In this document: positions 1 to 64,000 of the stretch, piece after piece
Layout of the letters: the number at the start of each line of letters is the position of its first letter
Numbering within the stretch: the first letter of the stretch is position 1
Source of the DNA: Ignavibacteriota bacterium
GTDB taxonomy: Bacteria > Bacteroidota > Ignavibacteria > Ignavibacteriales > Melioribacteraceae
Length of the DNA stretch: 64,000 bases
Reading direction: 5' to 3'
Assembly (NCBI GenBank): GCA_013112585.1
Contig: JABFGH010000007.1
Span: 124,001-188,000 of the forward strand
Position numbers and translations under genes: made by a program
The notes under the pieces: generated by a model
The model's input: the letters and a program-made list of their open reading frames with translations, nothing else
Database searches by the model: none
Told to the model about the DNA's origin: nothing

Positions 1-5
1 TCAAC

Positions 6-40
6 TAAAAAGTTTTGTGCAGCTATGCTTATGCACAAAA
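6..40 (-). terminator. Probable rho-independent terminator
   Basis: A perfect 9-bp inverted repeat (TTTTGTGCA at 13-21, TGCACAAAA at 32-40) with a 10-nt loop lies just past the stop of the minus-strand gene ending at 100. Read on the minus strand it is followed by CTTTTTAG. The T-tract is short, so this is a moderate call. Confidence 0.5.
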
Positions 41-99
41 ATAAATTTATCAGAACAATTGTTAAAAGTTTCATTTCAATTTCTCCGTTTCTAAAAATT

Positions 100-2151
100 T
101 TAATATACATCTATTATCTCCACGCTGCCCTTAACCAAACCTAATTTGTTAACTGCTTGATCATGAAATTTTTCAGATGCTATTTCCCATGATTCATAAA
201 AATCCCTCTGCGAAGTTGTTTCAATAGGAATCCAGACTTCTTCTTTTCCGGTAACATTTTTTCTTATAAAATATTTTTTATCGTTATTGGTAATTAAACT
301 TGAGTGCTGGGGCGGAAGACCGGTGTTTACTAGTAAATTTACATGACTTACCCCATCCGGTTCTTTGAAATCAACAAAGGCGGTTTGTATTCCAACGCTT
401 TCCAGCAGCGAGCTTAAACTAACACTCAAATCATCGCAATCGCCGCCTTTAATTTTCATTGTTTCACTCGGGAACTGTACTCTTTCAACTGAAGCACGAG
501 GGTCTGAAACATAGATCATATTTTTTGAAAACTCGTTAAAGAGAATTTTAATTTTTTCAAAATTTGATAAAAGTGACGGTACTTTAATCAGGCTATCTTT
601 TTTTTCACTTAAAATATCCTTTGCCAGGTAATGTGAAAACTCAATATCATTTTGAACAAAGTATCTTAAATTAATTACTTTACCATCCCATGCGTTATGG
701 TCATTAATTAATACAGGCTTTTGAATTTCATCATCGGGATTGCTGCTTTCGGTAGTTAAGTAAAAATTTGCTTCACCAATTTCGCGCTTGCCTATTTTTT
801 CCGATTTGCTGTGAATGATTGTAAAAAACGGAATTACTGCAGAGTCTTTACCGGCTATATGAATTGTTGGCGAATAAATTATGTCATCATTAATTAACGG
901 AACATAGCTTGACGGCTTTACTGCAATTTTTTTGTCGGATAAGTTTATAACCTTCGCAATAGCAAATGGTTTGTTTATATATTCATCTGCAAGTGTTGGA
1001 AATATTTCACCATTAATTTGTATGTCGGTAAATCTAACAAGTTTTTCCGGATTGAATGACAAAGCAAAATTAACCGAGGCAAAATATTTACTTCCGCTGT
1101 ATTGGTTGTTAAATAAATTATTTACACCGGTTTCTAAAAAATCGTTCAGCGGTTTTGCGCTGGTTCTATCGGTAAAATATTGAATGCCGGAAATTGTAAA
1201 ACTGAGAAAATCAGTAGAGTAATTTAATGACGGCAGAATACCGGCAATAAAAGGAGTTTGATATTTATCATGAAAGGCTGCTATTCCGAATGAAAAATTT
1301 CCACCTCCTAAATCAAGTAAACTATTTATTCCCAAAATAAATGATGCATCAGTTTCAATCCGGGCGGTTAATGCTAATTCATTATAAGGCAAATACTCAA
1401 CTCCGAATACAGCCTTTTTATCGGTGCGCATTTTATAATTTTCATTGCTTGAATTTGATGGGCTTTCATTGAGTATAATTAAATTTACTGAGGATAGTGA
1501 AGCACTAAAATTTTCGTTGAAAGAATAATTCATTCCAAAGTCACCGCGCCAATAATTTGAGTTTGTTTCTAAAACCTTGGTTGTAATTATATTCTGAGAA
1601 TCTATTGAGAAGAAAGGGTCAAGTTCTTCTTCATTAAATGATTGTTTAAAATAACGCAGATTAAAGCCGGTTGAAAATTGCGGAGATATCTTTAATGAAT
1701 ATCCGAAGCCAAAAATTTCTTCAAAATTAATTTCTGTTTCAAGTTTTACTTCGCTGGAATCTGCTGTTATTATTGATGTTCCGGTATTTAGAATAAATTC
1801 TTTTTGAATACCCGGTGTAAATCGTGCATATAAATTATGATTTTCAATCTGCTTTGAAATACCAATTAAGTAGATATTTGAACTGAAGGTGCTTACTAAT
1901 TCACCGCCGTAGGTGAATGATAATTCCCAATTTTTATTTTGAGTGTAGTTCTGCGGGTTCCATTCAAAACTGTTTAAACGAAATTTACTGTTACCGGAAT
2001 TAGCCGCATAACCAAACATATCCAATGAGGATTGTGAGTATGTTGTTTTTGCAATCATCATAATAAATAAGATAATTGAAAAAGCACTTATGAAATTACG
2101 GAACCGGAAGTCTAATGTTATGGATGTTGTTTGCCGAGACAAAATTATCAT
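100..2151 (-). CDS. Outer-membrane beta-barrel protein with C-terminal transglutaminase-like domain
   Basis: The 683-residue product has a signal peptide ending near residue 40 (hydrophobic stretch, then TYSQ). About 400 residues of alternating beta-strand sequence follow, resembling PorV/FadL-type barrels. The last ~150 residues carry a transglutaminase/cysteine-protease-like triad: Cys572 in GGDCDD, His603 in SHVNLL and Glu644 in PIETT. The fold implies a thiol hydrolase or amidase acting at the cell surface or in the periplasm; the substrate is unknown. The first ATG overlaps the end of the upstream lipoprotein gene by 56 bp, so translation may begin a little later, but no alternative ATG precedes the signal peptide core. 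The two genes are probably co-transcribed. Domain identity is by motif reading; the barrel family is less certain than the catalytic domain. Confidence 0.6.
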   Translation of the reverse strand: MIILSRQTTSITLDFRFRNFISAFSIILFIMMIAKTTYSQSSLDMFGYAANSGNSKFRLNSFEWNPQNYTQNKNWELSFTYGGELVSTFSSNIYLIGISKQIENHNLYARFTPGIQKEFILNTGTSIITADSSEVKLETEINFEEIFGFGYSLKISPQFSTGFNLRYFKQSFNEEELDPFFSIDSQNIITTKVLETNSNYWRGDFGMNYSFNENFSASLSSVNLIILNESPSNSSNENYKMRTDKKAVFGVEYLPYNELALTARIETDASFILGINSLLDLGGGNFSFGIAAFHDKYQTPFIAGILPSLNYSTDFLSFTISGIQYFTDRTSAKPLNDFLETGVNNLFNNQYSGSKYFASVNFALSFNPEKLVRFTDIQINGEIFPTLADEYINKPFAIAKVINLSDKKIAVKPSSYVPLINDDIIYSPTIHIAGKDSAVIPFFTIIHSKSEKIGKREIGEANFYLTTESSNPDDEIQKPVLINDHNAWDGKVINLRYFVQNDIEFSHYLAKDILSEKKDSLIKVPSLLSNFEKIKILFNEFSKNMIYVSDPRASVERVQFPSETMKIKGGDCDDLSVSLSSLLESVGIQTAFVDFKEPDGVSHVNLLVNTGLPPQHSSLITNNDKKYFIRKNVTGKEEVWIPIETTSQRDFYESWEIASEKFHDQAVNKLGLVKGSVEIIDVY

Positions 2152-3001
2152 TGAGTGAATTACCGGTGATGTTGGTATTAAATCTTCTAATAAAAGTTAT
2201 TACTAATTGTTTAAAATGATCAAAAGGAATTTTTCTAAGCAAGCTGCCCGGAATTCTTAAATGTCCGTCGTCCTTAGTTCTTAATCTGTAAAGAGGAAAA
2301 GCCTCATCCCGATTTTTAAGCTGACCGCCGAGAATTATTTCGATAGGTGTGTTTGCTTTATTCCATGTTAAATCGAGTCCAAAATCCGATGCACCGGGAG
2401 TGCCTGAAATTCTAACATTGCCTGTCACCTCGGGCGGTGTTAAAATATTGAATTGAATAGATTGACCAATAATCGGGTTCAATCTAAATTTTATAAAATC
2501 ATTATTAGGGTGGCGTCCTCTTCTGCTGTTAATTCTTAACAGGTGTAAAAGCCCTGCTAAAGTATCTTTTATCTGCCCCTGCTCTTTGTATCGTAAAATA
2601 TAGGGTAGAACCCTTGCAGTATCGCCGTTAAAAAAAGTTCGTCCAATGTATCTGGTTCTATATCCAATAGTTTTACCTGCATTATTTTTTATTGGTGATT
2701 GCTTATCAAAAAACACTGCACCATAAAAGGCAGATTCTAAAGTTGTACTTCCAATTGTATTTTTAATATCGTTAACGGTAATAATAGAAGCACGTGTGGG
2801 CGTTGGCTGAGTTATTCCTGTTGAGTCGTAACCGTTGGCATAAACAAATTCATCCGGGCTGGGGGAAAGTAATTCAATTTGAAGATCATCATCAATGGTA
2901 TTTTCGTCCGGCAGTAATTCCGTTGGACCTGGTTCTTGGCAAGATATTAAACCAATAATTATTATTAGTGTAAGTCCAATATTTAATAAATGCTTTTTCA
3001 T
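2096..3001 (-). CDS. Putative lipoprotein of unknown function
   Basis: The 301-residue protein starts with a lipoprotein signal, with cysteine at the end of the hydrophobic segment (GLISC, about residue 21), so it is likely membrane-anchored in the periplasm or outer membrane. After the cysteine comes an acidic, proline-rich linker (residues 22-65), then a region with no motif I recognise. It overlaps the downstream barrel/transglutaminase gene by 56 bp on the same strand, which suggests translational coupling and a shared envelope function. I cannot assign a family. Confidence 0.6.
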   Translation of the reverse strand: MKKHLLNIGLTLIIIIGLISCQEPGPTELLPDENTIDDDLQIELLSPSPDEFVYANGYDSTGITQPTPTRASIITVNDIKNTIGSTTLESAFYGAVFFDKQSPIKNNAGKTIGYRTRYIGRTFFNGDTARVLPYILRYKEQGQIKDTLAGLLHLLRINSRRGRHPNNDFIKFRLNPIIGQSIQFNILTPPEVTGNVRISGTPGASDFGLDLTWNKANTPIEIILGGQLKNRDEAFPLYRLRTKDDGHLRIPGSLLRKIPFDHFKQLVITFIRRFNTNITGNSLNDNFVSANNIHNIRLPVP

Positions 3002-3059
3002 TGTTGTTCAAATTATAAAATTGTTTTCTTAATTCAATGCTATTTTTTTTTGATTAAAA

Positions 3060-3128
3060 GGCGGAAACCTCAAGCACCAAGCATTGAGATTCCGCCGTTA
3101 TTTGCAGGGTGTCCCTTAATGGGGGACA
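3060..3128. repeat. Two adjacent hairpins, diverged copy of the TTCCGCCGTTATTT element
   Basis: An imperfect stem runs 3060-3096 (GGCGGAA with TTCCGCC, plus a CTCAA/TTGAG extension). A second stem at 3110-3128 pairs TGTCCC with GGGACA. The run TTCCGCCGTTATTT at 3090-3103 matches the start of the repeats at 19450 and 19703, and a CCC/GGG hairpin follows at a similar distance. It sits between two minus-strand lipoprotein genes and may also end transcription, but no good T-tract follows. Confidence 0.5.
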
Positions 3129-3134
3129 TTTCAC

Positions 3135-4112
3135 CTATCTTACAAAATATGGAAATCCCCATGTGTTAACTTCAACCGGTGCTGCATCATCATAAATAAC
3201 TTGTTTTGGCATTGCGTTTATTATTGCGTGATAAGGACCAATGTGCTGATGCGTTGTATAGGTTGCCTGATATACTTTTTGATAATATTGTCCGTCAAAT
3301 TCTGATGAAACTAATTCGAAGCGTTTTTTAGCGCGGTTATAACCGTTGCGTCTTGCACCGTATGTTAGGGTTACAAAATCATCAGCTTCGTATGCACTTT
3401 GAACATTAACAACCATTGTCACTTCATCAAATCTTCTAATTATTGGGAACTGATGCCAGAATTTTCTTCCGAACCAGCCGAATCTGCCAGATGCTCTTTG
3501 CAGATAATAATCATTCGGAGAGGTGATGGTTAATGTATCGCCATTAGGCAGGTACGCTGTTAGTTTTGTTATTGCAATGTTTTCTGTCAATGTTCCGCCT
3601 TCGGGCAATGATATTGCAATTATTCTCCAATTAAATATTTCTGAAGCGGAGTTGTTTACTTTTTCAAAAATAATATTTCTTGTAACAGTTGTGCTGAATT
3701 CTTTTACAACCAAAGTATCAACTAAATTAGTGCTTAATGAATCAAACGGATCAAAAGATGCAGCGATGAAAAGTTTGCCTTCAAAAGTTTTTGTTAATAA
3801 ACCGTAAGCTGTATCGCCTTCGAAAGTTATATCTAATGTCTTACTTACTAACCGCATTCTTTGACCAACTCGAACAGGATAAATGTCAGCCGCGGTTTTA
3901 GGAAATATGAAGTCCATTGCATCTTCTTCATTATAATTTGGTTCAAATGATTGTAGGTCTTCATCCGCATCAGCAAGCTCTTTTAAAGCTGCTATATCGG
4001 ATTGTGTTTCTTCAGGGTCTGTTAAATTATCTTGATTACTGCACGCTGATAAAAAAGTAAATAGCAAAAGTGCTATTAGCGAAAATGAAAATAATGAGTT
4101 AAGCTGTTTCAT
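3135..4112 (-). CDS. Putative lipoprotein of unknown function
   Basis: 325 residues with a clear lipoprotein signal (hydrophobic core, then LSAC with the cysteine near residue 24), followed by an acidic stretch rich in Asp and Glu. The remainder looks beta-rich and has no motif I can name. The start is supported by GGAGATATATC immediately before the ATG. It is in the same orientation as the next two genes but separated from them by paired hairpins, so co-transcription is uncertain. Confidence 0.6.
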   Translation of the reverse strand: MKQLNSLFSFSLIALLLFTFLSACSNQDNLTDPEETQSDIAALKELADADEDLQSFEPNYNEEDAMDFIFPKTAADIYPVRVGQRMRLVSKTLDITFEGDTAYGLLTKTFEGKLFIAASFDPFDSLSTNLVDTLVVKEFSTTVTRNIIFEKVNNSASEIFNWRIIAISLPEGGTLTENIAITKLTAYLPNGDTLTITSPNDYYLQRASGRFGWFGRKFWHQFPIIRRFDEVTMVVNVQSAYEADDFVTLTYGARRNGYNRAKKRFELVSSEFDGQYYQKVYQATYTTHQHIGPYHAIINAMPKQVIYDDAAPVEVNTWGFPYFVR

Positions 4113-4561
4113 GATATATCTCCAATTTATTTTTATGATTTTTGTTTAGTACACCGTTGCCGAAGATTATGCATGTAATATGCCAAAGCTAAAATATTCC
4201 GTAACACGTTATATTATAATGAGTTAACCGCCATGCCCAATTTAATTATTTGCCTGGAATAACAGCTAAAATGCCTGAATGATTTTTCTCCAGGTGGTTG
4301 GGAGGTTTGCAGGTTTGCAGGTTTCAGGTTTGCAGGTTTGCAGGTTTCAGGTTGAAAGTTTAAAAGATTGAAAGATTGAAAGATTCAAAGATTGAAAGAT
4401 TGTAAGATTGCCTTCAAAGCAGCCATTATTAACCATATCAAAAATCAAAAATCTTTGATCGTTAATCTTAAATCATCTTTAATTATTGGTTAAAGATTAC
4501 AAGATTATCAAAATGGAAAGATTATAGTATTGATTTGCTGGTCACAAAATTACATTTCAAT
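4113..4561. repeat. Gene-free stretch with short tandem repeats
   Basis: There is no gene in this intergenic stretch. At 4304-4349 a 23-bp unit occurs twice exactly; each unit is GGTTTGCA, GGTTTGCA, GGTTTCA. From about 4363 to 4410 an 8-bp AAAGATTG-like unit repeats about six times with small changes. The rest is AT-rich and shows nothing I can name. Such simple repeats recur in other intergenic stretches of this window. Confidence 0.75.
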
Positions 4562-4628
4562 ATTTGAGATTTGAGATTTGAGATTTGAGATTTGAGATTT
4601 GAGATTTGAGATTTGAGATTTGAGATTT
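4562..4628. repeat. 7-bp tandem repeat (ATTTGAG) reaching a stop codon
   Basis: About nine and a half perfect copies of a 7-bp unit run up to the stop codon (4628-4630, minus strand) of the CHASE2 regulator. Slippage here could alter the 3' untranslated region or, if it crossed the stop, the C-terminus of the regulator. Confidence 0.9.
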
Positions 4629-7108
4629 CAACTTCTCAATTGCTGCTGAATTATTTCATCAAGATATTGATGATAGCGCTGAGGCAGATTTTTGTACTTG
4701 GATTGGAAGATTTTCTTAAGTTCTTCAAAATTTGATGTGCTATGTTTCCGGATATCTTTTTGAATATTATTTAGATAAGTAGATGTTTTAGAGTTAACTT
4801 TTTCAATTATCTCCCCTTCATCAGAATTTGCAATTTGGTTTACTGTCAAATCTAAGTTAAAGTTATTTTCGCAATAAAATTTAAAGAAGATTCCTCTAAA
4901 ATTTTCAGAGATAATTGTTCTGCTTAAATTACCAAGTTCTTTTGCTGTTTCGTTAATTGATGAATGTGAGAATTTCTTTTCACGGAGGGATTCGAGTATT
5001 AATGACTCTAAGTTGGTTTTATCAAATTTTACTAATTCAGGGGGAAGGTCGTTCAACATAATTATTTTTCTATTTTCGGAATTTGCAAAAATTGCAGCCC
5101 GCTTAATTATTGATTCCAATTCGCGAACATTTCCCTTCCAGTCATTTTGCTCTAATTGCTTAACCACTGCTTTTGAAATTGTTAATTCAGCGTCTTCCTT
5201 TTTTGCAAAATGGTTGGCAAGTATTTTTATATCTTCTTTGCGTTCTCTTAAATTCGGCAGTTTAACTTGAATTACATTCAGCCGGTAATAAAGGTCTTCC
5301 CTAAATTTCTTCTGCTTAACAAGTTCTTCTAAATTTTTATTAGTCGCAGCAATTATTCTTACATCAACAAAAATGCTGCTGGTATCACCCACCTTTTGTA
5401 TTTCACCCGATTGCAAAACACGTAATAACTTTACCTGAAAATTTTCACTCGTTTCCCCAATCTCATCTAAAAAAATAGTTCCCTTATCAGCGGCTTCAAA
5501 CATACCCTGCTTATCGGCACCGGCATTTGTGAAAGATCCTTTTTTGTGTCCAAAGAGTTCACTCTCGAGTAATGAATCTGTTAACGCTGCGCAATTAATT
5601 GCTAAAAATTTGTTCTCACTGCGGTTACTTAAAGTATGAATTGCACGGGCTGCTAATTCCTTACCGCTGCCGCTTTCGCCTAACAGCAATGCAGTAGCAT
5701 TGGTCGGAGCAATTTTTTTTATTGTATCGGCTACATTTTCAACGGCTTTGCTTATATAAATAATTCCATTAAAGTTTTTTGGTTCAGGTAAACCGGCGGC
5801 GGGAGTTAAGTCTTCCTGCTGAGAGTTTTTAAGTTCGGAAATTTCATTTTTAAGTGAATCAATTTTTTTCGTCAAATTATCATCGGGATTATTTGCCGCC
5901 CTTTCAATTTCCTCCTGTAGTTTAAGCAAACTATTTTCTTTTTTTAGTAAAGAAATTTTCAATAATTCTTTTTCATTAATTGCGGTTGAAAGTTCCGTTT
6001 TGCTTTCCCAATATTGAATTAACAATTCAATCAAAACTAAAAATGCAAACGGTAATAAAAATGCTGAATAATTTAATTCAATACTAAAATAAACAAAGAT
6101 CAAAAAGCTTAAAATTATACAAGCAGCAAGCAGCAGAATGCAGCATGTTATATCTTTCGCTGCAAAATCTTTATAAGAGACGAATAAAAATAGAAAGAAG
6201 AAAACAAATGAAGAGAGGAATATAAAGCTGCTGTTTAGATAATTGTTATTTAACAAATTATCAATGGCAATTGCATGCAGCCCAATACCGGGCAGTCTCT
6301 CATTGTTTGGAGTTGAAATAAATTTTGCCGTGGAAGGGTCGCTTACACCCAATAAAATAAATTTATCTTTTAGGTCATTCAATCTTTTATCTTTCTCTTC
6401 GGCTAACTTAAAAAACTCCAGCAGCGAATAGTTTGAAAAATCTTTCCAGGATAGATTAAAATTAACTTTTATTATTTTGTCAGCAGTTAAACTGCTATCA
6501 ATAATTTTTGCCGCCGCATAAGAAAATGCGTATTCATTTTTATCGCCAATATTCAGCTTAGTAGGAATGTATATGCCTAATTTATCTTTATAATTCAAAT
6601 GCCCGGTAACAATATTCTTATTAGCTGACTTAGGCTGCGGATAAATTATAGAATCTGCCGTAGTTTGATCGCCATCAAAATAGAGATCACTAATTTGAGA
6701 ACTGAGTAATACATTTTTTGTTTGGCTTATTTGCTCACTAAGTAATTGATTATATACTGTTTGAAAGGATAAGTTGTCCGAAAGAAAAATTTCAAATCCA
6801 ATTCCCTTAATGCCATATCTATTTAAATTGTTAAGCAAAAGGGCATAGTAACTTCGCTTCAGAGGCCAGGTTCCTAATTTCTCAATATCGTTTTTAGTAA
6901 TGTGGATAAGGACAATATTGGTATCGGGTATTGAGTTGCCGGCAGTTTTTTTAAAAAATGATTGAATAGTATGGTTGATATTATTTGAAATGGGACTAAA
7001 AAACATAACCAATACAAAAGCAAAAATCACAGTCGAGATTTTTAAGTGTTTTTTATTTTCTAATAAATTTTGAATGTTAATCATTATTGAGTTAATTTTG
7101 GAGTACAT
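4628..7108 (-). CDS. Membrane-bound CHASE2 sensor with sigma-54-activator AAA+ domain
   Basis: 826 residues. An N-terminal membrane segment (22-37) is followed by an extracytoplasmic CHASE2-type sensor (about 45-290), three membrane helices (about 293-364), a coiled coil (370-430) and an AAA+ domain of the sigma-54 activator family. The AAA+ domain has Walker A GESGSGKE at 477-484, Walker B GTIFLDEI at 543-550 and arginine fingers around R603 and R609. The sigma-54 contact loop reads GSFTNA (524-529) instead of GAFTGA, with Phe and Thr kept but Ala and the second Gly changed. The C-terminal ~120 residues include a possible helix-turn-helix (about 712-735), followed by a charged helical tail. 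The layout suggests a one-component membrane regulator. It stands alone and its target genes are not evident here. Confidence 0.8.
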   Translation of the reverse strand: MYSKINSIMINIQNLLENKKHLKISTVIFAFVLVMFFSPISNNINHTIQSFFKKTAGNSIPDTNIVLIHITKNDIEKLGTWPLKRSYYALLLNNLNRYGIKGIGFEIFLSDNLSFQTVYNQLLSEQISQTKNVLLSSQISDLYFDGDQTTADSIIYPQPKSANKNIVTGHLNYKDKLGIYIPTKLNIGDKNEYAFSYAAAKIIDSSLTADKIIKVNFNLSWKDFSNYSLLEFFKLAEEKDKRLNDLKDKFILLGVSDPSTAKFISTPNNERLPGIGLHAIAIDNLLNNNYLNSSFIFLSSFVFFFLFLFVSYKDFAAKDITCCILLLAACIILSFLIFVYFSIELNYSAFLLPFAFLVLIELLIQYWESKTELSTAINEKELLKISLLKKENSLLKLQEEIERAANNPDDNLTKKIDSLKNEISELKNSQQEDLTPAAGLPEPKNFNGIIYISKAVENVADTIKKIAPTNATALLLGESGSGKELAARAIHTLSNRSENKFLAINCAALTDSLLESELFGHKKGSFTNAGADKQGMFEAADKGTIFLDEIGETSENFQVKLLRVLQSGEIQKVGDTSSIFVDVRIIAATNKNLEELVKQKKFREDLYYRLNVIQVKLPNLRERKEDIKILANHFAKKEDAELTISKAVVKQLEQNDWKGNVRELESIIKRAAIFANSENRKIIMLNDLPPELVKFDKTNLESLILESLREKKFSHSSINETAKELGNLSRTIISENFRGIFFKFYCENNFNLDLTVNQIANSDEGEIIEKVNSKTSTYLNNIQKDIRKHSTSNFEELKKIFQSKYKNLPQRYHQYLDEIIQQQLRS

Positions 7109-7176
7109 TTCTTAGGCTAATTTACAAAATTCTTTCGATAATAATTAGCCGGTGATTTAAATAATGGAGAAACAAA

Positions 7177-7974
7177 ATGCGAAGTACGATTAATAGTTTA
7201 ACGGTTCACACATACGGTAATAAAAAAAAGCAGCCGATAATTTTTATACACGGCTTTCCTTTTGATTATAAAATGTGGTGCAATCATTTGGAAGCACTTA
7301 GTGAAAATTATTTTTGCATAGCATACGATGTACGCGGATTAGGAGAGAGCTATGTTGGAGATGGTCAATATACGATGGAGTTTTTTGTTGATGACCTATA
7401 TTCAATAATGCACGAAATGTCTTTGAATAATCCGATACTTTGCGGAATGTCGATGGGCGGCTACATTGCTCTTCGCGCTGTCGAAAGAGACCAATCAAGA
7501 TTTAAGGCTTTAATTTTAATGGATACAAAATCGGAAGCCGACAACGATGAAGGAAAAATTAAAAGAGCTGCTGCAATAAATGAAATCAACACAAATGGTC
7601 TAAATTATTTTCTGGAAGGATTTATAACAAATTGTTTTTCACCGGCAACTATAAAAAATAGCCCGGAAAAATTTGAAAGGATTTTAGAGCGCGCTAAAAA
7701 GCAAGACCCGGTTGGTGTTAAGGGTTGTTTATTAGCGATGATCAGCCGAACTGATACAACAGATTATCTTCAAAAAATTAAAATTCCAACGCTGCTGATG
7801 GTTGGTGAAAATGATACACTTACCCCGCCGGAAGTAATGAAGGATATGGCGGCGCAGATTGATGAATCTGAATTTGCTCCTATACCGCATGCCGGGCATA
7901 TGGCTCCGGTTGAAAATCCGGGAGTTGTTAATAATATTATTGCCAGCTTTTTAGAACGACGATTCAAAAAATGA
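7177..7974 (+). CDS. Alpha/beta hydrolase
   Basis: 265 residues, a cytoplasmic single-domain alpha/beta hydrolase like 3-oxoadipate enol-lactonases and related esterases. The oxyanion motif HGFPFD is at 25-30, the nucleophile is Ser92 in GMSMGG, the acid is Asp213 in GENDTL and the histidine is His241 in HAGHM, giving a complete triad. An AATGGAGAA ribosome-binding site precedes the ATG. Its last four bases (ATGA) overlap the start of the downstream beta-lactamase-like gene, so the two are translationally coupled. The substrate cannot be told from sequence. Confidence 0.85.
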   Translation: MRSTINSLTVHTYGNKKKQPIIFIHGFPFDYKMWCNHLEALSENYFCIAYDVRGLGESYVGDGQYTMEFFVDDLYSIMHEMSLNNPILCGMSMGGYIALRAVERDQSRFKALILMDTKSEADNDEGKIKRAAAINEINTNGLNYFLEGFITNCFSPATIKNSPEKFERILERAKKQDPVGVKGCLLAMISRTDTTDYLQKIKIPTLLMVGENDTLTPPEVMKDMAAQIDESEFAPIPHAGHMAPVENPGVVNNIIASFLERRFKK

Positions 7975-8780
7975 GATCAAATAGATGCAGCCGTTTCATC
8001 TGGGTTATCGGTTTATTTATTTCCTCAATCGTTTTTTCATGCACCGAAAAAAATAACGAAGAAGTAAATGTTAAAAAATTATTCGATGAGCAAAATGTTG
8101 ACGGCTGTTTTATTTTATTTGATGTAAATAATAGCAGAACTTTAAAGTACAACTCTGCTATGTGCGATTCACAATTCCTCCCTTCATCAACTTTCAAAAT
8201 TCCTCACTCACTTATAGCAATGGAAATGGGAATAATTCCGGATACTTCATTTACATTGCAGTGGGATGGTGAAGAACGGTTTCTACCCGTTTGGAACAAA
8301 GACCATAATTTTAAGAGTGCGCTCAAAAGTTCAGTCGTTTGGTTTTACGAAGAAATAGGCAGGAGGATAGGCAGCACAAGAATGCAGAGTTGGCTGGAAA
8401 AAATTAATTACGGCAACCAAAATGTATCAGGCGAATACCCTTACTGGCTAAGGGGAAACCTAAGAATTACACCAAACAGCCAATTAGAGTTTATGAAAAA
8501 ATTCTACTTTGAAAACCTTCCATTTAAACCGGAAAATATTCAAACAGTAAAAAATATACTTGAAATAGAAAAAACTGATGAGTATAAAATTATTGGTAAA
8601 ACAGGCTGGGGTGATTTGAATGGGAAGAGTACAGGCTGGTTAGTAGGTTATCTGACAAAAGATAATAATACATATATTTTTGTAACATGCATTCAAAGCA
8701 ATAACCCTCCGGAAAATTTTGCTTCTAGTAGATTGATTATAACAAAAAATATTTTCCATGAACTGGGAATTATAAAATAG
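7971..8780 (+). CDS. Class D (OXA-type) beta-lactamase, lipoprotein form
   Basis: 269 residues with a lipoprotein signal (cysteine at 24 in VFSC), so it is probably anchored in the envelope. All class D serine beta-lactamase motifs are visible: STFK at 73-76 (acylated serine and the carbamylated lysine), SVV at 121-123, YGN at 147-149, a tryptophan at 159 placed like the one that stabilises the carbamylated lysine, and KTG at 210-212. These would hydrolyse penicillin-type beta-lactams in the periplasm. The start overlaps the stop of the upstream hydrolase by four bases. No BlaR/MecR-type sensor lies beside it, so it may be constitutive or serve cell-wall metabolism. Activity and spectrum cannot be read from sequence. 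Confidence 0.88.
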   Translation: MRSNRCSRFIWVIGLFISSIVFSCTEKNNEEVNVKKLFDEQNVDGCFILFDVNNSRTLKYNSAMCDSQFLPSSTFKIPHSLIAMEMGIIPDTSFTLQWDGEERFLPVWNKDHNFKSALKSSVVWFYEEIGRRIGSTRMQSWLEKINYGNQNVSGEYPYWLRGNLRITPNSQLEFMKKFYFENLPFKPENIQTVKNILEIEKTDEYKIIGKTGWGDLNGKSTGWLVGYLTKDNNTYIFVTCIQSNNPPENFASSRLIITKNIFHELGIIK

Positions 8781-8789
8781 AATTATTGA

Positions 8790-9251
8790 TCAATAAAAAT
8801 CTACAGTATAATCAATAAATTTGCCATCCTTATAATTAAACTTTGCGCTGAAAAACTTCTTTTCAATTATCCATTTCAAAAAAATGCTGTCGCCTTCCCA
8901 CAAGTTCAATTCAGTCAACTTACTGTTATCAATCCACTCAAGTTTTCCTTCGGGCGAATCAATAATTTCACCTTCAAATTCATTAAATGTAAATAAAAAA
9001 ACATACCAGTCATCCTTGCCGTCGAATAGCGGATAAGTGATAAAGCCATTCATCTTTGGATTTTTAACTGTTAAGCCGGCTTCCTCTTTTATTTCTCTAA
9101 TCGCACATTCTTCCGGTGTTTCGCCTGCCTCAAATTTACCGCCCAAGCCATTCCATTTACCCTCGTGGTAATCGTTCTCCTTTTTATTCCGATACAACAT
9201 TAATGTTTTATTTCCATCGTTTATGTAACAAAGTGTAGCTAATTTCATCAT
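8790..9251 (-). CDS. Nudix hydrolase, 8-oxo-dGTP diphosphatase-like
   Basis: 153 residues. A perfect Nudix box spans residues 38-60 (G, five residues, E, seven residues, REIKEEAGL), supplying the metal-binding glutamates that cleave nucleoside diphosphate-linked substrates. The length and the tryptophan-rich WNGLGGKFE context fit MutT/YtkD-like enzymes that sanitise oxidised nucleotides. Two ATGs are adjacent (9251 and 9248); AAAAGGAT upstream is better spaced for the second. It converges on the beta-lactamase gene with 9 bp between the stops. Confidence 0.85.
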   Translation of the reverse strand: MMKLATLCYINDGNKTLMLYRNKKENDYHEGKWNGLGGKFEAGETPEECAIREIKEEAGLTVKNPKMNGFITYPLFDGKDDWYVFLFTFNEFEGEIIDSPEGKLEWIDNSKLTELNLWEGDSIFLKWIIEKKFFSAKFNYKDGKFIDYTVDFY

Positions 9252-9325
9252 TATCCTTTTGATTTAAGAAAATGCAAAGATAGCAATGGTTTATAACCTA
9301 AATCAACCAATTAAGGAGATAAATA

Positions 9326-9394
9326 ATGACAGCAGTAAAAGTGTGTGCAATTTTTTACCTAAGAAAATCTAATTTGTTAAAAAATTTTTACTAA
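9326..9394 (+). CDS. Possible 22-residue leader ORF upstream of uvrA
   Basis: A strong ribosome-binding site (TTAAGGAG, then ATAAATA) precedes an ATG that opens 22 codons and stops 33 bp before the uvrA start. The peptide has no recognisable motif. It may be a translated leader, a remnant of a lost gene, or chance; the strength of the binding site is the only support. Confidence 0.3.
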   Translation: MTAVKVCAIFYLRKSNLLKNFY

Positions 9395-9427
9395 CTTTTA
9401 GTTTGGATTTTTAAATAAAGCAGACAC

Positions 9428-12214
9428 ATGAATAAAAACGAAAATATAAATACTGACGATAAAATAATTGTTAAAGGGGCTCGCGAGCATAATTTAAAAA
9501 ATGTCGACTTAGATATTCCAAGAGACAAACTGACAGTTTTTACTGGCGTAAGCGGAAGCGGTAAATCATCATTTGTTTTTGATACCGTTTATGCAGAAGG
9601 GCAGCGCAGGTATGTTGAAAGCTTATCATCCTATGCCCGTCAATTTTTGGAAAGAATGAGCAAACCGGATGTTGATTTTATTTATGGAATTTGTCCCGCC
9701 GTTGCCATTGAGCAAAAAACGGGTGCAAGAAATCCCCGTTCAACTGTAGGAACCAGCACAGAAATTTATGACTTTTTAAGATTACTTTTTGCCCGAGTTG
9801 GTAAAACTTATTGCTTTGATTGCGGGAAAGTAGTTACAAAAGATTCTGTTAAAACAGTATCGGAATGGATTGAAGAGCAGAGCGAAACCGATAAATTCTA
9901 TATCGGTTTTCCCCTACATGCGCATGAAGGCAGAACAGTAAAAGAGGAGGTAGCGCTTCTTAAAAAGAAGGGTTTTTTTAGAATATTCAATAAAAACAAA
10001 CTGATTGATTTAAATTCTTCGGATACAGTGCCGCGTTCTAAAAAAAATATTCATGTTGTAGTTGATCGCTTCAAAATTAAAAAGGGAGAAGTTCGAGAGA
10101 GGTTAGCCGATTCCATTGAAACAACATTCAAAGAAGGAGAAGATCGATTATCGGTAATTAATGCAGATACTAACCGGGTAAAAGAATTTACTAAATTTTA
10201 TGAATGCTGCGGTATAAGGTACGAAGAACCGGAACCGAGATTTTTTTCATTTAACAACCCGTTTGGTGCATGCCCGGTTTGTCAGGGTTTCGGCAGAACA
10301 ATGGGGTATGATATGGATTTAATTATTCCCAACAAAAATTTAACATTGGTGGAAGGTGCAATAGCACCCTGGCGGACTGTAAAATTCAGCAAGCATTTAA
10401 GAGATTTAGTAAGGTTAGCAGGACCGATGAACATACCTGTTGATGTACCTTACAAAGATTTAACCGTTAAGCAGGTCAACCTTATCAACAAAGGGTTTAA
10501 GGGGTTTATTGGAATTGAAAAGTTCTTTAAAAAACTTGAGCAGAAAAATTATAAAATGCATATTCGCATACTACTGAGTAAATATAGGGGCTATGCAAAA
10601 TGTAATGCATGTAAAGGTTCAAGGCTGCGCCGTGAAGCACTGCAGGTAAAAATTAACAACTATTCCATTTTCGATCTAATAAGCATGTCAATTGAAAATG
10701 CATACGAGGTTGTAAAAACTATTAAACTTACTGAATATGAAAAAAATATTGGTGAGCAGATTCTTTTAGAAATAACAAAACGATTGACTTTTTTGAATGA
10801 AGTTGGTTTAGGATATTTAACTTTGGATAGATTAAGCAGCACTTTATCGGGCGGCGAAACTCAAAGAATAAATCTTGCCACATCACTTGGCTCAGCACTA
10901 ATTGGTACTCTTTATGTCCTGGATGAACCAAGCATAGGTCTGCATCCGAGGGATAACAGCCGGTTAATTAATATTTTAAAATCATTAAGAGATTTAGGCA
11001 ATACTGTATTGGTTGTTGAGCATGATGCGGAGATGATGAGAGAAGCTGATATGATTGTTGATATGGGACCTAAGGCAGGCTTACATGGCGGTGAGATTGT
11101 TGCTAAGGGAACATACAGCCAAATTAAAAAAGATAAAAATTCATTAACGGGACAATATTTATCCGGCAGCAAATCTATTCCGCTTCCTGCAAAAAGAAAT
11201 AAAAAAAAGGGAAAAGAAATAACCATTGTAGGTGCAGTTGAAAATAACTTAAAAAACGTTAATGTTGATATTCCATTAAACAAATTGGTTGTTGTAACCG
11301 GGGTAAGCGGTTCCGGTAAGAGTACCTTAGTGCATGATGTTTTCTACGGCGGTATTGCGAAACTCTTCGGGAGTAATCCTAAAAAAGTGGGTAAGTATGA
11401 ATCGATACAGGGTTATAAGGGTGTTGATGAAATTGAAATTGTAGATCAATCGCCAATCGGAAAATCTCCCAGGTCAAATCCGATAAGCTATGTAAAGGGA
11501 TACGAGCATATTCGTGATTTGTTTGCACAAACTCCGCAAGCAAGAGCCCGAGCATACAAACCGGGTTACTTTTCTTTTAATGTGCCCGGCGGCAGATGCG
11601 AAACATGTACAGGCGAAGGATTTGTTAAAATTGAAATGCAGTTTCTCGCTGATCTTTATTTGGAATGTGAAGATTGCGGAGGAACGAGATTTAAAAAAGA
11701 AGTTAGAAATGTAACCTACAAAGGTAAAAACATTGTTGATGTTTTAAATATGACAGTGGATGAAGCCTTGGAATTTTTTAACAGCAATAACAAAATTGCA
11801 AAATATCTTCAAGTATTATCCGATGTAGGAATGGGGTACGTAAAACTTGGTCAGCCGTCAAACACACTATCCGGCGGGGAGGCACAGCGTATTAAATTGG
11901 CTCTGCATCTTTCGGTTCAAAAAGCAAATAAGCACACACTTTTTATTTTTGATGAACCAACAACCGGATTGCATTTTAATGATATAAGTAAATTATTGAA
12001 TTGTTTTCAAATGCTAATTGAAACCGGTAACTCGGTAGTTATTATTGAACATAATTTGGATATTATTAAATGTGCAGATCATATTATCGATTTGGGACCT
12101 GAAGCCGGGGATAAAGGCGGCGAAATTGTTGCTGAAGGTACACCGGAGGAAATTGCTGAATGTGAAGAATCTTATACAGGCAAGTATTTAAAGCCGTATT
12201 TAATTTCTAATTAG
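9428..12214 (+). CDS. uvrA: Excinuclease ABC subunit A (UvrA)
   Basis: 928 residues, normal length for UvrA, the damage-recognition ATPase of nucleotide excision repair. Two ABC ATPase halves are evident: Walker A GVSGSGKS near residue 40 and again near 624, with signature motifs LSGGETQR near 473 and LSGGEAQR near 814. The C-terminal zinc module is intact (CETC, then CEDC). The N-terminal zinc module keeps CPVC but has ECCG where many UvrAs have CxxCG, so one ligand is missing, as in some Bacteroidota UvrAs I recall. The stop codon interlocks by four bases with the stop of the convergent GHL10 gene. No other uvr gene is nearby. Confidence 0.97.
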   Translation: MNKNENINTDDKIIVKGAREHNLKNVDLDIPRDKLTVFTGVSGSGKSSFVFDTVYAEGQRRYVESLSSYARQFLERMSKPDVDFIYGICPAVAIEQKTGARNPRSTVGTSTEIYDFLRLLFARVGKTYCFDCGKVVTKDSVKTVSEWIEEQSETDKFYIGFPLHAHEGRTVKEEVALLKKKGFFRIFNKNKLIDLNSSDTVPRSKKNIHVVVDRFKIKKGEVRERLADSIETTFKEGEDRLSVINADTNRVKEFTKFYECCGIRYEEPEPRFFSFNNPFGACPVCQGFGRTMGYDMDLIIPNKNLTLVEGAIAPWRTVKFSKHLRDLVRLAGPMNIPVDVPYKDLTVKQVNLINKGFKGFIGIEKFFKKLEQKNYKMHIRILLSKYRGYAKCNACKGSRLRREALQVKINNYSIFDLISMSIENAYEVVKTIKLTEYEKNIGEQILLEITKRLTFLNEVGLGYLTLDRLSSTLSGGETQRINLATSLGSALIGTLYVLDEPSIGLHPRDNSRLINILKSLRDLGNTVLVVEHDAEMMREADMIVDMGPKAGLHGGEIVAKGTYSQIKKDKNSLTGQYLSGSKSIPLPAKRNKKKGKEITIVGAVENNLKNVNVDIPLNKLVVVTGVSGSGKSTLVHDVFYGGIAKLFGSNPKKVGKYESIQGYKGVDEIEIVDQSPIGKSPRSNPISYVKGYEHIRDLFAQTPQARARAYKPGYFSFNVPGGRCETCTGEGFVKIEMQFLADLYLECEDCGGTRFKKEVRNVTYKGKNIVDVLNMTVDEALEFFNSNNKIAKYLQVLSDVGMGYVKLGQPSNTLSGGEAQRIKLALHLSVQKANKHTLFIFDEPTTGLHFNDISKLLNCFQMLIETGNSVVIIEHNLDIIKCADHIIDLGPEAGDKGGEIVAEGTPEEIAECEESYTGKYLKPYLISN

Positions 12215-13320
12215 TTTCTTGCCGGAACTTTAATCATAATTTCTTTAATATCACCGTAACGAAAAATTGCAAACCCAGCCGCTCTACTTTTTTGTGCTTG
12301 CTCAATTATTTCTTCTAAATCAGAATAAACTTCAGGCTTAAAAGCCCCGATGCCCAAAATAATATTTTTGTCAAATGAATTACGGAGCCATGTTTTAGAT
12401 ATGTCAATAAAATTGGGTTTTCCTTTTAACCCCCAATATATCTGGGGAACGAGATAATCTACTAAATCATTTTCGAGCCAAAAGTAACTATCTTGATAAA
12501 CATCCGAATAACCTTGAAGGGCATAGTAATCATATCCATTTTTATAAATACCAATCGGTGCCGCACCGATAAGCATATTTGGTTTCAGCCTTTTTATTAC
12601 TCTTTTCGCATCGATTAATATTTTATTAATATTATCTCTTCTCCAATCATGAATATTTTGATTTTTACCGTAAGCCGAATAGGAGAATTGATCATCAAAG
12701 TTTTTACCGGGGTATCGCAAATAATCAAATTGAATGCCGTCAAAATTATACTTAACAGTAATCTCTTCAACAAGATTCAGCAGATACTTTCTTGTTTCGG
12801 GCAGTCCGGGATCAAGCCAGTAGGTAGTTTTATTGCCTTCTCTGTGCTCAACTATCCAGCCCGGGTGCTTTTTTATTACATGATTTTTATTCAGAAAATC
12901 TTTGTGACCATTGCGGGAATAACATCTTATCATATTTACCCAAGCATGAATCTTCAAGCCTATTTCACGAGCTGATTCAATCGCATATTTTGAAGGATCA
13001 AAATTTAGAGTAGTATTATTAGTATCAGAAAAGTAATTGGGAATGGATTCATATTTAGAATTAAAAAGCACTGTGCCGCTGCTTCGTACTTGAAAGTAAA
13101 CGGTGTTGAAACCTTTTGCTTTTATATCTTCAAATATCTTTTTCAGTTCTTTTCTTTGAAGCTCTGAATTCCCAATTGAAGAGGGCCAGTCTAAACGGTA
13201 ATTTGTTGTAACCCAAACTGCCCTTGTTTCTGTATCCGGCTGTGCACTTACATTGAATGCAAGTAATTGAACAATTAGAAATAATATAAAAGTTAATTTG
13301 GAAAGGAGAAATTTTATCAT
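12211..13320 (-). CDS. Secreted GHL10/DUF187-family glycoside hydrolase-like protein
   Basis: 369 residues with a signal peptide (cleavage near NVSAQ, about residue 27). The body begins RAVWVTTNYRLDWPS and contains FDGIQFDYLRYP, both hallmarks of the GHL10 (DUF187, YngK-like) TIM-barrel family, which is related to glycoside hydrolases and thought to act on polysaccharide or peptidoglycan. The acidic residues in FDGIQFDYLRYP are placed as catalytic candidates. The start codon overlaps the aroB stop (ATGA), so it is the last gene of an aroK-aroB-ghl10 unit. Why a cell-surface hydrolase is coupled to shikimate genes is unclear. Confidence 0.85.
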   Translation of the reverse strand: MIKFLLSKLTFILFLIVQLLAFNVSAQPDTETRAVWVTTNYRLDWPSSIGNSELQRKELKKIFEDIKAKGFNTVYFQVRSSGTVLFNSKYESIPNYFSDTNNTTLNFDPSKYAIESAREIGLKIHAWVNMIRCYSRNGHKDFLNKNHVIKKHPGWIVEHREGNKTTYWLDPGLPETRKYLLNLVEEITVKYNFDGIQFDYLRYPGKNFDDQFSYSAYGKNQNIHDWRRDNINKILIDAKRVIKRLKPNMLIGAAPIGIYKNGYDYYALQGYSDVYQDSYFWLENDLVDYLVPQIYWGLKGKPNFIDISKTWLRNSFDKNIILGIGAFKPEVYSDLEEIIEQAQKSRAAGFAIFRYGDIKEIMIKVPARN

Positions 13321-14420
13321 ACGTAAGTTTTAGTAAAAAGCCCTATACCATTTTCAATTGAATAAATTACCTGTTCTTTTTCAGCTTCAACATCAATCAA
13401 AATTTTTCCTATATCTTTCAGAAGTACAAACTTTACAACATTGCCGCTGTTTTTTTTATCTCTGAACATGTTTTTATAAATTGAATTTTTATTGTATTCA
13501 TCAATGCTGATAAGTCTATTAAAATCAATAAGAAGTGAAAGAAGTTCCGCAAGTTTTTCATCATTAAGCAGACTAAGTGTGTTTGATAAAAATAAAGAAC
13601 AGGCAATTCCTATAATCACTGCCTCGCCATGTTTTATTTTATGCTTCTGCTCAACTTCGATTGCATGCGCAAAAGTATGACCTAAGTTTAAGATTTTTCT
13701 AAGGTTAGTTTCCTTTTCATCTTCCACCACAACATTAGCTTTAAATTTTATTGAACTTAAGATAACCCTTTCTAATATTGACTTATCAAGCTCTCTAAAT
13801 TTTGCCAAATTATTTTTTACAAAAGAGAAAAAGCTGTCATCGGTTAAATATGCATATTTAACTATCTCGCCTATTCCGCAAATTATTTCTTCTTCGGGAA
13901 GGGTGTTAAAAAAAACGCTATCAATTAAAACAAACTTGGGCTGATAAAATGAACCGATAATATTTTTAGTATCGTTAAAATTTATGCCGGTTTTGCCGCC
14001 GACAGAGCTATCGACTGCAGCAAGCAATGTTGTTGGTATTTGAACATACTGAACACCCCGTGCGAAAATTGATGCGGCAAAGCCGGTGATGTCTCCAATT
14101 ATTCCGCCGCCGATCGCAATTAGAAGTGTATCCCTGGTGTAGTTGTTCTTAAGCAGTCCTGTAAATATATTTTGTAATGTTACAAATGATTTATCGGATT
14201 CACTCGGTTCAACTATAATAAAATTAAACTTGCCTTTGAATTTTGAAAAAACGTTTTGCAGTTTAGTTTTATGCAGCTTAAAAACATTTTTATCAATTAC
14301 TGCAAAAACATTTTTATTAAGATTTTGTTTTGATGCATAATCAAAAAGTTGAGAGACGTTTTCCGAACCCACAAAAACTTTGTAGGCGTTTTCTTTTAAT
14401 GGAATTTCAACTGTCCGCAT
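13317..14420 (-). CDS. aroB: 3-dehydroquinate synthase
   Basis: 367 residues, typical AroB length. The enzyme converts DAHP to 3-dehydroquinate, step two of the shikimate pathway, using NAD+ and a divalent metal. The NAD-binding GGGIIGD lies at 104-110, the PTTLLA and VGGKTGIN substrate segments at 129-147, and the metal ligands are Glu185 (GIGEIVKYA), a histidine in GHTFAHAIE and one in KHGEAV. It overlaps the aroK gene upstream by 14 bp and the GHL10 gene downstream by 4 bp, so all three are translated together. Confidence 0.96.
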   Translation of the reverse strand: MRTVEIPLKENAYKVFVGSENVSQLFDYASKQNLNKNVFAVIDKNVFKLHKTKLQNVFSKFKGKFNFIIVEPSESDKSFVTLQNIFTGLLKNNYTRDTLLIAIGGGIIGDITGFAASIFARGVQYVQIPTTLLAAVDSSVGGKTGINFNDTKNIIGSFYQPKFVLIDSVFFNTLPEEEIICGIGEIVKYAYLTDDSFFSFVKNNLAKFRELDKSILERVILSSIKFKANVVVEDEKETNLRKILNLGHTFAHAIEVEQKHKIKHGEAVIIGIACSLFLSNTLSLLNDEKLAELLSLLIDFNRLISIDEYNKNSIYKNMFRDKKNSGNVVKFVLLKDIGKILIDVEAEKEQVIYSIENGIGLFTKTYV

Positions 14421-14955
14421 TGATCATTCTTTTAATTTGTTTGGCTAATATATCTACAGTAACACCAATTCTTGTGGCATCGGTATCAATGGTAATATCG
14501 GCTTTTTCGTAATAGCGAAGCCTATCCTGCATATGGTTATTTATTTTATCTAAAAATGCATTCTCGGAATTTTCAGCGAGAACTAAATCCCGGAATAATG
14601 GTCTATCAATTTTATTTTTTATTCTTTTATAAATTACATCGGGTGAAACTTTTAAATAAATCAGCTTTCCATTTTTTTTAATCACATCAAAATTATTTCT
14701 GTTGGAAATTGTACCGCCGCCGAGAGAAATTATAACATTATCTAAGCCGGATAGTTTTATTAATGTTTTATTCTCATAATCTCTAAAAAAGTCTTCGCCT
14801 TCATCTTCAAAAATTTCAACTACTGATTTACTCAATTCAATTTCAATTACCTGATCCAAATCATAAAAATCCCAGCCTAAAACATTTGCCAGTATTGGAC
14901 CAATTGTACTTTTCCCGCTGGTCATATATCCTGTTAAATAAAATCTTTTTATCAT
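14407..14955 (-). CDS. aroK: Shikimate kinase
   Basis: 182 residues. It phosphorylates shikimate at the 3-hydroxyl with ATP. The P-loop GYMTSGKST is at 9-17, the shikimate-binding Asp pair in DLDQVIE at 32-38 and the GGGT motif near residue 79. The lid arginine is in KNKIDRPLFRD. It is the first gene of the aroK-aroB-ghl10 run. No clear promoter was identified in the 84 bp before it. Confidence 0.95.
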   Translation of the reverse strand: MIKRFYLTGYMTSGKSTIGPILANVLGWDFYDLDQVIEIELSKSVVEIFEDEGEDFFRDYENKTLIKLSGLDNVIISLGGGTISNRNNFDVIKKNGKLIYLKVSPDVIYKRIKNKIDRPLFRDLVLAENSENAFLDKINNHMQDRLRYYEKADITIDTDATRIGVTVDILAKQIKRMINADS

Positions 14956-15039
14956 AATGTTTTTATGAGTTTGTAAAGCATCAGCACAAATATAGTGAAT
15001 TGTAAAAAGTAAATGGGAATTTTAAGTGGAAAGAAAGCA

Positions 15040-15759
15040 TTAAAAATGAATTGCAGCACCAAGCGAAAAAGTTGCTCCATCAATATTTATTTTTGAAATA
15101 AATGTATCTCTTCTAATTCTTATTGTACGTCCATTAACAGTAAACGAATCGGCAGAATACTTACTCGTCATTTCAATTTCGGGGTCTCTAAAACGCATCT
15201 CAAATTTTACTGAGGAAAATTCATTTATCATATAATCCATTCCTATAGCTACTTGAATGCCGTAGGCAAAGTCCCTCTCTTGGTTGGAAACTGAAATTCC
15301 CTGAAAGTTTCTGATATAATCTCCCCAATAATAGCCAAAACCACCGCCCATATAAAACTTCCAATAATCGGTTGAAAAAGGCAAATGATAATAGATTGTA
15401 CACTCAATTGGTATAACTCTAAAACCGTCTTCGGCGTTTACTTTTTCATTTAATTGAAATCCGAAAAATCTTATATCTACCGACTCCGTTCGTTTAATAC
15501 TTTCAACATTCAATCCGATAATCATCGATTCGATTAATCTATATCGTATTTCCCCGGAATAACTGAATAGGTCTTCCAGGGGAGTATTGGTGCGGCTTAA
15601 AAAAGGGTCGGGTGAGTTAGGCTCTAAAAATATTTTTGAAGTAGTAGTGTAGCGATAGCTGAAGGAAACTGCAAAATTATTGCCGTTATACTGACTGAAT
15701 GATGTGTTGTATAAAGCTATTATTGCAGCAACTGAATATGTAAATAGTTTTAACTTCAT
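15040..15759 (-). CDS. Small outer-membrane beta-barrel protein
   Basis: 239 residues: a signal peptide (to about residue 22, FSQ), then alternating amphipathic strands, and a final residue Phe after AAIH, which is the usual end of proteins inserted by the BAM machinery. The length suits an 8-10 strand barrel. No family or function is recognised. It lies 84 bp upstream of aroK on the same strand and is separated from the PpiD-like gene upstream by a strong terminator. Confidence 0.65.
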   Translation of the reverse strand: MKLKLFTYSVAAIIALYNTSFSQYNGNNFAVSFSYRYTTTSKIFLEPNSPDPFLSRTNTPLEDLFSYSGEIRYRLIESMIIGLNVESIKRTESVDIRFFGFQLNEKVNAEDGFRVIPIECTIYYHLPFSTDYWKFYMGGGFGYYWGDYIRNFQGISVSNQERDFAYGIQVAIGMDYMINEFSSVKFEMRFRDPEIEMTSKYSADSFTVNGRTIRIRRDTFISKINIDGATFSLGAAIHF

Positions 15760-15830
15760 AATTAACTATGAAAATATAAAAAAGTTTTGAAATGAGTAGT
15801 GTAAAAAATGAGGGGGAAGTTATAATGTTT

Positions 15831-15862
15831 AAAATAAAAAGGGAGCCCTAATTTCGGCTCCC
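15831..15862 (-). terminator. Rho-independent terminator of the PpiD-like gene
   Basis: A perfect 7-bp GC-rich stem (GGGAGCC 15841-15847, GGCTCCC 15856-15862, 8-nt loop). On the minus strand it is followed by TTTTTATTTT. It lies 24 bp past the stop codon of the foldase gene. Confidence 0.88.
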
Positions 15863-15885
15863 TTTAAAGTAAAAAAAATTATTTA

Positions 15886-17976
15886 CTATCTATAAAATTT
15901 ATGTCTGTTATCTTCAATGTCGGCACCATTCTTCAGATTTGACACCCATTCATTAAAGAATCTTGCTTTTTTCTGTCGGAGTAAATTATCCCGCAAAAAG
16001 TTTTGCTGTAATGAATAAGCGGTTGAATCAAATTCGGTTCGTTTTATTACCTTAATTAGATAACTGCCTCGTGAACCCTTAATCGGATCAGAAATTTTAT
16101 TTTTTTCTGCTTTAAGCGCATATCCGGTAAATGCAAAATCCTTACCTAATCCGCCTACATTGCCGTTGGTGGTAATGTCGGTAGCTGTTGAAATTTTCGC
16201 TTTTGGATAAACAGTAGTAGCTGATTGTAAAGAACCTGTTTCATCAACCTTCGTTTTTACTTCCTTTGCTATTTCAAATGTTTTATCAAGTTTCTTCTTT
16301 CTTAACACTTCGCTTTCAATAGCGGGTTTTACTTCCTCTAAAGGTTTATAGCCTTCCTTTTTAATTTCTTCAACTTTTACAACAACCCAGCCTTGCGGTA
16401 ATCTAAAAACTTCACTGATATCATTTTTATCATTTTCAAATACAAAACGGACTAAGGCATTATTTTTACCAATGCCCGGTATTGTGTTGCTTGCCGATGC
16501 AAATAATGGTGATTCCTTTATTTCCAGATTCATTAAGTCGGCTTCAGATTCAAAACTATTTCTATCGGCTAAATAAGCAAAGTCATTTGCATCCTGCTGA
16601 ATTCGATCCAGTGTTGAGGGAGATGGTTCAATAGAATTAACAATTTTCTGAATTACATATTTATTTCTGTTCTTACCTGTAGTTTTTATAATATGATATC
16701 CGAAATTTGTTTTAACGGGTCTCTGTACTCTGCCAATCCTTCCGGAAAAACTAGCCTTTTCAAATTCAGGAACCATTTGACCTTTACCAAACCAGCCAAG
16801 ATCACCGCCTCTTGCAGCACTGCCCGGGTCATCAGATTTTTCCTTTGCTAACTCTGCAAAATCTGCCCCGTTTATTAATTGACTGTAAATTTCATCGGCT
16901 TCTTTTTTAGCTTTATCAAAATCACCGTCGGCACCAACTAAAATATGAGAGGCTCTTACAACTTCATCTTTGGTGCGGCTTATTTTTACCACATTATATA
17001 CAATATATGATTGTGCAGCCAGTACAGGTCCAATGATATCGCCTGCCTTAGAATTTGAAATTAATTCTTGAGCTTCTTCAGGAATTCGTGTAATTGCAAC
17101 AGTATCCAAGCTATATGGTTCGTTTGAATATATTTCAACATAAGTTTTAAATGAAGCAGTATCCTTTTTTAAGTCACTTACAATTTCATTTAAGTTTTTT
17201 TCAATAGAAGCCGAATCAGATTTTGTTGCCTGCTTTTTAAACATTACATATTTAATTTTTCGCTGTTCAGCAATTTTATAATTCTCTTTATGTTCATTGT
17301 AATATTCTTGTATATCTTTTTCTGATACTTCAATAGTCGAATCCGGAATAGTGTTTAAGTCAATCATTGCATAGTCAGCACTCATGGTAAAGTTTTGATC
17401 AACATAAGCTCTTTTGATTTCATTTTTACTAACCGATACTGCGGCATTAACATAGTTCTGAAGTTTTTCACTTATCAATTGCTGCCTAACACCTTGCTCT
17501 GCTGCAATTACCGGCTCTACGTTTCTCGGGTCTCTTAAAGCTTCATCATATGCTGCTCTATTAAAATTACCTGCCGAATCAATAAAGCCCTGCTTAAGAT
17601 ATTCCGGCGGGTTTGGTCCGAGTATTACATCACGAACTTCTTCATCGGTAACTTTAATACCAAACTCATCAATTTTTTCAGCCATTAATGTTTGTCTTAT
17701 AACTGCCTCCCAAACCTGATCTCTAAATGTATCTTCTTGCGATTCATCTATTTCTCTGCCTGTTTGCTGTATTTGATTTTGTTTGGCTTGTTCATAAAAC
17801 TGCTGGAATTGCTGATAGGAAATATCGACTCCATTTACCGAACCTACATTTCTTTCGGGACTGGTAACAACATCACTCAGTTTAGAATCTGATAAAACCA
17901 TAAATAGTACAAAAAGACCACCGACAGTTATTATAAACCACGGCGCCAAACTTCTCATCTTAGCCATCATAGCCAT
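15886..17976 (-). CDS. PpiD/SurA-like membrane-anchored peptidyl-prolyl isomerase
   Basis: 696 residues. A short basic N-terminus and one membrane helix (about 11-28) anchor the protein, with the bulk in the periplasm. A SurA-N/PpiD-type chaperone region (about 45-190) is followed by a parvulin (PpiC) domain near 335-430, recognisable by [39 protein letters not shown] and GYHIIK. The C-terminal part is helical. Such proteins help fold newly exported envelope proteins, fitting a genome rich in outer-membrane proteins. GGAGGC lies 12 bp before the first ATG. It is a single-gene unit ended by the terminator at 15841. Confidence 0.88.
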
Positions 17977-18247
17977 ATTTTCGCTATGCCTCCATTTTTG
18001 CTTGTGTATAAATTCAAAACACTAAAATTAGTATCAGATTTACATTAATGCAATGTTTTTATGAGTAGAATAGATTACTTTTTATTTCTTCAAGAAGAGA
18101 CTTTCGGAAGAATGTCTTAAACCGAACCAAACTTTTACAAATTCATCATAAATTTACATATACCACATTATGCAGCAATTTGTATGAAATTTGCTATATA
18201 ACTTAGGAATAACCAATTTTGCAAATAAATCGCATAAAAAATAAAGA

Positions 18248-19336
18248 ATGAATTTTAAGAAAAACCTAATATTTGGTGTCGTTTTAGTCTTTTTGTTTCT
18301 TCCGCAAAATTATTATTCGCAAAATAAAATTTGTGATTACTGCAAAAAAGAAATTACAAGTGGTAAATATTTACAAGTTGAGGGCAAATACTTCCACGAA
18401 AATCATTTTATCTGCAGCCATTGCAGTTCCAAAATTAATGGCGGATACTTTCAGCATGATGGAAAATACCTGCACGATTACTGCTACAAAAATCATGTTC
18501 TTGATAAATGTGAAAAATGCTATAAACCTATTGAAGGCGCATACGTTACTTCTGCCGGCAAAATCTATCATAAAAATTGTTACGAAAAACATATTGCTTT
18601 AAAGTGTAATTTGTGCGACAGCAATATAGACGGGAACTACTATAAAGATTTTTGGGGAAATATTGTTCACTGGGAACATTTAAGCAGCAGCAAGGAATGC
18701 GAATATTGCCGCAGAATTATTTCATCACAAATAACAAATGGCGGAAAGGTATTTACTGACGGCAGACACATTTGTAATTTATGCGGTAAGTCATCCGTTA
18801 CAACCAAGTATAAATCAAAGCAATTGTTTGATGAAGCAAAATTCAAATTGCAGTTGGAGGGAATAAAAATCGGCGATGTTGAAATTGAATTGCATTTAGT
18901 CAATTTAACCGAGCTTAAAAAAATTGTTAAAGACAACCATAAAAATAATGTTCGAGGATATTCAACTTACAATTACCGGAAGCAAAACGGTAAAATTATC
19001 AACCGTGAGTTTGATATTTATATTCTCAATAACATGCCTCAAAGTTACTTTATAAAAGTTGCGGCGCACGAGCTAATGCACATTTGGCAATACCTAAACT
19101 CCCCCGAAGATAACAACAAAACACTTTCCGAAGGAAGCTGTGAATATGCCTCTTACCTGGTTGTAAAAAAATACTACGGCAAATATTATGATTTTATAAA
19201 GAAAAACTTTAATGAAAATGAAGACCCGGTTTATGGCGGCGGATTCAAGAGGGTAAAAAAATTTGTTGATAAAAACAGCAAGCGGGCATGGCTTAAACTT
19301 TTAAAATCAAAAGAAGATTTTCCGCGGGGATATTGA
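18248..19336 (+). CDS. Secreted LIM-domain DA1-like metallopeptidase
   Basis: 362 residues with a signal peptide (to about residue 25). Cys/His-rich treble-clef modules of LIM type follow. The first uses C29, C32, H50, H53, C56, C59, H76 and C79. The second is C88, C91, H108, C111 and following, and further CxxC pairs lie at 120/123, 151/154 and 176/179. The C-terminal half carries a gluzincin-type active site: HELMH at 274-278 and Glu295 in LSEGSCEYAS, the arrangement of the plant DA1 peptidase that follows LIM domains there too. So this reads as a zinc peptidase with LIM-like modules acting outside the cytoplasm. It is transcribed alone, away from the PpiD-like gene. Its partner and substrate are unknown. 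The LIM-plus-DA1 reading is by motif only. Confidence 0.8.
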   Translation: MNFKKNLIFGVVLVFLFLPQNYYSQNKICDYCKKEITSGKYLQVEGKYFHENHFICSHCSSKINGGYFQHDGKYLHDYCYKNHVLDKCEKCYKPIEGAYVTSAGKIYHKNCYEKHIALKCNLCDSNIDGNYYKDFWGNIVHWEHLSSSKECEYCRRIISSQITNGGKVFTDGRHICNLCGKSSVTTKYKSKQLFDEAKFKLQLEGIKIGDVEIELHLVNLTELKKIVKDNHKNNVRGYSTYNYRKQNGKIINREFDIYILNNMPQSYFIKVAAHELMHIWQYLNSPEDNNKTLSEGSCEYASYLVVKKYYGKYYDFIKKNFNENEDPVYGGGFKRVKKFVDKNSKRAWLKLLKSKEDFPRGY

Positions 19337-19449
19337 GAGGACAATTATAAAGGGAAAAGGGAAAAGGAAAAAGGAGAAAGGAAAAATTAAAACATGCTGG
19401 TTGCTGGATGCTGGATTCTTGATGCTGGATACTGGTAGTGGTAATGCTT

Positions 19450-19530
19450 AAACTTCCGCCGTTATTTCGATACATCCCAATAAAGAGCATTGGGATTACT
19501 CAATAACCGGCTAGCATTTTTAAAATGTGA
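19450..19530. repeat. Palindromic repeat, copy A
   Basis: Begins AAACTTCCGCCGTTATTTCG and contains a hairpin with stem CCCAAT/ATTGGG, then TTACTCAATAACCGGCTA. Copy C at 19703 is a near-identical 81-bp direct repeat 253 bp away. Confidence 0.9.
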
Positions 19531-19612
19531 ACGGAGAAAAGAGATAAATGTAACCTGCCAGCCGATATGCATGAGGAAAAATTAATCTACTCGCAAAAAG
19601 ATGCAACTAAGG

Positions 19613-19656
19613 TGGTTGAGTAATCCCGTAATGCGGGATGTATCGAAACAACCGTC
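19613..19656. repeat. Palindromic repeat, copy B (inverted)
   Basis: Matches the core of copies A and C on the opposite strand (GATACATCCC and GGGATTACTCAA read on the minus strand). Its stem is CCCG/CGGG instead of CCCAAT/ATTGGG, so both arms changed together. Confidence 0.8.
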
Positions 19657-19702
19657 ATAAGGGATGCTAGATACTAGTATTGGAGTTGGATACTGACTGC
19701 TC

Positions 19703-19783
19703 AAACTTCCGCCGTTATTTCGATACATCCCAATAAAAGGCGTTGGGATTACTCAATAACCGGCTAACATTTTTAAAAGGTGA
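19703..19783. repeat. Palindromic repeat, copy C
   Basis: Direct copy of the element at 19450. The hairpin arms are CCCAA/TTGGG. The remainder of the gene-free stretch 19337-19816 holds purine-rich GGGAAAAGG-type runs at both edges (19348-19385, 19786-19815) and a GCTGGAT-like minisatellite (19395-19440). I see no gene in it. Confidence 0.9.
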
Positions 19784-19816
19784 AATGGCAAAGGCGAAAG
19801 GTGAAAGGAAAAATAA

Positions 19817-22039
19817 TTAATACGAGTAGAATAATTTATAACTCAATCTTATATTCCTGCCTGCTTCGGGCATAATAATTTTTACACGAGATAGATGATT
19901 TCTGTATTCCTTATCAAAGATATTATCGACATTTAAGGAAACACTGTGTACTAAGAATGATGTTGAAAAACTATAGTTAAAAAATGAATTTAATACGGCA
20001 TACCCTGCAGTGGGTTTCTCAAATTCATCAAGCCTGGTCTGCTTATCTGCAAAATCAGTACTCACACCGAATGAGTAATCATCAGTCGAATAGACAATTT
20101 CCACTCGCCCTTTGAGCGGTGGAATTTGAGGCAGCGGATTTCCTGTATCTTTAATTTTTCCATGCGTGTAGGATGAAGAAAAATTAAATTTTAAGTTTTT
20201 CAAAAATTCCCATTCAATTTGCAGTTCACTTCCATAAAGTTTTGCACCAACATCATCGGTGGTGTAAATCGGCAGCAAAGTTTGAAAGTTAGTTTCACCA
20301 CTGTTCCTTGGAATTATATATGAACTTAAATCATTATAAAATAGATTTACATTAAAATAAAAATTGTTCCATCGGTGATAAATAAAAAATTCCGAACCAA
20401 CCCCGCTTTCAATTCCCAAATTAGGGTTGCCGGTTTCATAAGAGTAGGCAGCAAGATGTGGACCTTCTGTAAATAATTCTTCAATAGTCGGAATTCTTGA
20501 TGAGCGGCTTATATTTGCGCCAAGGTGAACTATATTAGTCCACTCATATAAAACGGAAAGTGAAGCAGAGGCTGAACTAAAACTACGTTCACGTATGTGT
20601 CCAATTTTTGCATCCGGTTTCTCATACTCCGGTTTTATATTGGAAAAATTAACTCTCCCGCCCAGTTCAATACTTAAATTATTATAGTTAACGGCTTCAA
20701 ATAAATATGCTGCTGCATTTAATGATTTTGTCGGAGGATTAAAAACAAATCCGCCGATGTTATAATCACGATGCTCAATTGAAGCTCCAATCGTTCCCGA
20801 ATCAAAAAATAAAATTTTGCTGTGGTTAAGATTTATATTACCGATGTAATTTGTAATTTCAAATTCGGCACCAAGCAGTCCGCCGAATTCAAATTCCTTG
20901 TGCCGGTAATAAACATTTGAAAAATTGAACTCGATATTTTTAAGGAGACTATTATCAAACTCAATTCTAGATTTTATATTGTACTGCTTGCGGAGCATTT
21001 TGATCTTCACACCAAATGGATGAGCACCGACAAAACCGCCCGGCACTCCATAATCCAGTTCATATCTTTTGAATGAAGCGCCGACAAATCCGAAATCTAA
21101 AATGTAGCTTGTTCCAAAATTATAACTCAAATTTGAAATATCGGAATTGCCGAGAGTACCGACAGGCGTTGAAATATCATCTGTCTTTCGTCTGCTCATT
21201 TCCCCTTTAACGATAAAATTATTAATAGGTATTGAAGTTGAAAACGATCCTAAAAAACCTTTGTTGGCTGTTTCGCCGTATCCGCCGATAGCGCCGCTGA
21301 TTTTATTCGAATATTCTTGCGGTATCTCATGCCCGATTGCATTTACCACTCCGCCTATCGTTGTTGAGGTATGCAGTAAAACTTTAGGACCCCGCACAAC
21401 TTCAATTCTTTCCAGAGAAAAAGGTTCAATCGTTACAGCGTGATCCGGTGAAGTAGAAGAAAGATCAGTCACTTCCACTCCATCCTCGGCAATGTGAACA
21501 CGGTCGCCGCCAAGTCCGCGTATAACCGGGCGTGCCGGTGCCGGACCCATTGAACGAATTGCGAGTCCGGTTTCATTCTTTAATGTTGATGCGAGAGTTA
21601 AGCCCAACTCTTTCTGAAGCTCCTTTCCTTTCAAAACATTGAATGATTCATTGTATTCATCAAACTTGGAATGAGAATGTAAATCGGTAACAACAACGGG
21701 AGCAATTTCAATTATTTTTGGAAGAAGATAAATAATAATATTGCGGTCACTTTTCTCGCTCAAATTAATATCAACCCGTTTTTCTTGATAAGCAACATGG
21801 GTAACAATTAAAGTGTACTTCACCTCATTCAATTTGTGAAACTGAAATTCGCCGAGATCATTTGTTGTGTAGTAAATTTCAGATTCTGCAAATTGTAAAA
21901 CAGCATTTGGGATTGGAGTGTTTGCTTCAGCATCAATCACTTTTCCTGTTAAACTGCCGTTAAATATTTCCGCATCAATTTTGGAAGAAAAAAATATCAA
22001 CAGAAAAGTAATAAGTAATTTTGAATAAAATAATTTCAT
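19817..22039 (-). CDS. TonB-dependent receptor, ZnuD-like, with carboxypeptidase-regulatory domain
   Basis: 740 residues: signal peptide (to about 23), a carboxypeptidase-regulatory-like beta domain (about 28-110, GKVIDAEANTPIPNAVLQF), a plug domain (about 125-240) and a TonB-type barrel ending in a C-terminal aromatic strand. The plug contains SPDHAVTIEPFSLERIEVVRGP and IGGVVNAIGHEIP, which I associate with the zinc receptor ZnuD and its relatives, and HSHS lies just ahead of the plug. Together with the adjacent small His-containing secreted proteins this suggests metal uptake through the outer membrane; zinc is an inference. The stop of the lipoprotein gene upstream is one base from this start, so they form one unit. 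Confidence 0.85.
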   Translation of the reverse strand: MKLFYSKLLITFLLIFFSSKIDAEIFNGSLTGKVIDAEANTPIPNAVLQFAESEIYYTTNDLGEFQFHKLNEVKYTLIVTHVAYQEKRVDINLSEKSDRNIIIYLLPKIIEIAPVVVTDLHSHSKFDEYNESFNVLKGKELQKELGLTLASTLKNETGLAIRSMGPAPARPVIRGLGGDRVHIAEDGVEVTDLSSTSPDHAVTIEPFSLERIEVVRGPKVLLHTSTTIGGVVNAIGHEIPQEYSNKISGAIGGYGETANKGFLGSFSTSIPINNFIVKGEMSRRKTDDISTPVGTLGNSDISNLSYNFGTSYILDFGFVGASFKRYELDYGVPGGFVGAHPFGVKIKMLRKQYNIKSRIEFDNSLLKNIEFNFSNVYYRHKEFEFGGLLGAEFEITNYIGNINLNHSKILFFDSGTIGASIEHRDYNIGGFVFNPPTKSLNAAAYLFEAVNYNNLSIELGGRVNFSNIKPEYEKPDAKIGHIRERSFSSASASLSVLYEWTNIVHLGANISRSSRIPTIEELFTEGPHLAAYSYETGNPNLGIESGVGSEFFIYHRWNNFYFNVNLFYNDLSSYIIPRNSGETNFQTLLPIYTTDDVGAKLYGSELQIEWEFLKNLKFNFSSSYTHGKIKDTGNPLPQIPPLKGRVEIVYSTDDYSFGVSTDFADKQTRLDEFEKPTAGYAVLNSFFNYSFSTSFLVHSVSLNVDNIFDKEYRNHLSRVKIIMPEAGRNIRLSYKLFYSY

Positions 22040-22040
22040 T

Positions 22041-22520
22041 TTACTGAACCAGAATTGGGACTAACAACGTTCTAAAATCGGCATGACCTGCATGAAGAAT
22101 TTGAAACTCGGCTTTTGTTATTCCCACGGCTAAGCCGTTTATGTGGAATGCAAAACTACCTTCCTCGCCCGCATCCCACTGTAGTTGTGCAATTGATGCA
22201 TTAGAAAATACAGCTCCGAATGTCATATCAGGATCAGTTGGCGGATCAATTAAGGTTTTTGTTTCATCATAAAATTTTAATGTGTAGTGCGGACTCAATC
22301 CAATACTGATTTTTATTGTATCGCCGATTTCCGTTGTTCCGGTGGGAAAATCGGGAGCGTAATAATCTAATACTTTTATACCGGAATCAAAGATCACCAT
22401 TCCAACAGGTTCAAAATGTTCCTCCTGCGGTGCAATCGGGTCGCTGTCTTCACTGCATCCGGAAAGTGAAATTGTTATTAGTATTGCGGTAATTATAAAA
22501 ATTGATTTTAATCGCAGCAT
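22041..22520 (-). CDS. Lipoprotein associated with the metal receptor
   Basis: 159 residues from the ATG at 22520, chosen because GAAGGAGTACATA sits directly before it; an upstream in-frame ATG at 22556 would add 12 residues but lacks such a site. The lipoprotein signal ends ISLSGC (cysteine near residue 22). The mature part is beta-rich and ends with HAGHADFRTLLVPILV, whose histidines could bind a metal. It lies immediately before the ZnuD-like receptor gene. I recognise no named family; a metal-handing or surface-exposed accessory role is a guess from context. Confidence 0.7.
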   Translation of the reverse strand: MLRLKSIFIITAILITISLSGCSEDSDPIAPQEEHFEPVGMVIFDSGIKVLDYYAPDFPTGTTEIGDTIKISIGLSPHYTLKFYDETKTLIDPPTDPDMTFGAVFSNASIAQLQWDAGEEGSFAFHINGLAVGITKAEFQILHAGHADFRTLLVPILVQ

Positions 22521-22590
22521 TATGTACTCCTTCAATAAACTTGGGTTTAACCCCAATGGTTTTAATAGATGAATTAGTTAAAAGAAAATT

Positions 22591-22941
22591 CTAACTATTT
22601 GAAGGAGGCGCTCTTAAACTTTTGTAAAATTTTAATGATGAGGAATATTGATTGGATGATTCAAAAGAAAAAAGTGTTGAGTTTTGAAATTGGAAATCAA
22701 AACTATTTTCGATTACCAAACTTTGAAATGAGTTTTGTGCAAAGTGAATGATTGAACATTCAAATTCTTCATTTTGATTGTTAGATTCGCTCGATGAATG
22801 AGTATCAACCTTCCCGGGGCTGAATTGCGAAATATCAATTACATGGTGGTGAAACGAGATGTTTGCCAGAAGTAAAAAATATAAAAATAGAGCAGCAGTA
22901 GAAAATCTGTTGATATTATATGTCTTCTTCTTTTTAATCAT
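22591..22941 (-). CDS. Small secreted protein, metal-locus associated
   Basis: 116 residues: six charged N-terminal residues (MIKKKK), one hydrophobic segment (about 14-28), then HHH at 31-33 and a Ser/Asn/Gln-rich tail. It appears exported or membrane-anchored. It precedes the lipoprotein and receptor genes on the same strand by about 70 bp. The triple histidine directly after the membrane segment would suit metal binding, but no family is recognised and the role is inferred only from neighbours. Confidence 0.55.
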   Translation of the reverse strand: MIKKKKTYNINRFSTAALFLYFLLLANISFHHHVIDISQFSPGKVDTHSSSESNNQNEEFECSIIHFAQNSFQSLVIENSFDFQFQNSTLFSFESSNQYSSSLKFYKSLRAPPSNS

Positions 22942-23036
22942 AAAACAAAATTTTAATAATTGTTAACAATATCAACATAAATAATTTACTATTTACTGCT
23001 CTAAATAAGATTCAGTATAACGTAATTGGATTCACA

Positions 23037-24905
23037 CTATTCCGAAAACAAACCCGACCAGGTTAATCGTAATCGAAAAGTTCTTCCCGGCTCGTTTACT
23101 TTTATTCCGGTTGAGTAGGGACTACGCAAAAATGATAAGTGCTGTGCATAATTCAAGTCGGCAATGTTTTCAACTTCAAGCGCAAATACAACTCCGCTTA
23201 TTTGATAGAACAAACCAACATCAAATCTATTCCATGCACCTGTTGTAGTTTCTTTAGCGTTGTCATCAATTCTTAATTGGGCATTGTTGTAAGTATGCCT
23301 TACAAACCCCTTTACCCCGGCAAGTTCGGGAGAATTAATTGTCGATGTAATTTTTAACGGCGGAATTTCCGATAGGGCGGATTTAGTTGAAGAATTCTCA
23401 GCCCAGGTATATGATGCGGAAACATTAAAATATTCCCACGCTGCTTCAAAATTTACTCCAGCCATTAAAGCATTTATGTTTGCATAGGTTTGATACTTTT
23501 TCATCTGCGTTGAAGCGGTCGCCAGATCAACATAATTCCAAATCCTGCTGCCGAATAATTCCAAACGTAAATTGGAATAATTGAATGACGTTCTGATAGT
23601 GCTTCTAACCGGCTGATCGAGAGTTGGGTTACCGGACCAATTTGGTTTGTCCATCGGCTTCTGCACTGCGATGAATAAAGCTTCAGTTTCCGGTGCTTCA
23701 CTTGCGGCTTCTGCTAAAAAGCCAATTCCAATTTCGGATGATAGAGCCTCGGAATAACTTAAGCTTAATCCAAATGTCGGGAAGATTCTCGAATCTTTTA
23801 CATCATTATGAATTGCTTCGTAAAAAGTTTTTCTTTCACTTTCACCAACATTCAAATAGGTTACTCCCCCTTTAGCTGATAATTCAAATTGGGTGAATGT
23901 GAATAGTTTGTGAAGTGATGCATGGTAACTGCTGACGTTCGGAATTAACTGATTATCAATTTGTCCGTTCGGCATTGTAAATCTATTATCGGCATCCCAG
24001 TTTCTGTAAACTACTTCGTAAAACTCGCCCACCATTCCAATTGTTAAATTTTGCGCCCCGGTTACCATTAACATTTTGCTGTTGCGCAAATCGTTATCCA
24101 TAACGTGACTTGTATAATTAAAGTAGAGTTTGTTTTCTTTAAAACTGGCAAAGGCACTTGCAACTCTATTCGCTCTTTCATCCATCATTAAATAAGGAAA
24201 AGAAACATCTTCTGTATAAGAAAATGAAGCGCCGTATTTCCAATCTTTTACATTGCCGCGGTAAGATGCTTCAGCAAGTTTGTAAGTGAAATTACTTTCA
24301 TATCCATACAAATCTTTGAAAGATTTTCCGTCACCGTCCTCATAAGGTTTACCGGCAGCATATCTCACGTTTATTTTATTTTGCAAATATTCCACCGAAG
24401 CGGTTCCGTCCATTCCATTCATTGCGCCGGATACTCCCGAAATACCCGCTCGTACTTGAAGCGGATCCTGCAGATCTTTACGGTTAAACTGCACAACTCC
24501 GCCCAACCCGCTTTGCAAATTGCCCGATGATTTATTTAAGTTTATACTTTCCAAGTCATCGGGATTAATTCTTGTCAAGGGTGAGTCCATTCTGTTTGGG
24601 CAAGCTGAATGATATCTTTCACCGTCAACCACAACATTGATGTCGCCTTTCTTCATGCCGTCGGCGTAAATGTCCTGTGCAAAGAAAACACCCTTACGGA
24701 TTAGCGAGAATCCATTTTTACCAAGCACGTTTGATAAATTATCTTTCTCAATTGGGAAACTTGCGTCACCAACATTTTCTTTTTTAGATGTTACTTCAAT
24801 CTGATTTAACCAATATACTTTTACACTATCTTCTTTTTGTGCGGTTAGATTTCCTGCAATAAGCAGAAATGATAGCGCGGTTATTAAGTAAAATTTAATA
24901 CGCAT
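23037..24905 (-). CDS. TonB-dependent copper receptor, OprC/NosA-like
   Basis: 622 residues: signal peptide (to about 22), plug domain (about 35-145) and barrel. The plug contains ERYHSACPNRMDSPLTRINP at 96-115, closely matching the CPNRMDPP stretch of the Pseudomonas copper receptor OprC and of NosA. As I recall, OprC binds copper with a CxxxM-HxM site. Here C102 and M106 give CxxxM, and HVM at 267-269 in a barrel segment could give HxM. Only the first pair is in the expected context beyond doubt. It lies between the ZnuD-like group and a small cysteine protein, forming a metal-acquisition locus. The outer-membrane location follows from the family. Confidence 0.85.
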   Translation of the reverse strand: MRIKFYLITALSFLLIAGNLTAQKEDSVKVYWLNQIEVTSKKENVGDASFPIEKDNLSNVLGKNGFSLIRKGVFFAQDIYADGMKKGDINVVVDGERYHSACPNRMDSPLTRINPDDLESINLNKSSGNLQSGLGGVVQFNRKDLQDPLQVRAGISGVSGAMNGMDGTASVEYLQNKINVRYAAGKPYEDGDGKSFKDLYGYESNFTYKLAEASYRGNVKDWKYGASFSYTEDVSFPYLMMDERANRVASAFASFKENKLYFNYTSHVMDNDLRNSKMLMVTGAQNLTIGMVGEFYEVVYRNWDADNRFTMPNGQIDNQLIPNVSSYHASLHKLFTFTQFELSAKGGVTYLNVGESERKTFYEAIHNDVKDSRIFPTFGLSLSYSEALSSEIGIGFLAEAASEAPETEALFIAVQKPMDKPNWSGNPTLDQPVRSTIRTSFNYSNLRLELFGSRIWNYVDLATASTQMKKYQTYANINALMAGVNFEAAWEYFNVSASYTWAENSSTKSALSEIPPLKITSTINSPELAGVKGFVRHTYNNAQLRIDDNAKETTTGAWNRFDVGLFYQISGVVFALEVENIADLNYAQHLSFLRSPYSTGIKVNEPGRTFRLRLTWSGLFSE

Positions 24906-25006
24906 TTCATCCTCATATAAATTAAAATAATGTTCTTGTGATCTTAACCCGCATTATGCATTAAAGTTAAATTTAGAATGCATGATTAAAATTGGTATTA
25001 AAATAG

Positions 25007-25124
25007 CACCGTCATTTATGGCGGTGATTGAATTAAAAAACATTTAAAGGGCTTTAGCCCAAAACCATTTGGGTTAAAACCCGGCCTACTAGCTTCACAA
25101 TATTCACGGCGCTAAAGCACCGTG
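25007..25124. repeat. Cluster of three to four intergenic hairpins
   Basis: Stems: CACCGTCAT/ATGGCGGTG (25007-25026, one G-U pair), GGGCTTTAGCCC (25049-25060), GGGTTTTAAAACCC-type palindrome (25071-25082) and CACGG/CCGTG around GCTAAAGC (25105-25124). They lie between the small cysteine protein and the copper receptor, so they could reduce read-through between those genes. Confidence 0.75.
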
Positions 25125-25155
25125 CAATTTATTCTATTGCATAATCCGGGTTTAA

Positions 25156-25533
25156 TTATACGATATACTTGGGCGGGGGAGTAAGCTGTTCTAAATAGTT
25201 TTCGAGAGGATTTAATTGATAAGACAAATATAATTTGGAATCATATCTAACTGAATTTTTAGCACTTTGCTGAATAGAAAAATAAGGTGTTTCAACTTCC
25301 TTAATAACAATGGGTTTTGATTTATTGGTTTCGTTTTCGGTATCAAGATTTTTACTCACCTGAGTTTTTAGCTGACAGCTTCCGTTACAGTTGTTAACTT
25401 CCAAATCTCGTTCAACGCAAAGTTCCTCAACAATAAAATTGTAGTTGATAACATAATTTATCAATGGAACAAATGCATTAATACTGATTAGTGTATAGGC
25501 AAAGATTAGAAAGTATGTGAAAAGTCTTTTCAT
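25156..25533 (-). CDS. Small exported cysteine protein next to the copper receptor
   Basis: 125 residues. One N-terminal hydrophobic segment (about 5-25) is followed by conserved-looking cysteines C39, C49 and C53 in ELCVERD...NNCNGSCQLK. Short Bacteroidota proteins with a CNGKC-type motif occur next to TonB receptors, as far as I recall. The C...CxxxC pattern and the place upstream of the OprC-like gene suggest a thiol-based copper-handling role, which is inference. The C-terminus is proline-rich (TPPPKYIV). Confidence 0.6.
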   Translation of the reverse strand: MKRLFTYFLIFAYTLISINAFVPLINYVINYNFIVEELCVERDLEVNNCNGSCQLKTQVSKNLDTENETNKSKPIVIKEVETPYFSIQQSAKNSVRYDSKLYLSYQLNPLENYLEQLTPPPKYIV

Positions 25534-25674
25534 AAAAACATAATAGGAGTTATTGTTCTGATTAAAACTAAAGAATTATTGAGGCTTTGTCAATAATATT
25601 AGCATGATAAATATAAGCTTTCAATTTATTTTAAGTGTTTAATTAAGATGGCATCTCTTTACGACTGAAGCACA

Positions 25675-25707
25675 AAACCCCCAAGGTCTTTAAGACCTTT
25701 GAGGTTT
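25675..25707 (-). terminator. Palindromic repeat, likely terminator after pyrE
   Basis: AAGGTCTT and AAGACCTT form the stem core (25683-25698), extended by the flanking AAACC and GGTTT. On the minus strand it lies 12 bp past the pyrE stop and is followed by GTG, so it lacks a true T-tract. The same palindrome type is common in Bacteroidota intergenic DNA. Confidence 0.55.
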
Positions 25708-25719
25708 AAGAGTTCTAAC

Positions 25720-26247
25720 TTACTCAGAAATCTCCTTCAATTCTTCCATCGTAAAAAGTGGAGTAAGTTTTAATCCTGCATTGCCTAGATTTTCATACGC
25801 CTTTGGGTCGCGGAGAATAACACAAATCACATTATCAATTACTGCACCGCGCTCACGTAATTCGTTTACACTAGTAACAATTTGTCCGCCTGTAGTTACA
25901 ACATCTTCAATAACGCATACTTTCTTCCCGTCAAAGTCGGTACCTTCTGCAAGCTTTCTTGTACCGTATTCTTTAGCTTTTTTGCGCACAAGAACCGAGG
26001 GAATTCCCGATTTAATTGATAGAACTGTTGATAGAGGTATTCCTCCCATTTCCAATCCGGCTAAAATTTCACTTCCTTTAGGAATAAGCTCTTTCATGTG
26101 AGTACCTATTTCATCAAGCAATTCGGGGATTGATTCGAATTTATATTTATCAAAATATTCATTTGAAATTTGTCCCGAGCGGAGCAGAAACTCGCCGGTT
26201 ATATGAGCCGCATCGTAAATTTGTTTTCCTAATTCTTCTCTTGTCAT
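25720..26247 (-). CDS. pyrE: Orotate phosphoribosyltransferase
   Basis: 175 residues. It joins orotate and PRPP to make orotidine 5'-phosphate in pyrimidine synthesis. The PRPP-binding loop VCVIEDVVTTGGQI lies at about 109-122, and the LVRKKAKEYGT loop carries the catalytic lysines. The length is short but within range for bacterial PyrE. It is the last gene of hemB-yidD-pyrE on the minus strand, 19 bp after yidD. Confidence 0.93.
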   Translation of the reverse strand: MTREELGKQIYDAAHITGEFLLRSGQISNEYFDKYKFESIPELLDEIGTHMKELIPKGSEILAGLEMGGIPLSTVLSIKSGIPSVLVRKKAKEYGTRKLAEGTDFDGKKVCVIEDVVTTGGQIVTSVNELRERGAVIDNVICVILRDPKAYENLGNAGLKLTPLFTMEELKEISE

Positions 26248-26266
26248 TTTTTGTCCTTAATAATTT

Positions 26267-26533
26267 TTATGGAACAGGATCATAACCGCTGCTTCCCCAT
26301 GGGTGGCATCGTGAAATCCTTTTTATCCCAAGCCATCCGCCTTTAAATATACCGTACTTTTTCAACGCTTCAACTGCGTAATGTGAGCATGTTGGCTGGT
26401 ATCGGCAATTTGCCGGTAGAATTGGGGAGAGTAATAATTGATACATTTTAATAATTAATATAAAAGGAAACGCCAGTAGTTTTAGAATTGTTTTATAAAC
26501 AGTACGGGCAGTTTCCTTAAAATTTTGCGGCAT
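26267..26533 (-). CDS. yidD: YidD membrane protein insertion factor
   Basis: 88 residues with the full family pattern: amphipathic N-terminus, [23 protein letters not shown], then [27 protein letters not shown]. Three conserved cysteines are present. YidD assists YidC-dependent insertion at the inner membrane. It lies here between hemB and pyrE, not in the usual rpmH-rnpA-yidC neighbourhood; 5 bp separate it from hemB. Confidence 0.95.
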
Positions 26534-26538
26534 CGTTT

Positions 26539-27516
26539 TTATCCTAAAAGCTTAACAGCTTCTTTTGCATAGTAGGTTGCAATTAAATCTGCACCCGCTC
26601 TTTTAATTCCGGTCAATGTTTCCATCATCGCTTCTTCTTCATTCAGCCAGCCTTTTTCTGCTGCGGCTTTTATCATTGAGTATTCACCTGAAACATGATA
26701 TGCGGAAACAGGAATATCAACAACATCTTTTACAATTCTAATTATATCGAGGTAAGCGTGAGCAGGCTTAACCATAACAATATCTGCACCTTCATCAACA
26801 TCCATCAAAACTTCTTTTATTGCTTCCTCGGCATTGGCGGGATTCATCTGGTAAGTTTTTTTATCTCCGAATCCGGGAGCGGAATCAAGTGCATCGCGGA
26901 AAGGACTGTAAAAACAAGATGCATATTTTGCACCGTAAGCCATTATTCCGGTGTTAGGAAAGTTTGATTCTTCAAGTGCTTCTCTAATTCCAAGAATTCT
27001 TCCGTCCATCATGTCGGATGGTGCAACAATATCAGCCCCCGCTTCGGCATGAGATACTGACATTTTAGAAAGTACATCTACTGTTTTATCATTTACAATT
27101 TGTCCCTCTTCAACAATGCCGTCATGCCCGTAGCTGGAAAATGGATCGAGCGCAACGTCTGTCATGACAACTAAATTCGGTGTAGTGTCTTTAATGGTTT
27201 TGATAGCTCTCTGCATTAGTCCATCGGGATTTAATGCTTCAGTTCCGGCATTATCTTTTTTATCATCAGCAACTTTTACAAAAAGTAATACTGATTTTAA
27301 GCTTAGTGAACTAATCTCTTTAAGTTCATCTTTAAGCGTGTCTAATGAGTATCGAAAGTAATTCGGCATAGATGGTATCTCTTCTTTAACTCCTGTTCCT
27401 TCAACTACAAAAAGGGGAACCATAAAATCATTTGGGGTAAGCTGAGTTTCTTTTACCATCTCTCTGATAGAGGCGTTTACACGTAGTCTTCTATTTCTTA
27501 CATAAGGAAATTCCAT
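26539..27516 (-). CDS. hemB: Delta-aminolevulinic acid dehydratase (porphobilinogen synthase)
   Basis: 325 residues from the ATG at 27516 ([12 protein letters not shown]). A longer frame exists only through a TTG at 27546 and is unlikely. It condenses two 5-aminolevulinates to porphobilinogen for tetrapyrrole synthesis. Both Schiff-base lysines are visible, in [15 protein letters not shown] and in [10 protein letters not shown]. The metal-site segment is [14 protein letters not shown], with aspartates instead of the cysteines of zinc-type enzymes, so this is the magnesium-type active site. It heads the hemB-yidD-pyrE run. Confidence 0.95.
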
Positions 27517-27600
27517 AAAAATTAATCCGTTTTTGTGATCAATCAATTAAAATTATTAAAGTAAAGAAATGAAATTAACATTTGAGTAGCAAGGTTAAAG

Positions 27601-27720
27601 GTGGATAATTGGTTTTCTCTTTGTGAACTTTTCGTTTTTTTCTCAGCGGTCTCTGCGTGGAAGGCTTTTTCACGCAGAGGGCGCAAAGGTTACGCAAAGT
27701 CCGCAAAGAAAAAATCTAAA
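27601..27720. repeat. CTCTGCGTG hairpin and GCAAAG minisatellite
   Basis: A perfect 9-bp stem (CTCTGCGTG 27651-27659, CACGCAGAG 27671-27679) is followed by three GCAAAG-containing 9-11 bp units at 27681-27708. This repeat type is widespread in several phyla. It fills the gap between two minus-strand genes; part of it recurs near 59479-59515. Confidence 0.8.
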
Positions 27721-27721
27721 A

Positions 27722-28981
27722 TCAAGTCTTTTGCTTCTTCTTACTCGCTGCGGGGAAGAGGATGTTATTTAAAATTAATCTATAACCGGGAGAGTTTTTG
27801 CTTTCGGAAAGACTAAGATCTGTGTGCGGGTCGCCGATAAAATGTTTATAATCATCCGGATCATGCCCGCCGTAAAAGGTAAATGTACCGCGCCCGAAAT
27901 TTCCGTGAATATATTTTACTTGATCTGTTCCCTGGCGTTTTCCCATAACGGTAACGGATTTTTTAATCAAGCTTTTACGGAACATAGTTGTTTGCCCCAT
28001 AAATCCGCGCACAACATTCACATGATTTTGAGTAAGCATTGTCGGAACCGGATCATACTTAGCCGAAAAATCGAATAGAGTGAAATAATCATTCTGTTCA
28101 TTTCCAATTTCCGTTGCATTTATATCAATATCACTGAATTCATAAACATAAGGATTCATTTCAAGTGTAAAGTTTTCAAATGCAAAAGTTTGAGAAAAAT
28201 CCAAGCGGCTTTGTGCATCCGGATCAGGCGCATCACCGTCGAACATTCTATCAACTATATCAACATTCTGTGAAGCCAGTGCAATGTCATAGCTATCAGT
28301 CGCTGCACACATTGCAAATAGGAATCCGCCGTTAGCAACAAATTGTTTAATAGTAAGCGCCACACCTTTTTCCATTTCAGAAACTTTTTTGAAGCCAAGT
28401 TTATTTGCTTCTTTTTCATACAGAAGCTGAAGTTGAATATACCATTGAGCCTGGTTGTAGCTTGCATAAAATTTTCCGTACTGCCCGGTAAAGTCTTCGT
28501 GATGAAGATGAAGCCAGTCATATTTTTTTAAGTCGCCGCGCAGTACATCTTCAATCCAAATTTTGTCATAAGGTACTTCGGCATATTCGAGTGCAAGAGT
28601 TACTGCATCATCCCAGGGTTCATGACCCGGAGTAACATACACGGCAATCTTTGGTGCAGTTTCAAGTCGCATCACATCCATGTTTTGATCATCACTTTGA
28701 ACAAGATTATAAATCTCAACCATTTGCGAACTTGAAATCTGTTCGAACGCTACACCCTTTATTCTGCACTCCATTGCAAGCTGTTCAGAATAATCCAGCA
28801 TAAAAGAACCGCCGCGATAGTTGAGAAGCCAGTCAGCTTTCTCTCCTTTCTCTAATGCGTTGAATGTAATACCGTAAGCTTTTAGGTGATCGGTTTGCTT
28901 CAAATCCATATTAATTAATAATTTGGATTGAGCCGTTAGCGTGATTGAAGCAACAAAAAATAGAAAGAGAAACTTTTTCAT
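27722..28981 (-). CDS. Secreted glutamine-amidotransferase-fold protein of unknown function
   Basis: About 419 residues with a signal peptide (MKKFLFLFFVASITLTAQ); an ATG three codons upstream at 28990 is an alternative start. Segments such as MDLKQTDHLKAYG and DWLLNYRGGSFML recall Bacteroidota proteins labelled asparagine synthetase B, yet no ATP-pyrophosphatase or Ntn-glutaminase motif is present and the protein is exported. GGFLFAMCAATDSYDIAL has the look of the nucleophile elbow of class I glutamine-amidotransferase-like (ThuA-like) folds, and FYGGHDPDD may supply a histidine. I would not transfer the synthetase name. It is transcribed away from topA. Confidence 0.65.
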   Translation of the reverse strand: MKKFLFLFFVASITLTAQSKLLINMDLKQTDHLKAYGITFNALEKGEKADWLLNYRGGSFMLDYSEQLAMECRIKGVAFEQISSSQMVEIYNLVQSDDQNMDVMRLETAPKIAVYVTPGHEPWDDAVTLALEYAEVPYDKIWIEDVLRGDLKKYDWLHLHHEDFTGQYGKFYASYNQAQWYIQLQLLYEKEANKLGFKKVSEMEKGVALTIKQFVANGGFLFAMCAATDSYDIALASQNVDIVDRMFDGDAPDPDAQSRLDFSQTFAFENFTLEMNPYVYEFSDIDINATEIGNEQNDYFTLFDFSAKYDPVPTMLTQNHVNVVRGFMGQTTMFRKSLIKKSVTVMGKRQGTDQVKYIHGNFGRGTFTFYGGHDPDDYKHFIGDPHTDLSLSESKNSPGYRLILNNILFPAASKKKQKT

Positions 28982-29269
28982 AATTAACATGTATTAAAAA
29001 TTTTAGAATAATTTCGTTTAATCAAATACTAAATTAAAATTATATAGATAAAATTCATGGTATTAAAATAGCTCAAGTTAAAAGAAAATTAGAATAAGAT
29101 ACTTTTAAAAACTTGACAAAGTAGAAAATCTTATTTAGTAATAGTAACTGCAAAAAGTTTTTAGCCAAATTGGGCACAAATAAAAAAAATTTTGAATTAC
29201 AATTTTATTTTGAAATATTTGTGCTCTCATTTTTGGGATTAATTAATTTAGAAGAAAAATTGAATATTT

Positions 29270-31615
29270 ATGATTAAGAATTTAGTTATAGTTGAGTCAC
29301 CTGCAAAAGCAAAAACAATTGAAGGCTTTTTGGGAAAGGACTTTTTAGTAAAATCGAGTTACGGACATGTGCGCGACCTTGAAAAGAAAAACAAGGGAAT
29401 TGATATAGAAAATAATTTTACTCCACTTTACAAAGTTGCCGATGATAAAAAAGATGTAGTAAAAGAATTAAAAAAGTTTTCCAAAGATAGTGAAACAGTT
29501 TGGCTGGCAACTGACGAGGACCGCGAAGGGGAAGCTATTTCATGGCATCTAAAAGAAGTGCTTAAACTTAAAGATGAAAAAATAAAAAGAATTGTTTTTC
29601 ATGAAATAACTAAAAAGGCAATTACCAATGCAATTGCTAATCCTCGGGGGGTAAATCAAAATTTAGTTGATGCACAGCAGGCACGAAGGATACTTGACCG
29701 CCTTGTGGGATTTGAGTTATCGCCGGTACTTTGGCGAAAAGTAAAACCGTCGCTTTCTGCAGGCAGGGTGCAGTCAGTTGCAGTTAGATTAATTGTTGAA
29801 AGAGAAAGAGAGATAGACAACTTTAAACCGGAATCAAAGTTTAGAGTAATTGGAAACTTTTTAGTTGATAACGGAAACGGTGAGGAAGTAAATCTCAGTG
29901 CTGAGTTATCAAAACGATTTGAGACTGAAAAAGAAGCCGAACAATTTATTAAAGACTGCACAAAAGCTAACTTTAAAATCGGCAGCTTAGAAAAGAAGCC
30001 GGTAAAAAAATCACCTGCACCCCCTTTTACAACATCAACACTTCAGCAGGAAGCAAGCCGTAAGCTTGGCTACTCCGTTGCTAAAACTATGCTTGTTGCA
30101 CAGAAACTGTATGAAGCTGGTAACATAACTTATATGAGAACTGACTCGGTAAATTTATCCGATACTGCGATTGCCGAAGCTAAAACACAAATTGAAAATG
30201 AATACGGCAAAAAATATTCACAATCCAGAAAATATAAAACAAAATCTGCCTCAGCACAGGAAGCACACGAAGCCATCAGACCATCCTACTTTGAAAAAGA
30301 AACGATCAAAGGCGGAAATGATGAGCAGAGGCTTTATCAATTAATTTGGAAAAGAGCAATCGCATCTCAAATGAGCGATGCCCAAATTGAACGAACAATT
30401 GCTAAGATTGATATTTCGAATCGTGATGAGAAATTTACTGCGCAGGGTGAGGTGATTAAGTTTGATGGGTTTTTAAAAGTTTACATCGAATCTACCGATG
30501 ATGAAAACGGTGAGAACGGAACGGGTGGAATACTTCCTCCGATTAAGGAAAATCAAACTCTAAACTTGAACGGATTAACCGCTACTGAAAGATTTTCGAG
30601 AGCAGCGGCTAGATTTACCGAGGCGAGCCTTGTCAAAAAATTAGAGGAACTTGGAATAGGCAGACCTTCGACTTATGCGCCGACGATAAGCACAGTGCAG
30701 CGACGCGGTTACGTTGTTAAAGAAGATAGACCGGGAGTTGAACGCAAGTATATTAAAATTGAACTTGATGAAAAAAATAATATCAAGCGGGAAGAACTGA
30801 CGGAAATTGCAGGTGCCGAAAGAAATAAATTATTCCCGGAAGATATCGGCATTTTGGTTAATGATTTTTTGATTGAGAATTTTCCCAAAATAATGGATTA
30901 CAAATTTACCGCCAATGTTGAAAAAGAACTTGACGACATTGCCAGCGGTGAATTGAATTATCATGAAATGCTTAAGGATTTTTATTTCCCTTTTCATGAA
31001 ACTGTTGAACATACAATTGAAAACAGTGAGCGAGTAAGCGGCGAAAGAGTTTTGGGCATCGATCCAAAAACTAAAAAGCAAGTGCTGGTAAGAATGGCGC
31101 GCTTTGGTCCCGTTGCACAAATTAATGATCCGGATGATGAAAATGATAAACCGGAATATGCCGGATTGCGTCCGGGACAAAAACTTGAATCAATTACACT
31201 TGAAGAAGCGCTTGAGTTATTTAAACTTCCACGCACACTGGGCGATTACGAAGATAAAACTGTTGTTGCCGCAATCGGCAGGTTTGGTCCGTACGTTCGT
31301 CACGATAGTAAATTTGTTTCACTCGGAAAAGAATATGATCCGCACACAGTTACGTTGGAAGAGGCAATTGAATTGATAGAAGAGAAGCGAAAGAAAGATG
31401 CGGAAAAGCATATTAAAAGTTTTGATGAAGATCCCGAAATGCAGATACTTAACGGAAGATGGGGACCATACATTAAAGCCGGTAAAAAGAATGTTCGAAT
31501 TCCGAAAGATGTTGAAGCATCAAAGTTGAGTTATGAAGAATGTGTTAAGTTGGTAGAAAAGGCTCCCGAGAAAAAGGGCAGGAAGGCTGCGAAGAAAACA
31601 ACTAAGAAAAAATGA
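29270..31615 (+). CDS. topA: DNA topoisomerase I
   Basis: 781 residues. The Toprim domain opens with IVESPAKAKTIEGFLG, acidic DxDREGE follows, and the active-site tyrosine is Tyr288 in ITYMRTDSVNLS. Type IA topoisomerases relax negative supercoils by single-strand passage. The C-terminus consists of topoisomerase C-terminal repeats (GRFGPYVRHDSKFVSL, LNGRWGPYIKAGKKNVRI) and a lysine-rich tail; no CxxC zinc ribbons are present. The last ~80 codons are duplicated 2.4 kb downstream, after an AbiE-like gene pair. No convincing terminator follows this stop, whereas one does follow the downstream copy, suggesting that this 3' end is not the ancestral one. Confidence 0.96.
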   Translation: MIKNLVIVESPAKAKTIEGFLGKDFLVKSSYGHVRDLEKKNKGIDIENNFTPLYKVADDKKDVVKELKKFSKDSETVWLATDEDREGEAISWHLKEVLKLKDEKIKRIVFHEITKKAITNAIANPRGVNQNLVDAQQARRILDRLVGFELSPVLWRKVKPSLSAGRVQSVAVRLIVEREREIDNFKPESKFRVIGNFLVDNGNGEEVNLSAELSKRFETEKEAEQFIKDCTKANFKIGSLEKKPVKKSPAPPFTTSTLQQEASRKLGYSVAKTMLVAQKLYEAGNITYMRTDSVNLSDTAIAEAKTQIENEYGKKYSQSRKYKTKSASAQEAHEAIRPSYFEKETIKGGNDEQRLYQLIWKRAIASQMSDAQIERTIAKIDISNRDEKFTAQGEVIKFDGFLKVYIESTDDENGENGTGGILPPIKENQTLNLNGLTATERFSRAAARFTEASLVKKLEELGIGRPSTYAPTISTVQRRGYVVKEDRPGVERKYIKIELDEKNNIKREELTEIAGAERNKLFPEDIGILVNDFLIENFPKIMDYKFTANVEKELDDIASGELNYHEMLKDFYFPFHETVEHTIENSERVSGERVLGIDPKTKKQVLVRMARFGPVAQINDPDDENDKPEYAGLRPGQKLESITLEEALELFKLPRTLGDYEDKTVVAAIGRFGPYVRHDSKFVSLGKEYDPHTVTLEEAIELIEEKRKKDAEKHIKSFDEDPEMQILNGRWGPYIKAGKKNVRIPKDVEASKLSYEECVKLVEKAPEKKGRKAAKKTTKKK

Positions 31616-31780
31616 GTCTGATTAGTTAGTAAATATCTCATTTTTTCTTTCATTCGCCGCTATGTTCAATTTTTATAGTATTGTTAGAATATTGAACAAA
31701 ACTATTCATATCCACAATTTATTCTTGCTTTAAGTTCAATTTATAGTTACTTTTGTAAAAAATGAACAGCGAGAATATTC

Positions 31781-32791
31781 TTGACTAATTTAGAAAAAAA
31801 AATCCTATCTGAAGCTATTTCAAGTTTTGAGCTTGTAACCGGATATAGATTATCTCCTTATATCACTCACGATAACATAGACATCGAACTAAGAAGTAAT
31901 GAAATTCCCATTTCATTCAGTGCACAAGTTGTCCCCATAATTAATAAAACTAAGATCGGTCTAATAAAAAATCAGTTAAATCAGTTTCACAACATTCCGC
32001 TAATTATTACTCAATTTGTAAATAAAGAACTATCCGCTCTTTTAAAAGAATTAAATATTAATTTTATCGACACTGCTGGTAACGCATTTATTAATGTTTC
32101 CCCGCTTTTCATTTTTATTAATGGTAATCGAAAAACCGTTCAGTCTGCCAAGAGTATTGATAGCTCTAAGAAAGCAAAGTATAAAAAAGCATCATTGCAA
32201 CTGATCTTTACTCTTCTATGCAATCCTGGCTTCGAAAAAAATCCATACCGTGAGATAGCAGAATATGCAAAAATAGGTTTAGGAACTGTTCAATTATATA
32301 TGAGCCAATTGGAAAAGGATGGCTTTTTGAATAGAGAAGGCAAATATGGAATAGAGCTAATAAACAAAGAAGAACTTTTTCATTTATGGGTTGAAGATTA
32401 CCCTCAGCAAATTCAATTGAAATATTTAATTGGTCGATATGAAATAAAAAGTCAAAAAATAGATATAGAAAATAATCTTAATAAATTTAATGCTCTTTTA
32501 GGCGGCGAAAGTGCAGCAGCAAAAATAACAAGTTATCTCCGCCCATTTACCCATACAATTTATATTAAATCTAAAGTTGGGGAGTTTATTCTTACTAACG
32601 GTTTGAAGAAAAATAAATATGGTAATATTCTACTGCACAGAAAATTTTGGAATTTTGATGATGATAATAGTCAGTATAATTTAGTTCCTGATATGTTAAT
32701 TTATGCCGACCTAATTAGCAGTGGTGATCCGAGAAATATAGAAACAGCAAATATTATTTATGAAACAAGAATTATTGAATATCTCCGATAG
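31781..32791 (+). CDS. AbiEi-like antitoxin / transcriptional regulator (type IV TA)
   Basis: 336 residues starting with TTG at 31781 (an in-frame stop lies 18 bp upstream; GCGAG is 8 bp before the start). A winged-helix segment (about 156-186, NPYREIAEYAKIGLGTVQLYMSQLEKDGFL) suits DNA binding. Together with the partner gene it matches type IV AbiE-like systems, where the antitoxin represses the operon and counteracts a nucleotidyltransferase toxin without binding it. It overlaps the partner by 32 bp. The pair lies between two copies of the topA 3' end and reads more AT-rich than its neighbours, both consistent with recent acquisition. Confidence 0.75.
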   Translation: MTNLEKKILSEAISSFELVTGYRLSPYITHDNIDIELRSNEIPISFSAQVVPIINKTKIGLIKNQLNQFHNIPLIITQFVNKELSALLKELNINFIDTAGNAFINVSPLFIFINGNRKTVQSAKSIDSSKKAKYKKASLQLIFTLLCNPGFEKNPYREIAEYAKIGLGTVQLYMSQLEKDGFLNREGKYGIELINKEELFHLWVEDYPQQIQLKYLIGRYEIKSQKIDIENNLNKFNALLGGESAAAKITSYLRPFTHTIYIKSKVGEFILTNGLKKNKYGNILLHRKFWNFDDDNSQYNLVPDMLIYADLISSGDPRNIETANIIYETRIIEYLR

Positions 32792-33623
32792 GATAGATGC
32801 TTTCAGTTTGGAAGTATTAAAATTAGTTATCAAGTCTGCCAGTGAATTAAAAATTAAAATTTTTGTAATTGGTGCTTCGGCAATTGATATTGTTTTTGAT
32901 AAGATTCATAATATTGCAATCCATAGGGCAACGAATGATATTGATTTTAGTATAAGAGTTAAAAGTTGGGAGGATTATTCCAGGTTGATTGAAAAACTAA
33001 TCAGTTCTGGATTTGCCGCATCGAATATTGCACATCGTTTTAGTTATAAATCTATCCCAAGTATTGATATTATTCCTTTTGGTGAAATTTCCCTCTCAAA
33101 TAAGTCAATCACTTGGCAGGATAAAGATTCAAAAGAAATGAATGTTATGGGCTATGAAGAATGCTTCAATGATTCAATTATAGTTAGAATTCAAGAAAAA
33201 CCGCCAGTGGATGTTAAGGTTGCCTCACCAAGAGGTCTTGTACTTTTGAAAATTATATCGTGGAAAGATGCATTCCCAAGCCGCACTGCCGATGCAATAG
33301 ATATACTCTATATAATTCGTAATTATATTGAAGCTGGTAATTCAGATCGCCTATATGATGAACATAATGATTTAGTTGATGATAATTTCGATTTTGAACT
33401 TACAGGCGCAATATTATTGGGTCGCGATCTAGCAAATTTTGCTAATTCATCCACCTTATCCTATGTAAAAGATATTCTTAAAAAGGAAATTAAAAATCTT
33501 CCAAACTCAGCTTTTATAAACGATATGCTAAAGGGTGATTTCTCATCTTTTCGAGAAGAAAAAAAAGTTGACCACTATGTTAGTCTTGTAAAAAATTTGC
33601 TTTATGGATTACAATCAAATTAA
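32760..33623 (+). CDS. AbiEii-like nucleotidyltransferase toxin
   Basis: 287 residues. The nucleotidyltransferase signature is visible: VIGASAIDIVF near residue 37, then ATNDIDFSIRV near 57 with the DxD metal-binding pair, and a later IDIIPFG. This fits the AbiEii/AbiGii toxin family, some members of which block growth by adding nucleotides to tRNA; the target here is unknown. The reading frame overlaps the antitoxin by 32 bp, ensuring coupled expression. No terminator was seen before the topA fragment that begins 165 bp downstream. Confidence 0.75.
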   Translation: MKQELLNISDRIDAFSLEVLKLVIKSASELKIKIFVIGASAIDIVFDKIHNIAIHRATNDIDFSIRVKSWEDYSRLIEKLISSGFAASNIAHRFSYKSIPSIDIIPFGEISLSNKSITWQDKDSKEMNVMGYEECFNDSIIVRIQEKPPVDVKVASPRGLVLLKIISWKDAFPSRTADAIDILYIIRNYIEAGNSDRLYDEHNDLVDDNFDFELTGAILLGRDLANFANSSTLSYVKDILKKEIKNLPNSAFINDMLKGDFSSFREEKKVDHYVSLVKNLLYGLQSN

Positions 33624-33787
33624 CTCAAGAAGCAGGCTATCATTAAACAATCAAGTTTTACTCAAATATTAAAATATCTAATCTGCCCCACCACTAACTC
33701 AAAAACCAGTTCACTCAAATTATATTTCTTCATAAAATAATTAGATACTTTGGTACGTCCACAAAGTTAGTCATTGCACATGTGCCT

Positions 33788-34024
33788 GCAATTGTGCTGA
33801 TTGAAGAGAAGCGGAAGAAAGATGCGGAAAAACACATTAAAAGTTTTGATGAAGATCCCGAAATGCAGATACTTAACGGAAGATGGGGACCATACATTAA
33901 AGCCGGTAAAAAGAATGTGCGGATACTAAAAGATATTGAAGCCTCTAAATTGAGTTACGAAGAATGTGTTAAACTTGTTGAAAAGGCGCCTGCAAAAAAG
34001 TCTCCTCGAAAGAAGAAAAAATAG
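33788..34024 (+). pseudogene. Duplicated 3' fragment of topA
   Basis: It encodes the last ~78 residues of topoisomerase I without a credible start. Over the 65 residues LIEEKRKKDA to VKLVEKAP it differs from the intact gene by only two amino acids. At the DNA level 83 bp are identical (33836-33918 versus 31412-31494), while both flanks differ at several, mostly synonymous, positions. The lysine-rich tail also differs. It is followed by a good terminator and is probably the original end of topA, displaced by the AbiE insertion. Confidence 0.9.
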
Positions 34025-34050
34025 TAGTCAAAAATATTATAAAATTTGGA

Positions 34051-34077
34051 AAGCCTCGAGTTGTTCGGGGTTTTTTT
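34051..34077 (+). terminator. Rho-independent terminator, ancestral topA terminator
   Basis: Stem CCTCGA (34054-34059) with TCGGGG (34065-34070, one G-U pair), 5-nt loop, then seven T. It follows the duplicated topA end by 26 bp and may also serve the convergent small gene at 34081. Confidence 0.8.
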
Positions 34078-34080
34078 ATT

Positions 34081-34263
34081 TCATAAAAATATATAACCCG
34101 CAGCAATGATTATTATAATCGTTACCAATGCTCCAATAAACTCTACTAACGAATTCCCTTCAGTTGATTTGTATTTTTTTGGATAACGTCCCAACGTAAA
34201 CCCTCTTAGAAAAAAGTATCCAACATTATAAAAAATTACTTCCATAAAAAAATCAAGTATCAT
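34081..34263 (-). CDS. Small membrane protein
   Basis: 60 residues: a short hydrophobic N-terminal half containing LRGFTLGRYPKK, then a C-terminal membrane helix (about 40-60). The LGRYPKK segment between two hydrophobic parts recalls small integral membrane proteins of Bacteroidota with unknown function. It converges with the topA fragment, sharing a terminator. The call rests on composition and placement. Confidence 0.5.
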   Translation of the reverse strand: MILDFFMEVIFYNVGYFFLRGFTLGRYPKKYKSTEGNSLVEFIGALVTIIIIIAAGYIFL

Positions 34264-34299
34264 AGATTCTCCACAGTGTCTACAAGTTCTGATTAAATA

Positions 34300-34935
34300 T
34301 TAATTTGAAATATTACTAGAAAAATATTTTGCTACAACAGTGTTATTTTTATCAAAATAGATTATTAAATTTTTTTCGTATTCTTTTAATCTGTGATTTG
34401 CACCTTCATAATAGTAGTAAATGTAAATCCAGCAATAAACTATTTCATCTTTTTTTATCTCGTCAGATATTTCCGGATCGATAGATATTAAATTTGAGGG
34501 AAGAGTTATAATACCATGGGGTTTACCAAAAAGTGATTCTATGTCATTTGCCGAAGTAATCCCATTTTCAATTTTCATTCTATTCTTCTCAGCAAAATCT
34601 GTTGAGTTTCGGTCAATTGAATTTTGGTAAGCGTAACCGTTTAATATTCCTTTAATAAATTCAAGTTGTAATTCCTTAGATCTTGACTCAGCATAATAAT
34701 TTACTCTTCTTGCATAGTAGTAGTATAGTAGGTTTGATTCCAATCCATCTCTCTCAATAATATTTATTTCTTGCGGCTCACCAAACTTATTTTTAACATC
34801 TTCAACTGTGGTTAGCCCAATAAATAAATCTTCATGAGGGATAATTGAAAAGTTTTCTCCAATACCTGCACAAGCGGAAATAATTAAAAAGATGAGAAAA
34901 ACAATTAAAGGTGATTTTGAAAAACTTAAATTCAT
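34300..34935 (-). CDS. Lipoprotein with two BamE/SmpA-like repeats
   Basis: 211 residues from the ATG at 34935, preferred over the ATG at 34953 because TTAGGGGTTCAA lies in front of it. The lipoprotein signal ends LIISAC. Two related segments, GLTTVEDVKNKFGEPQEI and GITSANDIESLFGKPHGI, each resemble the G-x-T-x-x-x-V-x-x-x-x-G-x-P motif of BamE/SmpA-type domains, pointing to a small tandem alpha-beta envelope lipoprotein. It is unusually tyrosine-rich. Its function is unknown; it is not in a bam operon. Confidence 0.6.
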   Translation of the reverse strand: MNLSFSKSPLIVFLIFLIISACAGIGENFSIIPHEDLFIGLTTVEDVKNKFGEPQEINIIERDGLESNLLYYYYARRVNYYAESRSKELQLEFIKGILNGYAYQNSIDRNSTDFAEKNRMKIENGITSANDIESLFGKPHGIITLPSNLISIDPEISDEIKKDEIVYCWIYIYYYYEGANHRLKEYEKNLIIYFDKNNTVVAKYFSSNISN

Positions 34936-35210
34936 TTGAACCCCTAAACGCATGATTTTATCTTTTTAAAAGATAAATGAACTCTTTGATAAATTCAAAT
35001 AGTAATTTATGATCAAGGGTTTCTACCGTTATAGCGGTATTACTATATCGTTTGATGAATTAAATCCATAAATATTGTGATAGATGCAATAATATTCTGC
35101 TAAAGCGGTAATTATTTGTGTGTTTAAAGATAACTTCGTATTTGTGTTTGTTCAAAATGTGTTGAATTATTTTCTCTTACGTTTTTCCTTTCACCTTTGC
35201 CATTTCACTT

Positions 35211-35229
35211 CTGCCTACCGGCATGCAGG
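35211..35229. repeat. CTGCCTACCGGCA palindromic element
   Basis: CTGCCTACCGGCATGCAGG is a short form of the element also seen at 40026-40047 and 45232-45273. It overlaps the 3' end of the esterase gene, whose stop codon (TAG, minus strand, 35215-35217) lies inside it. Confidence 0.7.
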
Positions 35230-36141
35230 TTTCACTTTACTTCCCAGATTAAATACCTTTTCTGCAAATTCTTTTCCAAGCTTTAAAAACCCTTCACTAT
35301 CATAATGCCACCTATCAGAGTATTTGTAGTTTTCAGTTTCAGTTACAATGGCTGCATTTTTATCCTTTGCCGCATATTCTTTTTGAGCTTTAGTAACAAT
35401 GTCGTAATAGTCCATAACTTTTCCGTCATCATCCTGCCCGCTGTCGGTTATCATTCCAATTACAACAGGAAGATCATCAGTCCGCAATGCTGCTCTAAAT
35501 AGATCCATCATACGTTTTAGATTTGCTTCATATTTTTCTGCGGTTTCTTCACTATGGTATGCATCAGATTCACCCTGCATCCAGATTATTCCCGCGGGAA
35601 TTAGTTTGTCCTCGTATCCGTCATTATCAATATCGCGGTCCGATATTGCGTTCCGAAGCGTAGTTAAAAAATTATTGTATTGGTTTATTCCATCACCTTC
35701 AAAAAAGTCGGGGTTCCACGACCCATATTTTGAAGCGCCGATTTCAATTGCGGAACCGCTTTTTGCATATTTTATTATTGCAATAGGATTATGATTTTCT
35801 AACTCAGCAATTCTTTTACCGAAACTTAACTCCGGTCCAAATCTCTTCGAGTAAAAATTTTGTTCGCCGTCTGAAGAAAACTCATAACCGAATCCCGTTT
35901 TTAAGGGCGCCCAAATTCCTAATCCGCCGTTAGGTTCATTATCTTCAACAATGTTGCCGCTGAATATCCAAACATTCTCAATAGGTTCCTTATATTCTTC
36001 CGGCAATTCACTATTTAAACCCAATCCTTCCATATTGGATTGCCCGCCGAGATAATATAGTTTGAATTCTTTAGGCTGGGCTGATAAGGTTGAAACACAA
36101 AATAGTATTAAGAGTATGAATGTTTTCATTTGTAAATCCAT
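35215..36141 (-). CDS. Secreted sialate O-acetylesterase-like (SASA/CE6) carbohydrate esterase
   Basis: 308 residues with a signal peptide (to about SAQP, residue 22); the methionine at residue 5 (36129) is an equally good start. The SGNH-type blocks are clear: GGQSNMEG near residue 33 with the catalytic serine, IIWMQGESDA near 187, and DRWHYDSEGF near 280 giving Asp and His. The family removes acetyl groups from sugars such as sialic acid or xylan. No other polysaccharide gene is adjacent. The final residues (KPACR) are encoded by an intergenic palindromic repeat. Confidence 0.85.
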   Translation of the reverse strand: MDLQMKTFILLILFCVSTLSAQPKEFKLYYLGGQSNMEGLGLNSELPEEYKEPIENVWIFSGNIVEDNEPNGGLGIWAPLKTGFGYEFSSDGEQNFYSKRFGPELSFGKRIAELENHNPIAIIKYAKSGSAIEIGASKYGSWNPDFFEGDGINQYNNFLTTLRNAISDRDIDNDGYEDKLIPAGIIWMQGESDAYHSEETAEKYEANLKRMMDLFRAALRTDDLPVVIGMITDSGQDDDGKVMDYYDIVTKAQKEYAAKDKNAAIVTETENYKYSDRWHYDSEGFLKLGKEFAEKVFNLGSKVKPACR

Positions 36142-36168
36142 ATCTGATAATTAAATTAGATTGGGTAA

Positions 36169-36594
36169 TCAAAATTCCACAGTTATATTATCAAAGAAAT
36201 TCCAGTTACCTGTGTACAGATCAATAAAAAAAGTTCCGGTTAATATATCGGCAATAAACCACCAACCTCCAAGTTTTGGATATACTTCAATAATTTTTTT
36301 TCTATCCCCTTTTTTAAGTACTAATGTGTGGCTGTGGGCGGAGCGAAGATTTATATAGTAGTAGGTTTTTGTGTCAATAATACTCTCTTTGTTTTGCTTA
36401 TCGAAAAAAACAAATTTCTTTTGTTCAGTTTTAATTTCTACTTCGGCTCCGTCAATTGTATAAACTTGTAATGAATCATCTGCCATTATTAATTCAACTT
36501 CATCTTCATATCCCTTAAAAGCTGTTGCACAGCCGTTAGATAAGAAAGATGCTAACAAAATAAAAAGTGCCCAGGGAATAATTTTGTTAAACAT
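36169..36594 (-). CDS. Small lipoprotein of unknown function
   Basis: 141 residues. The lipoprotein signal ends LSNGC (cysteine near residue 22), and AAAGGAG is placed 7 bp before the ATG. The C-terminal GGWWFIADILTGTFFIDLYTGNWNFF is a hydrophobic, aromatic segment like that of small Bacteroidota lipoproteins thought to lie against a membrane. No named family is recognised. It precedes the esterase gene by 27 bp on the same strand. Confidence 0.6.
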   Translation of the reverse strand: MFNKIIPWALFILLASFLSNGCATAFKGYEDEVELIMADDSLQVYTIDGAEVEIKTEQKKFVFFDKQNKESIIDTKTYYYINLRSAHSHTLVLKKGDRKKIIEVYPKLGGWWFIADILTGTFFIDLYTGNWNFFDNITVEF

Positions 36595-36631
36595 AACCGC
36601 TCCTTTAAATAATTAGTAATTAATGTTCTAT

Positions 36632-37111
36632 TTATAAAAGCTTCTCAATATCAGAAGCTAATTTTTCAGGTTTAGTTACTGATGCAAAACGCTTTACCGG
36701 ATTGCCGTTTCTATCAATTAAAAATTTTGTAAAGTTCCACTTAATATCTTTCCCTAATGTTCCTTTTAACTTTTCTTTTAAGTATTTGAAGATCGGATGT
36801 GCATCATCCCCATTAACATTTATTTTTGAAAACATTGGAAAGGTTACACCGTAATTTATCAGGCAATTATCGGCAATATCTTTTTCGCTGCCCGGCTCTT
36901 GATTACCAAATTGATTGCATGGAAATCCGAGTATTTCTAAACCGGCATCTTTGTACTTTTTATTTAATTCCTCCAACCCGGCAAATTGAGGAGTGAATCC
37001 GCATTTGCTTGCTGTGTTTACAATAAGCAGAACTTTGTTTTTATATTTTTCCATTTCAATCAGTTCGCCGGTTATGGATTTTGCATTGAGGGTATAAAAT
37101 TCGTTGTTCAT
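36632..37111 (-). CDS. Glutathione peroxidase family (thiol peroxidase)
   Basis: 159 residues from the ATG at 37111; the longer frame begins only with TTG at 37132. The active-site segment NTASKCGFT puts the peroxidatic residue at Cys37 (cysteine, not selenocysteine). The NQFG (Gln) and WNFTKFL (Trp, Asn) tetrad motifs are intact. Bacterial members usually reduce hydroperoxides with thioredoxin. It is a single gene 38 bp before the lipoprotein gene at 36594. Confidence 0.92.
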   Translation of the reverse strand: MNNEFYTLNAKSITGELIEMEKYKNKVLLIVNTASKCGFTPQFAGLEELNKKYKDAGLEILGFPCNQFGNQEPGSEKDIADNCLINYGVTFPMFSKINVNGDDAHPIFKYLKEKLKGTLGKDIKWNFTKFLIDRNGNPVKRFASVTKPEKLASDIEKLL

Positions 37112-37238
37112 AATTTTTATAAATAATTCCAATTTGTTTTAACAAAAATAAATAAATTTTATTGAATTACCTTTTAGTAAATCGATGTTATTTATAAATT
37201 AGTGCTACTTATTCTTCAATTAAAAATTAAAATAATTT

Positions 37239-37952
37239 ATGAAGCAAAAACATATACCCGGTATCGGAACCGTAAATTTTATAAAACGCCGGCGAGGAAA
37301 ATATGTAAACATTTCTGTGCAGCCTTCCTCGCCTGTTTGTGTTTCGCTGCCGTATTATGTTTCATATCAATATGCCGAAGATGTTTTACTTGAAAAGTTA
37401 AATTGGGTTCGTTCAAAAATTGAGAAGGTAAAACAGACCGAAAGTAAACTTACCAATTTTTTCTTTGAAACCGATTTCAAAACTAAATACCATCAATTAG
37501 TTATAAAAACATTTGAGGAGGAAAATGTAAAAGCTGTAATTGCAAAAGGTGTAATTGAGGTATTCATTCCAAAAGAAAAATCCATTAGTGATGAAGGTAT
37601 TCAAGATTTTATAAGGAAAGTTATAATTGAAGCATACCGAATTGAAGCAAAGCATATTCTCCCAAATCGTGTTAAAGAATTAGCACTGAAACACGGAATT
37701 GAGTTTAATAGTGTTTACATTAAAAACATGAAATCACAATGGGGAAGCTGCTCAGGAAGAAAAAACATAAACTTGAATCTTCACCTTATGCGCTTGCCGG
37801 AAGAATTTATTGACTACATTATTCTGCATGAACTTACTCACATTGATGAAATGAACCACAGTACAAGATTTTGGAAGCTGTTGGAAAGCAGGGTACCGAA
37901 TGCCAGGTTGATTGATAAGAAAATGAAAGATTACAGTATTAGCTATTGGTAA
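37239..37952 (+). CDS. YgjP-like (DUF45) metallopeptidase
   Basis: 237 residues. The zinc-peptidase motif HELTH is at 197-201 with a third ligand at His207 (HIDEMNHS), preceded by MKSQWGSCSGRKNINLN, which is the hallmark of the YgjP/DUF45 (WLM-related) family. No signal peptide, so it acts in the cytoplasm. Family members often lie near restriction genes or stand alone; here it stands alone, upstream of the ilv leader. The substrate is unknown. Confidence 0.85.
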   Translation: MKQKHIPGIGTVNFIKRRRGKYVNISVQPSSPVCVSLPYYVSYQYAEDVLLEKLNWVRSKIEKVKQTESKLTNFFFETDFKTKYHQLVIKTFEEENVKAVIAKGVIEVFIPKEKSISDEGIQDFIRKVIIEAYRIEAKHILPNRVKELALKHGIEFNSVYIKNMKSQWGSCSGRKNINLNLHLMRLPEEFIDYIILHELTHIDEMNHSTRFWKLLESRVPNARLIDKKMKDYSISYW

Positions 37953-37982
37953 ATAAAAATTCATCAGTAATAAAATAAAACC

Positions 37983-38013
37983 TTGACTTTACTTTGTTTA
38001 AATCACTATTTTG
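37983..38013 (+). promoter_or_regulatory. Probable promoter of the ilv operon
   Basis: TTGAC at 37983-37987 and TATTTTG at 38007-38013 are separated by about 19 nt and precede the first leader peptide by 28 bp. The downstream element is close to the Bacteroidota TAnnTTTG -7 box but one base short. Confidence 0.45.
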
Positions 38014-38041
38014 CTCCCTAATTATTTGAACACATAAAAAA

Positions 38042-38098
38042 ATGAAAACAATAAAAAACATTCTCGTCCTCATTATTTCAATTATCATTATTCAATGA
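38042..38098 (+). CDS. ilv leader peptide 1 (Ile/Leu/Val-rich)
   Basis: 18 codons, MKTIKNILVLIISIIIIQ, of which eleven are isoleucine, leucine or valine (eight Ile). It ends just before a terminator hairpin and a competing upstream segment, the classical arrangement in which stalling of ribosomes at these codons, when branched-chain aminoacyl-tRNA is scarce, lets transcription proceed into the biosynthetic genes. It is too short for ordinary gene calling; its position and codon content are the support. Confidence 0.82.
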   Translation: MKTIKNILVLIISIIIIQ

Positions 38099-38102
38099 CG
38101 GC

Positions 38103-38155
38103 GGAATGGTATATAAATTTTAGAAAAAGCCATTCCATAAAAGAATGGCTTTTTT
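38103..38155 (+). promoter_or_regulatory. ilv attenuator 1 (antiterminator/terminator)
   Basis: Terminator stem AAAAAGCCATTC (38124-38135) with GAATGGCTTTTT (38143-38154), loop CATAAAA, ending in a T run. GGAATGG at 38103-38109, right after the leader stop codon, is complementary to CCATTCC (38130-38136) and could form the competing antiterminator. Confidence 0.85.
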
Positions 38156-38173
38156 AGTTTATACCAAATCAAC

Positions 38174-38245
38174 ATGAAAAATTTTAGTTTAATAAATATC
38201 ATTCTCCTCATTATTGTAATTATTATACCCGGTTATTGGGAGTGA
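38174..38245 (+). CDS. ilv leader peptide 2 (Ile/Leu/Val-rich)
   Basis: 23 codons starting MKNFSLINIILL and ending PGYWE; twelve are isoleucine, leucine or valine, in one block of INIILLIIVIII. It lies between attenuator 1 and a second terminator, so the operon appears to carry two leader-peptide attenuators in series. Confidence 0.82.
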   Translation: MKNFSLINIILLIIVIIIPGYWE

Positions 38246-38266
38246 GATTGGTGTAACTTGAAATTC

Positions 38267-38306
38267 AAAAAGCCTTTCCTGCTCCCCGGAAGGGCTTTTC
38301 TTTTTT
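38267..38306 (+). terminator. ilv attenuator 2 terminator
   Basis: AAAAGCCTTTCC (38268-38279) pairs with GGAAGGGCTTTT (38288-38299), with one G-U pair and an 8-nt loop; CTTTTTT follows. It ends about 20 bp before the ilvD start codon, so transcription of the whole operon depends on read-through. Confidence 0.88.
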
Positions 38307-38325
38307 AAATATAATTTTGAAAAAA

Positions 38326-39996
38326 ATGAAATTAAACAAATTTAGTAAAGAACTTACTCAAAGCGATTCGCAGCCTGCATCACAGGCAATGCTTTATGCG
38401 TTGGGATTAAATGAAGCGGATCTTCATAAACCATTTGTTGGAATATGCAGTACAGGTTTTGAAGGCAATCCATGTAATATGCACTTAAACGATCTTTCGC
38501 TTCATGTGAAAAAAGGTACTGAAAGTGCCGATACAGTTGGACTTATATTTAACACAATTGGTGTAAGTGACGGCATTTCGATGGGAACAGACGGAATGCG
38601 CTATTCGCTCCCTTCGCGCGAAATAATTGCCGACTCAATTGAAACAATGGTTAACGCACATGCTTATGATGCTGTAATAACTGTAGTGGGATGTGATAAA
38701 AATATGCCCGGCGCAATAATGGGTATGCTCCGATTAAACAGACCCGGATTGATGGTTTACGGCGGCACTATTGCATCCGGCTGCTACAATGATGAAAAAT
38801 TGAATATAGTATCAGCATTTGAAGCATGGGGCAAAAAAGTCGCAGGCGAAATTTCAGAGGAAGATTATAAAGGTGTTATTAAAAATGCGTGCCCCGGTCC
38901 GGGCGCCTGCGGGGGAATGTACACAGCAAACACAATGGCTTCGGCAATTGAGGCAATGGGAATGTCGCTTCCATACAATTCATCCAAGCCTGCCCTTAGT
39001 GAATTGAAGGAAGATGATTGTTTTGATTCAGGCAAGGCAGTGAAATTACTTCTTGAAAAAGATATCAAACCGAAAGACATTATTACAAAAAAATCACTTG
39101 AGAACGCATTTACTACAGTTACGGCGTTGGGCGGCTCAACCAATGCAGTGCTGCATTTTCTTGCAATTGCAGAGACCGCCGGAATTGAATTTAACTTGGA
39201 AGACTTTCAAAAAATCAGTGATAAAACTCCTTTTCTTGCTGACTTAAAACCAAGCGGAAAATTTTTAATGGAAGATGTTCACAATATCGGCGGTACTCCA
39301 GCTGTGCTAAAATATTTAATGGATGAAGGTTACCTGCATAAAGATTGCTTAACGGTAACCGGAAAAACAATTGAAGAAAACTTGAAAGATGTTCAACCGC
39401 TTTCGTTCGATCAGGATGTTATTCATCCTATTGAAAAAGCCATTAAAAAAACCGGACATATTCAAATCCTTTACGGCAATCTTGCAGAAGAAGGATCAGT
39501 GGCAAAAATAACCGGGAAGGAAGGACTGAGATTTGAAGGAACAGCAAAAGTATTTAATAGTGAACATGAAGCAAATGAAGGAATAAGCAGCGGACTTGTT
39601 ACAAAGGGGGATGTTGTTGTTATTCGTTACGTAGGACCAAAAGGGGGACCCGGAATGCCGGAAATGCTTAAGCCGACAGCCGCAATTATGGGCGCGGGAT
39701 TAGGAAACGAAGTAGCTTTAATTACAGACGGCAGATTTTCCGGCGGGACACATGGTTTTGTTGTAGGGCATATTTCACCGGAAGCTTTTGATGGCGGACT
39801 AATTGCACTCGTTGAAGATGGTGATAAAATTGTAATAGATGCAGAAAAGAATGTATTAAGGTTAATGGTTTCGGATGATGAATTAAAAAATAGAAAATTA
39901 AAATGGCAGCAGCCGGAAGTAAAAGAAAAAAGCGGCTGGTTAAGTAAGTATTCAAAACTTGTAACCTCGGCTTCGCGGGGCTGCATTACGGAATAG
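38326..39996 (+). CDS. ilvD: Dihydroxy-acid dehydratase
   Basis: 556 residues from the ATG at 38326; a TTG three codons upstream is less likely. It dehydrates 2,3-dihydroxy acids to 2-keto acids in valine and isoleucine synthesis. The cluster ligands are visible in [25 protein letters not shown] and [18 protein letters not shown], the three-cysteine pattern of IlvD/Edd enzymes. First gene of ilvD-B-N-C-A. No strong ribosome-binding site is visible, perhaps because the leader RNA structure is so close. Confidence 0.96.
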
Positions 39997-40025
39997 TTTG
40001 AACTTTATACTTATTAAGAATTGGA

Positions 40026-40047
40026 CCTGCCTACCGGCAAAGGCAGG
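40026..40047. repeat. CCTGCC...GGCAGG palindromic element, 22-bp form
   Basis: CCTGCCTACCGGCAAAGGCAGG with terminal inverted repeats. Related to the copies at 35211 and 45232. Confidence 0.8.
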
Positions 40048-40092
40048 CTAAAGCTCGACAACGAAGTTAAATTTTTACCTCCGCCTTAAAGA

Positions 40093-40200
40093 GGTTGTGT
40101 GAAATATTGAAAAACGTATTAACCCACGATTTCAATCGTGGGAATATGATATAAAAATAAAATGTTTTTAGCTGCTTCAGCAGCTTATTTGTAACATTTT
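40093..40200. repeat. Two-hairpin intergenic repeat, copy 1
   Basis: Begins GGTTGTGTGAAA. Stem 1 is CCCACGATT/AATCGTGGG (40123-40142); stem 2 is AGCTGC/GCAGCT (40170-40185) inside an outer AAAATGTT/AACATTTT pairing (40159-40200). The same order of parts occurs in inverted orientation at 56925-57021. Confidence 0.85.
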
Positions 40201-40336
40201 CACAGTTTCTATAGAGCGGAGAATACAAGTACTGAATGTTATTGGGTTTTCACTGAAGATACTTTATGAAAACCAAGTTAATTAGTTAGAGTTGAATAAA
40301 TAATTCACAACTATACTTTAATAGGAGAACTATTAA

Positions 40337-42100
40337 ATGGATGCATTATTAAAAATGTTAAGTGATTTTAACGGCGATTTTGAAGACTCAAAACCTTCGT
40401 CAAAATCAAACATAAATAAAATTACCGGTTCTGAAGCGGTGTTGGAATCACTAATTGCCGAAGGGGTTGATCTTGTTTTCGGTTACCCCGGAGGTGCAAT
40501 TATGCCGGTGTATGATGCGCTTTATAATTACCGGGATAAACTAAAACATATATTAACGCGGCACGAACAGGGCTCTGTACATGCGGCGCAAGGTTATGCA
40601 AGGGCAACCGGAAAAGTTGGTGTCGTGATTGCAACCTCCGGTCCCGGAGCTACAAATTTAATTACCGGTATCGCCGATGCAAATATTGATTCAACACCAA
40701 TTATTTGTATAACAGGGCAGGTACCATCTCATTTACTCGGCACAGATGCTTTTCAGGAAACAGATGTTGTTGGAATCACATCACCGGTTACTAAGTGGGA
40801 TTTCCAAATTACGAGTGCCGAAGCAATTCCGGAAGCATTTGCAAAGGCTTTTTATTTGGCGAGAAGCGGAAGACCCGGACCGGTTGTTATTGATATTACG
40901 AAAGATGCACAATTTGCAGAGGTTGACTTTGAATATAAACCTTGTAAAAAAGTTCGAAGCTATTTTCCTTATCCCAAGGTTGATGCTGCAAAAGTAAATG
41001 AAGCAGCCGAATTAATTAATAATGCTGAAAAACCTTTCGTTGTGTTTGGACAAGGTGTTATTCTTGGAAAAGCTGAAAATGAATTTAAAACATTTATTGA
41101 AAAGGGCGGAATTCCCGCAGCATGGACTCTGCTTGGATTATCGGCGCTTGACGAGAGCCATCCTTTAAATGTTGGTATGCTGGGAATGCACGGAAACTAT
41201 GCGCCAAATAAACTTACAAACGAATGTGATGTTTTAATTGCTGTGGGTATGCGTTTTGATGACAGAGTAACAGGTGATGTAAACACCTATGCAAAGCAGG
41301 CAAAAGTAATTCATATTGAATTAGACCCGGCAGAAATTAATAAAATTATTAAAGCCGATGTTGCAATAAATGGCGATGTAAAAGATGTGCTGCCAATGCT
41401 GACAAATATTATTGTTAATAAGGAATATGGTAATTGGCTGAAAGAATTTAAAAAATTAGCTGAGATCGAAAAAGAAAAAATAATTAATGAAGAGCTTCAT
41501 CCGACCAAGCCGGGCTTAACTATGGGAGAAGTGATCAGAATAATTTCAGAAAAAACTAATGGCGAGGCACTTGTTGTAACTGATGTTGGTCAGCACCAGA
41601 TGATAGCAGCACGTTATTACGGATTCAAAAATTCACGCAGCTTTATTACATCGGGCGGATTAGGAACTATGGGATTTTGTTTGCCCGCCGCTGTTGGAGC
41701 TAAGATGGGAATGCCGGATAAACAAGTAGTAGCAGTAATTGGCGATGGCGGTTTCCAGATGACACTGCAGGAGCTTGGTACCATTTTGCAGTCAGGCATA
41801 AATCTTAAAATCGTAATACTAAATAATGATTACCTTGGAATGGTTAGACAATGGCAGCAATTATTTTTCGATAAAAGATATTCCGAAACTGAAATGGTTA
41901 ATCCCGATTTTGTAAAAATTGCATCAAGCTATAATATTGAATCGGAAAAAGTTTCAGAACGAAATAATCTAGAAGCGGTAATTGAAAAAATGCTTGCCTC
42001 AGAAAGCTCATTTGTGTTAGAGGTAAAGGTTGAAAAGGAAGATAATGTTTTCCCCATGATTCCAACCGGCGCTTCAGTTTCAGACATTAGATTAGAATAA
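40337..42100 (+). CDS. ilvB: Acetolactate synthase, large (catalytic) subunit
   Basis: 587 residues. Thiamine-diphosphate enzyme condensing pyruvate with pyruvate or 2-ketobutyrate. A ~28-residue N-terminal extension precedes ITGSEAVLESLIAEGVDLVFGYPGG. The catalytic glutamate lies in RHEQGSVHAAQGYARATG, and the cofactor-binding motif is GDGGFQMTLQELGT to NNDYLGMVRQWQ. A ribosome-binding site AGGAGAAC precedes the ATG. The regulatory subunit gene follows by 16 bp. Confidence 0.96.
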   Translation: MDALLKMLSDFNGDFEDSKPSSKSNINKITGSEAVLESLIAEGVDLVFGYPGGAIMPVYDALYNYRDKLKHILTRHEQGSVHAAQGYARATGKVGVVIATSGPGATNLITGIADANIDSTPIICITGQVPSHLLGTDAFQETDVVGITSPVTKWDFQITSAEAIPEAFAKAFYLARSGRPGPVVIDITKDAQFAEVDFEYKPCKKVRSYFPYPKVDAAKVNEAAELINNAEKPFVVFGQGVILGKAENEFKTFIEKGGIPAAWTLLGLSALDESHPLNVGMLGMHGNYAPNKLTNECDVLIAVGMRFDDRVTGDVNTYAKQAKVIHIELDPAEINKIIKADVAINGDVKDVLPMLTNIIVNKEYGNWLKEFKKLAEIEKEKIINEELHPTKPGLTMGEVIRIISEKTNGEALVVTDVGQHQMIAARYYGFKNSRSFITSGGLGTMGFCLPAAVGAKMGMPDKQVVAVIGDGGFQMTLQELGTILQSGINLKIVILNNDYLGMVRQWQQLFFDKRYSETEMVNPDFVKIASSYNIESEKVSERNNLEAVIEKMLASESSFVLEVKVEKEDNVFPMIPTGASVSDIRLE

Positions 42101-42116
42101 AACTAGGAAGAAAAAA

Positions 42117-42662
42117 ATGAAAGAAGAATTCACAATATCAATATTTACCGAGAACCACATCGGTCTGCTTAACCGGGTTTCTATAATATTTACACGGCGG
42201 CATATTAATATAGAAAGCATTACAGCTTCGGAATCGGAAGTGCCGGGAATTTACCGCTACACAGTTGTTGTAAATGAAACTCGAGAGCAAGTTGAAAAAG
42301 TAGTTAAACAGATAGAGAAACAGGTAGAAATATTCTGTGCGTTTTATCATAGAACCGAAGAAATAGTTTATCAGGAAATTGCTCTCTATAAACTCCCTAC
42401 CGCTGCAATATCAAACGGGCTGGGGCTTGAAAAACTTATTAGAGATAATAACGCACGAATTTTATCTCTTGAAGGAGAGTTTATTGTAATTGAAAAAACC
42501 GGGCACAAGGAAGAAACTCAAGAGCTGCTGAAAAAATTGCAGCCGTTCAATGTTTTAGAATTTGTCCGCTCCGGCAGGGTTGCAATGATTAAGCAAAAAG
42601 AAAACTTAACCCACACATTAGTTGAATTAGAAAAAACACATCATTCAGAATATAAAAATTAG
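42117..42662 (+). CDS. ilvN: Acetolactate synthase, small (regulatory) subunit
   Basis: 181 residues. An N-terminal ACT domain (about 5-80, FTISIFTENHIGLLNRVSII, then RHINIESITASESEVPGIYR) binds valine for feedback control, and a C-terminal domain (about 85-165) activates the catalytic subunit. Length and both domains are normal for IlvH/IlvN. It sits between ilvB and ilvC with gaps of 16 and 11 bp. Confidence 0.95.
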   Translation: MKEEFTISIFTENHIGLLNRVSIIFTRRHINIESITASESEVPGIYRYTVVVNETREQVEKVVKQIEKQVEIFCAFYHRTEEIVYQEIALYKLPTAAISNGLGLEKLIRDNNARILSLEGEFIVIEKTGHKEETQELLKKLQPFNVLEFVRSGRVAMIKQKENLTHTLVELEKTHHSEYKN

Positions 42663-42673
42663 AAGGAATAAAA

Positions 42674-43717
42674 ATGGCTAAACTAAATTTTGGCGGTGTA
42701 GAAGAAAACGTTGTCACCCGCGATGAATTTTCACTTGAAAAAGCAAGAGAAGTTTTAAAAGATGAAACTATTGCCGTAATCGGTTACGGAGTGCAGGGAC
42801 CGGGACAATCGCTGAATATGAAGGATAACGGATTTAATGTTATCGTTGGTCAGCGAAAAAATTCCAAAAGCTGGGATAAAGCAGTTAAAGACGGTTGGAA
42901 AGAGGGCGTTGATCTTTTTGATATTGAAGAAGCAGCTAAGCGCGGAACAATAATTCAATACCTGCTTTCCGATGCCGGGCAAATTCAGCAGTGGGAAGTG
43001 ATTAAAAAACATCTCACACCGGGTAAAGCACTCTACTTTTCTCACGGATTTGGTATAACGTTTAAAGATAAAACCGGAATTGTTGCACCGGATGATGTTG
43101 ATGTTATTCTTGTTGCACCAAAAGGTTCCGGCACATCATTAAGAAGATTATTCGTTGCCGGTGAAGGGATTAATTCTAGCTATGCAATTTATCAGGATGC
43201 CACGGGCAAGGCAAAGGAGAGAGTGCTGGCTCTTGGAATGGCTGTAGGTTCAGGCTACTTATTCGAAACTGATTTTAAAAAAGAAGTTTATTCAGACCTT
43301 ACCGGTGAACGCGGAATTTTGATGGGAGCTTTAGCCGGAGTGTTTGAAGCTCAATATAATGTTCTTAGAAAAAACGGGCACTCGCCTTCCGAGGCATTCA
43401 ACGAAACAGTAGAAGAATTAACACAAAGTTTAATGCCGCTTGTTGCCGAAAACGGAATGGATTGGATGTACGCAAACACATCCGTAACTGCCCAGCGCGG
43501 CGCATTGGATTGGAGGCATAAATTCCGTAAAGCTGTTGAACCGGTTTACGATGAACTTTATAAAAGTGTCGCATCAGGCAAGGAAGCTGAGATAGTAATT
43601 GAATCGGGCAAACAGCCTGACTATAGAGAAAAACTTGAAGCCGAGTTGAAGGAAATTCGTGAGTCGGAACTGTGGCAGGCAGGTAAGCAAGTTAGAAGTT
43701 TGAGACCAAAAAATTAA
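42674..43717 (+). CDS. ilvC: Ketol-acid reductoisomerase
   Basis: 347 residues, class I (short) length. It isomerises and reduces acetohydroxy acids using NAD(P)H and magnesium. The Rossmann motif is GYGVQGPGQSL (residues 36-46), and the cofactor-specificity loop reads GQRKNSKSWDKA, a Bacteroidota-like version. Metal-binding acids lie in DLTGERGILMG and in the C-terminal helical knot. AGAAGGAATAAAA precedes the ATG. Confidence 0.95.
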   Translation: MAKLNFGGVEENVVTRDEFSLEKAREVLKDETIAVIGYGVQGPGQSLNMKDNGFNVIVGQRKNSKSWDKAVKDGWKEGVDLFDIEEAAKRGTIIQYLLSDAGQIQQWEVIKKHLTPGKALYFSHGFGITFKDKTGIVAPDDVDVILVAPKGSGTSLRRLFVAGEGINSSYAIYQDATGKAKERVLALGMAVGSGYLFETDFKKEVYSDLTGERGILMGALAGVFEAQYNVLRKNGHSPSEAFNETVEELTQSLMPLVAENGMDWMYANTSVTAQRGALDWRHKFRKAVEPVYDELYKSVASGKEAEIVIESGKQPDYREKLEAELKEIRESELWQAGKQVRSLRPKN

Positions 43718-43743
43718 TTGCCAATTATAAGAAGAAATTAAAC

Positions 43744-45018
43744 ATGTATGTAAGTGTGGAGTTACCAAAAATTTATTCACCAAGTTTAGAAAATATAAAA
43801 ATAGCTGAGGAAAGACTGAAAGGAATTTCAGTCCGCACTCCGCTTATGACAAATATGCATCTATCCGATAGATATTCATCGAACATATATCTTAAAAGGG
43901 AGGACTTACAGATTGTTCGTTCCTATAAAATTAGGGGTGCATTTAATAAAATTTCCGGTTTGAATAAAGAGCAGCGAAGCAGGGGAGTTGTTTGCGCAAG
44001 TGCCGGCAATCATGCGCAGGGTGTTGCATACTCCTGCAAGGAGTTAAAGATCAACGGAACTATCTTTATGCCTGCTCCAACCCCAAAACAAAAACTGGAT
44101 AGAGTAAAAATGTTTGGCGACGGATTTGTCGATATTGTTCTTGGCGGTGATACCTTTGATGATGCACATTCCGGAGCGATAAAATTTTCAAAAGATAATA
44201 ATTCAGAATTTGTTCATCCCTTTAATGATCCTAAAGTTATTGAAGGACAGGCAACTGTAGGAACGGAAATTTTGGATGAAAGCAATTTGGAAATAGACTA
44301 TCTGTTTTTACCGGTTGGCGGCGGCGGTCTCGCAGCAGGTGTGTCAGCAGTCTTTAGGCAGCTTAGTCCCAATACAAAGATTATTGGTGTTGAACCTGAA
44401 GGCGCTCCATCAATGCTAAAATCAATTGAAGGCAATAAAATTGTTATGCTCGAGGATATTGACCGTTTTGTTGACGGAGCCGCTGTTCAGCAAGTTGGAA
44501 ATTTAACATTTGAAATATGCAGAAAAAATCTTGACGATATGATAACCGTGCCGGAAGGAGAAATTTGTTCTACAATTTTGCGACTCTATAATGAAGAAGC
44601 AATTGTGGTTGAACCCGCGGGAGCCTTGTCTGTTACTGCGCTTAGTCAGTTCCGAAAAGAGATAAGCGGCAAAAATGTTGTATGTGTTTTATCGGGCAAC
44701 AATAACGACATAACACGAACCGAAGAAATACGTGAGCGGGCATTACTTTATGAAGGATTGAAACATTATTTTATCATTCGCTTTCCTCAGCGTGCCGGTG
44801 CTTTGAAAGAATTTGTTAATGATGTGCTCGGACCAAATGATGATATCTCATACTTTGAATATTCTAAAAAAAACAACCGCGAAAAAGGACCGGCTGTAGT
44901 AGGATTAGAATTGCAGTCGCCAAACGATTTCGATTCACTCGTAAAACGAATGAAAAAAAATGGAATAAACTTCGAGTACCTAAACGACAATCCCGATTTA
45001 TTTCAGTTGATTGTTTGA
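43744..45018 (+). CDS. ilvA: Threonine ammonia-lyase (threonine dehydratase)
   Basis: 424 residues. PLP enzyme producing 2-ketobutyrate for isoleucine. The PLP lysine is in VRSYKIRGAFNKI, with the phosphate-binding glycine run PVGGGGLAAG. The C-terminal ~85 residues (about 340-424) form a regulatory ACT-like domain ending EYLNDNPDLFQLIV, so allosteric control by isoleucine is likely. It is the last gene of the ilv operon; no clear terminator follows, and a tandem repeat array begins at once. Confidence 0.94.
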   Translation: MYVSVELPKIYSPSLENIKIAEERLKGISVRTPLMTNMHLSDRYSSNIYLKREDLQIVRSYKIRGAFNKISGLNKEQRSRGVVCASAGNHAQGVAYSCKELKINGTIFMPAPTPKQKLDRVKMFGDGFVDIVLGGDTFDDAHSGAIKFSKDNNSEFVHPFNDPKVIEGQATVGTEILDESNLEIDYLFLPVGGGGLAAGVSAVFRQLSPNTKIIGVEPEGAPSMLKSIEGNKIVMLEDIDRFVDGAAVQQVGNLTFEICRKNLDDMITVPEGEICSTILRLYNEEAIVVEPAGALSVTALSQFRKEISGKNVVCVLSGNNNDITRTEEIRERALLYEGLKHYFIIRFPQRAGALKEFVNDVLGPNDDISYFEYSKKNNREKGPAVVGLELQSPNDFDSLVKRMKKNGINFEYLNDNPDLFQLIV

Positions 45019-45026
45019 TCTTTTTT

Positions 45027-45655
45027 CATTTACATCACAAATCTAAAATCTACAATCAGCAATCGTAAATCATCTTCTATAAGATTCAAATATTACTGAA
45101 ATTGATTTAAGAACACCGATTAACGATTTTTGATTTTTGACCTTTTTGTTTACATCTAAAATCTACAATCAGCAATCGTAAATCATCTTCTATAAGATTC
45201 AAATATTACTGAAATTGATTTAAGAACATCGCCTGCCTGCCCCAAAGGGATACTTATGGTACCGGTAGGCAGGATTAACGAATTTTGATTTTTGATCTTT
45301 TTTCTGTTACATCTCAAATCTCAAATCTACAATCAGCAATCGTAAATCATTTTTTATAAGATTCAAATATTACTGAATTTGATTTAAGAACACCGATTAA
45401 CGATTTTCGATTTTTGATCTTTTTTCTGTTACTTCACAAATCTAAAATCTACAATCAGCAATCGTAAATCATTTTTTATAAGATTCAAATATTACTGAAA
45501 TTGATTTAAGAACACCGATTAACGATTTTCGATTTTTGATCTTTTTTCTTTTACTTCTCAAATCAAAAATCAACAATCCTTATTCTTAAATCATTTTTTC
45601 TAATGTATCAACTCTTTTCTCCTTGATCTCCGAACATCAATTAACGATTTCCGAT
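45027..45655. repeat. Tandem array of ~122-bp units (about five copies)
   Basis: The landmark TACAATCAGC recurs at 45051, 45164, 45328 and 45450, with a degenerate fifth copy near 45571. Each unit also contains ATAAGATTCAAATATTACTG and AAGAACACCGATTAACG. Spacings are 113, 164, 122 and 121 bp; the 164 is 122 plus a 42-bp insert. This accounts for nearly all of the 718-bp stretch without a gene. Confidence 0.93.
45232..45273. mobile_element. 42-bp palindromic element inserted in a tandem repeat unit
   Basis: It begins CCTGCCTGCC and ends ACCGGTAGGCAGG. The neighbouring repeat units are continuous at this point, which gives both the empty site and the exact edges. The ends are inverted repeats (CCTGCC/GGCAGG). 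It encodes nothing and must be non-autonomous. Confidence 0.8.
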
Positions 45656-45669
45656 AAATCAATTATTCC

Positions 45670-45700
45670 TTGACAACCAATTTAAGATTTCGTAAGTTTT
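45670..45700 (+). promoter_or_regulatory. Promoter of the GbsR/MarR-type regulator
   Basis: TTGACA (45670-45675), a 17-bp spacer, then TAAGTTTT (45693-45700), close to the Bacteroidota -7 consensus TAnnTTTG. The operator-like sequence begins immediately after it. Confidence 0.6.
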
Positions 45701-45701
45701 A

Positions 45702-45725
45702 AACGTTTCAAAAATTTCAAATGAT
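45702..45725. promoter_or_regulatory. Operator-like site, imperfect copy (autoregulatory)
   Basis: AACGTTTCAAA, AA, TTTCAAATGAT: 21 of 24 bases match the perfect palindrome at 46243. Its place just downstream of the -7 element would let a bound protein block transcription of the regulator gene that starts at 45737. Confidence 0.65.
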
Positions 45726-45736
45726 GGAAACCTTAC

Positions 45737-46222
45737 ATGACTGAAAAAGAGAAGCTGCGGGAAGAGTTTATATTGAATTTTGGACATGCGTACCAAGCAT
45801 TTGGGCTGAGTAAATTAATGGGACATGTAGTTGCCCTCCTCATATATACCGCAGAAGCTATTTCCTTAGAAGATATTGCAAAAAACTTAAACAGAAGTAA
45901 GGGACCGGTGAGCCAAATTACCAGGCGGTTAAGGGATAAAGGACTTATCCGAAGAGTATGGCACCCAACCAGCCGCAAGGATTTTTATGAAATTGAACCT
46001 GAATTATTTGAAAACGCATTTAGAAATAACAATGATCTGATTCGAAATAATTTGAAAATTGCTAAACATTTTCAATCGCAAATTAAAAGTAGAAAAATTA
46101 AGGATTCGGAAATTTTAGATAAACGACTTGTTGAAATGGAAAAATTTTATAGACTTATGGATAAGCACAACAAAAAATTTCTTGATGAATGGCAGATTGA
46201 AAGAAAAAAAATATATAAGTAA
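45737..46222 (+). CDS. GbsR/MarR-family transcriptional regulator
   Basis: 161 residues. A winged helix-turn-helix (about 30-85: LMGHVVALLIYTAEAISLEDIAKNLNRSKGPVSQITRRLRDKGLIRRV) of the GbsR type, with a helical C-terminal half (about 95-155) suited to dimerisation. Some relatives act as repressors released by small organic ligands. The matching palindromes before this gene and before the next one are likely its operators, so it probably controls itself and the ten-gene cluster downstream. The ligand is unknown. Confidence 0.85.
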   Translation: MTEKEKLREEFILNFGHAYQAFGLSKLMGHVVALLIYTAEAISLEDIAKNLNRSKGPVSQITRRLRDKGLIRRVWHPTSRKDFYEIEPELFENAFRNNNDLIRNNLKIAKHFQSQIKSRKIKDSEILDKRLVEMEKFYRLMDKHNKKFLDEWQIERKKIYK

Positions 46223-46242
46223 AAAATAATTTTTTTGCGATT

Positions 46243-46266
46243 AACGTTTGAAAAATTTCAAACGTT
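46243..46266. promoter_or_regulatory. Perfect 24-bp palindrome, probable operator of the acid-utilisation cluster
   Basis: Half-sites AACGTTTGAAA (46243-46253) and TTTCAAACGTT (46256-46266) are exact reverse complements around a central AA. The site lies between the regulator stop and the SDR start (46291). Confidence 0.8.
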
Positions 46267-46290
46267 CCAAATATTAAGGAAAAGTGAAAA

Positions 46291-47034
46291 ATGAAAAGAC
46301 TTGAAAAAAAGACCGCAGTAATAACCGGCGGCGCACAGGGTATAGGAAAATCAGCTTCATTAAAATTTGCTGAAGAAGGTGCCGCTATTGCCGTTTGGGA
46401 TATTGACGAAATTAAAGGAAATGAATTTTGTAATGAACTTGTTGAAAAAGGATTCAAAGCAAAATTCTTTAAAGTGAATGTTGCCGATTTTGAAAATGTG
46501 AAATCAGCAGTTAATAATGTTGTTGAAGCGTTCGGTACAATTGATATACTAGTAAATAATGCCGGTATAACCCGCGACGGAACACTGAAAAAAATGACAC
46601 CCGAACAATGGCAACAGGTTATTGATGTAAACCTAACCGGGGTTTTTAACTGCACACAATTAGTTTCAGCGGTAATGCTGGAAAAAGGATCAGGGAAAAT
46701 AATTAATGCTTCATCAGTTGTTGGACTTTATGGAAACTTCGGTCAAACTAACTACGTAGCTTCAAAAGCCGGCGTTATTGGAATGACAAAAGTTTGGGCG
46801 CGCGAACTTGGCAGAAAAGGTATTAATGTTAATGCCGTAGCACCCGGATTTATTGCAACCGAAATGGTATCCGCTATGCCGGAAAAAGTCATTCAATCCA
46901 TGGAAGAAAAAACTCCGCTTGGGCGTTTAGGTAAACCTGAAGATATCGCCAATGCATTTCTTTTTCTTGCAAGTGATGAAGCATCTTTTATAAATGGTGC
47001 AACTTTAAGTGTTGACGGCGGAATTGTTATCTAA
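46291..47034 (+). CDS. FabG-like short-chain dehydrogenase/reductase
   Basis: 247 residues. The NAD(P)-binding GGAQGIG is at 13-19, NNAG at about 89-92, and the catalytic residues are Ser142, Tyr155 and Lys159 (SSVVGLYGNFGQTNYVASK). The sequence is a close FabG/PhaB type that interconverts 3-oxoacyl and 3-hydroxyacyl thioesters. Being in a cluster with acyl-CoA ligase and thiolase and behind the operator, a 3-hydroxyacyl-CoA (or free hydroxy acid) dehydrogenase role is more likely than housekeeping fatty acid synthesis. A gap of 9 bp separates it from the next gene. Confidence 0.88.
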   Translation: MKRLEKKTAVITGGAQGIGKSASLKFAEEGAAIAVWDIDEIKGNEFCNELVEKGFKAKFFKVNVADFENVKSAVNNVVEAFGTIDILVNNAGITRDGTLKKMTPEQWQQVIDVNLTGVFNCTQLVSAVMLEKGSGKIINASSVVGLYGNFGQTNYVASKAGVIGMTKVWARELGRKGINVNAVAPGFIATEMVSAMPEKVIQSMEEKTPLGRLGKPEDIANAFLFLASDEASFINGATLSVDGGIVI

Positions 47035-47043
47035 GGAGAATTT

Positions 47044-48030
47044 ATGAGAAATGCTGTAATTCACTCTTCAGGAATGTTTGTGCCGGAAAGAGTAATTAAA
47101 AATGAATATTTTGATGAACTGCTCGGTGAGAACGTAAGTGACTGGCTAAGTGAACATGTGAAAATATATGAACGAAGATGGTGCGCTGAAGATGAATCGA
47201 CTGCCGACTTAGCTTTTAAAGCAGCGGAAACTGCAATGAAAAACGGCAATGTTTCTCCCGATGAAATTGATTTACTAATTGTGGCAACCGATACACCCGA
47301 ATATATATCACCTTCTACAGCTTCAAAATTACAGCATTTATTAAAAATGAAAAATGCGGGAACTTTTGATATAAACACTGCCTGCGCGGGATTTGTTACA
47401 GCGATTGACACGGCTGTAAAATATATTACTGCCGATCAAAATTATAACACAGTTATGGTTATTGGTGTTTATGCGATGAGTAAGTTTTTAAATCTTGCTG
47501 ATAAAAAAACAGTAAACCTTTTTGCTGATGGTGCAGGCTGCATGATTTTGAAGAGCAGTGAAAATAAAAAAGGATATTTAGCAAGTAAACTGCTTACCAA
47601 AGGTGAGTATTATGATTACATGGGAATTTATGCAGGCGGAACGAAAACTCCGATTGATAAGGAAGTTTTAGAAAATAAAAAGCATCTATTAACAATCGCC
47701 AAAAAATTTCCCCCGGAATTGAATCCGCAAATGTGGTCTTCAATTGTGCATGAACTCTCTAAGGATTCGGGAGTTAATATTGAAGATGTTGACATGTTTT
47801 TATTTACACAGATAAATATTAACAGTATTTGGGAAACAATGGATCTACTTGGTCTTCCAAGAGAAAAAGCTCAAACAAGCATGCACAACTATGGCTACAC
47901 AGGTTCGGCATGTATCCCAATTTCATTTGAAGATGCACTGAGCCAGGGAAAAATTAAACGCGGCGATACAATTTTTATGGTTGGCTCCGGCGGGGGATTA
48001 GCCTTTGCCGGTGCTGCATTTAAGTATTAA
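47044..48030 (+). CDS. KAS III-like thiolase-fold protein, altered catalytic triad (1)
   Basis: 328 residues of the ketoacyl-ACP synthase III fold. The nucleophile is kept (Cys114 in NTACAGFVTAI). The other two usual residues are not: the HQAN-type histidine is Thr255 (FLFTQINI), and the GNTSAAS asparagine is Tyr285 (NYGYTGSAC). So decarboxylating condensation of malonyl-ACP is unlikely; an acyl transfer, hydrolysis or cleavage reaction fits better. GGAGAATTT precedes the start. A second, different KAS III-like gene lies 3 kb downstream, and the two may work together. The substrate is unknown. Confidence 0.75.
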   Translation: MRNAVIHSSGMFVPERVIKNEYFDELLGENVSDWLSEHVKIYERRWCAEDESTADLAFKAAETAMKNGNVSPDEIDLLIVATDTPEYISPSTASKLQHLLKMKNAGTFDINTACAGFVTAIDTAVKYITADQNYNTVMVIGVYAMSKFLNLADKKTVNLFADGAGCMILKSSENKKGYLASKLLTKGEYYDYMGIYAGGTKTPIDKEVLENKKHLLTIAKKFPPELNPQMWSSIVHELSKDSGVNIEDVDMFLFTQININSIWETMDLLGLPREKAQTSMHNYGYTGSACIPISFEDALSQGKIKRGDTIFMVGSGGGLAFAGAAFKY

Positions 48031-48045
48031 TTTAGTGAGTATTTA

Positions 48046-49593
48046 ATGGCATCTGCTTCACAAGTTGTTGGAACATGGATACTGGTTTTATTGTACGTCT
48101 CGGCTATTCTCTATTTTGTTATTCGAGGCGCACTTAAAACTAAAAGTCTCTCTGATTACGCAATTGGAACAATGAATTTTTCGCCTGTTTCAGTTGGACT
48201 TTCGCTCGCTGCTTCAATGACGAGTGCCGCTACTTTTGTTATCAATCCGGGTTTTATTGCCAACTATGGAATTAGCGGGTTCATTTCATTCGGAATTATT
48301 TTCCCAATCGGATCGATAGCCTCTTTAATTATTCTTACCAAAAGTTTTCAAAAGTACGGACAAACAATAAAAGCTTTAACGCTTGCACAGTGGATAGGGC
48401 AGCGTTATAAAAGTAAAGGCTATGCGCTGCTTATGGCTTTTCTTTCATTGCTGCTTATTACTTTTATAGTTCTGATAATTGTTGCCATCACTAAGGTTCT
48501 CTCAAAAGCTCTTAATGTTGATGAAATATTAATTTTGGTCAGCTTGATTGTTTTTGTTTTCGGATATATGATGTTCGGTGGTGCAAACTCAATGGTTTAC
48601 ACAAATACAATTCAGGCTGCAATAATGATTGTTGTTGCCGTAATTTTGTTAACATCCGGGTATCAGCATTTTAGCGATGGTATCGCTTCACTTTTCGATA
48701 AGCTGCGTAATATCGATCCGAATTTAGTAACAGCAACCAATGCAGAGAGCCCGCTCTTTAGAGACTTTTTCGAAATAATATTCTGCCAGCTTGTTGTAGG
48801 AATTGCGGTTGTTTGTCAGCCCCACATAATTACAAAATCACTGCTGCTAAAAAGTGAAAAGGATGTAAACAAATTTTTAACCGTAAGTGTTATAGTTGAG
48901 ATTCTATTTTTCCTTGTTGTATTTGCTGGAATTTATGCTCGTTTAACTTTCCCCGATCTTTCAGTTGACGGCACTCCGCTGAAGAATGACGGTATTATTC
49001 CAGCCTATGTAATTAAAACTTTTGCCGGCGGATTTGCAGCAGTAGCCGTTGGTTTACTCGTAGTGCTCGGTTTAATTTCAGCAGGCATGTCAACTCTTGA
49101 AGGATTGATTCAGTCGGTCTCAACAACAATAACTTCCGATATAATCAAACCGCTGTTCGGCGATAAAATTAAAAGTGAAAAGGGACTGATAAACGGCAAT
49201 AGACTAACAATTGCTGCAATTGCGGTCATTGCCGGATTTATATCATACGATCAAATTCTAAACCCTAAACTAAGCGTTGGATTGCTTGCTCAGAATGGTG
49301 TGTATGCCTTTTTCTCCGCAGCATTTATTCCGATACTTTTTGGAATATTTATAAAAGACGTAAAAATAATTGCACCGCTTACTGCCACAATAACAGCAAT
49401 AGCAACACATTTTTCAGTTTACTATTTTCTCCCGTTTCTTGTAGCGGAATTTGGAATTGAATTTGGTTTCTTCACAAAATACTTGGAAGGTACAGTAAGA
49501 AACCCGGCAATTGCATCAGCTTCGGCAATTGTTCTTTCAACCGTGGTTGGATTAGTAATTCATTATTTAACAAAAAATAAAGTACAGAATTAA
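48046..49593 (+). CDS. Sodium:solute symporter (SSS family)
   Basis: 515 residues with about 13 hydrophobic helices. The segment SLSDYAIGTMNFSPVSVGLSLAASMTSAATFVINPGF is typical of the family (broken first core helix), and GLISAGMSTLEGLIQSVSTT corresponds to the sodium-site helix. The family imports proline, pantothenate, sugars and monocarboxylates with sodium. The setting between a KAS III-like gene and an acyl-CoA ligase suggests a carboxylate, which is then activated; this is inference. Confidence 0.88.
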   Translation: MASASQVVGTWILVLLYVSAILYFVIRGALKTKSLSDYAIGTMNFSPVSVGLSLAASMTSAATFVINPGFIANYGISGFISFGIIFPIGSIASLIILTKSFQKYGQTIKALTLAQWIGQRYKSKGYALLMAFLSLLLITFIVLIIVAITKVLSKALNVDEILILVSLIVFVFGYMMFGGANSMVYTNTIQAAIMIVVAVILLTSGYQHFSDGIASLFDKLRNIDPNLVTATNAESPLFRDFFEIIFCQLVVGIAVVCQPHIITKSLLLKSEKDVNKFLTVSVIVEILFFLVVFAGIYARLTFPDLSVDGTPLKNDGIIPAYVIKTFAGGFAAVAVGLLVVLGLISAGMSTLEGLIQSVSTTITSDIIKPLFGDKIKSEKGLINGNRLTIAAIAVIAGFISYDQILNPKLSVGLLAQNGVYAFFSAAFIPILFGIFIKDVKIIAPLTATITAIATHFSVYYFLPFLVAEFGIEFGFFTKYLEGTVRNPAIASASAIVLSTVVGLVIHYLTKNKVQN

Positions 49594-49594
49594 G

Positions 49595-51103
49595 ATGACA
49601 GAATTTGATTGGTTCGCAAAGTGGGCAGTTTATACACCGGATAAACCGGCTGTGCATGAATATGAAACTGCCCGTACATTCACTTATTCCCAAATGAATT
49701 ACATGGCGAACAGGTTATCCCTTTATTTAAAGGAAGAACTTGGTCTAAGCAAATCAAATCGCGTTGCGGTGCTTGCCGAAAACTGTATTGAATATGCCGT
49801 GTTGTTTGGGGCAGCACAAAAAATTGGGATAACACTTGTGCCTATTAATTACAGACTTGCACAGCGTGAGCTGGATTTTATTTTACAGGATTGTGAACCG
49901 GCACTGTTAATTTATGAAGACAAATTTGCCGATAAGGTTTTTTCCGATACTATTACTAAATCAATTCCGGCTAAGATTGAATTGACTACTGTATCAGAAA
50001 AATTGAAAGAATATTTAAGTGAGGATAAACAATCAGCAAACGTATCGGAAAACATTAGTGAAGATGATGCGATATTTATTTTGTACACCTCGGGAACAAC
50101 CGCATTTCCTAAAGGAGCGATATACACTCATAAAATGTTATTCTGGAACAGCATAAATACAGAGCTTAGATTAAATATTACATCGGATGATAAATCGATA
50201 AACTGTGCTCCTCCTTTTCATACAGGCAGTTGGAATGTTCTATTCACCCCATTTATACACCATGGTGCATACACAATTTTAATGAAAAAATTTGATGCCG
50301 ATGATGAATTGGAATTGATGGACAAGGAAGAAATAACACTCTGGTGGGCGGTGCCTACAATGTTGAAGATGATGACAGAATCAGAGAGGTTCAATAAAAC
50401 TAAAATGGAAAAACTCCGCTATATAGTTGTCGGCGGAGAGGCATTGCCATTGGAAGTTATAAAGACGTGGCATGACAAGGGAGTTCCGATTAGGCAGGGA
50501 TACGGTTTAACTGAAGTTGGTCCGAATGTAACTTCATTAAATCATGAAGATGCGACAAGAAAACTTGGCTCGATCGGTACACCGAACTTCTATTACAAAA
50601 CTAAACTTGTTGATGAAAAAGGCGAAGAAGTAATTGGTGAAGGTCAGGGCGAACTTCTATTAAAAGGTCCAAATGTTACACCGGGTTACTGGAAAAATTC
50701 CGAAGCGACTAAAAGTTCTATTAAGGATGGATGGTTTTCAACAGGTGATATAGTAAAGCGGGATGATGAAGGATTTTTATATGTGATTGATAGAATTAAG
50801 AATATGTATATCTCGGGGGGAGAGAATGTTTACCCAGCCGAAGTTGAACATCTTTTAAGGCTTCATGCAGAAATAAGTGAAGTGACAATTATAGGAACTG
50901 CCGATGATAAATGGGGCGAAGTAGGAAAAGCATTTATCGTTAAAGAAGCCGGTTCAAAATTAAGTGAAGATGACGTTAAAGAATATTGTACGGGTAAGTT
51001 GGCGAAGTATAAAATTCCAAAGTATATAGTTTTTCTCGAAGCTATGCCGACAAATGACGCAGGTAAAATTGATAGAAAAAAATTAAAAGAACTCAGCAAA
51101 TGA
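49595..51103 (+). CDS. AMP-forming acyl-CoA synthetase (ligase)
   Basis: 502 residues of the ANL superfamily. The phosphate-binding loop is ILYTSGTTAFPKG (about 161-173), the adenine motif GYGLTEVGPN, the hinge region STGDIVKRDDEGFLYVIDRIKNMYISGGENVYP, and the C-terminal catalytic lysine lies in NDAGKIDRKKL. It would activate a carboxylic acid as acyl-CoA using ATP. It starts one base after the symporter stop and its own stop overlaps the next start (ATGA), so all three are coupled. Chain-length preference cannot be read. Confidence 0.9.
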   Translation: MTEFDWFAKWAVYTPDKPAVHEYETARTFTYSQMNYMANRLSLYLKEELGLSKSNRVAVLAENCIEYAVLFGAAQKIGITLVPINYRLAQRELDFILQDCEPALLIYEDKFADKVFSDTITKSIPAKIELTTVSEKLKEYLSEDKQSANVSENISEDDAIFILYTSGTTAFPKGAIYTHKMLFWNSINTELRLNITSDDKSINCAPPFHTGSWNVLFTPFIHHGAYTILMKKFDADDELELMDKEEITLWWAVPTMLKMMTESERFNKTKMEKLRYIVVGGEALPLEVIKTWHDKGVPIRQGYGLTEVGPNVTSLNHEDATRKLGSIGTPNFYYKTKLVDEKGEEVIGEGQGELLLKGPNVTPGYWKNSEATKSSIKDGWFSTGDIVKRDDEGFLYVIDRIKNMYISGGENVYPAEVEHLLRLHAEISEVTIIGTADDKWGEVGKAFIVKEAGSKLSEDDVKEYCTGKLAKYKIPKYIVFLEAMPTNDAGKIDRKKLKELSK

Positions 51104-52131
51104 CGAATGATACTAACATAGGAATTGTCGGTACAGGAGTTTATCTGCCGAAAGCAAAAATCACAGCCGAAGAAATTGCTTCGCAGACCAAAGGGGTTTG
51201 GACTGCCGATGCGGTAAGAAATAAACTTGGTATTGAAGAAAAAACAATTCCCGGCATTAACGACGGCACGCAGGAAATGAGCGTTTGGGCATCGGAAGAT
51301 GTTTTGAAAAAAACAAATATTGATCCGCTTGAAATTGATTTAATAATAAGTGTTGGCGAAGAATGGAAGGAATATCCCTTAACTACTTCAGCAATTTATC
51401 TGCAGCACAAAATCAGTGCGGTTAATGCATGGGCTATTGATATTCAGCAACGCTGTTGCACAACAATCTCCGCAATGAAAATAGCAAAAGATATGATGCT
51501 CGCTGATGAAGATATTAATACAGTATTAATTGCCGGCGGTTACCGCAATGGTGATTTTGTGGATTATGCAGATAAAAATATGTCGATGATGTATAACCTT
51601 GGAGCAGGCGGCGGAGCTATAATATTAAAGAAAAATTATAATAAAAATCTGCTGCTCGGTTCTCATATTATTACCGATGGAAGCATGGCGCGTGATGTTG
51701 GTGTTGAGTTCGGCGGAACCGAAAAACCAATTACATGCGATAACATTAATGAAGCATATAAGTCGCTTAGAATGTTCAACCCTGAACATATGAAGAACAG
51801 GCTTAACGATGTATCGATGGATAACTGGATGATATGTATAGATAAGGCATTTGAAAAAAGCGGACTTAGTAAAAGTGAGCTTGGTTTTCTTGCGGTGCTG
51901 CACTTCAAAAAATCTATGTATAATGTTATGCTGGAACAATTAAATCTAAATGAAGATCAATCAATATACTTAAATAATATAGGTCACATCGGACAGATAG
52001 ACCAGATAATTTCAATAAATACGGCATTAGAACAAAACAAAATAAAAAACGGAACCGTTATTGCAATGATTGCTGCAGGTATTGGATATGCCTGGGCAGC
52101 TAATGTAATTAAATGGGGTCCATTAAATTAA
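51100..52131 (+). CDS. KAS III-like thiolase-fold protein, altered catalytic triad (2)
   Basis: 343 residues. Cys119 (DIQQRCCTT) aligns with the KAS III nucleophile and His268 (AVLHFKK) with the histidine, but the asparagine position is His296 (NNIGHIGQI). The usual ACAG stretch around the nucleophile is also replaced. It is distinct from the protein at 47044, so the pair are not recent duplicates. Coupled to the acyl-CoA ligase by a 4-bp overlap. The chemistry is likely thioester-based but undefined. Confidence 0.72.
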   Translation: MTNDTNIGIVGTGVYLPKAKITAEEIASQTKGVWTADAVRNKLGIEEKTIPGINDGTQEMSVWASEDVLKKTNIDPLEIDLIISVGEEWKEYPLTTSAIYLQHKISAVNAWAIDIQQRCCTTISAMKIAKDMMLADEDINTVLIAGGYRNGDFVDYADKNMSMMYNLGAGGGAIILKKNYNKNLLLGSHIITDGSMARDVGVEFGGTEKPITCDNINEAYKSLRMFNPEHMKNRLNDVSMDNWMICIDKAFEKSGLSKSELGFLAVLHFKKSMYNVMLEQLNLNEDQSIYLNNIGHIGQIDQIISINTALEQNKIKNGTVIAMIAAGIGYAWAANVIKWGPLN

Positions 52132-52149
52132 CTCAATAAGGAGAATCAA

Positions 52150-52899
52150 ATGAAAAATCTAATTTATTTATTAATTGCAGCATTACTTTTCACATTTACT
52201 GCATGCAGTGAAGATGATGAAAACCCGGTAGCAGGAACTACTTATAAAATATCGGGAACTGTTACAACACCTGATGGTGCAGGCTTAGCCGGTGCAACTG
52301 TTAATTTAACAGGTGCAGATACCGAAACTGCAACCAGCGATGCAAATGGTAAATATGAGTTTCTTGCTTTAGATGCAGGTGATTATATAGTTACCGCAAC
52401 ATCAACTGAGTACGATTTTATTCAACCTGTTGTAACAATAACCGGATTGGCTAAAGATGAAATTGCTGATTTTGCTGCGAAGGAAGGTATCGTTGGAACC
52501 TGGCTTTCTACAGGCACAAATATTGCACCGCTATTACAACAATTATTTGCAAATGGAATAGATTCTATTTTTGCAACATTTCAGACTAACCAAGTATATG
52601 AAGTGAGGCAAGTACAAACCGATGGATCTGTAATAGCTTATGTTGGTACTTACACAGTTCAAAAGAGTAGCGTTGGAAATATCTATACAATAACAATTGG
52701 TCAAACCTCTCCCTCAGTAGCGACAGTCGAAGGTATCTACGAAGTTGATAGGACACAAACGCCACAATTCCTGAAATATGAAGTTGTTCAAACTGAACCA
52801 CCAGCAGGTACACCTGCAACACCTGAAGCTGGATTCGGCAGCACCAATGGTGGTTTTTTTAATGATGATAATATTCAAAAGTATATAAAAATGAATTAA
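52150..52899 (+). CDS. Lipoprotein with carboxypeptidase-regulatory-like (CNA-B-type) domain
   Basis: 249 residues. The lipoprotein signal ends FTAC (cysteine near residue 20). A beta-sandwich repeat spans about 32-110 (ISGTVTTPDGAGLAGATVNLTGADTE, then DANGKYEFLALDAGDYIV), as in many surface-exposed carbohydrate- or polymer-binding proteins. The remainder resembles lipocalin-like strands. Ribosome-binding site AAGGAGAATC. It precedes the outer-membrane channel gene, so it may help bind a substrate at the surface. Confidence 0.72.
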   Translation: MKNLIYLLIAALLFTFTACSEDDENPVAGTTYKISGTVTTPDGAGLAGATVNLTGADTETATSDANGKYEFLALDAGDYIVTATSTEYDFIQPVVTITGLAKDEIADFAAKEGIVGTWLSTGTNIAPLLQQLFANGIDSIFATFQTNQVYEVRQVQTDGSVIAYVGTYTVQKSSVGNIYTITIGQTSPSVATVEGIYEVDRTQTPQFLKYEVVQTEPPAGTPATPEAGFGSTNGGFFNDDNIQKYIKMN

Positions 52900-52905
52900 A
52901 AAATT

Positions 52906-52930
52906 GGGCGGACAATGGTCCGCCCTATTT
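52906..52930 (+). terminator. Intra-operon hairpin
   Basis: GGGCGGAC (52906-52913) and GTCCGCCC (52918-52925) form a perfect 8-bp stem with a 4-nt loop, followed only by TATTTC. With so short a T-tract it may be a partial terminator or protect the upstream messenger RNA from decay. Confidence 0.55.
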
Positions 52931-52952
52931 CATAATTTAAAAAGTGACTGTT

Positions 52953-54500
52953 ATGAAAACATTTAAAATGGTAGTATTGAGTGTCTTGTTGTTTACCTCA
53001 TCTTATGGACAACAAGCATGGAATTTTGACGAATCAAAAACACCTCAAAAGAGTAAAAAAGAATTTCAATTTTTAGCATATTTTTTTACACAAGGTGTAA
53101 TGAATAATGTTTATGCAAAAAATGACTTTCTAAAAGGTCAAACGGTTGGAAGGTTGTTTGGAGGCAATACCAGTACAACAGGCGAACAAGCATTCTATTT
53201 TGAACAAAGAATTCTTCCGTTTATTATCTATCAGCCTAATCTGTTAGATGGTAAAGCAATTCTGCGAATGGCTTTCGAAATTGACTGGACCTGGGGTGAT
53301 GCATCTTACGGTGCCGGCGGAAACTTTGGATCAGCTTTTTCTGCAGATCAGGTGAATCTTCAAACACAGAATATTGAGCTTGAACTTTTACCATGGAAAG
53401 GCTGGGCAATAAATTTAGGACTCCAGAGACTTTTTGATACTCCTTATAATCCTTACAGAACCTTTGTAAGCACAATGACAAACACAGCTTATAGGCTTGC
53501 ATTTTGGGGAAGTGATGCTGTCGGTCTTACTGTACGCTATGATAGGGACTATGATAGATTTAAAGCAGGTTATTATCAGCTTTATGAAAATAATATTCAG
53601 CAACCGGATGATGTTGTTCTTTGGGAATTTATGTATGAAAGAGAGATTACCCCCGCTTGGAGCCAGGGTTTTGCTGCTTGGTATATTTATGATAGAGGAA
53701 ATGGTGAAGGTGGTGTATCAATTTTAGGTCAGGGCCTTAACTCATTATTAAACAATTATAACGGAACTTACAGTTTCCCAATCGGCGGTAATCCTTACAA
53801 GGCTGATATATTCTGGCTTGGAACTCATGGAAATTATAACCCTGAGTTTACAATGGGAAGATGGACATTAAATGGATTTTTTGTATCCAACATTGGTAAA
53901 GTGCGAACCGAAAAAAACGGCGAGTATAGTAAGGCTTTCGATATTTTAGGTTTTACTGGAAATTTGAGAACAGGCTATAAGTATGGCCAAACTTCCAATG
54001 ATGCTGTAATTGCGGATATAATATTTACGTCTGGTGATGAAGATTTTAAGGATGACACATACAATGGTGTTTTAACTGGAAACATGTGGGGCTCGCCTGG
54101 GGCTATATTTATTAGTCATGGCGCATATTTACTCTATCCTCATGGAAATGTCGTCAATCGTTTTATCTCTGCAGTGAGCGATATATCAAACTTAGGACTT
54201 GGTCAAATTGGTGGGACTTTAAACCTTCATAAAGATTTTATACCCAATAAGCTAAATGCTAAAGTTGGACTCGCAGCATCAAAGAGTATTTATGAGCCTA
54301 AAAATGGCGGTTCCTTCATCGGTTTGGAAGCAAATGCAAAAATAAGTTACCAGACAGCAGTTTTTATGAATATTGAACTGCACGGTGCATACTTATGGCT
54401 AGGTGATTTTTATGATAGTCCTGAAATGAATGGCGGTGAAAATAAAAAGCCTTCTAATCCGTATACATTTTTTATGGTCTTTAAGTGGCTTCTTTTCTAG
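52953..54500 (+). CDS. Outer-membrane channel (porin-like beta-barrel)
   Basis: 515 residues from the ATG at 52953; a GTG three codons earlier is less likely. Signal peptide to about residue 21 (SYGQQ), then aromatic-rich alternating strands across the rest, ending in the aromatic VFKWLLF typical of barrel proteins. The size suits a 16-18 strand barrel such as alginate-export or carbohydrate porins, but no family motif is clear. Being in the GbsR-controlled cluster, it may admit the cluster's substrate. Confidence 0.68.
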   Translation: MKTFKMVVLSVLLFTSSYGQQAWNFDESKTPQKSKKEFQFLAYFFTQGVMNNVYAKNDFLKGQTVGRLFGGNTSTTGEQAFYFEQRILPFIIYQPNLLDGKAILRMAFEIDWTWGDASYGAGGNFGSAFSADQVNLQTQNIELELLPWKGWAINLGLQRLFDTPYNPYRTFVSTMTNTAYRLAFWGSDAVGLTVRYDRDYDRFKAGYYQLYENNIQQPDDVVLWEFMYEREITPAWSQGFAAWYIYDRGNGEGGVSILGQGLNSLLNNYNGTYSFPIGGNPYKADIFWLGTHGNYNPEFTMGRWTLNGFFVSNIGKVRTEKNGEYSKAFDILGFTGNLRTGYKYGQTSNDAVIADIIFTSGDEDFKDDTYNGVLTGNMWGSPGAIFISHGAYLLYPHGNVVNRFISAVSDISNLGLGQIGGTLNLHKDFIPNKLNAKVGLAASKSIYEPKNGGSFIGLEANAKISYQTAVFMNIELHGAYLWLGDFYDSPEMNGGENKKPSNPYTFFMVFKWLLF

Positions 54501-54549
54501 GCCAGTGAATGAAAAAGTGTTTAATAAATTATAATAGTAGAGTCATGTT

Positions 54550-55497
54550 ATGATAAAGAAAATTTTAAGTCTGTTAGCGACATGTGTAATTTTATTCACA
54601 TCGTGTTCACCCTATGGGAATTTAAATAAAATGGAATTTGAAGAATTAGATTATCCTTTCCCGGTTCAATATGCTGAACTTAGCAATGAAATTAAATTGG
54701 CATACATTGATGAAGGGAGCGGACCGGAAACAATAATTTTTATTCACGGGCTGGGAAGTTATTTGCCTGCCTGGAAAAAGAATGTTGCGGTTCTACAAAA
54801 GGACTTTAGATGTATTGCTGTTGATCTCCCCGGATATGGAAAATCTAGCAAAGGAATATACACGGCAACAATGGAGTTTTACAGTGATGTTATAATTGAA
54901 ATGATGGATAAACTAGGAATTCAGAAAGCAACAATTGCCGGTCACTCAATGGGCGGTCAAACTGCTATTGTAATGTCGTTAAAGTATCCTGATAGAGTGA
55001 ACAAATTAATTCTTACAGCACCGGCTGGGTTCGAAGTATTTACCGAGGGCGAGAAAGAATGGTTTAGAGAGGTTATGACGATTGAATTAGTAAAATCAAC
55101 CTCTGTAAAAAACATTAGAGCAAATTTGATGGCAAACTTTTATGATACTCCCGAAGATGCTGAATTTATGATAACTGATAGAATTGCATTAAGGGGGGCA
55201 AAAGACTTTGATAAATATTGTTATGCTGTTGCTAATTCTGTAAATGGAATGGTTGATGAACCTGTTTTTAACTTACTGGAAAGAATTCAACAACCTGCAT
55301 TAATTATTTTTGGTGAGAATGATAATTTGATTCCAAATAGATTTCTGAATGGTGGATTCACTAAGGATTTTGCCGAAGCCGGTCATTCGAAAATTCCCAA
55401 TAGTAAATTAGTAATGATTCCAAATTGCGGTCATTTTGTTCAATTTGAAAAAGCTGAAATCACAAATAAAGAAATCATAAATTTTTTGAAGAATTAA
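54550..55497 (+). CDS. Lipoprotein alpha/beta hydrolase (esterase/lipase-like)
   Basis: 315 residues. A lipoprotein signal with cysteine at 19 (LFTSCS) sends it out of the cytoplasm. Oxyanion motif HGLGSY at 66-71; nucleophile Ser133 in AGHSMGG; acid Asp258 in GENDNL; His295 in NCGHF. The triad is complete. In this cluster it could hydrolyse an ester outside the cytoplasm so that the acid released enters through the symporter. It might act on polyester oligomers or lipids; the substrate is not determined. Confidence 0.82.
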   Translation: MIKKILSLLATCVILFTSCSPYGNLNKMEFEELDYPFPVQYAELSNEIKLAYIDEGSGPETIIFIHGLGSYLPAWKKNVAVLQKDFRCIAVDLPGYGKSSKGIYTATMEFYSDVIIEMMDKLGIQKATIAGHSMGGQTAIVMSLKYPDRVNKLILTAPAGFEVFTEGEKEWFREVMTIELVKSTSVKNIRANLMANFYDTPEDAEFMITDRIALRGAKDFDKYCYAVANSVNGMVDEPVFNLLERIQQPALIIFGENDNLIPNRFLNGGFTKDFAEAGHSKIPNSKLVMIPNCGHFVQFEKAEITNKEIINFLKN

Positions 55498-55520
55498 GAA
55501 GTAATTGATTAGGAGAGATA

Positions 55521-56708
55521 ATGCGGGAATTAAAAGAAGTATATATCATTGATGCAGTTAGAACTCCCATCGGATCATTTATGGGAGCCTTGAGCAGTGT
55601 GCCTGCGCCAAAACTTGGCAGTGCAGTAATTAAAGGATTAATTGACCGCAATAAGTTACCGGCAGATTCTGTTGATGAAGTAATTTTCGGCAATGTAATT
55701 CAAGCGGGTGAGGGTCAGGCTCCGGCAAGACAAGCAGCATTAGGTGCGGGGCTCGACAACTCTGTTGAGTGTATGACAATTAATAAAGTTTGCGGGTCGG
55801 GTCTTAAATCCGTTATGCTTGCAGCCCAGGCAATTATGGTAGGAGATGCTGATGTAGTTATTGCAGGCGGAATGGAAAACATGTCTCAGATTCCTTTCTA
55901 CTTAAAAAATGCACGTTCAGGATTTAAAATGGGTGATCAAAAATTAGTGGACGGAATGCTGGGTGACGGCTTGGTTGATGCATACGATAATATTCATATG
56001 GGAAATATAGCAGAACTGTGCGCAGAAGAATATAATATTACCAGAGAAGCTCAAGACGATTTTGCAGTTGAAAGCTACAAGCGGGCATTAAAAGCAATTG
56101 ATGAAAAAGTGTTTGAAGATGAAATAATACCCATTGAGGTTCCGGGAAGAAAAGGTGCAGTTACCGTTATTTCGGAAGATGAAGAACCGGGAAAAGTTAA
56201 TTTCGATAAGTTAAAAACTATAAGACCCGTGTTTAAAAAGGATGGTACAATTACCGCCGCAAATGCTTCTTCAATTAATGATGGAGCCTCTGCTGTACTT
56301 TTAATGACAAAAGAGAAGGCAGATAAATTGGGTTTGAAACCTATGGCGAAAGTAACGGCACAAGCGGCTGCATCCAAAGACCCCAAATGGTTTACTACCG
56401 CACCCATCGATGCTGTCAATAAAGTATTAGATATGGCAGGTATGACAACTGAGCAAATTGATTTGTTTGAAATCAATGAAGCATTTTCAGTTGTTTCATT
56501 AACGGTTAATCAAGAATTGAAACTTGATCCTGCAAAAGTTAATATCAATGGCGGTGCTGTTGCATTAGGGCATCCAATTGGTGCAAGCGGAGCAAGAATT
56601 TTAACCACGCTGCTGCATAACATGAAGAAGAAAAATGCTAAATACGGATTGGCGTCTTTGTGTATTGGCGGTGGAGAAGCGACGGCTTTGATTGTTGAAT
56701 ATATATAG
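55521..56708 (+). CDS. Acetyl-CoA C-acetyltransferase (thiolase)
   Basis: 395 residues, a thiolase II (AtoB/ThlA) type. The nucleophile is Cys91 (NKVCGSGLKSV), the acid/base residues His351 (GHPIGASG) and Cys381 (CIGGGEA). It splits acetoacetyl-CoA, or other 3-ketoacyl-CoA, to acetyl-CoA, or runs in reverse. As the last gene of the cluster and after the SDR and ligase it most likely closes a breakdown route. GGAGAG precedes the ATG, and a strong terminator follows. Confidence 0.93.
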   Translation: MRELKEVYIIDAVRTPIGSFMGALSSVPAPKLGSAVIKGLIDRNKLPADSVDEVIFGNVIQAGEGQAPARQAALGAGLDNSVECMTINKVCGSGLKSVMLAAQAIMVGDADVVIAGGMENMSQIPFYLKNARSGFKMGDQKLVDGMLGDGLVDAYDNIHMGNIAELCAEEYNITREAQDDFAVESYKRALKAIDEKVFEDEIIPIEVPGRKGAVTVISEDEEPGKVNFDKLKTIRPVFKKDGTITAANASSINDGASAVLLMTKEKADKLGLKPMAKVTAQAAASKDPKWFTTAPIDAVNKVLDMAGMTTEQIDLFEINEAFSVVSLTVNQELKLDPAKVNINGGAVALGHPIGASGARILTTLLHNMKKKNAKYGLASLCIGGGEATALIVEYI

Positions 56709-56718
56709 ATGTACAAAG

Positions 56719-56749
56719 GACGGTATGAATTTTATGCCGTCTTTTTTTT
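56719..56749 (+). terminator. Rho-independent terminator after the thiolase
   Basis: GACGGTAT (56719-56726) with ATGCCGTC (56734-56741, one G-U pair), 7-nt loop, then eight T. It closes the GbsR-regulated cluster. Confidence 0.9.
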
Positions 56750-56924
56750 ATTAATACTTGAATAACATTTATTTTGTCTTTGCTTCCAAAGAAATCCCTT
56801 GGGGAGAATCCCAATGTTTTACCCTACAAAGACATTCGGGGACAGTTTCATCGCGATATGATAATCTTTCACTTTTTTTCAGATTGCCCTTCCGTAAAAT
56901 AAAGAGCTGTATGAAAACTACTAA

Positions 56925-57021
56925 AACCGCTGAAGCGGTTACGCAGGTTATTTATTTTTTGCTTCTATTCCCACGATTGAAATCGTGGGTTAATGCATTT
57001 TTTACCCTTTCACACAACGAT
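56925..57021. repeat. Two-hairpin intergenic repeat, copy 2 (inverted)
   Basis: On the minus strand the order is GTTGTGTGAAA, then stem CCCACGATT/AATCGTGGG (56970-56989), then stem AACCGC/GCGGTT (56925-56940). This is the same layout as copy 1 at 40093, with a different second stem. The rest of the 56750-57140 stretch contains no gene I can support. Confidence 0.85.
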
Positions 57022-57140
57022 TAAAGCTGCGGGACAGCCAGAGAAAACCTTCCAAGCAATCTGTCATCAATAAACCGACGGAGAAGGAGACGGGCAATGA
57101 ACCGAAGCAGTTTTATTCATAGACTATTTAAAGGCTTCTT

Positions 57141-58022
57141 CTAATATATCTCCGGTACAAAGGTTTGATCTTCCATAGGCGGGCGCACATAACCAATATT
57201 CTTTTGTCTTTCAGGTAATTCAATCGGTTCGGGAGTTAAATCCTTGTAAGGTATTTTACTCAGTAGATGGGAAATACAATTTAATCTTGCTCTTCTTTTA
57301 TTATCGGCGTTTACAACGTACCAGGGTGCCTGCTTAATATCGGTGTGAGCAAACATCACATCTTTGGCTTTAGAATATTCAACCCAGCGTTTTCTAGATT
57401 CTAAATCCATTTTACTTAATTTCCATCGTTTTGTTCGGTCTTCAATCCTCGCCTCAAATCTTTTTTCCTGCTCCTCGTTGCTAACGGAAAACCAATATTT
57501 TATCAAAACTATTCCTGAACGAACAAGCATTCTTTCAAACTCGGGGCATGAGCGTAAAAATTCTCTGTACTCTTCTTCTGTGCAAAAATCCATCACCTTT
57601 TCAACTCCGGCACGGTTATACCAGCTTCTATCAAAAAGCACCAACTCACCGGCGGCAGGTAAATGATATGCATAGCGGCGGAAATACCACTGCGTTTTCT
57701 CTCTTTCGGTAGGAGTACCAAGCGCTACAACTCTTGCAATACGCGGATTTAATGTTTGAGTGATTCTTTTAATTACTCCTCCCTTACCGGCTGCATCGCG
57801 TCCTTCAAAAAGCACAACTACTTTTAATCCTTTCTCCTTAATCCAGTATTGCAGCTTAACCAATTCAATCTGCAGCTTTCTTAGTTCGCTTTCGTAAGTC
57901 TTTTTATCAATCGTTGATTTACTGCCGTGTGGAAAGTCGCTGCCGTTGAAGTCCTCTAATTTAATTTTACTCTTGCCTTTAGAATTTTGAGTTTCGTTTT
58001 TCTCTTTTTTCTTTTTCGCCAT
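57141..58022 (-). CDS. Polyphosphate kinase 2 (PPK2)
   Basis: 293 residues, one-domain PPK2. Walker A is GRDAAGKG (74-81), Walker B-like LFDRSWYNRAGVE (129-141), and the lid region has TPTEREKTQWYFRRYAYHLP. PPK2 transfers phosphate between polyphosphate and nucleotides, generally favouring nucleotide formation from polyphosphate. The first 20 residues are very lysine-rich. Substrate class (mono- or diphosphate) is not decided by what I can see. It is a single gene on the minus strand. Confidence 0.93.
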   Translation of the reverse strand: MAKKKKEKNETQNSKGKSKIKLEDFNGSDFPHGSKSTIDKKTYESELRKLQIELVKLQYWIKEKGLKVVVLFEGRDAAGKGGVIKRITQTLNPRIARVVALGTPTEREKTQWYFRRYAYHLPAAGELVLFDRSWYNRAGVEKVMDFCTEEEYREFLRSCPEFERMLVRSGIVLIKYWFSVSNEEQEKRFEARIEDRTKRWKLSKMDLESRKRWVEYSKAKDVMFAHTDIKQAPWYVVNADNKRRARLNCISHLLSKIPYKDLTPEPIELPERQKNIGYVRPPMEDQTFVPEIY

Positions 58023-58341
58023 GCTTACCTCAAAAATTGAGAATTCTTTTTTACTTCATTAAAAATTATTAAGCTGTTACTGCAAGGATCTGTTATCCGC
58101 TTGTTCCGCTGCATGATTTTGCGGGGAAGCAATCTAATTTTTGAGATTGCTTCATTCGTCAGCCGACGAATTCGCAATGACATTAATTAATTGTCATTAC
58201 GAGGAGTTGTTTTTAACGACGAAGTAATCTCACATCAAAGATATTATCACTCCACTTGAAATAATCTATTTAACAATCCTTTATCATACCATGACAAATA
58301 ATCGATTTTAAAGATACTTCAATTCATAATCGAAAAATTTT
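58023..58341. repeat. Intergenic repeat with GCAATCT and CGTCAGCCGACG hairpins
   Basis: No gene. GCAATCT...AGATTGC (58129-58152) and TCGTCAGCCGACGA (58156-58169) are hairpins, and TGTCATTACGAGGAG with ACGACGAAGTAATCTCA (58194-58235) belongs to the same GC/AATCTC palindrome family seen in many Bacteroidota and other genomes. Confidence 0.7.
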
Positions 58342-59310
58342 CTAATTGGTTAATGGTTCATCACCTTTGTTCGACCGAACCATTCTTGAGAACAATGACA
58401 ACTTAGGATCGAATAAAAACTTGAGCCAAAGTTTAAACCATGATTTATGATAAACTAAATTATCATAATATTCGGGAGCCTCTTTTTTTAATTCGGGAAG
58501 TTTATTCCAGCTTATCGATGGGAAATCATGATGCTCATTATGATAACCTACATTGAGAGCAACAATATTTAATGGTCCGTAATAGCTGTATGTTTCCTGT
58601 GGCGGACTTGTTAAATAATGTTCCTGAATCCATCTTGCGCCGAGAGGGTGCAGCCCGATTGAAAATGTAAATGAAAAAACGAAATACAAAAATGCAGTCC
58701 AGCCGAATGTCATAATTATTAAAACATCAAACCCGAAAACGGCTATCCAGTTTACGAACGTCCATGCGGAAGCAAATTTGATTTCTTTTAATCTGGGTGG
58801 ACGAAGTGCTTGAAACACCGGAAAGAACAACAGCCAAAATGCTTTACCGAAAAAACTGTTGCCGATAAATTTTGCTTCCCACCTGCTTGCCAGATCGGCA
58901 TCTAAATTATAATCACCTTGATAGGAGTGATGTTTGAGATGATATGCACGGAAAGAAACTGAGCTTGGAACTACATTCGGCAGATCAGCGAGAATTCCGG
59001 CGAGAATGTTAAATGTTCTTTTCTTAAAAATTAGGTTGTGAGCACATTCGTGAATCAAAACAAAAAGTGAATGATTTGCAAACGCACCAATAAAATAAGC
59101 GGCAATTAATGCGCTCCACCATGGGTAATCTTTAATGAGGAATGAAATTGCAATTTGCAGTGCAACAACAAATAGTATTAAGAAAAAGCTGGCTGAGTTA
59201 CGCCCAATTAAATTTCGAACTTCGGGATGATCTTTAAGAATTGCTCTGGTCCTTGCCTTGTGCGGCTCCGGTGAATTTGAATAACTAAAATCTCTTGTTT
59301 TGTTTGTCAT
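58342..59310 (-). CDS. Sphingolipid delta-4 desaturase-like membrane desaturase
   Basis: 322 residues with several membrane helices. Three histidine boxes are complete: HECAH at 87-91, HLKHH at 124-128 and HNEHH at 257-261. The overall text is very close to eukaryotic dihydroceramide delta-4 desaturase (DEGS1): an N-terminal DFSYSNSPEPHKARTRAIL, NHSLFVLIHECAHN, GLHPLGARWIQEHY, TYSYYGPLNIVALNVGYHNEHHDFP and APEYYDNLVYHKSW. The iron enzyme would introduce a double bond or hydroxyl group into a lipid chain at the inner membrane. A sphingolipid substrate is inferred from this likeness; no serine palmitoyltransferase gene is in the window. Confidence 0.85.
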   Translation of the reverse strand: MTNKTRDFSYSNSPEPHKARTRAILKDHPEVRNLIGRNSASFFLILFVVALQIAISFLIKDYPWWSALIAAYFIGAFANHSLFVLIHECAHNLIFKKRTFNILAGILADLPNVVPSSVSFRAYHLKHHSYQGDYNLDADLASRWEAKFIGNSFFGKAFWLLFFPVFQALRPPRLKEIKFASAWTFVNWIAVFGFDVLIIMTFGWTAFLYFVFSFTFSIGLHPLGARWIQEHYLTSPPQETYSYYGPLNIVALNVGYHNEHHDFPSISWNKLPELKKEAPEYYDNLVYHKSWFKLWLKFLFDPKLSLFSRMVRSNKGDEPLTN

Positions 59311-59740
59311 CTATTCTTCTCCGGAATTAAAATGAAATTGTGTTTTTTATTATTGGAATATAATAATATTAAAACTTTTGTTTTAGATTTTTGGTATGAT
59401 TCTATTAAATATTTCTTACAGTCAAAATAAATACAAAAGTTTTAAACGCTGCCAAAGGTATTTCTATGAAAAAAGACCGCAAAGGAAGAAGCAATAAAAT
59501 CCGCAAAGTAAAGAAAGAGCAATACTAATTATTATCCCTTCCACCTTTACTTTCCCGTTCTCCCTTTTCCCTTTTCCCTTTTCCCTTTTTCCTTTTCACA
59601 TTTCCCTTTTCACCTTTTAATTCCTTGTATCGCTAATAAAAATTTGTTAGATTTCGATGTGCCACTGCAATAAACTGGAATTTTTCCGGCAAAGCGGTGG
59701 CAATTTTTTTTAAATTACCAAAAAATTAGGAGTTACTGAA
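59311..59740. other. Gene-free stretch upstream of greA
   Basis: GCAAAGG-type repeats (59479-59515) are followed by a CCCTTTTC tandem run (about 59551-59620), the complement of the purine runs at 19348-19385. The greA promoter should lie in the last 120 bp, but I see no clear -35/-10 pair. Confidence 0.6.
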
Positions 59741-60211
59741 GTGGCTAATTTTGTTTATTTAAGCAAAGAGCGACTGCATGAATTAGAGCAGGAACTTAAA
59801 GAGCTTAAAACGAACGGCAGAAAACAGATGGCAGAAAGAATTGCCGAAGCACGTGCACATGGAGATCTATCGGAAAACGCCGAATACGATGCTGCAAAAG
59901 ATGAACAGGGATTGCTTGAATTAAAAATTAGCAAAATGGAAACAATGCTTTCCCGGGCGCAAATAATTGATATCTCCTCAATGCCGCGGGATCAAATTCA
60001 TATTCTTTCAAAAGTAGAAGTAAAGAACTTGAACAATTCCAAAGTATTCAATTACATGCTTGTTTCTCCCGAAGAGGCTGATCTGCAAAAAGGAAAAATT
60101 TCTATGACTTCCCCGGTTGGTCAATCCTTAATGGGTAAAAAAGTCGGTGATATAGTTCAGGCAAAAGTGCCGGCCGGTATTATTAAATTTGAAATATTGA
60201 ATGTAGAATAG
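59741..60211 (+). CDS. greA: Transcription elongation factor GreA
   Basis: 156 residues, typical GreA. The N-terminal coiled coil (about 6-75) has RIAEARAHGDLSENAEYDAAKDEQG, with the acidic tip that rescues stalled RNA polymerase by stimulating transcript cleavage. The C-terminal FKBP-like domain contains SPVGQSLMGKKVGD. The start codon is GTG, supported by TTAGGAG nine bases upstream. Confidence 0.96.
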   Translation: MANFVYLSKERLHELEQELKELKTNGRKQMAERIAEARAHGDLSENAEYDAAKDEQGLLELKISKMETMLSRAQIIDISSMPRDQIHILSKVEVKNLNNSKVFNYMLVSPEEADLQKGKISMTSPVGQSLMGKKVGDIVQAKVPAGIIKFEILNVE

Positions 60212-60286
60212 TTTGCACTACTTTTTTAAACCGCCGTTTTTCGAACTGCTTATAAATTCAAAATCAATTTTAGTTGATTTCCGTAA

Positions 60287-61654
60287 ATGAAAACCACTGA
60301 ACAAAAGATTATCAAATTTATTGATAGAGAAGGTTTAATTGAGCAAGGTGATAGTTTGCTAATTGCCTTTAGCGGCGGTCCCGATTCGGTTTTTCTTTTT
60401 CACTTTTTAATTAAATTTAAAAAAAGATTTAAAGTAAATTTAGCTGCCTGTCATGTTAATCATAATTTAAGGGGCAGGCAATCAGATGATGATGCGGAGT
60501 TTTGCAAAGCTGTTTGTGCAGAATTTAGTATCCCGTTCTTTGAAGCTAATGTTGATGTAAAAAATTACGCTGCTGAAAAGGGTTTATCAATTGAAGAGGC
60601 TGCACGCAATTTGCGGTACAATTTCTTTAGTAAAATTGCCTCTGAAAATAGCTGCAATAAAATTGTAACCGCGCATAATAAAGATGATAACACCGAAACA
60701 GTTTTACTTAATCTTTTTAAGGGAACAGGTTTAACCGGTCTTTCAGGAATTCCAATTCGAAGGGATAATATTATTAGACCTTTACTCTGCTTAGATAAAG
60801 CTGAAATATTGGAATACCTTAAAGCTGATAAACTTGCATATCGAATTGATAAATCAAATTTTCAAAATGACTTTAAACGCAATTTTTTGAGAAATAAAAT
60901 TATTTCTAAAATCAAAGATGAAATTAACCCTTCGTTGGATGATGCAATTTTTAATTCATCTCAAATTTTTAAGAATAGCGATAAGGTTTTGAATACTTTT
61001 ATTGAAAGTATTTCCGGAAAGTATTTTTCGGGCACTGATGAAACTTTGCATCTGGACCTAAAATTAATTGATGACTACAATGATGAGATTCTCGGAGAAG
61101 CATTAAAATATAATTTACTGAAAGAATTCAATCATACTTTTAATTTTGATGATTACTTGAAACTAAAAGAGCTGGCTGATCATCAAACGGGTAAAAAAGT
61201 TATACTTTCAAAAAATATTGAAGCCTACAAAGAACGAGGCGCAATTGTTTTTGTTAGATCAATAAAGAATAAAAAATTTGTTGAACAAAAAATAAAGGCA
61301 GATCAGCAAATTGAGTTTAACGGCAGAGTTTTTGGAATTAATGAGGTAAAAAATAAAAAGCAGATTAAGTTGAACAGCGATGAACAAGTTGAGTTTATTT
61401 GCGCTGATGATTTAAGTGATGAATTTACTTTACGCAGGTGGAAAGCCGGCGATAAGTTTATTCCGCTTGGAATGAATAATTTTAAAAAAGTATCTGACTT
61501 TTTAAATGAGCAGCAAGTGCCTGCATATAAAAAAAAAGAACAATTACTGCTGACTAATCGGAACAATATAGTATGGGTAATTGGTTTAAGAATTGACAAT
61601 AGAATAAGGTATTCTGATAAATGCAAAAAGACCTACAAAATTTGGATGAGGTAA
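60287..61654 (+). CDS. tilS: tRNA(Ile)-lysidine synthase
   Basis: 455 residues. The ATP-pyrophosphatase P-loop SGGPDS is at 29-34. HNLRGRQSDDDAEF, GLSIEEAARNLRY and TAHNKDDNTETVLLNLFKGTGLTGLSGI are the TilS signature segments. The C-terminal domain carries FTLRRWKAGDKFIPLGM. The enzyme adds lysine to C34 of the AUA-decoding tRNA. Overlaps hpt by 34 bp, and the tilS-hpt-ftsH order is conserved across many bacteria. Confidence 0.95.
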   Translation: MKTTEQKIIKFIDREGLIEQGDSLLIAFSGGPDSVFLFHFLIKFKKRFKVNLAACHVNHNLRGRQSDDDAEFCKAVCAEFSIPFFEANVDVKNYAAEKGLSIEEAARNLRYNFFSKIASENSCNKIVTAHNKDDNTETVLLNLFKGTGLTGLSGIPIRRDNIIRPLLCLDKAEILEYLKADKLAYRIDKSNFQNDFKRNFLRNKIISKIKDEINPSLDDAIFNSSQIFKNSDKVLNTFIESISGKYFSGTDETLHLDLKLIDDYNDEILGEALKYNLLKEFNHTFNFDDYLKLKELADHQTGKKVILSKNIEAYKERGAIVFVRSIKNKKFVEQKIKADQQIEFNGRVFGINEVKNKKQIKLNSDEQVEFICADDLSDEFTLRRWKAGDKFIPLGMNNFKKVSDFLNEQQVPAYKKKEQLLLTNRNNIVWVIGLRIDNRIRYSDKCKKTYKIWMR

Positions 61655-62205
61655 AAAAGGAACAAAAGGACGAAATTCACGTCGGATCAGAAGTGTTTGT
61701 TCCTTTTTTAAGTGAAGAAAAAATTCAAAAAAGAATTATAGAACTTGGTGCTCAGATTTCTGAAGAGTATAAAGATAAACTTCCGATAATTATCGGAATA
61801 CTTAACGGTTCATTTATTTTTATGGCGGATTTGGTAAAGAATATTCCAATTAATTGTGAAATCGATTTTTTCAAATTATCGAGTTACGGGGAATCAAAAA
61901 TATCATCGGGCAAAGTTAAAATGCTAAAAGAACTGAATGCCGATATAAAAGATAGGCACGTAATTATAGTTGAAGATATTGTCGATTCCGGCTTATCAAT
62001 AAAATACATTGAAGAATTAATTGGTGAATCGGAACCGGCGAGCATGAAGGTTGTTACCCTTTTGTTGAAGCCTGAGAGTCTAAAATATGATGTTAAAATT
62101 GATTATATTGGCTTTGAAATTCCCAACAAGTTTGTACTTGGGTACGGCTTAGATTATGCTCAGAAGTACAGAAATTTAAGATCTATTTATGTTTTAAAGG
62201 ATTAA
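61621..62205 (+). CDS. hpt: Hypoxanthine phosphoribosyltransferase
   Basis: 194 residues. PRPP-binding loop [15 protein letters not shown] near residue 115; the [17 protein letters not shown] flexible loop and the late base-binding [18 protein letters not shown] are typical. It salvages hypoxanthine and guanine. The chosen ATG overlaps the tilS 3' end; the first ~18 residues look extended, so a later start cannot be excluded, though no better ATG exists. It is followed 17 bp later by ftsH. Confidence 0.93.
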
Positions 62206-62222
62206 CGGAGAAAGCAAACAAA

Positions 62223-64000
62223 ATGTTTAATAAAATTAAGTTAATGATGGCAAACGGAAACGACAATAAGAGTTTTTTTGATAGAAAAAACAATAAAGAT
62301 TCAAGCGGCGGAAAAGACCCTAAAAAACCCGATGGTGATTTTGATTGGACGAAGGTAATAAAAACAGTTTTCAGCTGGGGTGCAGTAATTATTGCCGCTG
62401 TAATAATTATGCAGTTTATGAAAACAGGCTCAACAAATGCTACAGAGGTAACATTCGATGTTTATGAGAATTTTGTAAATTCCGATAAAATAGCAGAAGC
62501 CGAAATTATAAAAACCGATATTAATGATTATTCCTTTGAAGGTACACTAAAAACCGAAGAACGAATAATGATGAACAATCAGTCGGTCAAAGTAAAAAAG
62601 TTTACTACCACACTTGTAGAGCCTGTAATTCAAGAGCAGGTAAAAATTTGGAATCAAAAAGGAATACGATATACATTTGTAAAAGATTCCAATGAGTGGC
62701 TGACGATTATTGTTGGTGTACTTCCATGGATATTGATAATCGGCGTTTGGATATTATTTATGCGCAGAATGCAGGGCGGTGCCGGAGGCGGTTCTCGCGG
62801 TATTTTTAACTTTGGTAAAAGTAAAGCTAAAATGATATCCGAAAGCAACATAAAAGTTACATTCAAAGATGTTGCCGGTGCCGATGAGGCTAAAATGGAA
62901 TTGGAAGAAATAATTGAATTTTTAAAGGAACCCTCAAAATTTCAAAAACTCGGCGGTAAAATTCCGCGCGGTGTATTACTGCTGGGACCTCCCGGAACAG
63001 GTAAAACATTATTAGCTCGTGCAGTTTCGGGCGAAGCCGGTGTGCCGTTCTTTTCAATAAGCGGTGCCGACTTTGTTGAAATGTTCGTTGGTGTTGGAGC
63101 CAGCCGTGTTAGGGATTTATTTGAACAAGGAAAAAAGAACGCACCATGCATAATATTTATAGATGAGATTGATGCTGTAGGCAGGCATCGCGGTGCAGGT
63201 TTAGGCGGCGGGCATGATGAAAGAGAACAGACATTAAACGCACTACTTGTTGAAATGGACGGTTTTGAACAAAATAGCGGCGTTATTATTATTGCAGCTA
63301 CTAACAGACCCGATGTACTCGACCCGGCTTTACTGAGACCCGGAAGGTTCGACAGGCAGGTAGTTGTTGATAGACCCGATGTTCAAGGAAGAGAAGGCAT
63401 ATTAAAGGTTCATACCAAGAGTATTCCTTTAGGTGATGATGTAAAATTAAAGACATTGGCAAAAGGCACACCCGGATTATCCGGTGCCGATTTAGCGAAT
63501 ATGGTTAATGAAGCGGCTCTTCTTGCAGCACGAAAGGATAAAAAGAAAGTTTGGATGACGGATTTTGAAGAAGCGAAAGACAAAGTAATGATGGGAATGG
63601 AAAGAAAAAGCTTAATAATTTCTGAAGAGGAGAAGAAGATAACCTCTTACCATGAGATAGGTCATGTGCTGGTTGCTCTACTTACACCGGGTTCAGACCC
63701 TGTTCATAAAGTAACAATCATTCCCCGCGGAAGAGCACTTGGTGTTACTACTTATTTACCGGTGGATGAAAAACATACTTATTCTAAAGACTATCTTGAA
63801 GCAATGATAACTTATGCTCTTGGCGGACGCGCAGCAGAAAAAATTGTTTTTAACCAGTACACTACCGGGGCAGGGAATGATATAGAAAAAGCTACCAACT
63901 TAGCCCGTAAAATGGTTTGTGAATGGGGCATGAGTGATAAATTAGGTCCCCTTGCATATGGCAAAAATGAAGAAGAAATTTTCCTAGGCAGAGAAATAAC
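62223..64000 (+). CDS. ftsH: ATP-dependent zinc metalloprotease FtsH (3' end beyond window)
   Basis: 592 codons are visible; the gene continues past the window edge. A charged N-terminal stretch (1-42) is followed by membrane helix 1 (45-66), a periplasmic domain, helix 2 (160-180), the AAA+ ATPase (Walker A GPPGTGKT at 255-262, Walker B IIFIDEID) and the protease with HEIGH at 477-481. The second residue after HE is Ile where Ala is usual (HEAGH), still HExxH. FtsH degrades membrane and regulatory proteins. GGAG lies 12 bp before the ATG, rather far. The N-terminal extension is longer than in enteric FtsH. Confidence 0.96.

Follow-up and report, generated by a model that had tools for sequence, protein, structure and literature searches.

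The window analysed here is a stretch of 64,000 nt from an Ignavibacteriota bacterium (assembly GCA_013112585.1, contig JABFGH010000007.1, positions 124,001-188,000 of the forward strand), and it carries a complete gene for a LIM / DA1-like peptidase (Table 1). The gene stands alone, with a divergent gene for a SurA/PPIase-type protein upstream and a convergent TonB-dependent receptor gene downstream, and it is the sole LIM and the sole DA1-like match in its own genome (E 0.001). Along the encoded protein, a hydrophobic segment ending in SQ (residues 24-25) is followed by five Cys/His units between residues 29 and 179 and a 178-residue domain at residues 185-362. The Pfam LIM profile (PF00412) matches above its cut-off in two stretches (E=2.4e-13, the best at residues 29-81), and the protein follows the LIM pattern CX2C-X17-HX2H-X2-CX2C-X16-HX2C with two zincs. 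The Pfam DA1-like profile (PF12315) likewise matches in two stretches (E=1.1e-9), scoring 38.4 bits where the cut-off is 25, and 41.6 bits with neighbouring stretches of the frame. The best of these, residues 232-305, spans positions 60-130 of the 213 profile positions, hence the profile is matched only in part. NCBIfam gave no match for the window protein up to E=1. The window protein is a member of the DA1-like family (PF12315), with a LIM domain and a LIM-like module preceding the peptidase. The combination of LIM-like modules with an HExxH/Glu peptidase had been proposed beforehand, and both Pfam matches above cut-off confirm it; the residues named at that time, H274 (19067-19069), E275, H278 and E295 (19130-19132), are exact.

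Table 1. Features of the LIM / DA1-like peptidase gene, in window positions. A1 is the alignment of close relatives described in the text.
Feature	Position	Strand	Evidence
Whole gene for the LIM / DA1-like peptidase, 362 aa plus stop, including a putative signal peptide	18248..19336	+	ORF, ATG start, Pfam, alignment A1
Putative signal peptide, residues 1-24, proposed cleavage before Gln25	18248..18319	+	Hydropathy and SQ, by heuristic; Q25 in at least 90% of A1
Zinc unit 1, C29 C32 H50 H53, first half of LIM domain	18332..18406	+	Pfam, A1, unit parser
Zinc unit 2, C56 C59 H76 C79, second half of LIM domain	18413..18484	+	Pfam, A1; last two ligands by eye
Zinc unit 3, C88 C91 H108 C111, single treble-clef unit	18509..18580	+	A1, unit parser
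Zinc unit 4, C120 C123 H141 H144, first half of LIM-like module	18605..18679	+	Alignments, unit parser
Zinc unit 5, C151 C154 C176 C179, second half of LIM-like module	18698..18784	+	Kept in 81/81; by eye from alignment
Gluzincin-type peptidase core, residues 185-362	18800..19333	+	Model pLDDT 96.0, pTM 0.91; nearest folds
HELMH zinc-binding/catalytic motif, residues 274-278	19067..19081	+	Sequence, A1
Glu295, proposed third zinc ligand	19130..19132	+	81/81
Tyr329, proposed transition-state tyrosine	19232..19234	+	81/81

The layout is well conserved among relatives. Alignment A1 comprises 21 of 25 listed proteins together with the window protein, found by protein or profile similarity and not by an HExxH pattern. 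Left out were a fragment (L015), a protein without a start (L017), a paralog (L024) and a near-copy (L033), and earlier also the fragment L021 and the protein L029, a CxxCH-rich protein of another kind matched by the same similarity search. Invariant in A1 are H274, E275, H278, E295, G296 and Y329 and, in the zinc units, C29, C32, H50, C111, C120, C123, H141, H144, C151, C154, C176 and C179. Such invariance of catalytic and unit residues indicates that the layout is not due to chance. A scan of genome contigs with the pattern AHEL[MF]H[VIA]W yielded 78 loci in many phyla. Five were dropped as truncated or masked (L102, L106, L111, L114, L116), and the remaining 73 with the window protein and seven more proteins form a set of 81. 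Identical in 81/81 are H274, E275, H278, E295, G296, Y329 and C151/C154/C176/C179; since the scan pattern itself selects for HExxH, conservation of this motif is biased in the 73 members from genome contigs, and that of E295, G296, Y329 and the last unit is unbiased. Zinc unit 4 is absent from the shortest proteins (L109, L110), and the outer units are variable, with counts from 0 to 7 given by a simple parser, which is prone to misread unusual units. In the window protein the parser ended units 2 and 5 on an earlier D, and the last two ligands of unit 2 and the ligands of unit 5 were therefore taken by eye from the alignment.

Predicted structures place the two halves of the protein in known folds. 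The AlphaFold2 model of the full-length protein (21 sequences) has a mean pLDDT of 89.8 and a pTM of 0.78, and the peptidase core was modelled on its own from 74 sequences (Table 1). H274, E275 and H278 are predicted to lie in a helix at residues 265-284, and E295 in a helix at residues 291-306. The best Foldseek matches of the full-length model were LIM chains, from PINCH (1.9e-7), LMO2 and TES. With the core alone Foldseek gave no match under E 0.001, which suggests that the core is distant from every solved peptidase. Among the best 50 VIA entries for the core (Z 8.6-11.5 over 139-165 residues, rmsd 2.8-4.4), nearly all are metallopeptidases by title. They include LTA4H (5ni2, Z 11.5 with an rmsd of 3.2 over 153), oligoendopeptidase F (2h1n, Z 11.1, rmsd 3.4 over 158) and collagenase H (4ar1, Z 10.6, rmsd 3.4 over 151), as well as insulin-regulated aminopeptidase, lugdulysin, many ACE2 entries and MATCAP. 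A Z near 11 denotes moderate likeness. These metallopeptidases have HExxH plus Glu sites, thus the core is likely a compact form of gluzincin, not close to any of the solved families. The features of a clan MA gluzincin were all found, i.e. an HExxH helix, a Glu on the next helix and a matching core fold. The core fold and the HExxH...E site are shared with gluzincin metallopeptidases in general, whereas identity over the parts aligned by VIA is 7-16% and the compact 178-residue core here stands behind a LIM array. The comparison covers families M1, M2, M3, M9 and M30, of which M1 and M30 stand in the entry titles. Sequence searches of the PDB gave no DA1 entry among the matches listed (in one search, the best 60 of 65). 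Profile membership, LIM fold and a gluzincin-type peptidase of clan MA all support the DA1-type layout of the original prediction. Absence of a LIM-like fold or a peptidase of a different clan had been named beforehand as speaking against it, and neither occurred in the models or fold searches.

The comparison with plant DA1 rests on the Pfam profile and a published description, rather than on an alignment with plant sequences. In the accessible text of Dong 2017 (PMC5322733), the plant motif is given as HEMMHX15EE; HELMH-x16-E of the window protein agrees with it, and E295 corresponds to its second Glu. Shared with plant DA1/DAR proteins (PF12315), as far as that text describes them, are a LIM domain, a LIM-like module of four zinc-ligand pairs and a C-terminal HExxH-x16-E peptidase (PMC5322733). 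According to the same text, activity depends on the LIM-like module, cleavage requires the histidines of HExxH, and changing a Cys of the LIM-like module to Tyr did away with peptidase activity (PMC5322733). The bacterial protein differs from plant DA1/DAR in having a signal-like N-terminus in place of ubiquitin-interacting motifs, five zinc units and no sign of ubiquitin control. Only 28 residues, signal-like in character, precede the first zinc unit, leaving the protein without ubiquitin-interacting motifs before LIM, and Pfam gave no match to such a motif up to E=1, a weak test for a motif so short. Searches of the genome with ubiquitin and E2 profiles were empty, but all 14 controls were equally empty, so they lend no support to the statement of the original prediction that ubiquitin is absent. 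Export and the lack of room for N-terminal ubiquitin-binding motifs suggest that ubiquitin probably plays no part in the window protein.

Bacterial LIM-DA1 proteins are already known. The accessible part of Dong 2017 points to Roseiflexus proteins of high similarity that have four CxxC/H pairs, citing Burroughs 2011 (PMC5322733). By that description, these proteins likewise combine LIM and peptidase in a bacterium. The portions available of two further papers (PMC9498896, PMC3710099) do not discuss bacterial DA1-like proteins. By protein similarity, relatives occur in 20 of 58 sampled genomes, own genome counted. With the DA1-like profile (E 0.001, each phylum sample counting its seed genome), matches were found in 11/296 genomes of the window's phylum, 40/132 of the Zixibacteria phylum (37 above cut-off), 14/292 of the phylum of a 'Cyanobacteria' MAG, 12/294 of the phylum of a Planctomycetota MAG (6 above cut-off), 3/198 of the phylum of a Spirochaetales MAG and 1/297 of the phylum of a 'Proteobacteria' MAG, the last being the seed genome itself. 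The fractions 20/58 and 11/296 are not directly comparable, since protein and profile searches differ in sensitivity and sampling. PF12315 searches gave no match in any of the 14 named control genomes. Pfam bits (62.8 for L119, 58.2 for L120, 57.3 for L125, 57.0 for L079, 56.7 for L121 and 48.4 for the cyanobacterial-phylum L127, against 38.4 for the window protein) single out no single clade as nearest to plant DA1. Around HExxH, L127 presumably resembles plant DA1. The original prediction raised the possibility that the fold predates its use in plants; the broad distribution among bacteria and the diversity of architectures fit this part, without showing the direction of descent. Relatives in many other bacteria suggest that a design of LIM zinc fingers with a peptidase arose before the plant pathway and is in wider use.

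A many-cysteine protein outside the cytoplasm needs an explanation by disulfides or metal, as the original prediction pointed out, and the composition of the units answers this in part. Fourteen of the 15 cysteines fall in five four-ligand units, the remaining one being Cys298. Units 1 to 4 are completed by histidines, which points to zinc, and unit 5 consists of cysteines only. In the set of 81, H or C stands at position 53, H, D or C at position 76 and, where the position is present, mostly H at 108. Disulfides would have no need of the unit histidines, so judging from the ligands the units likelier bind zinc. A Cys239-Cys298 disulfide has no application to the window protein, which has Ser239. 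Across the set C298 is present in 65/81 and C239 in 23/81 (21 proteins have both, 44 only C298 and 2 only C239), and every one of the 14 proteins without a signal peptide has C298 but not C239. Such a disulfide is possible in the 21 exported proteins with both cysteines.

The bacterium appears, from the N-terminus of the protein, to export this DA1-like LIM peptidase. The signal peptide had been predicted, and the heuristic applied here agrees in finding a signal-like N-terminus, a 12-residue stretch with a mean hydropathy of 3.36 followed by SQ. Signal peptides were called by hydropathy and motif; by a rule applied to the ORFs of the window, 18 of 51 look signal-like, five of them, this gene included, with AQ or SQ. 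By the heuristic, 65 of the 81 proteins have a signal peptide, two have a lipobox (Planctomycetota L109, L110) and 14 have neither. The last group comprises nine proteins from Spirochaetota, two from Bacteroidales, one from Fusobacteria, one from RYN_339 and the paralog L024. Hand correction changed six rows: upstream TTG or GTG starts supply a signal peptide for L062, L066 and L070, and the lipobox calls of L006, L064 and L076 are false. L104, without a clear start, was counted by its open frame. Because the sampling started from exported queries, it probably captured too few non-exported members, and 65/81 is not the share in nature. The paralog lies in a genome of the window's family (G027), where the exported-type L004 (1486-2571) accompanies the short L024 (1495-2226) without a signal peptide. 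RYN_339, a 'Cyanobacteria' MAG (L056, L103; genome G333), has three DA1-like profile matches, one of them under cut-off, and at least one of its DA1-like proteins looks exported and one does not.

Compartment has likely changed more than once, as several label changes are forced on the trees. On the core tree the compartment label needs at least five changes, and starred branches force three changes of the signal-peptide label. A wider quick tree of 81 rows (12 added, 12 of the first set dropped) contains a mostly non-exported group of 11 rows (7 without a signal peptide, 2 with, 2 unknown; SH-aLRT 99) and a mostly exported group of 70 rows, with seven changes needed and two forced. L137 and L138, labelled lipoproteins by eye in this tree, belong to the phylum of the Spirochaetales MAG and have a single zinc unit and a lipobox-like N-terminus; they share their phylum with members without a signal peptide. 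Many family members look exported, judging from their N-termini. Exported DA1-like members were not found described in the open-licence literature among the matches listed, and as far as that literature shows, it is new that many members are apparently exported and that compartment changed repeatedly. Signal-like members have 2 to 7 zinc units by the parser, more than those without a signal peptide (81 proteins, p 9e-8, with rows that are not independent because nine of the 14 without a signal form one Spirochaetota clade). A rule tying export to more zinc units was rejected: long arrays are not peculiar to exported members, and cyanobacterial-phylum proteins without a signal peptide have 5-6 units.

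Gene neighbourhood points to no substrate. Flanking ORFs were clustered over the 78 loci and the window, and among the top 14 clusters listed the recurring neighbours are lineage-local, with no conserved partner gene found. The window's own neighbours were not seen in the top 14 clusters, among the places listed. The largest cluster covers 18 loci at varied distances and strands. A divergent MATE exporter lies at 74-153 bp in 10 Ignavibacteriota-type loci (one protein Pfam-checked). In four Calditrichota-type loci (L085, L091, L093, L097), an L091-type transglycosylase/transpeptidase (one protein Pfam-checked) lies 16-193 bp upstream on the same strand, and the two genes perhaps form an operon there. 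An L064-type serine/threonine kinase begins 67-199 bp downstream on the same strand in L064, L065, L106 and L110; at L064, three ORFs of this cluster stand in a row, the first of them Pfam-checked.

We suggest that the window protein is probably a zinc endopeptidase of the DA1-like family that works in the envelope, outside the inner membrane, and uses its LIM array to select substrates, a reading based on sequence and predicted models. The protein would be exported by its signal peptide, and outside the inner membrane the Cys/His units would fold around structural zinc, in line with ligand conservation and the predicted LIM fold. A single catalytic zinc might be held by H274, H278 and E295, with E275 as general base and Y329 stabilizing the transition state, the latter role being taken over by assumption from gluzincins in general. 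In the predicted fold the LIM array is joined to the gluzincin core, with the last two zinc units likely forming a fixed part adjoining the peptidase. The outer units, variable in number, would most likely bind particular proteins of the envelope or the cell exterior and bring these to the active site. In our view the last zinc unit and the core, both kept in 81/81, would make up the working unit, with the outer units acting as a recognition arm that can change. A broader scenario, which we put forward tentatively and consider doubtful as a whole, sees an old bacterial DA1-type toolkit moved repeatedly between cytoplasm and envelope. Swappable one-zinc modules (1 to 7 by the parser) would serve as its recognition arm, the exported form being commonest among recovered members. 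A cytoplasmic branch, with candidates in the cyanobacterial phylum, would have led to plant DA1, and ubiquitin control would have been added afterwards.

Alternative readings concern the N-terminus, the control of the peptidase and its activity. The N-terminal segment might be an uncleaved anchor tethering the peptidase to the inner membrane, facing the periplasm, since a hydrophobic segment alone is no proof of cleavage. Lipobox forms in Planctomycetota (L109, L110) and, by eye, in Spirochaetota (L137, L138) also suggest anchored versions. We consider an anchor unlikely for the window protein, however, given the conservation of Q25 at the proposed cleavage site (Table 1) and the occurrence of [AS]Q after a hydrophobic stretch in four further ORFs of the window that look signal-like. 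Outside the cytoplasm, zinc units rich in cysteine would be sensitive to redox and metal, and the array could sense envelope zinc or redox and keep the peptidase latent, with release on loss of zinc or oxidation of cysteines. The need for the LIM-like module in plants and the description of plant DA1 as a latent enzyme, in the accessible text of PMC5322733, would fit such self-control. Yet the same last unit occurs in all 14 members without a signal peptide, some with equally long arrays, and no metal-homeostasis gene is among the top 14 recurring neighbour clusters, making a latent sensor rather improbable. LIM domains are typically adaptors and no substrate is known, but an envelope LIM adaptor with an inactive catalytic site is very unlikely given that H274, E275, H278, E295 and Y329 are invariant in A1, which was gathered by similarity and not by an HExxH pattern.

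For the favoured reading of an exported peptidase, a large bacterial family with the DA1 core of catalytic domain and zinc modules, apparently exported in many of its members, would offer small, expressible proteins to study the effect of the LIM-like module on the peptidase without ubiquitin. The family also bears on the view of LIM arrays as essentially eukaryotic in the LIM literature, where the accessible portions describe LIM as an ancient eukaryotic domain (PMC3305314) and a single bacterial LIM domain found in 2007 (PMC1781342).

A mobile origin of the gene was considered and set aside, as no relative was found in viral contigs, phage records or plasmid records (phage and plasmid records searched with the window protein, plasmid records also with L127). 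The GC content of the gene is 0.337 against 0.356 for the window, at the 29th percentile of equal-length stretches, and its third-position GC (0.356) is by little the highest of seven compared genes. Such ordinary base composition does not indicate recent transfer. The nearest tree rows are Zixibacteria proteins and not the main Ignavibacteriota group, and no starred set holds the gene. The intergenic region behind the gene (19337-19816) contains a 109-nt direct repeat, 85% identical, at 19445 and 19698, as well as inverted repeats with GGGATGTATCGAAA occurring three times (0.39 expected) and GATGCTGGATAC-type short repeats. These are perhaps the debris of a decayed repeat element.
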